Part shown: piece by piece, positions 1 through 64,000 of the stretch | How the letters are laid out: every line of letters starts with the position of its first letter | Numbering within the stretch: the first letter of the stretch is position 1 | Assembly: GCA_018287875.1 (NCBI GenBank) | Contig: JAGVVL010000015.1 | Location: 682,001 to 746,000 of the forward strand | Reading direction: 5' to 3' | Length of the DNA stretch: 64,000 bases | Source: Nigrospora sphaerica | Taxonomy: Eukaryota > Ascomycota > Sordariomycetes > Amphisphaeriales > Apiosporaceae | Notes under the pieces: generated by a model | What the model was told of the DNA's origin: nothing | Seen by the model: the letters and a program-made list of their open reading frames with translations, nothing else | The model's database searches: none | Position numbers and translations under genes: made by a program

Positions 1-2326
1 CGCGCGTGCGTTCGGTTGCTTATTCCTTCGTGGAAGGATCTCTGGGCTTGTAGGGCCCGCTTATATAATGATTATGAACACGGCAACAAAGAATCCAAAA
101 TACAAGATATAGCGATACCAAGCTACATTAACGATATAAAATGTTAAAGCCCCGAGTCACACTTCCCTTGAGTCGAAAACTCATCTACCGGCAAATTGTT
201 GTCAGCTCTGCCGATTTCGCCCTTGGTATTCACGTCGTTGCCCCTGGTATAAGCGGCAGTGGAATCGTCCAATTACCGGAGGAAATCCATCAAAGGACTT
301 CTGTGGCGAAACTTGATCTTATCACCTGCCACCAATGGGACCTCGCGTCTCTGCGAAGACTGCGGCGAAGGCTTTCGTCTGCGACGGCCATGTGTAATGA
401 CCCTTTCAAGCCACCGCCGGAGCACCTCACGTCGTGCGGTACCCGCGAGCTGCCTGAGGCGGGCATGGCGCACGTGGATGGAGCAATAGGGACGGAAAAG
501 GCCAGCCGTGGCTGGGACCTGTGGCGGCAGTAAAAGTCGCCAGCACCGTCACTGAGCCACCATCACCAGGCCAATCTCAAGTGGCGGCGCGCCCCGGGTT
601 CTCTGTTAATTACCCCGGAGATCCGAGGCGCACTGCGCAGCGTCTCGCGCGCGCCCGGGCGTCGTCCCGGAGATACGCTGGATCCAGCACAGCCTCGGGC
701 TCATGCACGGCGACGGGCTGGTGGCAGACGACGTCACGAGGAATATAATGATGCTCATGCCTTTGGCTAGACGGAGGAAAGCGCTGGCGAAGAAGATTAG
801 GAACATAAGGCTGTCCTTGGTCACTTAATTGACGATACAGAGAACAACCTCGATAACGAAAATGACGTCGGCATTGAAAGCATCACCCCCCGCCAGTAGC
901 TAGCCATTCGTACGTGTCCCTTTTCGTTTCGTACGGCACAATACTAACCGCGGGTAATAGATCGCTTCGGACGACCGACGACGAACGCAGACTAGACCGA
1001 AGACAAGAAGGCGTCCGAGCTGTCCGATTCTCGACATCTGTACATGATTTTGAAACAGAGACACACACGGAAACAGGGTACCGACGACGAAGGGTTGATA
1101 GAATGCTACCGTGCCCGGCCCGTCAAGACCGTCCGAACAAGGAGAAGGTTTCACCACTCGTTTCGAAAGGAAGCCGTCGTACCGGAATGTCGACGTCGGG
1201 CCAGTTGAATGGCAAGATTTCGCGGCCTAATTTATCCCGTAAATATGGCCATAAGCCAAACGGGAGTGAACGTACGGGTGGGCGATGAATCGTGACATAG
1301 CCCGTAAGATATCACATTTCATAATGCATGCGTGATACATCAGCCGGCCTGAGGCAGACGTCATCACATGGAAGGCACTTTTATCGCGCAGCAAAACGGA
1401 AATTCATACTTGCTGCCGGGTATTTGGGGCCTTTACGTCCAAGGGTGACGGCGTCTGGTGGAGTTTGGTCGGAGAGCCCGGATGCAAAGAGTGGGTGAAC
1501 GGAGGGCGACGTGACATCGAGAGTGCCCTTCGCTGGTCGGCGGCGAGCTAGAGGCTAACTATCAGCTATTACACCATTGAAAGGGCGCAGACCGCTGTGA
1601 AGAAGGCTCGTCAGATCATGAAGAATTCTCGGACCCGCTCCGCCACCCGCACGCAGGAGGAGGCTCGCATCGACCAGGACGGGCGCGCTGCCGTCGCCTT
1701 CATCGCCGTTGTGCCGCCGCTACGGGGATGTGCGCTTACTCGGCTTCTGTTTGGTGTCGGATGGCCACCAAATCCATCCTCGGCGTTGGTCGCGTTGATA
1801 CTATATGCAGCGGGCCATCTTCGGCGTGTGGCGGCTACAGTGCATCAAGGGCCAAGCGAAACAGGGCAAGACGCCGTTGGTGTTGGAAAATCCCGCGATG
1901 GTGGAACTGGAGGCAGACTACGTCACGACCCCGGGGTTTATGTCGGCCATAGGATGGAAGGACTATTACGAGGGACATCAATACCTGTGACAAAACGAAA
2001 GTAGATAAGTCAAGGAGCATCAAGGGAACCAAGTGTTCGTATTATCAATACAATTACTGTCCTATTTCCCCGGGGAATATCGTCCATCAATAGCGATTGC
2101 GTGGGAGGAAATGAACATTTGTGCGTTGATAGTCAGACGCAGAATCTGCCGAACCACCAGCTAGCCCTTGGCCGAAGCACTCGCCGATCGCCATTCTTGT
2201 AGTTGGACCGAGTAAGTCCGAGTCCGTCCGCCCCGCATGGATTTATCTCCTTTCTTCCTGTTGTCCTGGCCACCCACAAACACGACCAGACGAGATACTC
2301 TCTCCCCTCCCCTTTCCCTCGGGCGG
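1..2326. other. Gene-free left end
   Basis: I find no gene that I can support here. Short open frames exist on both strands, but none has a good start together with a recognisable domain. Around 660-830 (plus) a short stretch reads like a decayed fragment of a longer protein, and 1805-1990 (plus) is open for 61 codons, but neither can be tied to a family. Composition is close to balanced, unlike the GC-rich coding segments elsewhere. Confidence 0.5.
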
Positions 2327-3621
2327 CTATGGGGACGGCGCGAGAACGTTATCGTTCTGCACCATGGGCAGGGCGGCGGCGCGCTCGGCGTCGCGGGGGC
2401 AGAGGTAGGGGCTCGGGACGTCGGCGCTGACGGGGCTCATGAGGTTCCGGTGCTCGACGTGCAGGGCGGCGGCCTTGTCGTAGCCGACGGCGGGCGGCGG
2501 CGCCCAGCCCGTCCGCCGCGCGACGTGGCGCACGAGCGGCTTCAGCGTGGCCAGGCTCCCCGCCGTCACGGCGCACCCGGCCTCGACGATGGACCAAATG
2601 GCCAGGTCGGCGCTGTTGTCTGGTCGGGGGGGCGTCAGCAGGGGCAAGGGCTCCTCCGGGGGGTTCGGCGACGGCATCCCGCCGCGTCGTGGGAGGGGCG
2701 GGGGACGGGTTAGTGCTCACAGAGGAAGTCGGCCTCGTCGAAATCGTCCACGTAGGCGAGGCGGACCGAGACGCCGACGCTGGCGATGAGGCCGAGGCTG
2801 AGGATAACGGTGAGGCCGGCCTTGGCCTTGAGGCACAACCGGAGCCGCCAGACGATGGCGATGGGGAGCAGCACGTAGGCCAGGTCGACCAGCAGGCTGC
2901 CGGCGCTGTACGCGATGGTCAGGATCTTCATGGCCTCGCCCGGCACGCAGCGCCCCTCGCGCGCCGGGTCCCAGAAGCGCTGCACGGGCATGCACTGCAG
3001 CGCCGCCACGAGCAGGAACCCCGTGCAGCCGACCACGGACAGCGCGATGAGGCACCACACGATCCACGCCTGCGCCCGGTTCACCGTGACGCGTTGGAGG
3101 AAGACGCCGATGGAGACTTTGGACGCCATCATGGTGGCGGGGTAGAGGATGTAGCAAATCCACCACGTCTGGTCACCCGGGTTAGAGTAGGTTCGTATCA
3201 AGCCTCCAATCGGGAATCGAAAGGGACACGCTGCGGCGGTGTGTAAATAGAGGCCGCAACGGCAAGGGAATCATTCACATACCTCTTTTGCCTTGGTCAG
3301 GTTCTCCGGCGAGAGATCGGACTCGTGGTGGCCGGTGCCGTAGTAAACGCCAACCAGACTGGAAGCACAGAGGCAAACAAACAAAACCTGAAGACGAGAT
3401 GAGCATCAACAAAATTCGGGTCGCCGGTGGATTAGGGGCCGGGGGTTCCTCCTCACCGTCGCCACCAACATCAACCAGTCCTCGGGCTTGAAGGACTTGA
3501 CGATGAAGACGCGGGTATAGCACCGCAGAGAGATGGAAACCACGGCCGCGCTGACGAGAGTGACGTTGGCCACGGCCAGGTCCGCGCCGCGGTCCGGGTT
3601 GTCGGTCGAGGGCCGGGACAT
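2327..3621 (-). CDS. PTH11/rhodopsin-domain integral membrane protein
   Basis: Four exons (complement of 2327-2619, 2721-3168, 3283-3387, 3457-3621) join to 336 residues with GT-AG introns. The start ATG is at 3621, just before MSRPSTDN. The protein is dominated by hydrophobic helices in the order seen in the fungal rhodopsin-domain (SAT4/PTH11-like, CFEM-less) family. Family landmarks are the KPEDWLML segment after TM1, the DLSPENLTKAKE loop joined to TWWICYILYP at an exon junction, the CMPVQRFWDP motif, and the DFLYNSADLAIWSIVEAG segment created by splicing exon 3 to exon 4. Members are plasma-membrane proteins, some acting as surface sensors in plant-pathogenic fungi; the ligand here is unknown. 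No CFEM domain is present. Exon 3 to exon 4 joining (T plus AC gives Tyr) supports the model. It stands alone, with gene-free DNA on both sides. Confidence 0.85.
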
Positions 3622-6600
3622 GTCTAGGAATCCGTTTCCTCGAAGTTTTCCCAACCACACACAAGGGGTTTCGTCTGTGTGAGCAGCGAAGAAGGGAGTT
3701 AGGGACTTGCGAACGAAAAGGGGAGGGAGGGGGGCGCCGCGTCGGACAGAATCTGGCGCGCCCGGTCGTGATAACAATAGACGAGCGGCTGTAGGCTGCC
3801 CCGCCCAGGAGTCTGAATGCCCACGAATGCGTGCGTCGTCAACTCCGCGCTTGGACAGGAGTACAGACAGAGCCTAGGACGCAATGAGTGCCCCAAACCA
3901 CCTTCGACTGTCTGCATATCAAGCGGCGTGCCTAATGCAAACTTTGGCCGTGCTTGTTTACCGCGATCGGATACGAACAACGGCCAGAGCAAGCCGGAAT
4001 CCCACCCTCGAAAAGACCACGCCGAAGCTCTGGCCCTCGCTCCGACGTGGTGGTGTAAGCACGGGAAATGCAAAAGGTACTCGTATCACGGGGCCGGAGG
4101 CTACTAGTAAAGAGCCTCACTCTTTTAAGCTTCCGACCCGCCGGGAGTCGACATCGTGGTTTGCTACTCAGTGGTCGGCATCGGACACCGATCGAATTCG
4201 AACCAGTCAGAGGGACGCCTTATTCACCATGGGCAAGGCGCTAAGTGCTAAGTCTACTGCCACATGTGGTAGTCGGGCTAAAGAAACAGCAATCGACGCG
4301 ACGCTCGGGGGGGATAGATTCGTCCTAGGGGCGGAGGCTCGTACGATGGGTTCGAACTGACCTTGTTACAGATACTCTTCGCCACCCAGGGATCAGACGG
4401 CGCACAGGCCGAATCACCGGACTGTCCGTGCAGAACTTCTGGGTATCAGCAATGAGAGGTCCGACGGCGGGATTTAAAGAACATGGTGTACGCATCGTAC
4501 CGGAGCCCCTTGACCAAGGCGACAACTTGGGACGACAGCCGACCGAATCCAAGGCAGCTCCCAGACCGTAATCAGGTTTGCACATACACACAACGGCGCT
4601 CTGCCTGTTCGAAAACACCGGCATACTGGCTGCTTGAACCCTGGAATGAATGTAAGCGAACAGCCCTGGGGGTTGGTAGGGAGATATGGCGGTCAAGCGA
4701 GCCTCATGCCGTGCTCGTGCGTATGGGTAGATACCGGCTGAACAACAGCCTTCTTCTGCGTCGCGTCGACTGCATGGGTCTTTTCCCTTTGAAAGGGTTA
4801 GAGCGTTGTAGCCATCACTAGAATCCGTCGCCAATAGTCCCAACTCCAAGCGCAAGCCTTGGTACAGTCGTTCCACGTCAAAGAGAGAATGCAGTGTTCT
4901 AGAAGCCGAGTTTGTCAACTGCAGGTTTTCCTATGTGCGAAATGTAGCGAGGCTTCGCATTGGTAGGATAGTACGAGCAAACCCAATCAGGTGGTGGCTG
5001 TAAGCTCACGGTTCGTAAATGATATATCGAGGTGCCGATTTGGGCCTCTTCTGAACAGCCTCCTCCATCCAGGCAACCGAAGGCTTACTTGGTGGCTGGG
5101 CGAAGTATCTTTGTGCGACGATAGAGGACCGCGTGGTTGAATGGGATTCTTCAAGGAGATTTGGAAAGCATAAGAAGCATGTAAATACGTGAACTCTACG
5201 TATCTCGCTGGCATCTCATCACCACACGATCATTGCTTTCATTCGCAGCTCCCTCATTCCAAACCGTTTCATTAATCACGCCGGCTGTTGTAAACAGACG
5301 AATCAAAATGCTCCCATCCAAGAGCATCCTGCTCATCAGCAGCTTCATCTTGGAAGCCGGCTCCCAGGCACTTATGCGGCCGGGGTGTAGCTGATCCTGG
5401 CCAGCTGCCGCTTGCCCTTCGACGGCTGCCAAGGCGCCGGCGGCAACCTCGATGCGTACGGCCTCTCGGACCGGCCCGACGGCGAAGCACCTCTTGGCGC
5501 CTTTGCCAGTGTCCGTTCGGCGCGTAGTGCGGCTCTCCCGGCTGGGAAAGAATTCAACGTCCGCCTAGTGGGTGGGTATGTTATCGGTAGTGTTACTGCG
5601 GCGACAGGGCGGGGATGGGGGCGTCGCTCGTTCATGCCGGCATGGGAAAAACGTGGTCCTGCGGGAGCGACATTACCCAGGAAGCCGTAGTGACGATCGC
5701 AAGACCAAACCATCGGAGTTCCCACTCGGCAGCATTAGCGTCACCGTGGCCGGGCGAGGAGGGAGAGGGCGACGTTTCCGGCCGAGTGGGCGGAGGTCCA
5801 AGCATGACGGAGGTCGCCGTCGAAATTGAAAAACAAAAGAGACGCTCGACCGGGCGCGCGGCCCCGGCGCGCAAGCATCGTAGGGCCCAACCGCGAGTTG
5901 GGATGAAGATGATGTGAGCGCATGCCTGTCGCTCGCAACCCTTGCTTTTCTGCGTCGTGTTTACAAATAGACGACAGTATAAGTCAGCCCATTCGCTGTT
6001 CGCTCATGGACCGTGGTGCCTGTGCGGGCGTCTGAGGACGCGCTGGTCGCAAGGCGGTCGCCCGTGCCTCTGTGATCGATCGGGCCTCCCACGTGATGAG
6101 TGAGTGGGTGAGAGAGAGAGGGGGGCAGAGAAGGTTAGACGTAGCCGATGAAGGAGTCCCTTCGTCTTGTCCCCCAGAGCGTGGGCGGCGGCGTCGCAAG
6201 CGTTCACCACAATCCCGCGGGCACAAAACAGAGTGACGTGTGTGGACCTTTGCGGTCACAGTCTTGAGAGGGTTTGGTTCATATCGTGCCCAATTTCTCG
6301 ACGCAAGCAGCAACGGCGCCGAGGGGCTGTCGGCATCCGCTCCGGGGACGTGACCATCGTGGGATGACCTTCTTCCCCTTTAAGGACATTGAGGTTTGGC
6401 TTTCCCGATCCGCCCCATTTCAAGCGGCCATTGCTTACGTTAAGCACAGGGAAACCGTCGGTTCCTGCCGTGCCTGCCGTGCCTGCTCCGGCTAGCAAAA
6501 CGAAGCTACTTCTATTCCGTTGTAGCCCGCGCGGCAAACGAACGAGGGGTGCATCAATCAACCCGACGCACTTTTCCTTATTAGGGACCCCATCTAGGGA

Positions 6601-7032
6601 TAAGACGAAGTCTATTCTGTGGGGATCCCATATGCTGGACTACCGCCTCCCCCCAGCCACCACGAGAGAAACATGGCGGTCTATCATTTCACCTCCCACT
6701 ACCGCCTACGGAGCCCCCATGTGTCGGGCTCCTTCGGCATGGACGGCATCCTTGACGATGGCGAGTCAGAAGACCCGCGCGCTCCGGAGTGGCCGAATGA
6801 GCGGTGCTGGGACGGCGAAGGCTTCATAAAAGACACCGCGGCGACGGTGGTCTAAAGATAACGACTACATTGGCTTGCTCTGCCCCGGGTCGCTGTGTTG
6901 CTAGAGAGACTACACGCTCGTTACCCTCATTTCTGTCCCAGCTCCCCTCTTACTCTCCCCCAATCGACGCGTCAGCTCCGGCCTCATACTCCGTCACGTT
7001 GCGCCGCCCCGTCGCCCGCACGCCCGCCCGCC
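3622..7032. other. Gene-free spacer upstream of the hydrolase
   Basis: This 3.4 kb stretch shows only scattered open frames. The longest, on the minus strand at 4325-4918, begins at a TTG, lacks an early ATG and matches nothing I know. The last 150 bases before 7033 are pyrimidine-rich (TTACTCTCCCCC type), as is common for leaders of fungal genes. A short tandem of CTGCCGTGC units lies near 6464-6485. Confidence 0.5.
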
Positions 7033-7973
7033 ATGCGTTCCTACGCCATCGCGTCCCTCCTCGCCGGCCTGGCTGGGCTGGCGGCCGCCAAGGATAAGCC
7101 GGTGTGGGAAACGCTGCCGCCGACGCCGAAGCTGCCGGGGTCGCCGCAGGGCTCCTACAGCACCATCAACGGTGCGAACATCTGGTGGGCCGAGTTCAAC
7201 AAGGCCGCGCCCGGGAAAGCTCCCGTGTTGCTGATGCACGGCGGCTTCGGCAACTCGGACTACTGGGGTACGTAATGCGAACCCTTGTCTTTCTCTACCG
7301 GCTCGTTCCCCTGAACTGACCAAATCCCGCTTTCGTCAATCCAGGCGATGTGGTTCAGATCCTGATGGGCAAGGGGCACCACGTCCTCGTCATGGACACG
7401 CGCGGCCAGGGGCGCAGCACCAACAACGGAACGCCCTTGACGTACGAGCTGCTCGGGAAGGACGCCGTGGGCTTGCTCGCCACGCTCGGCTACGCAAAGG
7501 GGAGATTAGTCGGCTGGAGCGACATGGGCTCCGCCACCTACGCCGCCCTTATGGACCCCCAGCTGTCGGCCTATATCGATCGCGCCTTTGTCTTCGGCGG
7601 TACCCACGATGTCGCCGCCACCAACACTACCTTTGGCGAGTCGCCCGTCTACCTCGAATTCGCCACCCGTGCTGTTCGCGAGTTCCAAGCCCTGCAGCCC
7701 AACGGCAACGTGACGGCTGCCGCGGGGGCCGTCGAGGAACTCGAGGCCACCCAACCTAACTGGTCCCAGGCCGACTTTGCCAAAATCAAGCGGGGTGGCC
7801 AGCTCACCATAGCTGCCGCCGAGTACGATGAGGCTGTTGTGCGGACCGAACCGGCCCTGCTGCATAGCTGGGTCCCCGGCAGCAAGCTGGTCACCTTGGA
7901 GAACGTCAGCCACTTCGCGCCCATTCAGGATCCGAAGCAGTTCGCCGTCGCCATCGAGACTTTTCTCGCGTAG
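7033..7973 (+). CDS. Secreted alpha/beta hydrolase
   Basis: Two exons (7033-7267 and 7345-7973) join through a 77-nt GTACGT...CCAG intron to 287 residues. Residues 1-19 form a signal peptide (MRSYAIASLLAGLAGLAAA). The alpha/beta-hydrolase fold shows the oxyanion segment HGGFGNSDYW (69-78), the DTRGQGRS loop (96-103), and the nucleophile elbow GWSDMGS with Ser137. The likely acid is Asp240 (AAAEYDEAV), and His268 sits in ENVSHFAPIQDP. The triad is therefore complete and the length is usual for single-domain secreted esterases or hydrolases. The substrate cannot be told from sequence. The gene is convergent with the large gene at 8.5-14 kb. The exon junction restores GDVVQIL, which continues the fold, so the intron is well supported. 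Confidence 0.9.
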
Positions 7974-8475
7974 AGGTCCGATGCATCGGGCCAGGGGGTG
8001 GAAGTAGGGAACGAAAACGGGCAAATAAACTAGGAGAGCAAACCGCGCCGTCAAGTTAAAAGTAGATTCATCCCCTTCCCCCCCAACCCCGAAACCGCAA
8101 AAGGCCTATCAAATGCACTCCATGGTATATCCGCCGCTGTGACAATCATCTATATGAGCCCGCTGACTAATGGAGCAAGGCGTCGACAGAAAAGCCCTCC
8201 CCAGATCAGAGCTGTATCCCTCTCCCTCCGGGCAACTCCAAAAACAAAACGCAAGCAGTGGTATTCAGACAGCCATCCAGCAGCCCCAGAGTAGACGTGT
8301 GTCCACATCAAAAAGACAAATGTGTATCCCAGAAGGTGGTGAGAACATGACAGAAGAAGAAACATTAAAGAAAGCACATATGTCCTGCCCAGCAAGCCAA
8401 AAAAAAAAGAGGTTCGGAAAAAGAATCAACGAAGAGGTAGAAAAAGCGCCAGACGGCAGCCGGGCAACTAGGCAT
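7974..8475. other. Convergent 3' spacer
   Basis: This spacer lies between the stop codons of the hydrolase (plus) and the large minus-strand gene. It holds an A-rich stretch near 8400-8410 and no coding sequence I would defend. Confidence 0.5.
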
Positions 8476-11400
8476 TCAGCCAAGGCCGCCCATCATCTCG
8501 TTCTGGCCCAAAAAGGTGCGGGCCAGCTCGTCGCCACCCTGCTCGGCCGCCTCCATCAGGTGAATGGCGACGCACATGAGCGCTGGATCGCTTCGGACGT
8601 CGCCGTCCTTGGCGGCGTCGGCGCCGCCAGCCGGCACCGCACTGCCCAGCCCGCCGCGGGCCCGGTCGCTGGGGTAGCGGGTGCTGCTGCCCGAGCGGGC
8701 CCCGTACTTCTCCATGACGGTCTGCTTGAACACCTCGCGGGGCTTCGAGAGGGGCAGCGTGGTCCGCTCTACGAGCTCGGGGTTGCTGAGATTGAAGAGA
8801 GCGAGCTCTCGCTGCGCCGTCGGGTCGCCCTCCTTGGCCGTGATGGTCCACATGCGGGCCGCGTCCCCGAGAGTGTAGGCGGCAGTCGAACCGGGCGACT
8901 CGACCGAGTCGTCGCTCGTGACGGACGACTTGCGTGGCTGCGTGTGCACCTTGACGACTTCGTCGGCGACTTCAACCATGGTCCGGCAAACATCTTGTTT
9001 GAGAGATAGGGCGGCGAGGCCGGTGTCCCAGAACGCCTTGCCTTTCTCCGTACGGTCGAGGATATTGGGCGGCACGAAGGCGGCTACAAATTGTAGATCA
9101 CGGAAGAGCGTCTTCGGGCGCACGTTCGCGTCTCGGAACAGAGACTGGAGAACCTCGGCGATGGCGTCAGTATTGGTGGGGCTGATGGAGATGACGGAGC
9201 GAGCGTCGTCCTTGACGTTCGCGCGGTGTTGGACGGGCGCAATGACGGGAGACGTGATGGTATGCGATCGCCGTTCTCTAACATTGTCAATCGTCTGTTC
9301 GAGGGCCTTCGCGTTGCCGAAGACTGCACCGTCATCTGCCTGACTCGTAAAATTGCTCCGGAGGCCACGCCGGGACCGTCGGGTCCCGGAAGACAAGGAT
9401 GCCACAATGAGATGCTCGAGTTCACAAAGTGCGTCGAGCTTGACGTACGGGTTCGGGTGTACACAGAACATCTTCAGAAGGCGATGGTACGCTTTGTCGA
9501 AAGGGAATTCCTGGGCCGAGGGGTTCGCTTGGCTGCGGCTGCGCGCCGAGGGAGTGCCAATCGTAGCGGCGCTGTCGTTGCTCCGAGTAGTCACCGACTC
9601 GGACGATTCTGTGTTCGACTCGGACGCAACGCTCTCGCCCGCTCCGCGGAGGTTGCCGAAACTCTTCTTCTTCCCAATCGTCCTCTGTTTCGGGCCGTCC
9701 CTGCCGGGACGGTCCTTCTTGCTCATGAGCTTTCGCATCCGTCGCTCCTGAGCATCGCGGCGATCGATGCACTCCTGGCCGAGACCACCGAACCAGGCGT
9801 CGGTTTCCGAACCGTTGGAAAAGACATAATTGCCGAGATCCGACATCAGAAGGCTGATCAGAGTCTGTCGCAGGTCTTCGAGGAAACGCTGCTTGTCTTC
9901 CGACAAACGCTGGAGGTGAATGGTTTCGTTGGACGAGGTAGACGTACTTGGCCGGCCGGCTGATTGGAATGATGGCAACGAGCGGTTGTGAGCTTGGGAG
10001 AATGCGCTCGAGAGGTTAGTGATGCTTGTCGTAGGTGATTGGGCCCGGGACGTGACCGAGGTTGCCGAGGCGGCTGATGGCATGGTCGACTGGAAAGGCG
10101 ACCAGAAGGTAGCGTTGGCGTCAATGGCGTGCACCGGGGAAGCCAGGCCGAAGTAGTCCTGGGAGTCAAGGATGTCGGAGATGGCGGTACTGGCCCTCGA
10201 GAAACTATAGCGGGAATCAACCGACAGCTGGCTGACGTTGTGGGTGGTCATGGCCCTGAGGTCCCGTGCGATCGAGTTGGGCCGGCTTGCCGAAGGGTGG
10301 TAGCGTCGATCGGCATCGCTGATGACACTGGCTGTGTCATCGCCACTCCAAAAGTTTTCCCTCTCCCTGGTCGCGCCCCTGGTACCTTCCAGTGATTTCC
10401 GATCCCGCATGTACAATTCGCTGGACCAGAGCACGGGACCATCAACTATGTTGTCGCCAACAAGCTTGCTCACACAGGTGTCCACCTCGCAGCAGAAACG
10501 GTGGATGCGCTCCTCGCCACGGCAGAAGTTCTCGATGCCCATTTGCTCCAGCCATTTAACAGTCTTCTCGGCTTGTTCGTCGCTGAGCTTATTGGGACCG
10601 CCCTGCTCCTCGTTGGCCGCCAGGAGATCCACCATCTGGGACTCGTTCCGGTACAGGAAGTTGGCCGCAGGACCGCGCGAAAGCTGAGCCCGTGTGCGCT
10701 GAAAGGCACCCCATCGCTTGGGTACCCCCATGATCTTGAGCGCGCTGCATATGTTGCGTGTCTGTTCGTAGGGAGCTGAGTTGTGAACGTCGGTCACATA
10801 CCACATCTTGTCGCGCAAGGATCGGAGGCGCTTCATCATGGACTCGATGAGACCCTCGTGGCGTTCTTGGCTCTGCTTGAGCCACACAAGCCAGGCATCA
10901 TACTCTTCAATGGCCGAGGCCGAGCGTCGGATAGAGTCGCGTGGGCCGCGCGAAAAGATGTTGAGGAGCGTTGCGAATCCATTCTTGCGGAGCGAGGGAG
11001 ACGCCAGAGCGTTTAGTTGTTGGAGGGTCCGCCAGTAAAGGTGAGCCGAGACAAAGTCGGACTGTACCCTTGATTGGGATGAAGCGGCCGTGAGCATGGT
11101 GACGAGCACCGGCGTCGTTTCGGGGCCCTCGTCCGTGGATGGGTCTCTGGTTTTGTCTGTGCTCTTGTCAGGGGAGCGTGGGGTGTCGATCGACGCGGTA
11201 GAGTCCGCGTTCCGTCGTCGGTAAGGGTTCCGGCTAGCCATCGAGGACTCCGGGGTGATAACCTTGTTCTTGGACTTGTACTTTCGAAGTCCGAACGCAC
11301 GGTTGCTGAAGGTCGTCTTCGCGCCACCGTCTTCAAGGCCCTGGGGTATCTCAAAGTCCTCGACGAGCTTCAGGATGGAGTCTCGGAGCTGATGGTAGTC

Positions 11401-13974
11401 CTTGTCCAGCTCGGGACGGTCATCTATATCCTCGTCCTCGGTCTCGCTCGTGGTGGACGAGTTCTCCTCTTCCGGATCGTCATCCGGGTCATACGTCATC
11501 TGTAGCGAGAGGCTATTGCCATCAGCCGAAATGAAGAGAACAGCCCACCTCTCGGCGCATGGGTGGCAAGAACCAGAAACGACGTCAAGGCCCAGGGTCT
11601 GCACCATCTCGTGCATGGCGAGGCGGAGACGGTACCCGTCGTCCTCGTAGTTGTTCAAACGCCTCTGGCTCGGGCCGTCAGGCACCGGCGGGGAAAGACG
11701 CTGCGGCGTGCTCGCAATCCGATCCTCGAGTAGGGGCTCCCTGGATGTCGTGGCATCGCTCACGACAGAAGAGGCACTCATACTAACCACAGACGCCGTG
11801 TCAAAATTGCTCCGCGACGTGCCAACGGATATGGGCTGAGAAGCGGTGGAGAAGTTGGAAACAGAAGGTGCGCCGGAACGGATGCTCCCAGACTGCGCCG
11901 ATTGCGGTCGTCTCTCTGGAAAGAGGGCATTGACCAGAGTGACAAGATCAGCAGGGCTGATAACCAAGAACGGGTGAACCTCCACCGTTTCCCTGAGGGA
12001 GGTAATGGACCTTGCCGGCAGCAGCCTTGCGGACCTCTGGCTCCTCGACGGTTTGAAACGGCCCAGTATGTTTTCGACATGTCCTTTGACCTTGGGCGGC
12101 GTGGAGACAGGCTTGTTAGAGTTCCAAGTCATCTCCAGGACCAGCTGCTGGGCGCGTTGGGCAACCTGCTTGAGGATCTTCTGCCTTCCATACTCGGTGA
12201 TGTGGTACTCGGCCATCATGCCGTAGCTCTCCGGGTGGATGACCACGGAGAGCAGCCAGGAGGAGAAAAGCCACTTGGATACAAACCAACGTCTGGTGCT
12301 TTCGACAAAGCGGCTGTCCAGCCTCCGCAAGATCTCGTTGCCCAGCTCCATGAGGCCCTCGGGGATGCCGGTGGCGTCCTCGTCGTCGATGATTTCGAAG
12401 AGCTCGTTGACGGCCCGGTCATAGAACTCGTCGGAGGCGATGTTGTCCTTGTGGGTCCATTCGGAGATGTTGAACCTGGTTCCGTTCTGGTCCTCTGCCC
12501 GGTCCAGCAGGAAAGCGCCATCCTCGAGGATCTTCATCAGGTACCATTCCATGTTGGAGCGGCCGGACCAATCACGCATCGAGGACCAAACATTGAGAAC
12601 TGAAGTCAGTATCGTCTCGCTAGCAGAGTTCTTAGCTTCTGATATCAGACGCGCACAGGCAGTGGCCCAGATCTCGGTTCTCCGCTTGTCCTCGGCACTG
12701 TCAGGCCCGGCAGAGTTGGCGAAACAGGTATGGATGAGGGCCGAGAGGGGATCATGTCTCTGGAAGGAGAGGAGGCGTTCCACGGCACTGGGGGCGGCGC
12801 CCGACGCCCGGTTGGCGGCGCTCCCGTGGCCTCGCCCACTGGGACGGTTATTGAAGGGCAATACCGATTCTATTGGATCCAAGCCGTGGTGGAACGTAGT
12901 CAGAGCGCGGAGCTCGTTGCTGTTCAGCGAACAGAGCCTCGTGGCCAGGTAGTGGTGGTTGGTCCGCAGCTGGGTTAGAAAGTCCAAAAACGCCTCCCGG
13001 GCCGAGGCCGAGATGTCATTCAGGAACGGCGCGTCCGGGCTGCCGGGCGTGACGTTCCCGATACCGTTGGTCGGGGTTTCCAAACTGTCCGAGGCGGCAC
13101 CGGGAGACTGGACGGCCTCCATCTCGGGCTCCGAGAGGGCAAAGCGACGGGTGAGGTCGCAGCTGTTCCGGACATCGTGGATGGCGCTGAACAAGTTGGC
13201 GAACGCCTTCTTGTCCTCGTTCCGGAAACTCTCGGCAAGGTTCCTCTGGGTAATCTCCCCGCAGCGCGTCAACCGCGCAGACAGCGCGGTGGAGATCAGA
13301 CTACGCTGAAGACGCACCCGCGTATTGGCGCGCTTGCGCTCCTGGTACTTGGACAGACGCACAAGGTGGGCGAGCTCCTCGAGAGTGGTACTCTCGTGCT
13401 CCAAAGAGAGCTGAGGGTTCGAATACATGGACACATCGGACAGCAGAGGCCGCGGAAAGCTGTGGGGGGGCGGCTTGCTCTTCAAAATGGACGGCGGGCT
13501 CGTAGGCGGAGTTCGTGGGGGGGGCAGAGGAGGAGGCGTGGGAATACGTGCTTTTGTATTGATGGTCGGTTCAGGAGACGAAGGCGCCGTGTTCTTGGCT
13601 ATAACGGGTCTCCTTTGCGCACTTGCGCCTGCGCTTTGGTGGTGGTGGGACCCATGTCGGTCGATCTCGGCGCTGCGACGCAGTGGCAAGGCGATGACCT
13701 GTTCCGTCGGGCGCAGGGAGCGGGTCGGGCTTCGCGAGGGGAAGCGGCGACGCCGTGAGGCATCCGGACGGGTCTCGGGCGAGGGCGTGGGCGACCTCGA
13801 GTTGTTGATGGCACTCGGGGACGTGGCTGTATGGTCACCAGGCAGGCAGTTAGCGAGGGGGTTCCAGCGAGAGGGTACCTCTTCCCAGCTCGGTCGGTCG
13901 TCTCTCTTTTTCAACTCACGCGGCGACGAATGGATGCAGACTGGCGAAGAAAGCGACCGTTGCATGGAAATCAT
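8476..13974 (-). CDS. Very large conserved fungal protein of unknown function, Sel1-like C-terminus
   Basis: A long minus-strand gene of 1801 residues. The frame is open further upstream to 14055, but that begins with GTG; the first in-frame ATG is at 13974 (MISMQRSLSS). A 93-nt intron (13919-13827) is predicted: perfect GTGAGT donor, GCTAAC branch site, ACAG acceptor. Because 93 is divisible by three the frame reads through it. Exons are complement(8476-13826, 13920-13974). The N-terminal roughly 250 residues are Ser/Pro/Arg-rich and disordered. A long helical middle region follows. Two acidic/Ser-rich linkers and a Ser-rich stretch separate further conserved blocks, such as FCRGEERIHRFCCEV and MFCVHPNPYVKLDALCELEH. 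Near the C-terminus AARMWTITAKEGDPTAQREL and IHLMEAAEQGGDELA look like Sel1/TPR-type helices. I do not recognise a characterised orthologue; a scaffold role is only a guess. Confidence 0.85.
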   Translation of the reverse strand: MISMQRSLSSPVCIHSSPRELKKRDDRPSWEEVPSRWNPLANCLPGDHTATSPSAINNSRSPTPSPETRPDASRRRRFPSRSPTRSLRPTEQVIALPLRRSAEIDRHGSHHHQSAGASAQRRPVIAKNTAPSSPEPTINTKARIPTPPPLPPPRTPPTSPPSILKSKPPPHSFPRPLLSDVSMYSNPQLSLEHESTTLEELAHLVRLSKYQERKRANTRVRLQRSLISTALSARLTRCGEITQRNLAESFRNEDKKAFANLFSAIHDVRNSCDLTRRFALSEPEMEAVQSPGAASDSLETPTNGIGNVTPGSPDAPFLNDISASAREAFLDFLTQLRTNHHYLATRLCSLNSNELRALTTFHHGLDPIESVLPFNNRPSGRGHGSAANRASGAAPSAVERLLSFQRHDPLSALIHTCFANSAGPDSAEDKRRTEIWATACARLISEAKNSASETILTSVLNVWSSMRDWSGRSNMEWYLMKILEDGAFLLDRAEDQNGTRFNISEWTHKDNIASDEFYDRAVNELFEIIDDEDATGIPEGLMELGNEILRRLDSRFVESTRRWFVSKWLFSSWLLSVVIHPESYGMMAEYHITEYGRQKILKQVAQRAQQLVLEMTWNSNKPVSTPPKVKGHVENILGRFKPSRSQRSARLLPARSITSLRETVEVHPFLVISPADLVTLVNALFPERRPQSAQSGSIRSGAPSVSNFSTASQPISVGTSRSNFDTASVVSMSASSVVSDATTSREPLLEDRIASTPQRLSPPVPDGPSQRRLNNYEDDGYRLRLAMHEMVQTLGLDVVSGSCHPCAERWAVLFISADGNSLSLQMTYDPDDDPEEENSSTTSETEDEDIDDRPELDKDYHQLRDSILKLVEDFEIPQGLEDGGAKTTFSNRAFGLRKYKSKNKVITPESSMASRNPYRRRNADSTASIDTPRSPDKSTDKTRDPSTDEGPETTPVLVTMLTAASSQSRVQSDFVSAHLYWRTLQQLNALASPSLRKNGFATLLNIFSRGPRDSIRRSASAIEEYDAWLVWLKQSQERHEGLIESMMKRLRSLRDKMWYVTDVHNSAPYEQTRNICSALKIMGVPKRWGAFQRTRAQLSRGPAANFLYRNESQMVDLLAANEEQGGPNKLSDEQAEKTVKWLEQMGIENFCRGEERIHRFCCEVDTCVSKLVGDNIVDGPVLWSSELYMRDRKSLEGTRGATRERENFWSGDDTASVISDADRRYHPSASRPNSIARDLRAMTTHNVSQLSVDSRYSFSRASTAISDILDSQDYFGLASPVHAIDANATFWSPFQSTMPSAASATSVTSRAQSPTTSITNLSSAFSQAHNRSLPSFQSAGRPSTSTSSNETIHLQRLSEDKQRFLEDLRQTLISLLMSDLGNYVFSNGSETDAWFGGLGQECIDRRDAQERRMRKLMSKKDRPGRDGPKQRTIGKKKSFGNLRGAGESVASESNTESSESVTTRSNDSAATIGTPSARSRSQANPSAQEFPFDKAYHRLLKMFCVHPNPYVKLDALCELEHLIVASLSSGTRRSRRGLRSNFTSQADDGAVFGNAKALEQTIDNVRERRSHTITSPVIAPVQHRANVKDDARSVISISPTNTDAIAEVLQSLFRDANVRPKTLFRDLQFVAAFVPPNILDRTEKGKAFWDTGLAALSLKQDVCRTMVEVADEVVKVHTQPRKSSVTSDDSVESPGSTAAYTLGDAARMWTITAKEGDPTAQRELALFNLSNPELVERTTLPLSKPREVFKQTVMEKYGARSGSSTRYPSDRARGGLGSAVPAGGADAAKDGDVRSDPALMCVAIHLMEAAEQGGDELARTFLGQNEMMGGLG

Positions 13975-16900
13975 GGCGAAACGCGCGATCACCCAACAGT
14001 ACCAGCAGCGACGGACGACCTGAGGGCTGCTAGTCGACTGCGGTGGTGCGGTCACTCGGTCGTCGAGTTTCCAGGGTTATGTGTGAGGTCTCATTTAACC
14101 GCCGGTGTGGTGCGTCTGGAGCTGTAGCTGGGAATTTCGAGTCCGGGTACGGGCGGAGGGAATGCTGGTGCGGGTGCGGGTGCTGGCGCTGGCGTTGGCG
14201 CTGAAGCTATCTGGTCGCGCACGCAGGCTGAAGGGGTGGAGGACTCGGGGGACTTGGGACGGCGGCTACGCACACGCTCACGTTCACGCAAGTTGACCGG
14301 GCGGGGGTTCGGTTGTGGTGGTAGGTGGTGCACGGAGAGGAGGGAGGAGCAGAGAGGAGGAAGAGGTACGTAACAGAGGCAGAGGGAGTGTGTCTCGGTC
14401 TTCACGCAGGTCGCCGGCCCTGATCGACAGATGGCGAGCACGGGGTATATACATGTACGGGAGGCGAAAAAGGGAGGCGCCGGATTTTAAAAAGGAGAGA
14501 GAAAACGGTGAGGGACAACGAGACAAGCACGCGCACGCGCACTCGGGCGAGGAGCGACGACGACGGATCTGGAGGTCTGGAGGTCTGCTGGCTAGCTGCC
14601 ACTCTCGTCTCTGCTGCAAGTTCCCTGTTCAGGACGGACAAGGGAAGCGCACCTCAGCACGACAGCATGTGGATGCCGTACTGTTGGCGGGCGGGCGTGG
14701 GGTAATGGGATCCCATGGGAAGGCGCTCGCCTAGGCCCAATCCAGCCAAGCACAGCCGGCGGAACATGCCACGGCCACACGCAGTTGCTATACCTAAAGT
14801 ACGCTTGCTTTGCCTCGCAGCAAATGGAGAGAGCATGCGAAGCTGGCAGGGTTGGGTACCGCAGGTAGAGAGGTGGGTACGTACTTCGTACATTTGCATC
14901 TTTGGACGCAAGGTGGTGGTGGCCTAGGGTGTCAGCGTGTCGTCGTCGAGTGACTCCCACTCCCACTGGAGCAGCCCGCCTGGGGCGCGCTGGGGCCCTG
15001 TCCATCGATCAGGCAAGCCGGGCGGCTAGGAATAGAAGCGACCAGGGCTGGGGATCCCACGGCGGCCCAGGGCACGGCCGTTGTCGGGCTTCGGCTGTTG
15101 GGGCTGGACGCTGGATGCTGGACGCTGGACCCGACTGACTTCGCATGCGAAGGCCATCCCATGCTACCTACCTACTCGATACATCGCCGTGGGCCAGAGC
15201 TGATGGATGCTCAGCCTGCTGCCCCTCAGCTACGTCCCGCCCTTCCCGCCGCCGTTGCTCGTTGCTGCCCAGCGCGAGCAGCCGAGACGTCCTCGGAGTC
15301 CAGCGCTCCGGCCGCGGGCCTTTCCATCGCCCCGACACTTCCTCGTCCATGTTATGTGGGTGTGGGGAGGGGGGCGTGTGTACGTGTGTGGGTGGGTGGA
15401 TGGCGAAGGAGGGAGGGAACCTTTTTGGTGGATGGTGAATGGGTAGTGGGAAGAGAAAGAGTGTGTGAGTGCGTGCGCGAGAAAACGACAGGGCGAGGGA
15501 GAAAGAGAGAGAGGGCGGGCGAGAGTGAGAGCGAGACAAGGCGGGCCTGCCCATGGCCTCTCATTGATGCCCGCCATACCATTCACGAATCCACCATCGC
15601 CGCCCAGCAGGACGGGCGATGGGAAACGGATCCACGGGAGAGCTGGAGGGTCGGGATGAGGTGAGGGGTGGCGCGCATGCGGAATGATGCCTGCTCCCAT
15701 GTGCCCGTCGCGTTTTTGCATTGCCCTTCTTCTCATTTGGGAGTCACGCAGCATTGGCAAGCCAGCAGCGCAGCCCAAACCGCACGCATGGCGGGAGAAG
15801 ATGGAGGACTTGACGACATTGACCGGTTTGGATGGGGGGGGGGCCGATACGCGGATGCGATGCACGGCGCTGCCACGAGACCCGGTCTTGCCCATGCCTT
15901 ATCGTCTCGGCGGCTTCTGGTCATTTTCTTCTGCCCTGTCGGCCCCGGCCTGTCCTATCACATTCCGGCACCTGGCGCGCAGAAGCAGCGCAGAAGCAGC
16001 GCTCCTGTGCGTCCAGCCAATGCCGCCGCCTTTTTGCCCAGTAAGTGAGCGGCAGCCGGCATGAGCTGGCCTTTGCAGCCCACCTCATCCTTTTTGGGCC
16101 TAAGAAAATATATGCGTGTGGATGGGATGGAAGATCCATGGAGGTAGCCCTTAGGTAAGAGCTGGAGGAGGTAGGTAAGGTAACCAACCTACAGGTACCC
16201 CTCACCTTTTCTCACGCATCGTGCGCAGCTGCACACCAGACGCGTCCGCGAGCTGGGGGATGCGCATGCGCCGGCCAAAATGTCGACCATTCATGGCTGG
16301 TAAAGAAGCAACGCCCACCGACCTTTCCTCGGCGTCCTCGCAGGCGTCGCAGGCCTCCCTCGGCCTCTTCTGTCCCTTTGGCTCTCTCACTGGTCGCCGG
16401 TCAACTGTCGTCGTGGCCGCTCTTTGGCGGCATTAGGACGTCCCGGTACGGGCAAGGCGCTAGACTCGATACCAAGTTGTATCCGCTGCATCGTCAATCC
16501 CGCTGCCCAATCCGCGGCCACCACGCCATCGTCGACCCGGGTGGTTGCCAACTCAGCAAAACGGCCAATCGCCGCCACGGGGCCATCACCCCCTCAAAGG
16601 CCTCCAAACCGGGTCGACCCAGGATGTCTCTGCTCCGTTGCCCCCAATCGCCGAGGTTACCTCTCCGCTGCGCCGCCTGGTTGGCCCACCGTTATGGTGG
16701 CTGTCCATGGCCGTCCATGGGCTGCGTGGCGGTTGGCCAGCCATAGACGATGGAGTGGCCACAAGCAACGAGGCTGCCTGCCTACCGTTCCCGTCCGAAA
16801 AGTACCTACCCAGCCAACAAGCATCCCAAGGTTCCTTTCACCCAGCCCGCCAAGCCAAGCCAGTTACCGTCTTGTTGCCGTATGCCCGTTCGCGGTACTC

Positions 16901-18227
16901 TCCGACGGCCTGGCTCTGTACGACGGGCGCTGTGCTGCTGCGCTGACGATAGACTGACCGACACATCAGGCAGTGGACCGCCTTCCCACAAGCCCTGCCA
17001 CGCTTTTCGTGTCTCCAGCCTCCAGCCTCCCACGGTTCGGATGAACCTGTCGCAAACCTTTCCCAAGCGTCGCAACTTCCCCCTTTCAGCCTCGCGCCGC
17101 GCCCTACGCTGCACGTCAGATGCACCTAAAATGGCGGTGGGGATTGCTGGCTGCTGCTGCTGTTCGTTCAATCTCGCGGACAGGGCTGCCTCGCTCTGGC
17201 TCTGTACACAGTACCACCGCCCACCCGGTGTGGCTGGATAGGACAGCGGCGACGACGACGAAAACAACAATAACAACAAACAGCACCAGAACCAGCACTG
17301 ACCGTCGCAGTAGTCGCAAGACCGCCACCGACAACGACACCATCTCAGCCGCCTGGGTTCACCGGCTCACGTGACGTCTAGCGTTACGTCGATCGTTGCA
17401 GATGAGGAGTCGGATTTATGTCGGTCAACGCATCGGTTGCACCGAGTGATACGTTTCAATCCCGCGTCGTCGGCGACGCTCCCCCAAGACACGTAGCTGC
17501 AAGAAAGGCCACCGGTGTCACTGCCCTCCCCATACCACTGAGCAACCTTACGCGAGCCGGGCTGACGGTACTGCCAGGGGCAAACCGGTGAGCCACCATC
17601 TCCATAAAATAGAAGTTCCGCTCGTGGGCATCACGCGCAGACCCATCAGCTTCCCCAACTCCAATGGGTACCAACCTAGTGGTGAAAGCACGTGTCGGGC
17701 CATTCGTCCCGACATGGCCGCGCGATCTGACTTCGGCAGTACAGTGGCCTTGTTCCGAACCCAGAATGGGTCCGGTGTCCAAGTGGCCACGAGTGTCGAA
17801 AATCTTTCCAGAAGACTATTCGGCGACGCACCCTTGCCCCTGCGCAAAACACGTTGCCGGTGGGGGGCCCTGTTCCTATTCGGATGTGCTGTCATTGCTC
17901 ACCGCGTCAAGGCCTGGTTGGGTAACAAGCTTACTTTCTCGGCAAACAACCAAGGTAATGGCTCTGAACGCCCCTTTGTTACCATGCAAACGTTGGTTTC
18001 AGGCTCAAAAACACGAGTATAGCCTCCTTGGGCCCCCCTGCAGATATAATTACTGCCCCCACTTCGCTATTGGTCCGGCTGGAGACTCCATAGACCCATT
18101 TATTGGCAGACAACTCACCAGACTCACAACCTGACAAGTCAATAATACACCGGCATAACCAGCCACCGACAAAACGGACTGCATCTTGAGGCTGCCATCC
18201 GCCTCTCACGCCGGGAGTGAAAGCGGA
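13975..18227. other. Long gene-free, low-complexity-rich spacer
   Basis: This 4.2 kb region is upstream of both the large minus gene and the first 2EXR gene. It contains many simple-sequence patches: GTGCGG/GCTGGC-type runs near 14165-14205, a repeated GCTGGACGCTGG element near 15100-15130, GA-rich DNA near 15470-15540, and GCGCAGAAGCA doublets near 15975-16000. Open frames here are short, have no domain and conflict with each other on both strands. I see no RNA gene. Confidence 0.5.
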
Positions 18228-19095
18228 ATGGTGCCATTCTCGCCTTGCTTTGCAAAATTGCCGACGGAGCTTTGTCGTCTCATCTGGGCAGAAGCCGTGT
18301 GCCTTGACAACAAGGACCGCGTTCTCATTCTCGGGCACCAGTACAAGCGCATCCTTGCGACACGACGGCTGCTGCGGGCCTCGGGAGTCTTTGGAGCCAC
18401 CAGGGAGAGTCGGAAGTCGCATTGGAGCCTTATCCTGCCAGCTTCGCGTCCCGAGCATATAGTATTCTTCCGAGTCTTCCGCAGTGGTCTGTTGGTGACA
18501 CCGCCCCCAGAGACGATATCGTTCCCCGCAGAGAATCGGACCCTCCGTTCCAGCGCGTTATTCATGTAAGCTTCGAGCGGGATATCTTCTTACTGGGACT
18601 GAAGCAGGCTCACCGGGATCAAGCTAGGGTTGCGGTTTACCCGCATGGCTTCCCGGATGACTCGCCCTTTCACAATATGGGACGCAGGGCGGTAGGTCTC
18701 AGCCGCCAGCACCGCGGCAGGCTTCAACGGGTCATGTAAGCAACAGGGGGTAGCCCCTGGACACAGATGCCGCTACCCAGTGACATGCGTCGAGACCCGC
18801 GATTCCTGACTGCGGTCAACCTGGGTGCCCTTACCACCGGTTCAATCACCCACTTAACAACAATATCTACCGCAGCGTCCGCGAATGCCACCACATTCTC
18901 ACCGATGAAGAGTGCTTCGACCATTCCAACAATTTACTGGTTGACATTACATTTCGCGACCCTCATAGCCTCCACGGGGCCTCGGGCAACCTTTACGTGC
19001 TTGGTACCAAACACCGGGCGATGCGGCTGCCGTGCGGTAAGCATGATCAGATGCTCCTCAGCTGCGATGTAACTGCATACCGGCCCTCAAGTTAA
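18228..19095 (+). CDS. 2EXR domain protein
   Basis: Reading without introns gives three different frames, but two GT-AG introns restore one protein of 211 residues: exons 18228-18461, 18554-18735 and 18876-19095. The first intron is GTATTC...CCAG (92 nt). The second is GTAAGC...GCAG (140 nt), with a CTTAAC branch-like site. The N-terminus has the 2EXR hallmark FAKLPTELCRLIWAEAV followed by RILATRRLLRASGVFGATRESR. Splicing brings in RVIHVSFERDIFLLG, which matches the VNFERD(I/V)FYLG-like block of the family and the VRVALDLDIFFLG of the neighbour at 20.2 kb. Then comes VRECHHILTDEE, comparable to SVREVYYFAI in that neighbour. Function of 2EXR proteins is unknown. The less usual first donor leaves room for the alternative that this is a decayed copy. 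Confidence 0.6.
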
Positions 19096-20162
19096 AGGTA
19101 AGAACGATGCTAGTCTTCGCAGAGAGCGTGGTGTTCGTCCACAACGGTTCCAAAGCCTCTGAGGGCAAGAGGTAGGTATTAGAGATGTAGATAGATTATG
19201 GTTACTTTACCAGCTACCGTCCTAGTGGCTTTGTTAAGTCTGTATAGAATCATATTCTGTACATTATCTGCCTGTTTAAGCCTGTCCGTCTGAGCTTTCC
19301 ATCGTCTGCCAGCACGTCTACATATCACCACAAATTTACGCAACGATGATATAGGACATACAATACTTTTCATCGCATCAAGCTTGCAGTTGAACGTAGC
19401 ATAGTGACGCTTACCAAATAACCAGACAGAGGTGTATCAATGAAGCGGATACAACTTCAAATATGCCACTCCTCATTAACCTATCGTGAACATATTTCCA
19501 TCTTACATTTCCACCACGGCGTCCGCCAATATTCGGAAGATAGTCTTTTTGTGGGATCATTATCCGTTAACAACGGGCAGATCGAGGTTTACGCACACTG
19601 ACGAACGCCTGGCTGTCTATTGTAGAAGACTACGAGTGTCGGGAGAGAATAATTAGCAAGCGGCTGTTTTAAACAGGAATGGCGCTGTTGGTTATTACAC
19701 CATAACTAAGAAAGGAAATAGAGACCGCACAGCACTTAAGTCCAAAAACCACTCGGTTCCCATTCAAGCTGGAGCGACCTTGGGCTTAGCTAGGGACTCT
19801 GGCCGAGTTTCTTTGTTCGTCCTCTCTTTACCGCGCTGCCGGGGTATTTGGAGGTGTCAACAGAGGACAATACCCTTGTTTTCTGAAATAAAGGTATTGT
19901 GTTGCGCAGGAAATGGCGTGTGTTTAGGGATGAGAACAATGGCCTGAGCGGGGAAGGGGTGCAGTCGCAAACTCGTATCGAGGCATAAGGAGACTCTGTG
20001 AACCCGCTGTCTCGTGTTTCCGTTCCGGCTGCAGCGAGAAAAACCAACCTCGGTACTGTCGAGACACCACGGGACGTCTAGATGAGCAAGACGCAATTTC
20101 CTCCCAAAAGCGCACCCCGAATCCTACCCGCGTTTTCGTTGCGGTCCCCCCTCCTTATTGGT
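19096..20162. other. AT-richer spacer
   Basis: About 1 kb of comparatively AT-rich DNA between two 2EXR genes, with no supportable coding sequence. An in-frame ATG at 20082 lies upstream of the preferred start of the next gene and would add 27 residues to it. Confidence 0.45.
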
Positions 20163-21065
20163 ATGGAAGCCCCGCACCACGGCCGGGGCCCACCGGCGGC
20201 CGGGGCCGGAGGGCCGGCGCGCGTCTTCCCGGGTTTCGCGGCGCTGCCGGCGGAGCTCCGGAGCCAGGTGTGGCGACAGGCGGTGCTGGCGGACCACGCC
20301 GAACGCGTGGTGCCCGTGGCGCACGAGTCGTGGCGCGTGGTGCCGACGCCGCGGCTGCTGGCGCCGTCGGGCGTGCTCGCGGCCTGCGCCGAGGCCCGCG
20401 CCGAGGCCGTCGCCCTGTACCCGCTGGTGCTGCCGCTCCTGCCGACGTACCGCCACGGCGTCTACTACTCGGGCGGGCGGCGCCGCGAGCGCGTCCCCGC
20501 CGTCGCGGAGACGGACCAGTCGACCGACGAGGAGCTGTGGGCCTACGGCGGGCTCATCGTCGTCGGCGGCCGCCGCGGCCTCGTTCGCGTCGCCCTCGAC
20601 CTCGACATCTTCTTCCTCGGCCACCGCCACGCCGACTGGGCGCCGCAGCACGGAACCCCCGTGCCCGGCGACGCGGCCGCCCAGTACACAACGCGCTCGC
20701 TGCGCCGGGTTGAGCGCGCGCGCATCGTCCGCGTCATGTACACGCGGCTCGGCTGGCCCTTCGCGGCCTGGATGGGTCCCAACGGCGGCGGCGGCGGCGG
20801 CGGCGGCCGTCGCTGCACCCCCGAGGCCGACGCCCGCCTACGCCAGACTTTCGTCTCGGTCCGCGAGGTCTACTACTTCGCCATCTTCTCCTCCCAGTCT
20901 CTGCCTGAAATCCTACGGGCATGCCGTCACGCCACCTCCCCGCACCACTTCCGCTTGTCCGGCCTCGAGTGGACCATCATCTCGAAGCGCACCCTTCCCC
21001 CTCTCGGGGAGGAGAATGCAGAGTCGCGGGAAAAGGTTGACGACCCTGGGGAGATGTATGATTAG
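20163..21065 (+). CDS. 2EXR domain protein
   Basis: A single exon of 300 residues, very GC-rich. I prefer the ATG at 20163 (purine at -3, G at +4); an in-frame ATG at 20082 would give 327 residues. The 2EXR motif is clear: FPGFAALPAELRSQVWRQAV, then RVVPTPRLLAPSGVLAACAEARAEA, then VRVALDLDIFFLG and ARIVRVMYTRLGWPFAAW. A Gly-run encoded by GGC repeats (about 20785-20810) interrupts the second half, followed by RQTFVSVREVYYFAIFSSQ. No signal peptide or membrane segment is seen, so a cytosolic or nuclear protein is likely; the family has no established biochemical role. It belongs to a local group of three 2EXR genes together with those at 18.2 and 29.8 kb, but the three are diverged, so recent duplication is not indicated. 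Confidence 0.8.
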   Translation: MEAPHHGRGPPAAGAGGPARVFPGFAALPAELRSQVWRQAVLADHAERVVPVAHESWRVVPTPRLLAPSGVLAACAEARAEAVALYPLVLPLLPTYRHGVYYSGGRRRERVPAVAETDQSTDEELWAYGGLIVVGGRRGLVRVALDLDIFFLGHRHADWAPQHGTPVPGDAAAQYTTRSLRRVERARIVRVMYTRLGWPFAAWMGPNGGGGGGGGRRCTPEADARLRQTFVSVREVYYFAIFSSQSLPEILRACRHATSPHHFRLSGLEWTIISKRTLPPLGEENAESREKVDDPGEMYD

Positions 21066-21317
21066 GCAAGCTAAGTGGGTACTCACCTCACGCAGATGAA
21101 GGCAGCCAGGGACTCTGAATATATGACTTGTTGAGAAAGTGGATGTTTCTGAGAGCTAGCTTGAAGCAGGTAACTGCGAGCGAATGCCAAGCTGTCACCA
21201 GGTGCGGGTCGTGCATTAGCCGATAGGTAGGTACTCTTGAGTATCACGATAGGTCAATTCGATACTGTCTGTTGTACAATAATCTGCAAGGGACTCGGCG
21301 CGTGGCCCGTCAACAGG

Positions 21318-23075
21318 TCAAGCGCCACGGCCAAACCTAACATCAAATCCCTTCAACACGCTCATAATACTGGCCGCTTCCACCTCGAGAGGGTGCCTGG
21401 TCCTGTTACTGTCATGCGGCACAGTCTTGAGTTGGGGGAGCCAGGTGCCGATTTCGTCGGCGGCGCGGTCGAAGTTGCGGTGGCTCGCGAGCGTTTTATA
21501 GGCATCGGCACACGAGAGACTCAAGGGCGGGGCGGGAGATTGGGATGATTCGGCAGGTTTCTGTGATTTGCAGCAGCCGCCAGCCGCAGAACCGCCACAG
21601 CACCCGCCAGAAGGACCGGCACTGGAAGGCCCAGCGCCGGCACCTGACGGCTGGTTGGATCTGGCGGCGGCTAGACTGCGGCAGAAAAGGCCGGACTTGG
21701 GGTCCGCGATACATTGGGCACAAGAGCCTGGGCCGTTGGGTCCGCACCCACTACTTTTGGTAGGGGCGGCGGAAGCGAAACGGCGATTGCGGTTGAGGCT
21801 TGACAGCCGGGGAAGCTTGATTGCCCCGGTCGAAGTGACTTCTAGCGGTGTACTGACGACATCGTCCTCGGATGCCGGAGGGGTTTGGACTTGAGCGCCC
21901 ATCGGGGCCAGCGTGGCCTGCGAAGCCGCGGCGGCAGCAGCTTCGGCACACACGCAATAGGTGCCCTCTGTACAGAAGCCGCACGAGTCACGTGGCGGTA
22001 TCGCGGGCGGAGGCGGCAGAGGCTGGTACTCCGAGGTTGCCGGCGCGGGTGCAGCGGGTTTCTTGGAGAACATGGCAGTGAAATCAATCTCGATCTCATT
22101 TGGCTCGGGCCGGAGGCGTTTCTCATCGGGCCCTTGCATCGAATGGACCGATGACTTCCTCTTGAGGTCCGTCTCGTTCGGCGCTGCGGTGTTCATGATA
22201 GCCTCGAGACACTCGCATCTTGCACCGAGGCTGCACTTCCCGCAGTCGGGAGACGAATCGGTGTTGGCTAGGGCTTCCTCGACACAGGCACAAGAGCCGC
22301 TGGGCCCACAGGACCCGCACCCGAACTCTGCCGGGGCCGCTTCGTTGGAAACATCTGGGGGGGAGATGATGTGGGAGATGGGGAAGGATGTTGAGTTCCT
22401 ATGCTCAGACAGCGTGCTGGTAATGCTGCTTCGCGGGGTTTGATGGGCCGACAGGCCGAACGACCGAGCAGATAAAGCAGGCAGGCTTCCGTGCCGGGAT
22501 GTTGCGGCACTCCTCAGTGCGTCGAGTTCGTTGGAAGTCCTTGTCCTCTCGGATCGCTCTTTTTCCAGAAGATCCTCCAGCAGAGCACATCGGCTGCGGA
22601 GGGTCTGGACTTCGGCATCCAAGCCGGTAATTTTCTCTTGGAGCTCCTGTTCAATCTGCTCGTGCTCTTCGCGTTGGTCTTCTAGCTGCTCTTCGAGCTC
22701 GCCGACGCGGGCAGCCCTCCGCTCGCGAAAGGCTCTTTGTGCCGCTCGATTTTGGGCCTTTCGCTTGGTGGGAGGCGTGTCCGTGGCCGGCTTCCTGCCA
22801 GGCTTCGGCCGCGGCGGAATGACCCATTCCTTGCTGGTTATGGAGGTTTTGGATAGCTGAGGGAGCAGCGTCACATGGGAATTGGCAGCGCCGGATTGCG
22901 GGTCGACGCCACCCCCAGAGGGCTTGATAGCCAGAGGCTGGCTGTGGACGGCGCCCGGCGTCGTTGCGGTAGGCGACGACGACGAAACCGGCGATGAGGC
23001 AGTAGAGAGTGGTGCAATGGCCACCTTCGCATACCGAGGCGGCGGCGCGGGTGCGATGGCTGAAGGGGTTGCCAT
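21318..23075 (-). CDS. hapX: bZIP iron-response regulator HapX
   Basis: A single exon of 585 residues with the complete HapX architecture. The Hap4-like motif SKEWVIPPRPKPGRKP (81-96) binds the CCAAT-binding complex. Directly after it a bZIP follows: basic region KRKAQNRAAQRAFRERRAAR (104-123) and a heptad-rich coiled coil to about 185. Four cysteine-rich regions follow: CGSCGPSGSCAC (253-264), CGKCSLGARCEC (278-289), CGFCTEGTYCVC (365-376) and CGPNGPGSCAQC with a later Cys (444-465). These regions are known in HapX to sense iron through iron-sulfur clusters. A further Gly/Cys patch with paired cysteines sits at 490-502. The C-terminal block CADAYKTLASHRNF...LEVEAASIMSVLKGFDVRFG is also conserved in the family. 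HapX represses iron-consuming pathways and activates siderophore synthesis in iron starvation, and aids vacuolar iron storage in excess. It is divergent from the COG2 gene. I saw no clear GATA-type SreA site by eye upstream. Confidence 0.95.
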   Translation of the reverse strand: MATPSAIAPAPPPRYAKVAIAPLSTASSPVSSSSPTATTPGAVHSQPLAIKPSGGGVDPQSGAANSHVTLLPQLSKTSITSKEWVIPPRPKPGRKPATDTPPTKRKAQNRAAQRAFRERRAARVGELEEQLEDQREEHEQIEQELQEKITGLDAEVQTLRSRCALLEDLLEKERSERTRTSNELDALRSAATSRHGSLPALSARSFGLSAHQTPRSSITSTLSEHRNSTSFPISHIISPPDVSNEAAPAEFGCGSCGPSGSCACVEEALANTDSSPDCGKCSLGARCECLEAIMNTAAPNETDLKRKSSVHSMQGPDEKRLRPEPNEIEIDFTAMFSKKPAAPAPATSEYQPLPPPPAIPPRDSCGFCTEGTYCVCAEAAAAAASQATLAPMGAQVQTPPASEDDVVSTPLEVTSTGAIKLPRLSSLNRNRRFASAAPTKSSGCGPNGPGSCAQCIADPKSGLFCRSLAAARSNQPSGAGAGPSSAGPSGGCCGGSAAGGCCKSQKPAESSQSPAPPLSLSCADAYKTLASHRNFDRAADEIGTWLPQLKTVPHDSNRTRHPLEVEAASIMSVLKGFDVRFGRGA

Positions 23076-23986
23076 GACGGCGTGTGAGGATGCCGTGGAA
23101 CGCGGGTGTCAGTAGCCGAGGGAGGGAGGGAGGTCTTAAGCAGAGGGTCCCGCAGCGAGCTGCAATTTCATCACCGGGAAGCCCGGAGGTAGATGTGCAG
23201 CGGTAGACTCGCGAGCGGAGCAGGGGACCAAGGACGCCGTGGGAATACCGAGTGTCCCGTGGGCAATGTCCTCGGACTGGTTGACGACGGACGTGGTGTT
23301 GTCCGAGGTGTGCAGGGGCAGCGGGCGCAGGCAGGGCAAAGTACCTCGTTTCTCCTCAGCCTAGCAATCCGTCCTCGGGGGCCGGGGTGCGCACGCGATG
23401 GCGAGGACGGCAGACCAGGCAAGAATGTCAATGAGTAATAGTGTCGCCGGCGTTAAAGTTCTGGACAAGTGGTGGTGCGGCGGCGGCAGCAGGCACGCGG
23501 CGAATCAAGGCGGCCGGACGAACGGGTGGGCGTGAGGTGAAGTGGGAGAAACTGACGATCAACTGATCAGATTGATTAGATTATGTGTGTTCCCCTGCTC
23601 GGCCAGTTTCAAGCCCTCCACACCACTGGGCGAAATCAGGGCCACTTTCTACTGTTTCCGGTCGACGCCTTTCCTGTTCTCGCAAGATCTGAGTTTAGGT
23701 GTTTGCCGTTGCGGAGTTGATGCTCGGCTTTCGTCGTCACCTGCTCGGGGCGCCTCGGAAGAACTGCTCATGCGGGCAAGCGATGTCGGCACCGGCACTT
23801 GCCGCTTACTAAGCTTTCACAGGGTCGTGCTCGGTGGGGCTGGTCGTTGCCCATTGGGATCCATCACAAAGAGGTGAACAGCTTGGTTACAACATAGGTG
23901 ACCTAGTGACAGAAGGAAAGCAAAGCATAGACGACCTCGGGCCCTGCTTCTTGCCTCGGCCTCGCACTTTTCTCCCCGTGTCCACC
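23076..23986. promoter_or_regulatory. Shared divergent promoter of hapX and the COG2 gene
   Basis: A 911-bp spacer separates the divergent start codons. It contains GATC/GATTAG-type sequences near 23555-23580 but no unmistakable regulatory site. The COG2 start has a textbook context (CCACCATGC). Confidence 0.4.
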
Positions 23987-24853
23987 ATGCCAGCATCCAC
24001 GCCCATGTCGCCCCGGCGGCCCAGCTCTAAGAAGACCTTCAATCTGCCCTCGTCATCATCCTCCGACACCGATGGCGACGACGATGCCACCAACCTGCCA
24101 TTCCCGACGGCCCTGCCGCGCTCCGACTTCCTCTCACCCTCCTTCGACGCCGCCGCCTACCTCTCATCTCTAGCGAACCGACACCAGACATTAGAAGACC
24201 TGCGGCAAGATCTACGCGACCGCAGTGCCGCCATCTCCTCGGAGCTGCTGGAGCTCGTCAACGCAAACTACACATCCTTCTTGAGCCTAGGGAGCGAGCT
24301 CAAGGGCGGCGAGGATCGCGTCGAGGATACCCGAGTCGGTCTCCTTGGCTTCAAGAGGGCGGTCGACGAGGTTAAAGGCCGCGTCGGTGAGCGCGGGCGC
24401 GAGATTCAGGGCCTGAGCCAAGAGCTGGGAGGGCTTCGGACCGAGATCGAGGTAGGGAGGCGCATGCTGGAGCTGGATGACAGGCTTAGTATGTTGGAGG
24501 GTCGGCTAGCGCTCGACGGCGCCGAGGTCGACAGTGAAGCGAGTGAGGACGACAGCGAGGACGAGGAGAACCAAATCGTGGGCAGCAGCGCCTCGAAGCT
24601 AGCGACTCTGGCCAAAGACTTTGCCTGTCTGGAAGCATTGGCTGATGACATTGGCCGCGATACTCCCTTCGTGAAGAAGAGGAACGATCGCATTTCGAAG
24701 TGCCGCACAACATTGCTGCTTGATCCAGGCGCTGCCCTGAGGGGAGCGAAAAAAGCGGGCGTGTCCGGGCAGGAGAAGCTGCTGAAGCTGATGACCATCT
24801 ATGCCATGCTTGATGCACAAGGAGATGCCATCAAAGCCTTGAAGGGCAGCTGA
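23987..24853 (+). CDS. cog2: Conserved oligomeric Golgi complex subunit 2 (COG2)
   Basis: A single exon of 288 residues. The ATG at 23987 is chosen because of its CCACC context and because MPASTPMSPRRPSSKKTF matches the usual short Ser/Pro-rich start. The frame is open further upstream, but without conserved content. The core block LPFPTALPRSDFLSPSFDAAAYLSSLANRHQTLEDLRQDLRDRSAAISSELLELVNANYTSFLSLGSELKGGEDRVED is the COG2 N-terminal domain: an interaction motif, then long coiled coils. An acidic insert (SEASEDDSEDEE) follows, then a helical end. Filamentous fungi usually encode this short COG2 of about 270-300 residues, so it is not truncated. The product is a subunit of the lobe A part of the COG tether acting in retrograde traffic within the Golgi. 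Confidence 0.9.
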   Translation: MPASTPMSPRRPSSKKTFNLPSSSSSDTDGDDDATNLPFPTALPRSDFLSPSFDAAAYLSSLANRHQTLEDLRQDLRDRSAAISSELLELVNANYTSFLSLGSELKGGEDRVEDTRVGLLGFKRAVDEVKGRVGERGREIQGLSQELGGLRTEIEVGRRMLELDDRLSMLEGRLALDGAEVDSEASEDDSEDEENQIVGSSASKLATLAKDFACLEALADDIGRDTPFVKKRNDRISKCRTTLLLDPGAALRGAKKAGVSGQEKLLKLMTIYAMLDAQGDAIKALKGS

Positions 24854-25724
24854 TGAAACATACGATGCTAGTGTTGACATTTCCAACCCTGCATTCAAGT
24901 GTATCGAGGGCCAGCGAGCCTCATTTAGACCAGGAGATCGATAATCTAAACAAGATACCCAACGACAACAGAATCCGCGCCGGTGGTGGCCCCATCCCAC
25001 CGTGTTCATAATTATTATTCTGTAGACCGACACCTGCTCGGGCAACATCGGAGTGGTGCCTCGCTGAACGTCCCATCGCAGCATTCAGCTGACAAGCATC
25101 CAAGCTTGTCTCGGTCTGCCACACATGTATTCTGCTCGGTATACTGGGTGCCTACTAGGGAGTGTACGCTCGATTGTGGTCGAGCAGCTGCGTCTACGTT
25201 GGGGATGGCGGTTGGCTGCAATGAAACCCTGCGCAAAAACGTCCGCAGGGATTGCCTCAACACACGCGGCGTCGTTCGTTACAGCCGAGCTATCTTGTCC
25301 ACGAGTTGGCCGGGGTCGCCGGGCCCATGATGAGCAGCAGATACATCCCGGATCAGTGTCACCCGTTCTTTTGGTACACCCGAGAGCCTGGGAACCGCCT
25401 GGTTCGGCCCCCAATCCGTCATAGTTGCCGCTCTCAGGTCGGGTTTCATTACACGGACAACGAACCACCTTGCGTCACGTTGCAAGTCATGTTTTCCCAG
25501 TTGCAGATGACCAGTGGCGATGAAATATCGCCCAAATCGGACATAGATAGGGTTGGTTATTCGTAGAGTACCGCTGGCATTGATGTCCGCATTACAGCTC
25601 GGGCTGGTGGTCCGTGCTGTGTTGCGGCAAACCCCAAGGACGACGACGGCATCCCATCCTGCCAAACCAGCTCCCCGTCGACACAGCCAAACGCTCATCT
25701 ACACATTTCGCTGATCTGGTAACC
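24854..25724. other. Spacer with a possible minus-strand reading frame
   Basis: On the minus strand from about 25600 to 25281 an open frame carries a coherent-looking segment (ITNPIYVRFGRYFIATGHLQ, then later RWFVVRVMKPDLRAATMTDW) ending at a TAA. I cannot name its family and it lacks an obvious ATG, so I record it here rather than as a gene. The rest of the spacer shows nothing. Confidence 0.3.
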
Positions 25725-26222
25725 ATGGCCGAGATTTCCCGCTCGATCCGCGTCACCCAGGCTGTCACGGCCGCGGTGCTCACGACGGCCGCCGGCGCCA
25801 ACCTTGGCCTGTCCTTCTTCGTGGTGCCCCGCCTACTCGAATCGCCCACGCCCGTCATGGTCCGCCAGTGGCGCAACATGCACACGACCGTCTCACGCGT
25901 CTTCCCGCCAGCCGTGCTGGTGCCTGGGCTCGCCAACGTCTTTCTCGCCTGGAAACTGCCCGGCCGTGCGCGTCTTTATGCCACCGCTGCCGCCCTCGCC
26001 CTCGGCATTGTGCCCTACGGCTTCGCCTTCCTCACGCCTGTGGCCAGGAAGCTCCTCGCCAAGGCCCGCGAGGTCGAAAACTCCGGCCTGTGCGACGAGG
26101 TCGGCATACGTCGCGAGGAAACAGCCCATGTCCTGGTGGACCGCTGGGCTACATTGAACCTGGTCCGAGGCGCCGCTGCCCTTGTTGCCGGCTGCCTCGG
26201 CTTGCAGGCCGCCTTGTTCTGA
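25725..26222 (+). CDS. DUF1772 (anthrone-oxygenase-like) membrane protein
   Basis: A single exon of 165 residues; the start is the ATG in AACCATGGC. Four hydrophobic helices are visible: TAAVLTTAAGANLGLSFFVV, PPAVLVPGLANVFLAWKL, LYATAAALALGIVPYGFAFL and NLVRGAAALVAGCLGLQAAL. Between helices 3 and 4 is the conserved polar loop with LLAKAREVENS and a W-x-x-LN-x-V-R motif (RWATLNLVRG). Length and layout match DUF1772, which includes the anthrone oxygenases of aromatic polyketide pathways as well as many members of unknown role. No polyketide synthase is present in this window, so I infer only the family and not the reaction. Confidence 0.8.
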   Translation: MAEISRSIRVTQAVTAAVLTTAAGANLGLSFFVVPRLLESPTPVMVRQWRNMHTTVSRVFPPAVLVPGLANVFLAWKLPGRARLYATAAALALGIVPYGFAFLTPVARKLLAKAREVENSGLCDEVGIRREETAHVLVDRWATLNLVRGAAALVAGCLGLQAALF

Positions 26223-26715
26223 GCGTAATCTCCTGTGGTTTTTCCCAACACCATTGTGGCTGCTTCAATGGCCTGTCAGCTGCATGGGCTAGTATATATA
26301 TTTTTCTTCCAAAGTTTCAAGGACAGGAGTATGCAAGAATGTATCAATAAGATCAACGCCCCAGCTGTCGGCAGCATTGTGATGAAAGCACACAGCACAA
26401 TACTTTCTTGCGCCCCGCGTCCTTGAGGTACTTGGACAGGTGCCCGTGTTGGCCAAGACGATCCACCAGCCCCATACACGTGCTTCTGTTTTGATAACTA
26501 GCAACCGCATCGCGTGCATCCAGCAGCCCGGGTCGCAGCACCCTCCTCCAGGCGCCAACGTCCTCATCCAATTAGAGTGCGCTTTTTTCCATAACAAGTT
26601 CGGTGTAGCCACCTATTACCAGTCGCCTCGGTGCGCGATTCGACCCTTTCATCATCCCCGTTCCTCGTAGATCTTGTGTACGATCAAAGCCTCCGCCCAG
26701 TACTGACAGCTCGCG
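26223..26715. other. Short spacer
   Basis: About 490 bases between two plus-strand genes. A TATATATATTTTT stretch near 26290-26305 may belong to the 3' end of the DUF1772 gene. Nothing else is recognised. Confidence 0.4.
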
Positions 26716-27394
26716 ATGGGTGCCTCAACCAACCCCCCATACCCCCTCCCCTCCCCTCCTCCGGCGGCCCTGATACCCACCACAGCAAAGCCCAAAGCCG
26801 CCCGCCTCCAGCTGCCCGCCGTGGCGGACGATGCCCCTTCGCCCGGAGCTTTTCTGGTTGAGCTGCTGGTCTTCAATGGCTATCTCTTCAGAGACCACTG
26901 GGCCTATTGGGTATCCTCGCACGATGACCCAGACTTCGGCATCTTTATGCATGCCTCTGGAAATATGACCCGTGGTTTTCAGTTCGAAATCGAGCGCAGC
27001 TGCAGTCTGGGAAGCGGCCAGCCGCCAACGGGAAGAATCAGATTACAATGGCTTGACGGAGAACACTTGGTCGGTCCAACGTGGAATGGGGAGAGCAGAA
27101 AATGCGGACAACGTTCCTGTCTGCGGCTTTGGGCGTTCTGCGCAAAAGATGCCAGTGCCGGAGAAGAGCCTGAATACCGTGGGAAAAAATGTACGGCCAA
27201 CTGTTCCACCTTCAAGACGGCCGTTCGGTTTCTGTTATTGATGAAACCATGCTACTGACCTACGGCTAAAGGCGACGTCTGGCAAGAGGATACGGCAGAG
27301 AGACTGCCAAACATGGATTGTTGAGGCAGCCAAACAATTGTGTCGAGATGGTATGTTCGACGAAAACGTCACTACCTTTCTCCGTGAGCTCTAA
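26716..27394 (+). CDS. Conserved fungal family protein with a one-base frame break
   Basis: The N-terminal part (from ATG 26716) contains NGYLFRDHWAYWVSSHDD, then FMHASGNMTRGFQFEIERS and RIRLQWLDGEH. This is a pattern common to a family of uncharacterised fungal proteins. The family continues with an xDNxPVC...PVPEKSLN block, which here lies in the next frame (NADNVPVC...MPVPEKSLNTVGKN). The shift is explained by one extra A in the AAAA run at 27099-27102; no intron of workable size fits. After KN an 81-nt intron (27191-27271, GTACGG...AAAG) leads to ATSGKRIRQRDCQTWIVEAA and an end at 27394. The conserved 3' exon argues that the gene was functional until recently, or that the base is a sequencing or assembly error. 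Function is unknown; there is no signal peptide. Confidence 0.6.
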
Positions 27395-29783
27395 AAACGC
27401 CCTTCAGTGTCCGTCGCCTTGTCACTTCTTGCCCTTAACCTCCACGCAACAGTGACTAACTACAATATAGGGAATAACTAGTGGCAGTTGAGGACCAGTA
27501 GTCGCGTTCAGAGAAGACTTTCCTGGAACAGCACCTCCGACAAGCCCGAGCCGTGTAAAACATCTGCGATTTCATGTGTGATTTATCTATAAGGGAGCCA
27601 GTGCAACATAGAGCAACCGACATCTTGACGTGGTGGAATATCCGGAGATTCGCGTGTTTCCAAGCAAGAGCTTTGGGATGCCTCTGCTCCAGTTGCATGG
27701 GATCTATATGCCGTTCAATTTCCCAAACAGCTGGGAGATCGTAGGATCTGTTATATCACCGACCGGGAAACAATAATGGAAGCCGGCTTGCTATGAAAGT
27801 TGGGAATATGCCTCAGCCGACATCCAGAATGCTATTGGGAACGCCCCGGTGGCTCGTGGGTCTGGTGATCATTGAAACCACGCGCTACAAATGTGGTGGT
27901 CGCCTGGACATTTGCTGGTCTTCTGGCTTTCCCTACCTGTCTGTACTTGTACGTGGTTGTTAGTCACACCAGGAACCGTCCAGGCAGCGATCAAATACGA
28001 CCCAAAAGCCTGTCGCTCTCGTCCAACCTACTTATTCTTCACCTGCATCTCAACTAGCCCATGTGAGTACCAGGGCCATCGCTATTCGATGGTCTCGTGA
28101 CTCATACACGAGGAAAAAGAAAGGCTCAAACGCCTTGCATCTGTCTGGCGTCCTGTGGTCACAAGGGCATGAGATTTACATCTGTTCTGGACCTCCACAC
28201 TGCTTTCAGGTAGATCTGCATTGGTCAGTGACCAAAGCCCAGCGCAGCTTCGATCTATCTAGCTTTTCCTCCACAAATCGCAAACCCTCCCACAATACGT
28301 GTTGGTCTGATTTGTCATTGGAACGACCATCAAGCAGGCTAAAGGCTGCTCTCGGTCCTGGATGGCACCTACCTAAATATTAGCAGGATACCAATTCGGT
28401 AGCAGAAAGGCTCGTATCAACGGCCCAGCCGCACAAGGTCCGTGATATTCTCCGACCTTCCATGCGTCCCCGACACCAAAGATGCCAGCACTGCAGACGA
28501 ATCGGCCAATAAACTTGCTGATCTTGCCGTCTCTGGGCCGTCCAAGGAATTCCAGGGTGCTCCTGACATCTCAAGACCTGCTTCAACAGCGGCTGGAGGC
28601 GAAGCATATCACGCAAGCCCCTTACGGCGGTTTCAGGGACAATATGGGTTACCAAACATACGACATCTTGGACGGCACATACGTCGGGCCCTACCATTTG
28701 ATTGTTTGCTTTCTCCGTGTTCTCGAAGTTAGGACGGATACCGCCATACAAGGATGAGATGCCTAGAGCATCGAACGCCCTTTCGTACCATTGATTACTC
28801 AGTCCGTCTTCATGGAGCGGTATTGTGGGCCATTGTGACTTGCACTCATTCCAGATCCCAGACTGGGCACTAAGAACGACCAGCGTATGCTGCAAGGGAC
28901 CACCGAATGTAAAAAAAACCAGCTCATCTGAGTAGTGTGTTGGATATTTATGTCAGCCAGCACAGGATCGAGGACTTGGGCGCAATGGTGTAGCATAGCT
29001 CCAAATTGGAGGAGTGACGTCGTTACGATCGGAGATAACCAGAGCCAATCGAAGTTGGGCGTAGGCAGGACGGTGGCACACGAGCCGTCGGGCACACGTG
29101 GAATTTCCAAGAACCACTTTTTCGTTCTAGAAGCCACATGGAAATGCCGAAGAAGCACAGCCCCCGTTCTCTCGCGAAGAAGGGGAAGCCAGGAGGTTGC
29201 CGACAAGCCATGGTATTGGACCGCTGTGGGACTCCATCGCGTGGGAGGCGAGAGGAGGGACCCCATCGTTCTACGGCTGGAGGATACTGCCCCACTTATG
29301 TGATGATGTGGCAAACAGGCCTCTCATGCAGCACGGCGAGGCCGCACGGTCTGGAGGCCGCTGATTTCCCTGTTCGGTTTAACCCCGGCACTCTTGACTG
29401 TTTCTATGGGGAAGGACTGCAGGACTGTACCATGGACCGGTACCCAAACCATGCCAAACCCACAGCGCTTGGGTAGAGTCTGCTTGTACACGGATGGGGA
29501 GAATGGGGTGGCGACCCAATCGTCTGCACCCCTGAGAGCCTTGCCCTTTCTGAGATACGATAGTAGGGCCCGTGTACCGAACAAGCTCGCCAAGACAGAA
29601 GCCTAACCCCTTTTCGAATTTAATATATCTAACCTCACCTTGATCCCTCGATCCCGAAGCCGCGTCGAACTGCTTGACAACCTCTAGAGTACTTAACCCG
29701 CATGATCTCACGCACCTCCGCCACCCCACGACAAGAGCACCATCGTACCCACACACACACACACTCACACCCGGTTAGCAACC
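27395..29783. other. Spacer with a possible minus-strand multi-exon gene or relic (about 28.4-29.6 kb)
   Basis: On the minus strand coherent blocks lie in alternating frames. From about 29600 one block includes WVATPFSPSVYKQTLPKRCG. Near 29120-29030 is KKWFLEIPRVPDGSCATVLP. Near 28930-28690 is DELVFFTFGGPLQHTLVVLS followed by WYERAFDALGISSLYGGIRP. Candidate splice sites exist (for example an acceptor ACTACTCAG before DELVFF), but I could not assemble one full model or name the family, and no convincing start was found. It may be a decayed gene. The remainder up to 29783 ends in a CA microsatellite at 29750-29764 just ahead of the next gene. Confidence 0.3.
29750..29764. repeat. (CA)n microsatellite
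   Basis: Seven to eight CA dinucleotides lie about 20-35 bases upstream of the 2EXR start codon at 29784, probably inside the 5' leader. Confidence 0.8.
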
Positions 29784-30413
29784 ATGGCCGATAACCGCTT
29801 CACCATCTTCACCGAGCTCCCCAATGAAATCCAAGAAATGATATGGGATCACGCCATTGACCAGCACACTGAGGACCGCCTCATACTATTCCGATCGGAT
29901 TGGAGGATCGACGACTGGGCCATCCTGGCAACGAGGGGCCTGTGTTCCCCGCTCCTCGCTGCCTGCAAGGCATCGCGACAGCGCATGAAGATGCGGCTGC
30001 CCATCGCCGTGCCGCTGTCGGCGTACTACACGGACCTGGGCGACGAGGTGCCGCTGCCGCCGGATTCGCGCTGCGTCGTCTACACGAACCCGCTGACCGA
30101 CATCATGGTCGTCGGCTACGGCCTGCACGAGTTCCGGCGCGAGCGCATGTGCGTGGGCGCCGTCGACCTGTGCCAGCTCAAGAAGACGTGGCGGCACTTC
30201 CTCGCCGTCGGCCCCTCGGGCTCGTCCAACCCCAAGTCCAAGTCCGACTGGATGGCCTTTGGCTTCACCAACATCCAAACCTGCCGGAGCTTCATTCCCA
30301 CCACGGGCGGCTACCGGCCGACCATGTGGAGCAGGAATTTCGAGTTCTACTCGGGGCCCGAGTTTCTGGACGAGTTCGAGGACTGCATAGATTCCGATTT
30401 TGGCGACGAATAG
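29784..30413 (+). CDS. 2EXR domain protein
   Basis: A single exon of 209 residues; the start is the ATG in AACCATGGC. The N-terminus FTIFTELPNEIQEMIWDHAI and the following RGLCSPLLAACKASRQRMKM give the 2EXR signature. The middle part VYTNPLTDIMVVGYGLHE takes the place of the VNF-ERDxFYLG block of longer relatives. The C-terminus is acidic (EFLDEFEDCIDSDFGDE). No membrane or secretion signal is seen. It is about the length of the spliced 2EXR gene at 18.2 kb and shorter than the one at 20.2 kb. The family is expanded in many ascomycetes and has no defined molecular function. Confidence 0.8.
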   Translation: MADNRFTIFTELPNEIQEMIWDHAIDQHTEDRLILFRSDWRIDDWAILATRGLCSPLLAACKASRQRMKMRLPIAVPLSAYYTDLGDEVPLPPDSRCVVYTNPLTDIMVVGYGLHEFRRERMCVGAVDLCQLKKTWRHFLAVGPSGSSNPKSKSDWMAFGFTNIQTCRSFIPTTGGYRPTMWSRNFEFYSGPEFLDEFEDCIDSDFGDE

Positions 30414-30975
30414 GCGCAGAACGCCGCTCATGGTCCAGCGCAGGGGTCGTTGCTGACCAAGGCGAGGCGTGGTGCATTTCAGTGAAGCAAGGCGTTGGCG
30501 CAAGAAAAGGTGGTAAATGGGCTTGATAGAATAGGCGTTGCCTGGATTAGGCTGGGCATTATAGAATCGGAAAGCAATCGGGAAGCAATCGGTAATTCAA
30601 AATCTTGGATATAGAATATAGAAGACAACAAATAATTAGACGGAATGACTGAGGTTTCGGAGACAATGAAAATAATGCGTCTTGCCCTATACAAAGGGTG
30701 ATCCGAAACCTATTACAGGTAAACGAAACAACCGCTCAGCAGTCAATGAGGAGTCAATGAGGCCGCTGCGGTTCACCCACGAGGATTAACAGAATTCCCA
30801 TTCTTTGCCAAACAGACAGGCTCCGATTGACACAGTGTTCCCACGGCAGGGAACACAATGGAAACTTATACAAACATGTCTCTCATCGAGTTCTATCAAC
30901 ACCTTATGATAAGCAAGTCCGCCTCGTGAAGCCATCAGCAATGACTCCCACCAAGCCCCGCCAAACCAACTCACC
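30414..30975. other. Spacer
   Basis: AT-richer 560 bases between two plus-strand genes, with no coding potential I can support. Confidence 0.45.
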
Positions 30976-31905
30976 ATGACGCACCGCGACGGTCGCCCAG
31001 ACAGCGCGACGTTGCCCAATGAGTATGTGTTACAGGTCCGGCTGCACAGGGGCGAGGATGAAGGCCACCAGAGCCAGCGTCGGCACCACCATTACCAAGC
31101 CCCGCCCCATAACCTCGACGACCACGGCCACCACCATCGCTATCGTCGTCACCGCTCCCGGCCGCATCCCGCGAGACCCGCTGCCGCCCCCGGGCCGGAG
31201 GGCACCGGTAATACATCGACTAGCAAGCAAGACCTGATGACCTACCTGAGCCGGCCGCTTCCACCACTGCCGCCGGGCGCGGGTGGGCTGGCCTACACGC
31301 GACCGCGGCCGGCGCCCACCCGGCCTGCGGCACCGCCGCACCACCCGTGGGAAGCGGCGACGCCCTTTGAGAACCCGCGCGCCGCGCCGGCGCCGCCCGG
31401 GCCCCGCCACCGCCGCCACGTCTCCGTCTCGTCGTCCGACGGCGACGCACCTGCCCGCGGCCGCCCGCGCGCGCCGCGACCCCTGACGCGCCGCGACCAC
31501 CCGCGCTCCGCGCCGGTGTCGCCGGGCCTCGCGAGCCACTGGAGCGACGACAGCTTGGACGGCGAGGAGGGGAAGGAGGCGCAACGGCCGCGGAAAAAGC
31601 GCGGCGGCGGGGACGGCGCCGTCCGCCGCGCCGTCCGTCGCGCCTCCGAGTCCGTGGCCGGCGCCGTCCGCCGCGTCGGCAGCTTCGCCAGCCGCGGCTC
31701 GAGCCGTTCGCGGTCGCGCCGTAGCTCCGAGTCGCGCCACGAGTCACCGGCGCTGTCGTCGTCGTCGTCGGCTGCCGCTTCGTCGCACCACCGCCGCCGC
31801 CGCCACCGTCGCGGCTCCGCCTCTGATCGCACGCGGAACCTGTTGGCCGCCGTGCGGGACCGAATCAGTGGGGGCGCTCGGTCTTCTTCGCACGAGGACT
31901 ACTGA
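30976..31905 (+). CDS. Basic, low-complexity protein (orphan)
   Basis: An uninterrupted frame of 309 residues from the ATG in CACCATGAC. The product is almost entirely low-complexity: His/Arg clusters (HHHRYRRHRSRPHP), Pro/Ala-rich stretches (RPLPPLPPGAGG), an acidic patch (SDDSLDGEEGKEAQRPRKKR), a basic helix-like segment (AVRRAVRRASESVAGAVRRV) and an RS-rich tail (SRGSSRSRSRRSSESRHESP). There is no signal peptide, membrane helix or recognised domain. The basic RS/His composition would fit a nucleic-acid-associated or nuclear disordered protein, but that is inference. Strong GC3 bias and the long open frame favour a real gene; extreme GC also opens long frames on the other strand, so some doubt remains. 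Confidence 0.55.
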   Translation: MTHRDGRPDSATLPNEYVLQVRLHRGEDEGHQSQRRHHHYQAPPHNLDDHGHHHRYRRHRSRPHPARPAAAPGPEGTGNTSTSKQDLMTYLSRPLPPLPPGAGGLAYTRPRPAPTRPAAPPHHPWEAATPFENPRAAPAPPGPRHRRHVSVSSSDGDAPARGRPRAPRPLTRRDHPRSAPVSPGLASHWSDDSLDGEEGKEAQRPRKKRGGGDGAVRRAVRRASESVAGAVRRVGSFASRGSSRSRSRRSSESRHESPALSSSSSAAASSHHRRRRHRRGSASDRTRNLLAAVRDRISGGARSSSHEDY

Positions 31906-32963
31906 TGGCTTATTCACCGGCCTAGGCCATCGATGCCCGGGAGGGGAGGGACTGCGGATGGACAGGTAGGAGGAATCCGAGTAAATACCTATCTAGGTAG
32001 ATGGCTAGTGAATTCTGGAACAGCGGCGTTCCCGTTGCCGTCTGCAGCACCTTATGGGCTCAGTCACCCCAATACGGTGTTCCCTGTTATTTGTTTGACT
32101 AAATCACTGGGTATAACTCCGCATTCACGATTCGTCTCGGTTCCGCAAGTCATGGTTCGGTCGGGACCGTTTTGATGGAGACTGTTCTGCTAACCCAGCT
32201 GGGAGGGCCCACGGCTCGCCGCCTCTAGGCTTACCAGAGTGGTGAACTCTCAGAAAGATGAATCGGAATCGGGAATCCTGCTTGCCATGGATGGTATTGG
32301 CGACAGGTGGGAGTCTCTGAAGTTCGTCGGTTAGGTCAGACACAGAATCCGCGCATATTCCATCTTTTGAAAAGCGAGTTAGTCTAACCCGGTTTTGGTG
32401 ACTAGAATCGAAAAAGATGACAACCGATTAATACGGATGAGAACGTCTCGTCACGTACTAGGGTGTATGGGATCACGTAGAGTACCAAGACGGAAAGACT
32501 GGTATACGAAGACTGGATATGCACGAGCTTGGGTTGAAATGTTTTATATTACGAGATCGCCGAACATCCATCACTTCATTCCCTGTCTCCGGATCCCTAT
32601 TTTCGTAAGCTTTTTCAGGCCTACCCCTTTGACCAATTCTAGGATGGGTATGTACTTTTAACCTTACTTGTCCGCCTTGGCGACGTAACCTTGGTAACTT
32701 TAATTAAAGTGAATAACACTCATGTCACACTTAGCTATTGCCTAGTACTTTACGTGAAGAAGGTGAAGAGAAGGCCGTGCTTAGGTCCCTTTTTACCCAT
32801 ATTTAGATCTCCAAACTAATGAACCTTAGATACCAGTACTATTTCAAAACATCGGAAGTGGTAAGAACGATCTCAGCAGGTACCAAAAAGTATTCATAGA
32901 TAAAAATTAGAAGACGCTGAAGTGACGAATAACTGCGTAGGTCCTAAACACTGTTCCATTCAT
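31906..32963. other. AT-rich spacer
   Basis: About 1 kb between the converging 3' ends of the low-complexity gene and the FAD monooxygenase. The half nearest the monooxygenase is notably AT-rich. No gene is seen. Confidence 0.5.
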
Positions 32964-34292
32964 TCAATGTGTGACCAATGCCTTTTCAAACAACGCTGGG
33001 TATTCGGGCAATGCCCATTTCTGAGATTCGAGTTCCCAGCCGCCCAACTGGTCCAATTTGAGCGCGCTCGCGGTGCGGAGAAATGTATGGAGTAGCCGGA
33101 TGCCAGTGGAAGAGCGCGGGAGCAGCAAGCGATCCACCAGGTTGGCGACGGCACCGTTACTGCTGCCAAAGACGGGGCGCAGGACCTCCTCGTAGGCGCG
33201 GGCGCCCTGGACGACGGCGTCGGTGGGGGTGGCGGCGGCGCCGGGGCGGGCGAGGCGGGTGGCGATCTCGCCGGCCAGCACATAGGCGCCGATCAGGGCG
33301 CGGGTGGTGCCGAAGCCGTCGGCGGTGCGGGAGTGGGCGGCGTCGCCAAGGAGCACGACGCGGCCGCGGGCCCAGCCGCCGGGCGGCAGCTCGACCGTCT
33401 CGACGGGCGTGGCGTAGAGGTCGTCGGCCTCGGGCGCGCGCTCGAGGGCGTCGACGAAGCGCGCGCACTCCCAGCCGCCGTCGCGGAACAGCGCCGCGTA
33501 GGCCGTCTTAAGCCGGGCCGCGTCCCCCGCCGCCATCGCCGCGTCGAGGCCCGCGTCCCGCCCCCGCACCAGCATATAAACGCGCGTCACGTCGTCGCGG
33601 TCCTTACGCGTGCCGATCATGCGCCCCAGCCGCGGCCCCGGCAGCAGACACAGGGTGCCCCGGCGCGAGTCGTGCGCCGCCGCCGGCACGCTGTAGAAGG
33701 CGATGTAGCCGCCAAGGCGGCGGCGGGCGTCATCGACGGCGGCGCCGTCGGCCGCCCGCATGAGCCGGCGCGTCCGCGACCCCGTGCCCTCGGCGCCGAC
33801 GACGAGGTCGAAGGCCTCCCGGCGGCCGTCGTGGAAGCGGACGTGGACGCGGCCGGCCGGGTTGGCCGGGTCGTCCTGCTCGAAGGCGTCGACGGTGGTG
33901 CCGAAGAGGCGGCGCACGCGGGGATGATCGGCTGTGAGGCCGTGCAGGATGCGCACGAGGTCGCCGCGCATGATCTCGAACTCGGACGACAGCCCTTGGC
34001 GGCCGGTGCCACTCTCGACGGCCGGGAAGAAGGCCCGCGTCCGCCCGCGCGTGTCGATGAACTGCATGCCCGGCTCCTTGACTAGCGCCGCCCGTACAGA
34101 GGCCTCAATCCCCATCCGCTGCATCAGGGGCACCCCCTGCGCCCTGAGGTCGATTTGCTGCCCCGTCGCCCGTATATCAGGGGACCGCTCGGCGAGGGTG
34201 ATGTTGGCGCCGACGCGCGCGAGCCAGTGGGCTAGCGCCGGGCCCGCTACGCCCCCGCCGACGATGAGGACCTTGAGTGGAGGCGGCGCCAT
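32964..34292 (-). CDS. FAD-dependent aromatic-type monooxygenase
   Basis: A single exon of 442 residues starting MAPPPLKVLIVGG. All three flavin motifs of the class A (PHBH-like) family are visible. The Rossmann GxGxxG is VGGGVAGPAL (11-20). The second motif is DLVVGAEGTGSRTR (162-174), with Glu168 where Asp is usual. The GD motif is VVLLGDAAHS (312-321), followed by GFGTTRALIGAYVLAGEI. ERSPDIRATGQQIDLRAQG (35-53) places it near the TetX-like/salicylate-hydroxylase-like group common in fungal secondary metabolism and aromatic catabolism. It would use FAD and NAD(P)H to hydroxylate or epoxidise a small substrate that I cannot name. No signal peptide or membrane tail is obvious, so it is probably cytosolic. 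No biosynthetic core enzyme is adjacent. Confidence 0.9.
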   Translation of the reverse strand: MAPPPLKVLIVGGGVAGPALAHWLARVGANITLAERSPDIRATGQQIDLRAQGVPLMQRMGIEASVRAALVKEPGMQFIDTRGRTRAFFPAVESGTGRQGLSSEFEIMRGDLVRILHGLTADHPRVRRLFGTTVDAFEQDDPANPAGRVHVRFHDGRREAFDLVVGAEGTGSRTRRLMRAADGAAVDDARRRLGGYIAFYSVPAAAHDSRRGTLCLLPGPRLGRMIGTRKDRDDVTRVYMLVRGRDAGLDAAMAAGDAARLKTAYAALFRDGGWECARFVDALERAPEADDLYATPVETVELPPGGWARGRVVLLGDAAHSRTADGFGTTRALIGAYVLAGEIATRLARPGAAATPTDAVVQGARAYEEVLRPVFGSSNGAVANLVDRLLLPRSSTGIRLLHTFLRTASALKLDQLGGWELESQKWALPEYPALFEKALVTH

Positions 34293-36206
34293 GGTTGGGC
34301 AGATGCCGCGTAAAGTGGTGTGATGATTGATGCCCTGCCCGGGTCGTTATGGTAAGGCGGCGGTGATGGGCGCACAAGAATACTCTGTTTCTGCCCCAGC
34401 CATTCTACTTGATCTCAGGGGCATGCCAAGAGCCTGCTTTATATCGTGTGAGAATATTCTGGCCCAAATTTCGAGTCCGAATTGTCCGTTTCGGTATTTC
34501 CAACTGTCCGCGCTTAGTGCTTACATTACTGTTCAGTCGGGGCCGTCTCGAAACATTCGGGTTCGGCCGGCGTACAAGCCACTGGGGCTGCGCCGTGCGC
34601 TACAGTACATCACTAGTTCACTACCAGAGTCGCCGGTCTAACCTGATGTAGGCAAGAACACCGGCCACAAGCGTCAGGCACAAGCTCCTAGGTTTTGTAC
34701 AACTTATGAATGGGCCGTGATTGACTTGTGCTGTGCCTGAAGTCTTCCATTCCACCTCGTGGTCTGGCCCAGGGGCACTGGGTCTTTGCCCTGGGGCCTG
34801 TAGAACATGTGTGGGGCTCCGATGACCTGCAGCTTTCCACCTCCCGTTGCCGCCCTGTGCTAGTGCTTCTGCTAGACGGCGATACGTACTGTTATTAAGA
34901 TGTATACGATGGAGGCCCGGCTTTGTATTCGCTTAGAGAAGCGGGTCTTCTACTGAGCAAAACAAAGGGAATGTGGATGGGCTTGAGTGAAGAATGAATG
35001 CAGAATGACAAATGGATGATGACATCAACACCATATGAGGGGAGATGTCTGCCCAACCGCCCAAGGTACGGAAACGGCGTTGATGCCCGAACCTTCGTAC
35101 ATGGAAGATTCCGAGATCTCGATGCCGGTCTATCCAGCTCGGCATGTAGGAGTGGTGCAAAAGCAGGGCCGCAAACCCCAACCTCGGCGCCCTCGGCCAG
35201 GCCAGGGACGGCAACGAAAGGCAGGGGTCACAGGGCCAGACCGATGGTGTGACGATCTATCAAGGCACACGTCGAAGAGGCCTGTTCTCGGATGGGGACT
35301 CTAGCCCGAAAACGGTGCGCGATTACCACAAGCCGAAGTCAGGAGACTCGGATCGCGGAACCAAGATAGGCGAGTATTATACGGGGCCCCGATGACCCAA
35401 AGTTTGGCCGAGCGTTCCCGCCTTCGAAAGAGTGGGAATGATTTTCATTCGAGCCCGCCGAGTGGGCGCCGAGACTTTATACACAGGCAATTGGTGTCCC
35501 GACTGGCGTCCGTGCTGGTTTCGGCTGCTCATTTCGTGGGCCTCACGATCCCAACTATCCTGCACGGCGTCCGGGGAACGAGGCTCAACGGCCGCCATCG
35601 GGAGCAACCGGTTTTAGAGGGGGACTTGTGCCGGCCGATTTCAGGCACACCCAGCCCAACGGCCAAACCCTGGCCCGTGGGCAGCTCGGATGTGACGTAC
35701 AGGAGGCAGTGACAGCCCTGTGCGTCGTGATGCTTCACTAGGTGTTCCCTGTCAGTACCAACTAGTCGGCTCCACCCGGCAGCCTCACTCAACTAGCCAC
35801 TAATTTCACGACTCTTGTACAAATATATGTCCAAAATCAGACCAGTGGAGCGGAGGGGGAAAAAAAAAACGTGGTATTAACAAGCATTACGACTTGGAGT
35901 TTGAGACTATCATCTTTAGCCCGTTTTCGTCTCCATTGGCCGTGTGCTCATTGGTCGCTTTTATAATCACCCCTTCACTTCTAAATACCCTCTCGCGACT
36001 CTCAGTCAGTTTGCCGGAGTTTGTTGCCTGCAGAGAATTGCAGATTAAAGCCGCCGTGCAAGCCCTCGGTAGACTTCACTCGCACTCACTGCATTAATTC
36101 GGATTATTGCCCTTCCACAGCTTTTCCCCCTAGGGTCCTTGCCTCTTCCTGCTCCTCCCTTGTTACTCGCTCTCCCACGCGCTTCTACATATCACCAGCC
36201 GTCCCT
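34293..36206. other. Gene-free spacer
   Basis: A 1.9 kb spacer between divergent genes. Short conflicting frames around 35.0-35.7 kb show no domain and no consistent splicing. A pyrimidine-rich leader (about 36110-36200) precedes the next gene. Confidence 0.5.
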
Positions 36207-36812
36207 ATGCATATGCCCAGGCTCCCCTTCTCCCGCAAGGCCCGGCGGGCAGCCCGGGAGAGGCGGCAGCGCGAGCTCGACTTCTACGAGGTGGCCGAAG
36301 AGGCGACGCGGCACGACATCATGATGCGGACCAAGGGGGGCGAGTGCTGCGCGGCATGCGCCGGCCACAGCGGCGGCTGGTTCTCGCGGCTGGGCAGCAG
36401 CTTCGCGGGCCTCAACCTGGGCGGCTTCTCCTTTAGCCTGCCGAGCTTCAGCTTCAGCGAGCTGTTCCGGCTCAACCTGAACATCTTCTCGGGCTGGACG
36501 GCGGGGCTCGCGAACCTGGGGGCGCGCATGGGCGCCCTCTTCCCGGCTACGGCGGCGGGCCTGTTCGGCCGCTTCACGGTGCTGCGTTCGCCGCTGCGCG
36601 CCAAGAAGCAGGGTATCTGGTGGAACATCGGCGATCGCATCGCCCGCGCCGGCAACAAGACGGCTCAGAAGACGGCCCGCATCGGCGACCGCGCCAAGAA
36701 CCACGCCCGTGCCAAGAGCAACGCCGATGACGGCTCCTGGGGGCCCGAGCTCATCAGCTGGATCCGCGGCGGCACCGCCTACGAGGAGCCCGGCCTCAGC
36801 AAGCTCGACTGA
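36207..36812 (+). CDS. Orphan protein with an FSFS-repeat core
   Basis: A single-exon frame of 201 residues; the start is the ATG at 36207 (MHMPRLPFSRKARRAARERR), with a second ATG two codons later. The N-terminus is strongly basic, followed by a Cys-containing turn (GGECCAACAGHSGG). The centre is a short repetitive hydrophobic stretch (LNLGGFSFSLPSFSFSELF, then RLNLNIFSGWTAGLANLG). The C-terminal third is basic and Ala-rich (RIARAGNKTAQKTARIGDRA), closing with SWIRGGTAYEEPG. The alternating Phe/Ser pattern suggests an amphipathic beta segment. No family is recognised. The basic N-terminus could act as a targeting sequence, but this is inference. Codon composition (GC-ending) matches neighbouring real genes. 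Confidence 0.6.
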   Translation: MHMPRLPFSRKARRAARERRQRELDFYEVAEEATRHDIMMRTKGGECCAACAGHSGGWFSRLGSSFAGLNLGGFSFSLPSFSFSELFRLNLNIFSGWTAGLANLGARMGALFPATAAGLFGRFTVLRSPLRAKKQGIWWNIGDRIARAGNKTAQKTARIGDRAKNHARAKSNADDGSWGPELISWIRGGTAYEEPGLSKLD

Positions 36813-38907
36813 TGACGGCGTGCCGAGACGGACTTTCGGCTCCCCTCACCTCATCATTTATCCCCTATCCCCCCCATGCTTCCTTACCACCTACCACATA
36901 CAAGCGGGCGTTCTTTCACACATTCACACACGGCATCCACCGGCGAAAAACGGCGCCCATTTCCTCTTTCAGATCCCTAAGGACGGTGATCGATGTATTA
37001 TGACAAAGGCAGTGTATTATCTGGACGGCGTTGTTTTTGTCACGGCCCTGGAAGGGCAGTTTGCTCCCCCCGAGATTGCACAACTTCTTGTACAACAAAC
37101 AGGGGTACCGGCGCTACTTCTGCTTTTTCCCACTAATTGTTAGCGTACCTGGGCGGTATTTTTAGAGAGCAAGCCTCTTTTCCCACCAGGCACGGGCGGG
37201 TCGGCTTTAGCTTGGGCACCTTTTGAGGCGTTCCTGGCAGCCATCAAAATCGATTTTGTTCCCACCGTAACCTGGAGAAAGGCCAACTGCGCATTCCTGT
37301 GCAAGCGGGATAAAACCTAAGCGCCGCTGTGACCTGAATTGTGAGAATTGTAAGAAAATATGTAAACCTCCTCTTTTTATGCCGCAAAGCTTCGCTAGCT
37401 AGGATGAGGCGCGGACAGGACTGCGGATGTCGCACCTACTTTAGGTAGAGAAGAGGTAGTCGCATGGATTGAAGGAAGTAGCGAAGGGCACAGGCAAGCG
37501 GCTTACAAAGATATCAGCTCGCCTTGGTAACCTCTGCGAACCTCTCTAAATGCACCCTGACTGACTCCTCCACATCTTCTGCGCCTGCACTCCATCACCG
37601 GGGACTATTCGTCGCTCCCCTTGGGATATAAGAGTTTATGCATTGGGCGGCATTTGCTGGCGACTCCCATTCCAAGTCATGACCTTTTGCGTATATTCTG
37701 TTGCGCCCTGGTGGTAGTTCTTTACTTCCAATGGATGGCGGCTGAGGAAGTGGGCAGTTCTCATTAGGTTTGGGCCCCACCGGTGAACGTAAAGCGGCAT
37801 GTTGGCCGGGCCTGAACTGCCCACACATACGCCTCAGGGACGAACGATCATTTCCACCGATTGCGCCTATCGTCCAGCCCGGGCTTCTCATTGTCGCTCG
37901 CTGCTGCCGCGGTGCCGCGGTGCCGCAGTCAACCATTGACGTCAGCCATCGCCAGCCTGCCCGCCTCGCGCCCCGTCGCGGCCGCCGCAATGTCGTCCGT
38001 GCTCGACGCCCGACAGCTGTCCTCCCCTCTCAGCAACCAGAGAAGGCGAAATAGCGCGGCGGCCGTACGCACGAACAACCGCCCTCACAAAACAACCGGC
38101 CCTCCGTCATCACAATAGCCTCGATCTGAACTGCACTGTTGTTTGTGAGTGGGGCATACAGCCGAGCTAGGGCAGAACATGATGGCGCGAAAAGATGCCG
38201 ATTCGATATCCGAAATGACAAATTCATCTGTCGTATGTATACGTCATCTGCATCGATGGGTATGCCCCCCGCCAAAGACACCGCCATGACACGGCAGTCA
38301 ATTAGCATTCTACCTATGGATGGGATCGGGAACACAGCGCCGCCGGCAGGCCCTGTGAACCAATCCAGGCACGTGGCCCGCCGTTGGACCGGGCCTCCCC
38401 CCCGCAAACACCAGAGTTTAACACCGGGGGTCGCATTTTACCCACGTGGTCGACACCAAGATCGGCGCAGACGGACAGACGAGAACCTCACCGACAACGC
38501 AGGAAAAAGGCAACCCCGGTCATTGGGCGGGCTACTCGACTGGCGGCGACTCGGGGCAGATGCGCGAGCTTTTGTGACTACCGTCTTCCCCTCTCCACGC
38601 CTGTGCAAGCCCACAAAACCAGCCTCTTAGCGCCCGAGACCCCGCGAAGTTGCTGGGGTGCCCCCAAGAAGGCAATTCGTAGTGGCCCATCTACTCGGAC
38701 AATGACGGACTCAAACTGCGATGTTGACCGACCGATACCCGAGCAGGTCAGCGACACTTTAGCTTACGACGAGAGCTTGGAGTGCAGCCGGTACACGGAT
38801 CTCTATAAGTTGCAAGGTGAATTGCCTGTCCCCGGCCCCAAGTCCATCTCCTGTGCGAGTATAAGCGCACGGGAGCATCTTCACGTGCCGTCATTAACTC
38901 GTCCATC
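36813..38907. other. Gene-free spacer with TATA-like element before the GH42 gene
   Basis: A 2.1 kb spacer. A TATAAG element at 38804-38809 lies 99 bases ahead of the GH42 start codon. The rest holds only short frames. Confidence 0.45.
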
Positions 38908-41124
38908 ATGAGGATGCTCCAGGCTCTCCACACGGCTCTCCACACGGCGACACTCTTGGGCCAGAGTGTCCTGAGTGCCGCAAACCACCAACCCGCTCAG
39001 GCGAATGCCATCAATGCTGGCCCCTCGCTGGACCGTTGGCCAAGCGGCCTTCACCTGGCCGTCGACTACTACCCGGCACAATGGCCCGAGTCCATGTGGG
39101 AGCCCGACCTGGCCCGCATGCGCGACGCCAACATCTCATACATACGCGTAAACGAGTTCGACTGGACCATTCTTGAACCCTCTGAGGGCGAGTATAACTT
39201 CACGCTGCTTGACAAGACCGTCGAGCTCATTGGAAAGCATGGCATGAAGGCCATCATCGGCACGCCGACGGCGACGCCGCCCAACTGGGTCATGGAGAAG
39301 TACGACGTCGGCTTTGTGGACGTCACCAACACCACGCTGCAGTTTGGGTCGCGCCGCCACTATAGCTTCTCGTCCTTCGACTACCGCCGCCTCAGCCAGG
39401 GTATCACGACCAAGCTGGCGCAGCGCTACGGCAACAACTCGAACGTCGTTGCCTGGCAGCTGGACAACGAGTTCGGCTGCCACGCGACCACGGTCAGCTA
39501 CGACCACAACGCCGCCAAACGATTCCGCACCTGGCTCGAGAAGAAGTACGGCACCATCGAAAACATGAACACGCTGCAGGGCCGAGTCTTCTGGTCCTCG
39601 CAGTACGTCAGCTTCGAGACGGTACAGCCGCCGTTCCTTGAGGTCTACACCACCAACGAAGCCCACACGCTGGACTGGTACACATTCAGCTCCGACATGG
39701 TCATAGAGTTCGCCAAGGAGCAGACGGACATCCTGCGCCAGTACGCGCCCAGACACGCCGTCACGCACAACTTTATGATGCTCTTCACCGAGTTCGACCA
39801 CTACAAATTTGCGCGCGAGGTTGGCATCGACTTCGCTACGTTTGATCAATACGCCCTGTCGGGGCCTTTCAACTTCAACTGGCTGTCCGAGGATGAGGTG
39901 GCCGACAGCCTGCGACAGGGTCTGCCCGACTACCAGGCCATGCACGACGCCCTGTACCGGAGCGTCGCCGGTGCCGCCTATGGCAAGAACGCTGGACCTT
40001 TTGGCGTCATGGAGATGGAGCCTGGCGTGCTCAACTGGAACCAGTACCGCGTCTCGCCGTTGCAGGGTATGGTCCGGCTCTGGACGCACGAGCTCTTCGC
40101 GGCGGCGGGTGACCTGGTCAACTACTTCCGCTGGCGCCAGGCACCCTTTGCGCAGGAGCAGACGCTCTCGGCCCTCTTCACCTCCGACAACGTCGAGGAC
40201 CAAGGCTTTGTGGAGTCACAGGTCTTCGCCAAAGAGGAGCTGCCACTCCTCCGGGCCGAGCTGAACGGCACCGAGCCGCAGGCCGAAGTGGCGCTGGTCT
40301 TTGACTACACGTCCAATTGGGTGTGGGCCATCGAGCCGTACAGCGGCAATTGGGACCCCAAGTCAGCCGCGTACAAGGACGTGGCGCTGAAGTATACGGA
40401 TCTCGTGTACGGCTTCTACACGGCACTGCGCCGCCTTGGTCTCTCCGTCGATATCATCGATCCATACCAGGCACTTGACGGCTTCCGCATGGTCGTGGTG
40501 CCGAGCATGCCCATCATCCCGGATGTCTTTGACGCCGCGCTCGCCACGTACTCGGGGCCCGTGGTCTTTGGCCCACACACGGGGTCCAAGGACGCAAACT
40601 TCGCGACGGTGCCGGGTCTCAACCCGGGCAGCGGCACGCTGGGCCGCCGCCTGCCGATGCGCGTGTCGCGCGTGGAGACGCCGCCCGCCTTGGCGCGCAG
40701 CGGCGTGACGTACAAAGGCACGCGCTACAACATCACGGCCCGCGAGGAGTGGATCGCGTGCGCGCGCGGCGACGCCACCAGCAAGGCGACGGCCACGTAC
40801 ACGTCGCGCCACCGGCCGGGCCAGCCCGCCGCCTGCGCGCATGACGGCCTGCACTACCTGGCCTTCAACCCGCCCGTAGACCTGCTCATCGCATACCTCG
40901 GCGACGTCGCGGCGGGCGCAGGCATCCACGACCTGACGGGTCGCCCCGCCGACAAGGCGCGCGACCTCGGCGCCGCGCTCCGCCTGCTGCGCCGCGGCCA
41001 CCTGCTCTGGGCCTTCAACTACGGCCTCGAGCCGGTGGCGGCGCCCGCGGTGGCCGGCGAGAGGGTCATTGGCGACGCAGGCGACATTCCGGCTGCCGGC
41101 GTTGTGGTTTGGAGGTTGCCGTGA
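38908..41124 (+). CDS. GH42 beta-galactosidase
   Basis: A single exon of 738 residues. After a short N-terminal stretch (residues 1-30, possibly a weak signal peptide) the GH42 TIM-barrel begins at HLAVDYYPAQWPESMWEPDL. Further family landmarks are RVNEFDWTILEPSEGEY, GTPTATPPNWV and RRHYSFSS. The acid/base Glu188 lies in WQLDNEFGCH, and the nucleophile Glu369 in VMEMEPGVLNW. The trimerisation-type domain follows (DLVNYFRWRQAPFAQEQ, then VALVFDYTSNWVWAIEPYS) and a beta-rich C-terminal domain ends at 41124. Length is slightly above the bacterial norm of about 650-690. Enzymes of this family release galactose from beta-galactosides, in fungi probably plant galactan or galacto-oligosaccharide fragments. 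GH42 is mainly bacterial and patchy in fungi, so acquisition by transfer is possible. It has no sugar transporter or regulator beside it here. Confidence 0.93.
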   Translation: MRMLQALHTALHTATLLGQSVLSAANHQPAQANAINAGPSLDRWPSGLHLAVDYYPAQWPESMWEPDLARMRDANISYIRVNEFDWTILEPSEGEYNFTLLDKTVELIGKHGMKAIIGTPTATPPNWVMEKYDVGFVDVTNTTLQFGSRRHYSFSSFDYRRLSQGITTKLAQRYGNNSNVVAWQLDNEFGCHATTVSYDHNAAKRFRTWLEKKYGTIENMNTLQGRVFWSSQYVSFETVQPPFLEVYTTNEAHTLDWYTFSSDMVIEFAKEQTDILRQYAPRHAVTHNFMMLFTEFDHYKFAREVGIDFATFDQYALSGPFNFNWLSEDEVADSLRQGLPDYQAMHDALYRSVAGAAYGKNAGPFGVMEMEPGVLNWNQYRVSPLQGMVRLWTHELFAAAGDLVNYFRWRQAPFAQEQTLSALFTSDNVEDQGFVESQVFAKEELPLLRAELNGTEPQAEVALVFDYTSNWVWAIEPYSGNWDPKSAAYKDVALKYTDLVYGFYTALRRLGLSVDIIDPYQALDGFRMVVVPSMPIIPDVFDAALATYSGPVVFGPHTGSKDANFATVPGLNPGSGTLGRRLPMRVSRVETPPALARSGVTYKGTRYNITAREEWIACARGDATSKATATYTSRHRPGQPAACAHDGLHYLAFNPPVDLLIAYLGDVAAGAGIHDLTGRPADKARDLGAALRLLRRGHLLWAFNYGLEPVAAPAVAGERVIGDAGDIPAAGVVVWRLP

Positions 41125-41612
41125 TCGGCCCCCGTCGGTCCCGTGAGATAATTTAGAAAGGGGGAGGTTTACTGGGCCGTCTGTAGGATAACAGCACTGG
41201 CGTTACAGGGAAAACCTCCTGAAACCCCTGGAGAGCAGCCTAGACGTAGCTGCGCAGCAACAAAGATGAAGCGGTAGAGAGCAGTAGTGTACAGGATACC
41301 TGAACCAGAGGCGATCTGGAACAGCAGGCTGAGCGTGCCTCTTAAGGGTGGCCCTCTTCTTCTTCGCCTACAAATTGAGTTGCGGTTGGTAATGGTGGAC
41401 GAATCAACCAGGCAACGCCGACAGATGTGTGTGCATCCCCAATTGGGGAGCTGATCCGCTAGTCTCCTCTCGAGGGCCGTTTTGCCATTCTCGTGGCCTA
41501 CCTGAAAAGGTAACCACAGGTCTGAGCTGCCGGATAAGTACATGCTATATAAGATTAGATAAAAGTTCGTTCTTCCAACAACCAACAAGTAGATCTGATG
41601 GTCCACAATCAA
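41125..41612. other. Spacer between GH42 gene and tRNA
   Basis: Nothing recognised apart from the immediate upstream AT-rich context of the tRNA gene. Confidence 0.4.
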
Positions 41613-41693
41613 GGTCGATTGGTGTAGTGGTTATCACGTGTGCTTCACAGTAGTGTTCGCACAAGGCCGCCGGTTCGATCCCGGCATCGATCA
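41613..41693 (+). tRNA. tRNA-Val (anticodon CAC) with 8-nt intron
   Basis: The cloverleaf can be folded by hand. The acceptor stem is 41613-41619 paired with 41686-41692, with one G-U pair. The D arm is GTG...CAC, and the TGGTGTAGTGG stretch is a match to the A box. The anticodon stem TGTGC/GCACA (41639-41643 with 41659-41663) carries loop TTCACA plus C38, giving anticodon CAC at 41646-41648. The T arm GCCGG-TTCGATC-CCGGC contains the B box GGTTCGATCC. An 8-base intron (41650-41657) sits between positions 37 and 38, the canonical place. The discriminator is A at 41693, directly followed by a T5 RNA polymerase III stop. CCA is not encoded, as expected for a nuclear tRNA. Confidence 0.93.
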
Positions 41694-41698
41694 TTTTT
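41694..41698 (+). terminator. RNA polymerase III T5 terminator
   Basis: Five consecutive T follow the discriminator base of the tRNA-Val gene. Confidence 0.8.
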
Positions 41699-44386
41699 GA
41701 ATTCCTGCGCCTTGCGACGTCTTAGCTTGGGCTGTTTCCTTTTCCATCGACATTTTTGGTTCTTGAGCCTTCATGTTTTTTTATGTTGTAGCCAACGGGC
41801 GTCTGTCTTATGCTTAAAATATATCCACTTTGCTTCCCGGGTGTCCACATATCAGCTGTCTTCTTCCGCACCCTAATATCAAGCTGTTGATACGAGCCAT
41901 ATTTTCGTTGAGTTACGGTGTTTCATTGCTTGTTGAAGTCCTGCTTGTTTATTGCCTGTCTGTCTAGGCCACGGGATGGAAGTTTGGACCAGGTTGCGGC
42001 TGAGTAAGGTATGCGTTTTGGCAAACGAGTTAGTACCATGGGGACTTCCGAGAGCAACGACTCGCGCTGATTGGCCGCGCGAGTAATTCAACTGGCGATC
42101 GTGATTCGTAGCCTCAGATCTGTTTTACTCCGTTGGTCGTTTTTCTCTTCTTTTTGCTCTTTCGAGACTGGCGTTCACCGCTTCATCCGACTATGACATT
42201 TGCTGATGGTTGTGTAATAGGTGTTTTGCCGTCCGTTTCCCGCGCCCTTACGAGAGCGATGCCTTCTACAACATAGACATGCTCGTCAATACGCTTCGTG
42301 CGCATCAACTTTGCCCCGCTCATCGCCAACCAACCGGGCGCCGTATTCGTCGCCCCCAAGGCACGAAGGACTACCCGACAGAGTGCCTGTTCACGGAAGG
42401 GGAATTCCGCCAACCGCCGCGAAGAAAGAAGCATGGGTTTTGTTAAGCGGTCAAGCCCATGGCCTTCGAAAAAAGTAACCCACGATGAAACATAAGAGAG
42501 AGGCTGCCATCGCCAACACAGCAGGGCCATCACGCGTCACGGTATGCAACCCTCACCCCTGACCGCGGCGGCTTTTCCCGTTTCCTTCCCCCACGCACTT
42601 ATGCATGCATGATCACCGTGACATCGCACGCGTCCAGCCCTGCCAAGGAGAGGGGGGGACCACGGGATCGTCCCGGCGGCTGGGGATCGACACGGGGCGC
42701 ATCTTCCAGATCCTTCGGTTGCTTTTTTTTGAACATAACCTCCCCCCCCCCTTGGCGGCGGCGCGGGGCCTGAGCGACGTCGTGTTACCCGTCCCAACGG
42801 AAAGTGGAGGGGTCGGGGAGGGGGATCCCCCGTCGTCTTATGTTTCATCCGCGGTGACGCCGCTTCCGGGGTCTGGGTTCTTCTGCCGTTTTCTTTTTTG
42901 CTTCTGGAACGCGCACGGGTCCCCACCGTAGCCAGGGGGAACGCCGTTTCTCTTCCCCTCCTCGGACGGGGAGGGAGGCGCGCCGGGGTCGAACGCGGGG
43001 CCCTGGGCCGGCGTGGGCCGACGGCCGTTCCCGCCCCCCCCCCCCCCCAAAACCGGCAGCGCGTTCTTCCCGTGTCCCGCGGCGCGGGGCGACGCCTGGG
43101 CCGCCGTCGTCTCTTGGAGCAGCGCGCCGGATCGGAAGGGCGGGGATGAAAGAAAAGCGGCGTCGCTTGGCTACTTCCTGGCTCCGCGTCCGATGGCGTT
43201 GTCGACGACGACCAGAAGCGAGGCAGGAAAAGCCGAGGTCCGGATAGTAGGTAACACTGACGAATTTCGCTCGACCCCTACTCAACGAGCTGGTCTGACC
43301 CGATAACTGCCGATGACTAAATTGTACAGCCCCTGTCAACGATCGCCGGGCTGATCCTCATCTTCGTATACCCTGGTCCTCAACTCTCATAGCTTATTTC
43401 TTAGCCCGGGAGGCTGGGGCGACAGTTGTATTCAGTTGAATTCATCGTTACCGATCGGAATGTTAGGGGGGATACTCAACTTTATCCTTGCCTGTGCTCT
43501 CTCCCACGCTTAGCTGATCCTCATGGCCCCCCTTTCCGTAAAGTACATTATGCATAATTGCCAAGTATTCTTATACGGCGATGGCATACGAAGTAACAAG
43601 GCGTCTACCCGTGGTGTGCCTTTCTTTTGGTCTCAATGCTACTGTAGCCGCTTGACCGTCATGATTAAGGCATCCTCATAGCTTCAGCTTCGATCCCGTA
43701 AAGACAGGCGGGTTATCTCCCATCGATCGAGTCATCCCCCGTCGATCGAGTTATCCCCCATCGATCGACTTATTTGCCATCGATACTGCTCTTTGCACAC
43801 CTGACTTGCCGTCCGATGTTCACCGGAACTGCCCAGTGGGTGGCCAGCACATGAGTAATGTGGAAGAACCCACGGTCACGCATCGCCTCGTCCGAGTGGA
43901 CGAGTTCCATGGAATTCTATGGCCATGGGTACGGGGAATCCGCATTCCAGTCCGGATCGTGACGTGACTAATTAGTGTGGAAGCGATTTGACTTCGGAGG
44001 CTCAGGAGTACATACACTTACCGGAAATACGATGCCAGGCTCCAACGAACGCCCGGATCGAGAAGTCTCGTCCGAAAGCCTCAGGTACCCATGTAACCAC
44101 ACTGGAGATCGAATTTCTGATGCCTGTTCGGATAGCGTCCCGAAACGGTGATAGCTCCCGCGTGACGGTAATGGAAGCAGATTCCGCGGTCCCAAAGACG
44201 TAGAGATTACATAGTGAATTACATGGAGGAATTCCTCCGTACTGGGTATCTAGATGATCTATGAGATGCGTATGTTTTGCACCCGGGCTCGACCAATCCC
44301 TTGGGGGCGTTTTTCTACCTGCACAAGCGCCAGGCCACGAAAACAAAAAACAAAAGAAACTCCTTTTACCTCTCACCATTTCCCCC
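41699..44386. other. Gene-free spacer with homopolymer runs
   Basis: This 2.7 kb spacer contains GC-rich DNA with many homopolymers at 42640-43060, including a C15 run at 43034-43048. A 19-bp tandem repeat lies at 43721-43785 (listed separately). Open frames in the GC-rich portion occur on both strands at once and look like composition artefacts. Confidence 0.5.
43721..43785. repeat. 19-bp tandem repeat, 3.4 copies
   Basis: Units start at 43721, 43740 and 43759, with a partial fourth at 43778. Each begins CATCGATCGA or CGTCGATCGA, then (G/C)T(C/T)AT and a C- or T-rich end. Each full unit contains the palindrome TCGATCGA. Confidence 0.85.
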
Positions 44387-45977
44387 CTAGCTCTCCTCGT
44401 ACTCGATATCGACGGTACGGGTCTGCAGGATGGCCTTGTCGCTAAGGTTCTGGGCGTGGACGCCGCCGGCCGTCGTGTTGACCTGGTAGCGGGCGGCGGC
44501 GTAGTCGCCGCGGCTCATCTGGGCGAAGTCGGCGAGCTCGTTCGTGTCGTCAAACTGCTCGTAGTAGGCGCCGCGGCCGGCCATGGCCGCGACGGCGTGC
44601 TGGCTGGCCGAGCTCACCGACTTGGAGGCGCCAAGGTAGGGCGTGCGCGTCCGCCGGGCGCCGCCGCCGCCGCGCCGCGCGTTGAGCAGCAGCCGCGGCG
44701 TGAAGTGCTGGAAGAACTTGCGCAACGTCGGCATCGTCCCGCAGATGATTAACAGGTTGACCTCGAGGAAGCTGGAGGGCGCGTGCGGGGGTTAGCGGAA
44801 CGGACGGGGTGGGGAAGAGTAACGCCGGAAAAGAAGGATCACGTGTTCACTCACGCCCAGATGCTGGCGGGGGCGGCATCCCAGGTGATATCCTCTGTCC
44901 CGTGGAGCTTGGGGAGGTCGACGAGCCGGACGACGGACGTCGTGATGGTTCTGGGACGCCCGGGGTTAGCCACAGCGGCCCATGCCGGCGTTTTCGCCCG
45001 GCGGCACCGAAGCCGGCAACTCACAGCGAGGCGACGCCGAAAAACATCATGGCGCTGATCTTCTTGACGCGGCCCAGGTTGAGGTCGTACAGCGTCGGGA
45101 GCGGGATGATGAAGAGGACGACATCGGACACGATGTTGGAGACAGCAATGGCCATGTAGAGGAAGTAGGAGTCGACGCAGCGGCCCGGCCAGGCGTCGGG
45201 ATCCCAGAAGCTCCGGATGGGGTAGCAGCCGAAGAGCTCGAGGGCGGTGAGGACGACGGTGTAGCAGCCGACGAGGCCGCACGTGGCCCAGATGGCAGCC
45301 CGGAAGCACCGGTGCGGCGAGAGCTGGATGTAAAAGGCCAGCAGCGACATCTTGGTGAAGCCGTTGCAGAGGGTCAAGGACGGCCCGGCGATGTAGGCAG
45401 CCTATCGGAACAGGGAAACCGTGGTCAACACAAAACGCCCCCTGTCCTTGCTTTGGAGGGCCCCACGTGAGAGGAAAAAACCAGAAAGAAAAACCCAAAC
45501 TCACAATCATGTTTTTCTTGAACACGTCAAGGGGCATCTCCCAGACATGATGACAAAGGCCGCCGATGGCTATGGACCCTGCATTTCCGGCGTGAGTTTG
45601 GGCTGTCGGGAATTAGGGGTAGATCCATACAGATGACTTACAAGTCTGCGCCGACTGCATGAGAACGGAAAAAAGCCAGGCCATGCATATCAAGACTGTA
45701 AACCCCCCCGAGTCAGTAACGGCGCCGGTCCCCCGAAGCGCGGCTGAGGGACAGAAGCCGACTCACCGTCGTCGAGCTTGAGCCCCGTGGACAGGCGGAT
45801 TTTGGTGTACAGGCGCTGGCCGAGGGTGACCAAGGCTAGCGGGCCCACGAGGCCGAAGATGAGGTAGTGGGCCAGCTTGAAGTGCTGCTGGGGGTTGGTG
45901 AAGTCGACGCGGTAGCCGGCGGGCGCTTCGGCGAGGGTCGGCACGCCGTTGACGACGGGGTAGCCGCTTTCATTCAT
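44387..45977 (-). CDS. PTH11/rhodopsin-domain integral membrane protein, six exons
   Basis: Exons complement(44387-44771, 44855-44950, 45025-45401, 45505-45578, 45642-45695, 45767-45977) join with five GT-AG introns to 398 residues, all phases consistent. The N-terminus is extracellular (MNESGYPVVNGVPTLAEAP), then TM1 (YLIFGLVGPLALVTLGQRLY). The spliced LDDVLICMAWLFSVLMQ block is TM2 with the family Asp pair. A short Trp/His loop (GLCHHVWEMPLDVFKKN) follows, then AAYIAGPSLTLCNGFTKMSLLAFYIQL. Next are CYPIRSFWDPDAWPGRC, IPLPTLYDLNLGRVKKISAM and WDAAPASIWAFLEVNLLIICGTMPTLRKFF. The cytosolic tail is Gly/Arg-rich and ends with a Tyr/acidic segment. Like the gene at 2.3 kb it belongs to the rhodopsin-domain family, but it is more intron-rich. 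Whether it is co-regulated with the UstYa locus 2.6 kb upstream is unknown. Confidence 0.9.
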
Positions 45978-46161
45978 CGTGCCCGTGTCAGTAAGGAGCC
46001 AAGCGCATGGCGGAGACGAAGAGCATTCCGTGGGGGGCGATCGAGATTCGGGGACTTGGCGGGAGGAGGCAGGAAGGGGGGGAAGCGTTTTAAACCCGCG
46101 GAGAGGTGGAACAGGGCCTGCCGCGCTGCCTTGGGCTATATATCAGATCCTCGCGGGAAAA

Positions 46162-46193
<32 letters not shown>

Positions 46194-48618
46194 AGAAAAA
46201 AGGCTTGTAGGCGGGCGGCTACACGGGCCCTTATCCGATGACGAAGAGGACCAGGGATGCAAGGACGGGAACGCACGAAAAGGGCGAACGATGGGCGGGA
46301 AACGTACGATCTCCGAAGCGCGGCACGGCAACCGTCAGGCCCTCATCTGAAAGAGGAGGAGGGGCAGAGGCAGGGCTCGGCGTGGGATATGGTAAGCAAC
46401 AATAACAACCCCGTAGCCAGGAGGGAGGGCAGAGTCCAGATGCAGACGCCTGACTCTGCGGCATCAGACTAGGACTTACAAACACCTTCTGCAAGCTGGG
46501 CGTTGGGCTCGCCCGCGAGTCATGAACCTTTCTTCACCCCTCCCCCCGGTTCCGACGCCTCCGGCAGTTGCGACATAGGGCGGACACGAACAGTATCTTG
46601 CCGTCCCACTCTCTTCTCCACCCCCTCGAGAACCCCACGAAAACCTCCACCGTTCTCATTTCTATTCGCAGTCGATCCGGAGAACTGGGAAAGCAAACCC
46701 GACGCCCGCGGCGCTGGGTCGTGGTGCCCCCCACACGACCGGCCAGGGTCACATGGCGCAAGGGTTTGGGAGAGTTTGTAGTCGCTGAGGGTCAAGAGGC
46801 AGAGGCGTTTCATCGGGTCCCCGATCTCACCCCCGGTATAGACATTATGCCCAGGCAGCTGTGCCGGGGTCAGGGACCGGGGGTTTTGGGGAGGAGATTG
46901 GCTTGTCAAGACGATCGCCCCCCCAAATGCCCACTTTCTGTTCCTCGACCTGCCGGCCCCCAGTTTCCATCTACGCCCTACCACCTTTTGGCTTTCCCAC
47001 GTCACTTGCCTAGTCCGTGGTTCGTCTTGGCGGGAACCACCCTCTGCGGTTCCGATATCCCCCCAGCGCGCGCGCATGCGGACGGGGGCGCGCCCACGGC
47101 GGTGCGTTTGCCACCTGCAATACCACGACGGGCGCGAGTCGCGGTCCTACGGCTCCCACGCCCTCACAGCAGGACCCGCCGCTGCATGACAACGAACAGG
47201 CGGCCTGAATACGCCCGCGGGAGGCGTCGTGACGGCCGGACCTCCGTCCGAGATGGTGCTGGGCCGGTTTGGCGGATGCGCCGCTGGGAAGGAGAGGGGG
47301 GAGCGGCTTATCCCGCAGCGCCCCCCTTCCCCGGTTCCCGTATCACTCCGTCGCTCCTGTGAGCGGCGGGCCTCCAGAGCGTGCGGAAGAAGCGGGACTG
47401 GAACCTCTCCCTTCCCCTTCTCTCCCCTACTCACCCCACCCCACGGCCGAACACGGGCCAGGCCCGGCCGGTTGGCCCATCCGAAATCTACGCGAACGAC
47501 GCCGACCGACTCTTCCGTCCGTGTCCGGCCACGGGCCTCCTCCCGCCCATTTCGTTTGCGCCGTACCTTCCCCCCCCCCCCCTTCCACGCGATGGCGATC
47601 CAGCCGTCAAGGGGGGAAGGAGCAACCGCAGGAGGACCTGCCGGCCGAAACGGTCCACGGCTATAGACCCGGCTCTGAACGTACTTGGGCTGCACGGCGT
47701 GTCCCCCGGGGGGGGGGGGAAGCGCACACACGCGCACATGCTGGTGGAAAAGACAAGAAAAGGCACAGCGAGAGTGTGTGAGAGCGAGAGTAACGGAGGA
47801 CCCCGTTATCATGCGCCACATGAAATGCCTCGTGTCCCGTCAGACCTTGGGGGGAGAGGGGCTCCGCTTCCGAGATTTCCAGAGACCTTAGAGTGCCGAA
47901 AGGGCTAGGGCGTGGGCTTATTGAGGATCCTCTTTCCCCAGGGGTTCGACCGGTGCGACCGGGGGGGGATGTCAACAAGGGGGGGACTCCCCTTCTTTAG
48001 GGAACTCGGTTTCGGATGATGCTCTCTCTTTTTCCCGATGGTCCCAGCCAGGGGGGGTTCCACCCCCACGCTCGGTTCGTCCTACTAACGATTTGACCAT
48101 GTGTTGTTATGTGTACAGCCCAATTGCGGAGCCTTTAATATTTTGCGCCATTGAAAAGGAAAGACAAAAACCCGCCTTGCCGAAACGGAAGTTCTCATGA
48201 GGAATCTCCCCACCGCGAGCCCCCCGCCGGGAGAAACGCTCCGGTAGGGCTCCAGTTTTCCCTTTTCTCTCTTTCTTTCTATCCCTTTCTCCTTGGGCTC
48301 TCCCTCGCCGGTTCTCGAACGGCATCCCGTGGCATCCGGTTGCGGCCGGGAACCACCCGCTTTCCCAACTCGGCCGAGGTAGTTTTCCCGGCCGGCACTC
48401 GTTCAAGACCATGCACACCCTACGGCACACCGGAAACTCGGCTTACTAAACCAGTTTTGTTCTCAAGGTTCGCATTCGGTGTAATTGGATGTAGGCTGCG
48501 TCGCCTCCCGTGGTTGTCGCCGAACCATGGGGGGGGTGAAACCATACCAATCTTCTACCAACCCTTCAGTCTCTCTCCGCCACCGGACCCCGTCTCCTCC
48601 TTCTAGTCCGAGACCTTT
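45978..48618. other. Gene-free spacer, homopolymer-rich
   Basis: A 2.6 kb spacer between the PTH11-like gene and the 3' end of the UstYa-family gene. It holds a poly(A) tract (46158-46201), a C13 run (47570-47582) and a G12 run (47708-47719). Long frames on both strands at 46.5-48.0 kb follow from the GC-rich composition and have no domain. Confidence 0.5.
46158..46201. repeat. Poly(A) tract (poly(T) on the minus strand)
   Basis: Forty-four bases of A interrupted by two G (46181 and 46195). It lies 181-224 bases upstream of the start codon of the minus-strand PTH11-like gene, so it is a T-tract in that promoter and may exclude nucleosomes. Confidence 0.85.
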
Positions 48619-49793
48619 TCACAGGTTAAAGTCCTCGTCGGGGTGGGCGCCGCCGGCGTGGTTGGGGTTGGGGACGCCGGGCAGGTAGTGGGCGTAGTAC
48701 TGATCGGGGGCGGGCAGCTCCGTGTAGCGGCGGCCGGGCTTCTTGCGCATGGTGGCGACGTACTTGTCCATGTCGAGCGTGTGGTCGCGGCGCCAGGCGC
48801 TGAGCCCGTCGAAGTCGACGCACTGCCGGTTCACGCTCATGTCCGGGAACGGGTACGGCTGCGTCTCGACCCAGTGCATCGTGATGAGGTTCGTGTTGCC
48901 GCTGCACTGGATCGCCTGCATCAGGATGTCGACGCAGTGGTTCACGTGCACCGCAAACATGCCCTCGCCGCCCGGGCCTCGCTTTCCGTGCTTGCCATGG
49001 TGAGTCCCGTTGCTGTAGTATTCGGGGTACGCCAGCTGCCGCAGCGAGTTGAGGCAGTGCATCTGGTGGTACACGTCCACTGTGGGAAGGGGGGGGGGCG
49101 AGGGAGAGGTTTCCCGGTTAGTGAGGGGATCGTCGTGCGGAGAAGGAATAAGAGGAGAGGAGATTGAGACGTACAAATCGTGACATACGCATCGTCGCCG
49201 AGCCCCCAGTCTTCGTCCTCGAGCTTGGCGACGGTGGCCGGGTCCTTGCCCATGGCCCGGATCTGGTCCGCCGTCACGGGAAAGTACCGCGTCAACTCGT
49301 ACTCGCTCCAGAGGGCATCCGACTCCGGGTTGGGCATCTGCCGGGCCAGGGAGCCGCCGTCTTTCGAAGGGAACAGCGTTCCGTTGATCATCTTGACCTT
49401 CATGTCGAGATCGATCATGTCGAGGATGGGACCTCGATGCATCAACCCCCGTCAGCCCGTTTGATCCTTTACGTCGGGATGGCAAATGAAAAAAGAAAAA
49501 TAAGAACAATCAATAGCGAACTCACTATAAGTCGAGGCCTGCCGCAACGCGGCATTGAGCCTGAAGTGTGTATTGTAATACCATGTCGCGAACAGGACAC
49601 ACGATATGAGGAAGAAGATGCCGTTGAGGATCGTGCCGATCAAGAGCTTTAGGTTCCTCCTTTGCGCCGACCGGCGCGTAGGTGATGATGGCTCACGGCT
49701 GAGGAAGCCCGCCTCCTCGCTATCGTCCAGATCCGAGGACGACGAGCTTGGTGCCGCAATGGGCTGGTATGGCGTTTTCTCAAATGAAGTCAT
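48619..49793 (-). CDS. UstYa-family (DUF3328) oxidase of a putative RiPP locus
   Basis: Exons complement(48619-49079, 49175-49432, 49526-49793) join to 328 residues; the start ATG is at 49793 (MTSFEKTPYQPIAAPSSSSS). One transmembrane helix (about 49-72, LLIGTILNGIFFLISCVLFA) follows a Ser-rich cytosolic head. The luminal part has both copies of the diagnostic HxxHC motif: HQMHC at 180-184 (DVYHQMHCLN) and HVNHC at 220-224 (FAVHVNHCVD). The typical CSGNTNLITMHW and NRQCVDFDGLSAWRRDH blocks follow. Proteins of this family carry out oxidative cyclisation of core peptides in ustiloxin, phomopsin and asperipin pathways, and other oxidative steps elsewhere, in the secretory pathway. The splice junctions restore TYSPILDMIDL and VTILDVYHQMHC, supporting the introns. 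It is transcribed away from the tandem-repeat secreted protein gene at 50.55 kb, the expected partner. Confidence 0.92.
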
Positions 49794-50553
49794 GTTCAGA
49801 CCTGGAGCATCTTGGAGCCGCGGACGGACATGCACGGACAAGAAGCAGCGCCGGCCGACGGGTTGAAAAAAGAGCAGGTATACATGAGGGAAGCATTCGG
49901 CACCAAGGTTAGCACGATTGATTGCCCCGGAGTGGCATGTCGGGGTCGGATCCTTCGCAGGATTACCGGGATCTCGAATCGTCCATTGCTTACGAAGGAA
50001 TGTGCCCGTCTTCCCTCTTCGGAAGGTGGTCACAAAGGAGCCGCTAGCCCGTCTTGGCTCCTTGGGGGCCATGAGACCATCACAGCGTCGAATGGCGGTT
50101 ATCTGGTCCCTGTCAGCTCAAAGGATCCCATTCCCTGGCGGCCAAAATGGAACTAAGATGGAGCTGATACATCGCCACCGGCCACGATAGGAAGGCTGCA
50201 ACAACCGCCAAGAGCATTACACGGCTTGCGCCTGAGACCTGAGCCGAGTCGGATCCTTAACCAGCCTCCCCGCGTGGTGCACGGTGTTTGTGCTTTGGGT
50301 GGCATTTGCGTACATACGCTCTGAAGGATTAAGCCGTGGTACCGCGTGATGGGTGTTTTCGGTGCCTCTCCGACCGGCTGCCTTCGGTGTTGCGCGGCAA
50401 ATATTCCCGCGTGACAATGGATATAAAGGGCCGGGATATACTGAAGTGGCATGATGTTGAACTGTGGTGCAAGCATCATCTGCTCGTTTTCCCCGACTTT
50501 CTACCCGTGTTTCTGTAACAAGGAAAATAGCCCAGCAACCTCTCTACCACATC
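49794..50553. promoter_or_regulatory. Divergent promoter between UstYa-family and repeat-precursor genes
   Basis: 760 bases separate the two start codons. A TATAAA box at 50422-50427 lies 126 bases upstream of the precursor start. A CCGCGG palindrome at 49818-49823, close to the UstYa start, has the CCG/CGG half-sites that Zn2Cys6 regulators can bind, but this is only suggestive. No other coding sequence is seen. Confidence 0.5.
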
Positions 50554-50991
50554 ATGCGTCTTCAAGCCGTCACTGTCTGCGCCGTTTTGGCCTCGCTCTC
50601 GCAAGGAGCCCCGGTGGTGAGCATAACTTCCAGCCCAAAGGAAGAAGAAACGCTCCGAGCACCCCCTGCTGACGAAACCCATCACGAGAAGGCCAAGCCG
50701 GTGTCCATTTACGAGAACCCCAAGACGGCGACGCTGCCGTATGCCCCCGGCAGCCTGAAGCCCGTCGAGGTCCGCGAGTCCATTTACGAGGACCCCAAAA
50801 TGGCGACGCTGCCGTATGACCCCGGCAGCCTGAAGCCCGTCGAGGTCCGCGAGTCCATCTACGAGGACCCCAAGACGGCGACGCTGCCCTACCGCCCGGG
50901 CTCTCTGAGGGCTGTCGACACCCGGGACTCCATCTACGAGGACCCCAAGACGGCGACGCTTCCCTACGCCCCCGGCACTTTTGACGTCTAG
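50554..50991 (+). CDS. Secreted tandem-repeat protein, candidate RiPP precursor
   Basis: A single exon of 145 residues from the ATG in CATCATGCG. Residues 1-18 (MRLQAVTVCAVLASLSQG) form a signal peptide. A leader of about 30 residues rich in Glu, Pro and Lys follows, then four tandem repeats of 25 residues beginning at 51, 76, 101 and 126. The repeated block is SIYEDPKTATLPY, followed by a variable residue (Ala, Asp, Arg, Ala) and PGS/PGT; the first three copies end in a spacer with Val-Arg-Glu or Thr-Arg-Asp. Each copy has two Tyr. The fourth stops after PGTFDV. Layout (signal peptide plus repeated Tyr-containing cores, divergent from a UstYa gene) matches fungal dikaritin precursors. No Lys-Arg or Arg-Arg Kex2 site is present, which those precursors have. 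The alternative is a repeat-containing secreted effector or wall protein unrelated to the neighbour. Confidence 0.85.
   Translation: MRLQAVTVCAVLASLSQGAPVVSITSSPKEEETLRAPPADETHHEKAKPVSIYENPKTATLPYAPGSLKPVEVRESIYEDPKMATLPYDPGSLKPVEVRESIYEDPKTATLPYRPGSLRAVDTRDSIYEDPKTATLPYAPGTFDV
50704..50988 (+). repeat. 75-bp in-frame tandem repeat, 3.8 copies
   Basis: Units start at 50704, 50779, 50854 and 50929. Units 1 and 2 differ at 4 of 75 positions. Units 3 and 4 share TCCATCTACGAGGACCCC but diverge in the second half, so the array grew in at least two steps. Confidence 0.9.
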
Positions 50992-53900
50992 CCGGCGTGA
51001 CCGCGGTAATGGAAAACTCGGTTTGGGGAGAGAGAAGTTGATACACTTGCATGCGCGGATGCCCTTTTGGACGGGTCGCGATGTTAGCGACGAAGATTCG
51101 ACGTGAATCCCGAGGAAAAAATCGGGTTCAAGTCAAGCTACTTGGCTTCTCAGGTCATTGTCTCAGGGTGTGATGTTGTGAATCGTACGGTTTCCGCAAT
51201 TATTGCTTCTTCGCTGAGGTCGTCCTCGGGTTCGCTAGAGTCGCCGTCCATCTCGCTAAGGCCGTGATCGGTCTGTTCCTCAATCCACGAAGAGTTCCAC
51301 GCCGCGATACATGCTGTATCCCTGTCCGCCAAGCCCTTATTATTTGTATCCAGCGCCGCGCTAACCTGAAGCCAACCCTCTCCGCTTCGACCACCTACAT
51401 CTTCCAGTATCAAGGAGCCTTCAAGGTTCCGTCCTACCCTTAGGAGCCCTGAGGTCCCCAACCTAGCCCACCCAGCACGTAGTACACCATACCAAGACCC
51501 GCCAACAATGCTGCAGCGTCGCAGTAGCGTCATTAGTCGTCATAGCAATTAAGTTTTCTTAAGTTTATACGTCTCCTGAGTGTGCTGCCGCCAAAATGAG
51601 CGGCAACATGTTTTGGCCTCGTAGTTGGACGCTATCGTGCTCAAACCTATTTTCAAGGTCAGTTATAAAACTTGAGGCTGAAGTCCGCATGCGTCGCGTC
51701 TGCTTAGAAGAATTATAGTTTCTCTATAGGTCTGGTAGAGCAGTATGCCATGACTAATTAGGTTCATCAGATCGAATTAGAAGGGCGGCATCCTATTGGT
51801 CAGCTCTTTGCGCAGTCTGTGATATGGAACACTGCGTTGTCGTATGCAACTTCTTTAAGGTGCTGTTGACCCAATACGAGGAGGCGCTTAGCTGCTCGAC
51901 ACTACTCCTTGCTGGGGTGAACTAGGGTATGAATGCCATCCAGGAGTGGCAGTGTCCCGCGTAATAGCCCTGCAATTTCCCTGGTGTGCCCCAAACCATT
52001 CTATTATCTGTTCCAATTGCCTTTAAGAGGCCTGAAAGGATCTTCAATATGCCGGACCTCTCAAGAGCTTCCAAAGCGACCTCCCGTCCGTTAGGCAAAA
52101 CCCCGATCAATATTCAAACGAAGCAGCCATACTCACAGAGGAAGAGGTGGAGACTACCTTCTGCGGCGAGCAAGCGGGCAACGTGGGTAAAGCGGGAAGA
52201 GCGAGAAAGGCGCTAGCCTAGTGTTATGCTGCAATACAAGCCGTTCGGCAGTCCCAGCCGCACAGCTCCTGCTCTATCGTTTGTCTTAATCAAATTGTGT
52301 GTGTTGCAGACAGTGTGTGGCCTGCGGATGCACAAAGCCGGTGAGAGTCTCGTCTCCGGATACCGGTATTCTACTTCTCATAATGTTACATTGCTGCCTG
52401 GCATCATCGTTGGGTACAACAGGCCGAAAAGGAAGATCCGACTGACATGGCCCGGCTCTTCAATGGCGGGGCTGCTGCGTTCGCTCGTCCAACGGCTGTA
52501 TGGCCGCGTCCGCTCTTACGCTAGCTAGCTACCTTCTTGATTAGCAGGCAGCGTAACTATGGCCTGTAAGAATAACCGGCGATACTCGGATTATGGGGTT
52601 TTATATTGTCTCATATCAAATGCCCAAGAGCCTAGTGTGTTGCTCGCTTTAAACATAAACACGCTTTCTAGAAAGCGCCTTCCCAGATCCTCCACGCACG
52701 AGTCGGGGTTTATTTTTAGTAGTTTTATATCCTATCTGTACAGCAACGCATGTACATACGGTCGGGATGTTGTCCGAGAGCCAGTCGCACAACCATAGGC
52801 CGTTCCTTCGCGGGATTTCCACGAACTACTCGCATGGATCCCCAGGCTAGGTACTGTGATCATACCGCCGTATGACGTGGTCAGCTGAAAAGAGTATGCT
52901 TTGCGCAGGGGAATGGTGCATACTCGCACTGGGTGCCGCTGGCGCTGTTGTAGAGCGGCGTGATGCCGTGAGCGCGTACCTACTAAAGCGCCTCAGCCGC
53001 AGCTTATTCTCTTATTCTTCAATATCGTATAAACATTAGTTTTCTAGTTTTCTGGTGAAACCTTTCTCAGGCCAGCTGGACCGGTTTTAGTTAGTATTCT
53101 TATTATCCCAACAGGCCCGGAAAATGCGAATTAAAGCGCGTCTCCACTAGTACTTCAGAATTTCAGACGAGACATCCAGATCTAAGAGTTCGTTACAGGC
53201 TGGTACCATATTCACCATATAAAACACTGCGAATTTAAAGTAAACCACATATCTAGCGCTGTGATCTATATAGCCTGCGCACCAGAGCCAGAGCGATTGC
53301 CGCATTGCAAAGCTTGAGGTCTACATATCTCAGTGCGTAACTGTTTAAATATTTTAACAGGATGTACACACTCTTTAAATACAGACATTCATTTTCTTTC
53401 ACACAACTCGATCATAGTTTTAAAGCCACAGGAGGACCATACGTATAGACCTGTGGATATAGCTCGCGCGACTTTATCAGTCTAGGTACTTGGCTACTTC
53501 GCCCTCAACGCAGCCAACTGTTAGTTCGGCAGCGCTTCCAACATCCTTTTTGTCTACTTCTTTGTTACGGGCCTTAGAATCCAAGCCAAGAAAGGTGGCT
53601 AAGACCCCGCACCAGCCACGAGGGGAATCGGCAAGAAGAGACAATGGGAAGAATCCCTTTGGACCAAGAAGGGAACATTCCCCCCGGCACGCAAAACCCT
53701 CCTCTTCGGGAAAAAGAGACAATAGGTCACGTGCTGGATCCCGGAACCTGGGCGGGAGCCAAAGAGCCGGGCTCCATGGGATCTCGCGAGATCCGCGAGA
53801 TCCAAACCATTAGTGAGGGTATGACTTGGTGTATAACTTAGAAGGATTTCCTACAGGTGGAAAGTTGCGAAGGGAAATTTAACTGAATGAGGGTGTGAAG

Positions 53901-54201
53901 AAGGATTGGCTGTAACTCTTTGGTGGCTTACCCCCTCTTTTCCTCTTGTGATAGATATTTGTCGGACTTGACATCTATCCATTCTTCTACACAAAAGCTA
54001 CTTTGACACAACGGGGTCCAAGGGCCGCAGCACCCACCTCCGGGGTTGTTTGCCTCGCCGCAAGCATGACTGCATTAACACGTGCAGGCCTTTTTCATAC
54101 GCAAAACCGCGTTTGTGTACGACCCTACGTAGGCGCCAGGGAACGGCTTGCCAGCCGCAGCGACGGCGGCCGCCGGAACCGAAGAAGCGCCCGCCGGAGA
54201 A
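50992..54201. other. Gene-free, AT-richer block, possible transposon relics
   Basis: 3.2 kb that is visibly lower in GC than the flanking genes. The minus-strand frame 51150-51533 has a coherent segment (SAALDTNNKGLADRDTACIA, then AWNSSWIEEQ) and an acidic end that gives the impression of a worn mobile-element or repeat-derived protein, but I cannot assign it. At 51922-52110 and 52226-52528 only short frames are seen. No terminal repeats were found by eye. The block separates the candidate RiPP pair from the NmrA/Zn2Cys6 pair. Confidence 0.45.
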
Positions 54202-55500
54202 TCAAGGTTTGCCCTCGAAAACGGCTCGAAGAAAGGCCTCGGCCTCGGTGAACTCAAAGTCGGGAAACAGCCGGTTCATCTCGTCGGACGAGTCCCAGGC
54301 GCCCCGCGCGGTGCTGAGGAGCATGGCGATGGTGACGGCGCGGATCATGGCGGCGGCCTCGGCGCCCGCGAGCGTGTGGTGGCTCCCCTCCATGTTCCAG
54401 GACGACTCGAGACGGCCGGCCTCGAGGTCCTGGGCCGCGAGGCGGTCGACGGCGAAGGGCTGGCCTGTTCTCCCACGCGTCAGCATCACCCGCGCTCTCG
54501 TAGGGGGGGGGGGATGAAAATTAAGAAAGGGGAAGGGCCTCTCACCTCGCACGCGTTGGCCGATCCGCAGAATCTCGGCAAAGGTCAGGCGGTTCCCGCG
54601 CATGCCGCCGACGACGGGCCAGCGGCCCTCGTGGTCGACGGCGCGGGCGACGATGGCGGCGTAGTCGGCCACGGCCGTCAGCGTCAGGACGGCCCTGTCC
54701 TCGTGGCCGGCGAGGACCATGGCGCGCCGGTGCTCGAAGTCGAAGATGCTCTGCAGCAGGCCGAGGTGCTTGTTCGTGCGGTAGGGGAATGCCAGGTAGT
54801 CGAGGAAGAGGCCGGGCTGGAACAGGGTGTACTCCAGAACCTGCGCAAGGGTCAGACCCGGGGGGGGGAAGGGGAGGGGTTTTCGTCTCGTACGTCGCCG
54901 TCGGCGTTGACCTCCTTTAGGTACTCTCGCGTCTTCACCTTGCCCGCCAGCCCCGGCATACCGTCCGTGCCTTTGCTGTGACGTCGTCAGTCGGGGACCC
55001 TAGGAGGGAAAGGGGGCACGGGGCGCGTCCTCACCATGCGTGCTCGCTCGGGGCAAAGCGCTTTACGCCCGCCGCGATGGCCGCATCGATAAGGTTCTTC
55101 TGCGTGGTGCCATCGGGGTCGAAAAGAACCTGGACGAAGGACAGCAGCGTGTGCGTCCCGCTGAGAGCGTCCACTAGGCTTTCCTTGTCGTCATATTTGA
55201 CGGCTTTCCAGCCCACACCCGCGGGGAGGCGCGTATCTGCCGTCTCCTGGTCACGAAAATGTGAGTTTCAATTCGGAAAAGGCGACACCGGAAGCTACAT
55301 GGTTAGTCGAGATCGTTGCTCACAGCTCGGCTTAGGACGGTGATGGTGTGTCTTTTCGTGGCGACGAGAGCGTCAATGACTTCTCTGGCGACCTCTAGGC
55401 ACAAGTGGGTTAACCAGTTTCAGTGACGGCCCATTGCGGGATCGCTGGGCATGGGGATTAACTAACCCCCGGAGCCACCAGCTACTGCGATATTGACCAT
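54202..55500 (-). CDS. NmrA-like/isoflavone-reductase-type NAD(P)-binding protein
   Basis: Six exons, complement(54202-54464, 54546-54840, 54894-54975, 55035-55246, 55324-55394, 55467-55500), give 318 residues with consistent phases. The first intron splits the nucleotide-binding Gly motif: VAGGSG joins to EVAREVIDALVATKRHTITVL. Later blocks are LPAGVGWKAVKYDDKESLVDAL, FAPSEHAC and GLAGKVKTREYLKE. Then come the family motif FQPGLFLDYLAFPY and an atypical C-terminal half ending FTEAEAFLRAVFEGKP. The last intron is 81 nt and frame-neutral. The fold is the atypical short-chain dehydrogenase NmrA/isoflavone-reductase-like group; members either reduce small aromatic substrates or sense the NADP redox state. 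The Gly motif (GGSGEVA) differs from the common GGTGxxG, so coenzyme preference is uncertain. It shares a 650-bp promoter with the Zn2Cys6 regulator. Confidence 0.88.
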
Positions 55501-56150
55501 GTTGAGAGGTATGGATCGATCAAATCGGTGATGCAGAAGACGTTTCGAAGGCGAGCGGAGTATTGGATTGGCAGTGGAATGCGTTGAGAATGATTTACTG
55601 GACATACACAGGCAATATTGCGAAGCCGACGGCCATATTATATAACCGTCCGGCATCTACATGTACGTAGACGTCGATGCTACGGCCGCGGCGGAATGGG
55701 ATTGGAGTCATGAATAAGCTTTATCTAAGGCTATATGCAGTATCAGCTTTTCGGATTAAAAATCAATACGGTATACGAAGGGGAAGACTCTGTAAATGTG
55801 CCTGGTGACGCTTTTACTGCATTCCGACCCGTTGTCCTATTGGACGAGACGAAGCTGGGCGTTGCCGGCTTCCGTTAGCCCGCCAACCCACCGTCCTTTT
55901 CCTCCGCCGCGGCGGAACAAGGACGCTTCCCAACGGGTAACGCGGACGAAGTGGTGCAGTTACGCCCGTATTAACGAAGAGCATCAGGGCGCACAATTGC
56001 TTCACTGTCTTCCATCTCCGCGGAGCAAACGTCAATTGCGCTGTTCCTACAATCAGCTCCTCGGCGAAGTCCTTCCATCCAGACTCCACCCGTCTGCCGT
56101 CTGCCCGCAGCGCCGCCAGCCCGTCTGGGCTGTGGCTCCCCAATCCCGCG
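55501..56150. promoter_or_regulatory. Divergent promoter of NmrA-like and Zn2Cys6 genes
   Basis: 650 bases between divergent start codons, consistent with co-regulation of a target gene and its regulator. No individual site stands out. Confidence 0.4.
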
Positions 56151-58425
56151 ATGCCGGAAGCCGACGCACCCGGTTTGTCCCCCCCTCTGGCGACGGCGGC
56201 GGCGGGGGGAACAGCCGCGCCAGCGCCCAAGCGACGCAAGCTGCGCAAGGGCACGGTGAGCTGCTGGGAGTGCAAGCGGCGCAAGACGCGGTGCACGTAC
56301 GCGTCGTCGACCGCCGCCATCTGCGATGGGTGCCGGAGCCGCCGGACGCCCTGCACCAGCCAGGCCTTTAGCGACGAGCCCGCGCCGGCCGCCGGCCGCA
56401 CCGCCGCCCGCCTCTGCCGCGTCGAGTCGCTCGTCGAGCAGCTGGCGCACCAGCGAGGCGTCGAGGTACCGCCGCCGCCCAGCGCGGAGCCGGTACGTTG
56501 TTGGGTCATGACCGGAGCGCCTCCCCGTGGAGTATAACTGACGAGCGACGGGGGTGGGAAAGGCCGTCCCCGCGGCCCCCGAGGACCCCCAGGCCGCCGC
56601 CGGGGCGACGCCACCTCGTCCCGGCCGGGCGGCGGACGACGACTTGGCGGCGGTCTCGCGGGCTCTCCTGGCCGTGTGGCCGGATGACGACGACATGGAG
56701 CTCATGCTGCGCGTGCCCACCAGCCTGACCATAATGACACACGGGCTTGTGTGCGCGCCGTATGCGCGCGTGGTATCGTCGGCGATGGCGGGCGGCGACG
56801 ACGACGAGAACGACGACGCGGCGTGGTCGCCGCGGCGGCTGCAGCTACAGCCGCGGCCGGCGCCCGGCACGCACCCGGTCCTGATCGCGCGGCGGCTCCT
56901 CCTTCTCGCGGCGCTGCTGCGGGGGGTGCCCGAGGCGGCGGCCGAGGCGCTGCTCGGCGGCGGGCGGCTGCGCGTCGGCTACCGCGCGCACATGGCGCGG
57001 GCCGTCGACGCGGCGCGGCTCGTGACGGCCGACGACGGCCTCGCGGGCGGCTCGCTCGACGGGCTCGAGTGCGTCCTGCTCGAGGCCATGTACCTCAACA
57101 ACGAGGGCCGGCTGCGGCGCGCCTGGCTCGCCAACCGCCGCGCCCTCGCCCTCGCCCAGCTCTGGCGGATGCCGGCGCGCGCGCCGCCCGCCCTCGCGCC
57201 CGAGACGCGCGCCCGCGTCGACCCGGCCTACCTCTGGTTTCGCCTCGTCTGCTCCGACCGCTACCTCTCGCTCATGCTGGGCCTGCCGCAGGGCGCCCCC
57301 GCCGCCGACGCCGCCTTCGCCGCCCCCGCCGCCCTGGCCGCCTGCGGCGCGCCCCTCGAGCGCTTCGAGCGCCTCTACACCGTCGCCTGCGGCCTCGTCA
57401 TCGAGCGCAACCGCGCCGCGCGCACCGACGCCGCCGCCACGCGCCGTGTCGACGCCCTGCTCCGTGACGCCGCCGCCCTCATGCCGCCGGCCTGGTGGTG
57501 CGCCGCCCCCGATGCCGCCGCCCTCGCCGGCCCCGGCGCCCGCCGCGCCTTCGACGAGTCGCTCCGCATCATGGCCCACATGGCGCTGCGGCACATCCTC
57601 GTCCAGCTGCACCTGCCCTACCTGCTGCTGCCGCCGGCGACCCCCGGCGCCCATGACTACAGCCGCATGGTGGCCGTCGACGCCTGCCGCGCCATCGTCG
57701 CCCAGTTCCTCGCCTTCCGCGCCCTCGTGCCCGGCACCGTCTACTGCCGCGGCCTCGACTTCGTGGCCTTTATTGCCAGCACCGTCCTGTGCCTGGCGCA
57801 CATCGAGGCGCACCGCTTGCAGCAAGAGGACGAAGAGGGCGGCGACGACGACGGCCGTTATCTGGGGCCGCCCCGCCTCGCCACCGCCTTCCAGTCCCTC
57901 GCCCACCAGCGGCCCGGCGACCGCGCCCTGCTCGACCGCGCCCTGGCCTGCCTCGACGCCACGGCGGGGACGCGCGACGACGCCATCGCTCGGCGCGCCG
58001 GCGGCATCCTCGGCCCGCTCCTGACCATGGAGGACCGCGCGGCCTGCGGCGGCGCCTGCTACCGCGCCCGCGCTTCCGACGAGGCCCCACCACCGCCGTG
58101 CACCGAGGGGGAGGGGGAGGAGGAGGAGGAGGAGGAGGAGGCGACGCACGACCGGTTGCGCATCGAGATCCCCTACTTCGGGACGGTCCAGGTTGAACGG
58201 CGCCCGTCCGCGCCCGCGCTGTCCGCCGTCGTCTCCGTTCAGCAGCTGGGGGCGCCCGAGGACTGGGAGTCGGCCGGGTTCGGCGGCCTCGGCAGCCACG
58301 CCCACTTCCCCGAACTGTCGTTTGACGACGAGAACGCGTGGGCCTTGCAGGGTGTGGACACGGCCTTGTTCACCAACCTTGCCTACGAACCTGTGGGCCT
58401 CGGCGACAATGAGCTTCGGGTTTGA
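56151..58425 (+). CDS. Zn2Cys6 transcription factor
   Basis: Two exons (56151-56492 and 56563-58425) joined by a 70-nt intron (GTACGT donor, ATAACTGAC branch, GGAAAG acceptor) give 734 residues. The binuclear zinc cluster is complete: Cys38, 41, 48, 58, 61 and 68 in CWECKRRKTRC...CDGCRSRRTPC (spacing 2-6-9-2-6). Basic residues KRRKLRKG precede it. A short coiled-coil-like segment (LCRVESLVEQLAHQ) lies near the exon end. The fungal-specific regulatory domain spans roughly residues 200-480, with the usual YLWFRLVCSDRYLSLMLGLP motif. An acidic Glu run (EGEEEEEEEEEA) occurs near the C-terminus. GC content is extreme, with strong C/G third positions. Position next to the NmrA-like gene suggests that gene as a target, and possibly the UstYa pair farther left, but this is inference. 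Confidence 0.92.
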
Positions 58426-58968
58426 TGCGGATCCGATCGATCGGCCTGGCCTGGATCGTTGGACAAGATGGGGACCGGGTGACGTCCTCGCCCCCTCCTG
58501 CAGGTGTTTGTGGATGGCCGGGGCGCGTGGTAGATTAATCGTTCAAAATGGGTACGAGGGGGGCGGAAGCCAGGCATCCGCTGAACCTCATGAGTAGGAC
58601 GAGTGTGCTGGTTAGTGCTGCTGATAGACGATGGGTTTGGAAAGGGGTGAGTGGCTCATTCATCGCCTCGAGGGCCAATGGGTATATGTACAGGTAATGT
58701 GAATCGGTACGGGCCGCTCGTCCCCTCTTGCCTACAATATCATGCAGCATGCAGCTCCACCCCATGTCTTCTTTCCGCCGTCTTAACCACCATCGGCTTC
58801 GACGTCAACGACGGGATTATTACCTCCCCGTTCATAAAGGCATCAGAACTCCGTAGTCCCCCCGCACCAGTATCTCGCATTACCCCCGCGGCAACACCCC
58901 GTATCTTTGCTCTTGTCTTCTTCTTCTTCTTCGTACACAGCCAGTTCATGGGTCCGCTCCATCACCCA
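58426..58968. other. Convergent 3' spacer
   Basis: Spacer between the 3' ends of the Zn2Cys6 gene and the CWH43 gene, with no coding sequence. A TTCTTCTTCTTCTT stretch near 58917-58932 is low-complexity. Confidence 0.5.
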
Positions 58969-61900
58969 TCAGATGACCATTTTCACCCAGTCGGGGGGCT
59001 TGTAGTACAGCGGCTCATTGAAGACGTGGTAGCGGTGGCCACGGACGCCGCGACCGCGAAAGAGGGAGGGGAAGCGCCAGCCGGCGGGCACTTCGTGCTC
59101 CTGAACCTTGTAGTCGCGCAGGGCCGTCTGAACGTCGAGTTTCGCCACCAGGGCCTTTTGTTCGGCCGTCGTGGGGATCTGGAACTTGGCAACCTGCAGC
59201 TCCGTGTCCGTGATGGTGGAGCGGCTGACGCGGGCATACCCGACGCGCTGCAGCTTCTTATACAGAATATACTCGCACCAGCGGTCCCAATCGCCCGGTT
59301 CGACGTCGTGCATGCCCGACTGCTCCGACACGTATGTGTTGTAGTTGGTCTTCTGCGGTTTGGTCACGAGGTAGCTGAGTAGGATGCTCGGCCGCTGCGT
59401 TGAGCCCATCAACTCGGCCATATACTCCGTCTGCAGCCGCCGGTCGACAGGGTCTTCCTCTTGCCCCGAGTGGAACACGAACACGTCCACCAGTTCGCCG
59501 TAGCAGTCGAGCGTCGCGTGGATCGCCGGTGCCAGCTCCCCCACCGGCGACGGCAGGAGGTGATGCGTCGAGTTCACGATCGGGAACTTGCTGAGCAGCG
59601 CCGCGCCCCACGTGTGTTTGTTGGGCCCGGGGCCATAGTCCACGTACATGCCAAGGTCCTCGGCTAGGAACTGCGTCGTGTCGCGGTTGCCCATGATGAT
59701 GCGCTGCAGGTCCGACTCCAGAAGCCCGATCACGTCCACTTCGAGCTCCTTGAGCAGATTCCGCATGCGGTACTCAGACGACCACATGTTGTTATCCAGC
59801 GAAAAGTGGATGGTCCAAATCCCGGCCGTCAGCACCTTGTCGTCGGCGTGGTACGGCACGTAATCGTTGGTGGGGAAGCGCAGGTACGTCATGACGAGGA
59901 AGAAAATATTGATCATCACCAACGCCAGTGTGTGGTAGTTTCGATGTTGCGACAGCGCAGCCGGCTTCTGTCTGTTCTCGGTCGGACGTGGACGCGCCAG
60001 TGTCGACAGATTGAAGACGCCGGCTCCGATGAAGACCATCATGGTGATCATGACCCAGTCCGTGTGCTCGCGGACAAGGGGACCGCCTGGGACGAAAGCG
60101 TACGCCACGACCCAGACGTGGAACAGTACCAAGAAGTTGTAGACAAAGAAGCCCAGCCCGAAGGTGACGGCCGGACTCTTCTTGGCGGCGTTGATCAGCA
60201 TCGGGCCGGCAATGGCCATCAGGTAGAAAGCGGTCGCGAGTGCCCCGTAATAGCCGAGCCAGTTGGGGTACGAGGTCAGCACCGCTGCTCCCACGCATCC
60301 AATGCCGTACATGGTCCAAGTGCTGGCGAGATTCGGCCGTGCGATACCGGTTAGTAGGCCCAAGGACATGGCCGCCACGGTGAGCCAGCCGTGAGTGGCA
60401 GACTGAGGGCCGCGCACAGGGTAGCCCTCCCAAACCCACAGGATCATGGTACTGCTGTCAGAGAGCAGCGAGTGCATGCCGAAAAACACACCGGCGACGC
60501 CCAAGGCAGACAAGATGGGCCACCCGGCTTGCGCGTCCTCTTTCCCGATACCGGTGTTGAGCGGCGCTCTGCGAGTGAAACGCCAGGCGGCCAGAACCGC
60601 CAAAGCCAGGCCGATCTCATTTTTGCCGCCGTTGTCCGCATGCATGATGGGCCAGATCGGATTGTTCGTCCACCAAGCGAATTTGGCAGCCGAAGACAGG
60701 ACGAGACCGACGGTCCATGCCAAAATTTTGGATTCCAGGCGCACCTCGTGAATATTTTCCGAAAAGAGCGTTGCAGCCCACGAGAGACAAGCCATCCAAA
60801 CGCCGAAACCGACCGTAAACAGCCGGTTCGCCGGGTTCTTGACCTGCCAGGCCGCCAGGCCGGCGAGCGAGAGGAGGTGACATATCCTCAGGTGGTTGAT
60901 CACGAGAGATCGAAGGGGCTTGATGCACAGAAGCAGAGGCGAGATGGTGGCCATGACCAACGCCTCGTAACCCGAGATGCCCATGTACCACAGCGGAAAG
61001 TACCAGATCACAACGCCCAGGCTCGTGAGCATGGACCAGAAGACGAAGCCATGGTAGACTTCAGCAGCCGTGTCTAGGATTTCCCGCCATGAGAACTTGA
61101 CCTCGAAAAGGCCGGCCGTCAGTCGAATCTTTTCCTGCTCGAGGGCCGTTGACGAATTGTCGCTATAGACAGGTATCAGTATTTAACAACGCGCTTTGAC
61201 GCGAGCAGCCTCCACGCTGCTTCACACTCGCTCGGCCCAGATTTTACGCATGTCCAACCAGAAAGCATTTCCATACAGCCGTGGAGCAGGGCCCCAGTCC
61301 AGGCTTCCCATCGGGATCCGAACGGGGCGGTTGAGAATAAAATGCCAACGGGGCTAATTGTGGGAGGCCGCCCCAAAATGGGATGCTGGGGAGGACGGCA
61401 ACCGCTCCGTTGTGTCCATTCTCGCATTCCCATCGCAAGACACGCGGAAGCAAGATAGAGCCTTCGCGGCGGAAGACGCGGCGGTCGCCTGGAGCACAGG
61501 TGGGCAGCGGCTTGGGCAGGAACCGAGCGAGTGCGCACATGTACGGATGCAGCTAAAGAGGGAGCCTTTAAACGTACCCCTGACTGAGCCCACCGACGTC
61601 GCGGACGACAATCTCCAGGGACGAGAAATCCAGGACGGTAACGGCGTCGAACGCGACATCAAACAGGATCAAGGACCACTCGAAAAAGGCATAAGTGGTG
61701 TAGGCTACGAGAAGGGTCAGCTCGCGCACGGGCAAGAAGGTATGCGATTCCACCTACCACCGGCAACGCGGTGGACTTTGTGCTGAATGAAAAAGTACAC
61801 CATCGGGATTATAGTGCCAAAGAAGGCGGTGGCCAGGTATTTTCGGCATTTGATCGCGTTCGCGTTCGGCGGGCTGAGGGCGAGGCAGCCCAGGGTCCAA

Positions 61901-62553
61901 GGAAGGGTTGCGACGAGGTAGGCGATCATGAAGATGTCGTGCCAATCGTGGTCATCTGTCGAGGTGATGTAGGTCCAGCCGCCGCAAGTCAGGGTGCGGA
62001 ACAGGCCGACGCCGGCGACGAACTTGGGTAGTTTGTTGCCGGCGCGCGCGGTCATGAGGTACCATAGTCCGACGAGGGCGAAGCGCGGGCCTGCGGGCGA
62101 TGGTCAGCCACTCTCTGGCGCTGCCCCGCGCATCCCGACGCACCGAGCTGCTCGTTTCGAGGCACTTGGCACGCGGCGCGCGAGCTCAGAGGCCGAGAAC
62201 ATACCAGAAGTGAGCGCGATGAAGAACTGGAAGAAGGATCGCTCGGGGTACCGGTCCCCAATGGTGGCCGAGACGGACGGGAACCACTCTTGCGGGTAGC
62301 CGTGGAACTCATTCTTAACGATCGTGTGGTAGTGCAGCTTAAGGCCGAGGACCAGGGCGCTGATGAAGGCGGCTATGGCACACGAGAGAGGCGATTAGCT
62401 GGGACATGGCCAAGCGACCACGGCGGCAGCGGTGCGAGGAGTGGTAGGCAAGAGGCACTGACTGTATGCGGCCGCGGTGTGCGCATAGGATACCCATTTC
62501 GCGTTGAGAGCGAGCAGCGCCCCGCTCGGCTTGTCCTTGTAAGTCGACACCAT
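58969..62553 (-). CDS. cwh43: CWH43, GPI-anchor lipid-remodelling protein
   Basis: Exons complement(58969-61162, 61578-61704, 61758-62090, 62205-62372, 62463-62553) give 970 residues; all phases agree. The N-terminal third is the PGAP2/FRAG1-like multi-pass domain ([56 protein letters not shown]). A long multi-pass middle region follows ([37 protein letters not shown], then further helices). From about residue 686 the C-terminal endonuclease/exonuclease/phosphatase-like domain begins with [17 protein letters not shown], then [28 protein letters not shown] and [12 protein letters not shown], ending with [17 protein letters not shown]. In yeast CWH43 exchanges the lipid of GPI anchors for ceramide in the ER; length matches fungal orthologues (about 950-1000). 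Intron 4 is unusually long (415 nt). Confidence 0.93.
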
Positions 62554-64000
62554 GGTCGTCATCCGCGGCGTCCAGCAATGCGACGGCTTCTCTTCTCTCC
62601 CACGCGCGCAAACGTCGAGGTCAAGGGGATGCAGAAGAAGGAAAAAGCATCCGGCAACGGGCGCCGGGGACGAGAGAAGGGAAAAAGGGTTTGCCGTTGG
62701 TGTGCCCAGGGACGGGCGGGACGGTCTTGTGTTTCCAGTTGGCTAGGTACTGACCGTCCTTGTACCTTATCGAGCAGCAGCAGCACCGAGGGCGGCACGC
62801 ATCGCTGCAGATCGGACGATGACTTTTGGACTAGCCAGCTCCGGGAGGCTCGGCTTTGCAGGTAGCACGACAACACGCGACGACCCGACCCCAGCCCCGA
62901 AAGCCCACCAGCCAGCCTCTCGATGGGTTACAGAATGCGATGGACGCTGACGGATTATGGCATTCTGCGCCTGCACCGGCCGGGGCTGGGCGGCGCTCGG
63001 CGGCTGGACGACTGGGATTTGCGAAGCTTTAGCGCTGCGGATGCCGAGTGATGAGTGGCCCTGCCCGTTCAACCATGATCGCAGCCCTGTCGACCGCGAT
63101 CACCCAGCGGCATTGGCGTCATTTGGCCAAGGTTCACCAAGTGTCTGGCAGTGTTTTATTTCCCGCACTTGCCCACATGCACCACCCACTGGCTCCACAC
63201 ACGTACCCGAAGGGGCCGCCAAATGGGGCACCGGCATATCCATACATGGCAGTACTCCGTACGGGAAACCTCGCTGCATGTGCAATGGCATGAAAAAACC
63301 GACGTCTGAATACCAGCAAACCTGCCTGGGCCGTGTAGGCGAAATGGCACTTTTTAGGTGTTGAAAGTGCCTAAAGCAAGTGCCTACGATATGCTCCTGC
63401 GGTTTCGTGGGCCAATGGGACCGGCGCACATGGAACATCCGTCGTGAGCCATGGACGCCTCGGGCTGGATCCTACTCAGAGCCTGCTCGTCTTGCCCAAG
63501 ACACGTGCCACCAGACTGCGGCATCGGACGAAGCATGGTGCCCTACAGAAGACAGAAGGATCGAGTAGAGGCTGAACTCTTAGTACGGCTATCCTGACCT
63601 ATCTACATCTGCCTCATGTACGTACCTAGCCGCCTTCCACTCCTTGACTGGTAGCAGCTTCGGTACCCGGCACCGTGTGCGTGCATCTCCAGTGTCGCCG
63701 CTAGAAGTAAGCAGGTAGCATCCCATGCGCAAGTCTTATGGGGAAGACCGGCTGCTTTACTTGTTGTCCGATATGGAATACCACCCACCATTCCACAACT
63801 AGTTGCGCAATAGTAGCGCGAGGAGGAGGATTTGGGGAAGCGCGGGCGCTCGAGCCACACGAGCAATTGCCCCACTAAAAAGTCCAATCGAAACTTTTTC
63901 TTGTCCCGTCACCGTCGGCCAGCTCTGCTTCACTGCTAGAAGGGTTAACGACCTCCCGTCCGTATCCCCGTTGCCCGGAACTGCACCGACAGCACTTTCC
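62554..64000. other. Gene-free right end
   Basis: Upstream region of CWH43 with only short, mutually overlapping frames. No gene or RNA is recognised. Confidence 0.5.

Follow-up and report, generated by a model that had tools for sequence, protein, structure and literature searches.

A UstYa-family gene divergently paired with a secreted-type tandem-repeat ORF as a candidate dikaritin-like RiPP locus of variant kind

A UstYa-family gene and a small tandem-repeat ORF that face away from each other probably constitute a minimal dikaritin-like RiPP locus of a variant kind, in which the repeat protein would most likely serve as the precursor of a cyclic peptide that has not been described. Both genes lie in the window, by which we mean the whole 64-kb stretch of DNA analysed (C7:682001-746000). 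The outer limits given in the sequence-only reading were exact, with the stop codon of the UstYa gene at 48619 and that of the candidate precursor ending at 50991, and the divergent orientation and the distance of 760 bp between the start codons were confirmed by direct reading (49794..50553). This intergenic region contains a TATAAA at 50422-50427 and is probably a promoter shared by the two genes.

The UstYa-family gene (window 49793-48619, minus strand) is described by a splice model with three exons. Exon 1 (49526..49793) encodes the N-terminal tail and a transmembrane helix that is also present in the predicted model of an orthologue, exon 2 (49175..49432) is accompanied by the PF11807 piece C7:731185-731385, and exon 3 (48619..49079, stop codon included) by the piece C7:730781-731092 (E 4.9e-32). 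Intron 1 ends in GAG at its 3' end, not in CAG or TAG, and its junction is therefore our own choice; the chosen junction restores both the reading frame and the YSP motif conserved in the family. The product of the model has 328 residues, and PF11807 (UstYa) covers residues 44-275 of it (profile positions 4-220 of 220, E 1.1e-51). The two HxxHC motifs are HQMHC at residues 180-184 (49054..49068) and HVNHC at residues 220-224 (48934..48948), so that the three-exon enzyme with both motifs proposed earlier was borne out. In an alignment of 43 sequences, which consisted of the focal protein and 42 of its 119 relatives, His180, His183 and Cys184 of the first motif are invariant, and His220, His223 and Cys224 of the second are conserved in at least 90% of the sequences.

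The nearest relatives are orthologues from five Apiospora species (for example A. hydei PG997_013022), which are 63-69% identical to the focal protein, and the remaining 37 aligned relatives show 31-60% identity. The host probably stands close to the Apiosporaceae. In the predicted model of P0002, one of the Apiospora orthologues (mean pLDDT 85.9), a long N-terminal helix spans 25-72, and the two HxxHC motifs are found on two other helices (172-187 and 208-234). The same arrangement of motifs and helices is reported for the DUF3328 copper enzyme CctR, and the asperipin cyclase AprY, also a DUF3328 copper enzyme, likewise depends on copper and dioxygen (PMC12435403). Sequence comparison of the UstYa protein matched no solved structure at E<=1, and a fold search of the P0002 model against the PDB gave no match at E<=0.001 (18 matches at E<=10). 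Within its own genome, the closest paralogue among the pieces compared is 34% identical over 216 columns, and therefore no sister locus is usable as an orthologous test.

The candidate precursor gene (50554..50991, plus strand, stop codon included) is an intronless ORF of 145 codons. Judged by hydropathy (2.48 over 10 residues) and by sites that agree with the -3,-1 rule, the two criteria applied, its N terminus is signal-peptide-like over approximately residues 1-18 (50554..50607), in line with the secreted protein that had been proposed. Tandem Repeats Finder reports a 75-bp period in 3.7 copies at 50703-50977 (score 375), which is the highest score among the 18 tandem-repeat rows in the window. 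At the protein level the array corresponds to unit 1, SIYENPKTATLPYAPGSLKPVEVRE (50704..50778), unit 2, SIYEDPKMATLPYDPGSLKPVEVRE (50779..50853), unit 3, SIYEDPKTATLPYRPGSLRAVDTRD (50854..50928), and a truncated unit 4, SIYEDPKTATLPYAPGTFDV (50929..50988). The length of the ORF and the number of Tyr-containing units thus stood as first described; the uniform size of 25 residues did not, as the fourth unit ends at the stop codon after 20. Each unit contains two invariant Tyr residues (eight in all), and Cys is present in none.

Comparison of the units with each other indicates where the repeat is constrained. Over the first three units pN/pS is lower in the coding frame (0.54) than in any of the other five frames (0.67-1.67). 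Across the six pairs of units, codons 1-13, which encode SIYEDPKTATLPY, show a pN/pS of 0.10 (6.0 nonsynonymous differences in 178 sites, 18.0 synonymous differences in 56), whereas the spacer shows 1.06. Amino acids vary at two of the 13 positions of the segment and at eight of the 12 positions of the spacer (Fisher 0.013), and besides the two Tyr the segment conserves Lys, Thr, Leu and Pro. Considering that the six pairs are mutually dependent and that a shuffle test over any 13-residue window of the repeat gives 0.089, the peptide core is likely, not proven, to lie within SIYEDPKTATLPY; the placement of the core made in the sequence-only reading is upheld in this sense, with modest permutation support. 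Strings of this core occurred in none of the open-access literature searched.

The pairing of a UstYa gene with a repeat ORF, on which the proposal of a RiPP locus had relied, recurs in the same genome (G000, 51.6 Mb, 33 contigs). The 52 PF11807 matches of this genome were grouped at 12 kb spacing into 25 UstYa loci, and 24 of them were scanned for protein-level tandem repeats (the locus left out is C18:1193453). Five of the scanned stretches are only about 5 kb long, and therefore misses in them count less. A signal-like tandem-repeat ORF was found at 10 of the 24 loci, the focal one included, giving 11 ORFs located 0.7-3.5 kb from a UstYa match; in six of the 11 the start is upstream in a different frame, and an intron was therefore assumed. 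In addition to the focal ORF, the UstYa-linked repeat precursors are those of L013 and L014 (both AGWLY), L018 (PHHKTK), L022 (DADLAYNKPA), L023 (DEYGITMKCDSAYADF), L025 (SYPEEDDKVA), L026 (EDYVGGF), L028 (GGGAWAWSAA), L029 (GGTIY) and L037 (DADLQYFPT). The other 14 scanned loci have no accepted repeat ORF, and adjacency of UstYa and repeat genes is therefore common but not a rule.

Three candidates were dropped from the count of paired loci: L017 and L031, whose repeats we take from their motifs to be TPR-like and WD40-like, respectively, and the doubtful L021, with three copies of a 12-residue unit. The same two UstYa pieces occur with near-equal scores on opposite strands at C4:107823-108094 and C18:1193453-1193724, which reflects either a genuine duplication of recent date or a copy introduced by assembly at the C4 contig end. 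All 15 arrays scoring at least 10, which include the TPR-like and WD40-like ones, the doubtful L021 and two arrays from one L018 gene, lie in the 257,640 bp that are at most 5 kb away from a UstYa match, and the 66,220 bp farther out contain none. The chance of this placement is 0.032 if arrays fall randomly over the stretches, and the clustering is therefore weak on its own; the stretches had been picked around UstYa genes. Ascomycete strains contain on average 5.25 KEPs (PMC7329392), and compared with this figure the count near UstYa genes looks far above a genome-wide rate, although the criterion differs from the one used in that survey.

Several of these loci have features of their own. 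In L026 (6091-6282, C5 at approximately 1315.1-1315.3 kb; together with L027), KR stands between the three EDYVGGF units of an ustiloxin/phomopsin-like precursor, and the locus also contains UstYa matches and tyrosinase pieces (C5:1317661-1323877). Ustiloxins and phomopsins are reported to have the motif EDYXI (PMC6339444); the L026 unit shares its EDY, and Gly replaces Ile. Of all loci in the genome, this one comes closest to a classical cluster. L012/L013 (C9, approximately 395-406 kb) and L014/L015 (C10, approximately 3523-3531 kb) contain several UstYa matches each, and their AGWLY precursors are closely alike; a dibasic site is kept in five of the seven units of L013 and in one of the six of L014. 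Alternation of KR and TR in otherwise similar repeats is seen in L018 (8235-9599) and in L013 (5175-5675). The repeats of L022 (3139-3462) and L037 (4265-4675), located on different contigs, start alike with DADLxY, and there is KR in the repeats of L037 and no dibasic site in those of L022.

Cleavage is the weakest link of the proposed mechanism. Known dikaritin-type precursors are cut at dibasic sites (PMC9769878, PMC7329392), the dikaritin units being separated at KR, RR or KK (PMC9769878). The sequence-only reading did not mention such sites, and the focal precursor has none: KR, RR, KK and RK are absent from all 145 residues, and it was therefore not filed as a classical Kex2-processed precursor. 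Plausible cut sites are limited to single arginines recurring at the unit ends, VEVR, VEVR and VDTR. Some KEP products are reported to end after a single Arg, in mushroom KEPs expressed in yeast and not in dikaritins (PMC9769878). Yeast Kex2 tolerates P2 residues other than Lys and Arg, Thr among them, in combination with an aliphatic P4, whereas the P2 residues listed there as accepted omit Val, and Asp at P3 is unfavourable (PMC8528282). The focal sites have the aliphatic P4; Val at P2 and, in VDTR, Asp at P3 are not ideal. Among the other UstYa-linked precursors the pre-core site is ATR in all units of L013 (seven), L014 (six) and L029 (six). The pre-core position of L018 is occupied by ETR in eight of 11 units and by EKR in two, and the post-core site of L013 is KR in five of seven units and TR in two. 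Since TR takes the position of KR at L018 and L013, these repeats suggest that single-arginine sites may be processed in this fungus.

Considering these features together, we infer co-expression of the two genes, action of the UstYa protein on the repeat protein, crosslinking and cleavage. The 145-residue protein would enter the ER by means of its signal peptide, and there the membrane-anchored UstYa protein, facing the lumen and probably a dimer with copper bound by its two HxxHC motifs, would oxidise each repeat. The likeliest reaction would crosslink the side chain of Y3, of Y13 or perhaps of both Tyr residues of SIYEDPKTATLPY to an adjacent residue. Cleavage after the single arginines could then be carried out in the Golgi by Kex2 or a related protease, and exopeptidases would trim the released pieces. 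The repeat region is free of dibasic sites in two of the 11 UstYa-linked precursors, the focal one and L022. We tentatively suggest, with more doubt than confidence, that they may represent a branch of UstYa RiPPs in which dibasic sites were lost and cleavage occurs at aliphatic-x-T/V-R, and that the focal product is bicyclic through the two Tyr of SIYEDPKTATLPY.

The main evidence against the pairing is a conserved UstYa enzyme with no visible conserved substrate. Searches of a set of 5.8 billion proteins brought up no precursor homologue at E<=10, either with the probe of native length (26 candidates) or with a longer one (155 candidates), and in its own genome the precursor matched only itself. 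Fast evolution, or small repeat genes left unannotated, would explain this result; alternatively, the conserved UstYa protein could have another substrate. The latter is what would be expected if the repeat ORF encoded a secreted repeat protein that is never cut, such as a wall protein or a small effector, while UstYa acts elsewhere, an explanation to which the missing dibasic site also lends itself. We nevertheless regard it as unlikely, as constraint confined to 13 residues next to a drifting spacer is a poor fit to a structural repeat, and UstYa genes and repeat ORFs are paired repeatedly in this genome.

It is slightly less likely again that peptides are released but that UstYa hydroxylates, desaturates or halogenates them and no macrocycle is formed, or that they stay linear. 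Members of the UstYa family are reported to hydroxylate, chlorinate and desaturate (PMC12048977, PMC12435403, PMC10512285), and the Lys, Thr, Leu and Pro residues conserved beside the two Tyr would suit such a role. The two invariant Tyr of each unit speak for a crosslink instead, as does the enrichment of Tyr in repeats that have DUF3328 next to them (65.6% vs 38.2%; PMC7329392). DUF3328 enzymes also occur in polyketide and nonribosomal peptide clusters, for example that of cyclochlorotine (PMC12435403), and the focal UstYa could in principle tailor such a product with the repeat ORF as a bystander. This we consider very improbable, and within 64 kb it is mostly excluded: the genome has 84 ketosynthase and 38 NRPS condensation domain matches and none of either is located in C7:682001-746000, so that no recognisable PKS or NRPS cluster can be present there. 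The preferred reading remains that of a dikaritin-like RiPP locus.

The focal locus contains one UstYa gene, and none of the 59 tyrosinase matches in the genome lies in the 64-kb window. On the precursor side there are an NmrA-like piece (55034-55267, minus strand, PF05368 E 4.8e-9) and, according to its domain match, a Zn2Cys6 domain ORF (55941-56534), which we guess is probably one regulator gene together with the ORF at 56542-58425. On the other side, an ORF with a fungal rhodopsin domain match occupies 45021-45401 (minus strand). We count none of these neighbours as part of the focal locus. The sequence directly downstream of the precursor (window 51500-53999) has a lower GC content of 0.40-0.53, compared with more than 0.55 in most of the remainder of the 42-60 kb profiled. 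Window 38821-41124 is a single-ORF GH42 beta-galactosidase of 767 residues (PF02449 E 6.4e-110); GH42 is a mostly bacterial family, and the origin of this ORF may merit a look.

Three published surveys of such fungal peptides filter candidate precursors by dibasic sites (PMC7329392, PMC9769878) or by 'putative kexin' sites (PMC9632046). If single-arginine precursors are real, the peptide class is larger than reported and part of it is unseen by mining based on KR and RR; a rule free of this filter, combining a UstYa neighbour with a constrained tandem segment, would then recover the rest. Characterisation of the DUF3328 copper enzymes dates only from 2025 (PMC12435403), and a new core with two Tyr would therefore be a useful test substrate. 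A genome with 25 UstYa loci, at least 10 of them paired with repeat ORFs, offers a rich search ground.

The likeness to dikaritin pathways claimed at the outset holds in part. On the one hand, the focal pair has in common with the dikaritins (ustiloxin, phomopsin, asperipin-2a and victorin) a UstYa enzyme with two HxxHC motifs, a precursor with a signal-like N terminus and Tyr-containing tandem repeats, and adjoining genes. On the other hand, it differs from them, and from the pathways cited in the sequence-only reading, in having no dibasic sites, and further in having no tyrosinase match in the window and no EDYXI core motif; its unit is 25 residues long with a constrained segment of 13. The ustiloxin/phomopsin subtype combines an EDYXI core with a clustered tyrosinase, whereas the focal units have SIYEDP and TATLPY instead. 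The core of asperipin is FYYTGY, and loci of the asperipin type carry a transporter near the precursor. The asperipin-2a locus (AprA/AprY) has one UstYa gene (PMC7329392), and it resembles the focal locus in this respect and in that each core contains at least two aromatic residues. A reductase near the precursor is reported for the asperipin type (PMC12048977), and processing of asperipin is credited to KEX2 at dibasic sites of the precursor (PMC9769878), sites that the focal precursor lacks. KEPs are defined by at least three repeats of at least eight residues, with KR, KK, RK or RR between them (PMC7329392, Methods), and DUF3328 genes are most frequent immediately beside KEP genes (PMC7329392). 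The focal precursor shares with KEPs the signal-like start and at least three tandem repeats of at least eight residues and departs from them in the dibasic spacing; it is therefore regarded as a dikaritin-like variant and not as a member of the KEP class.
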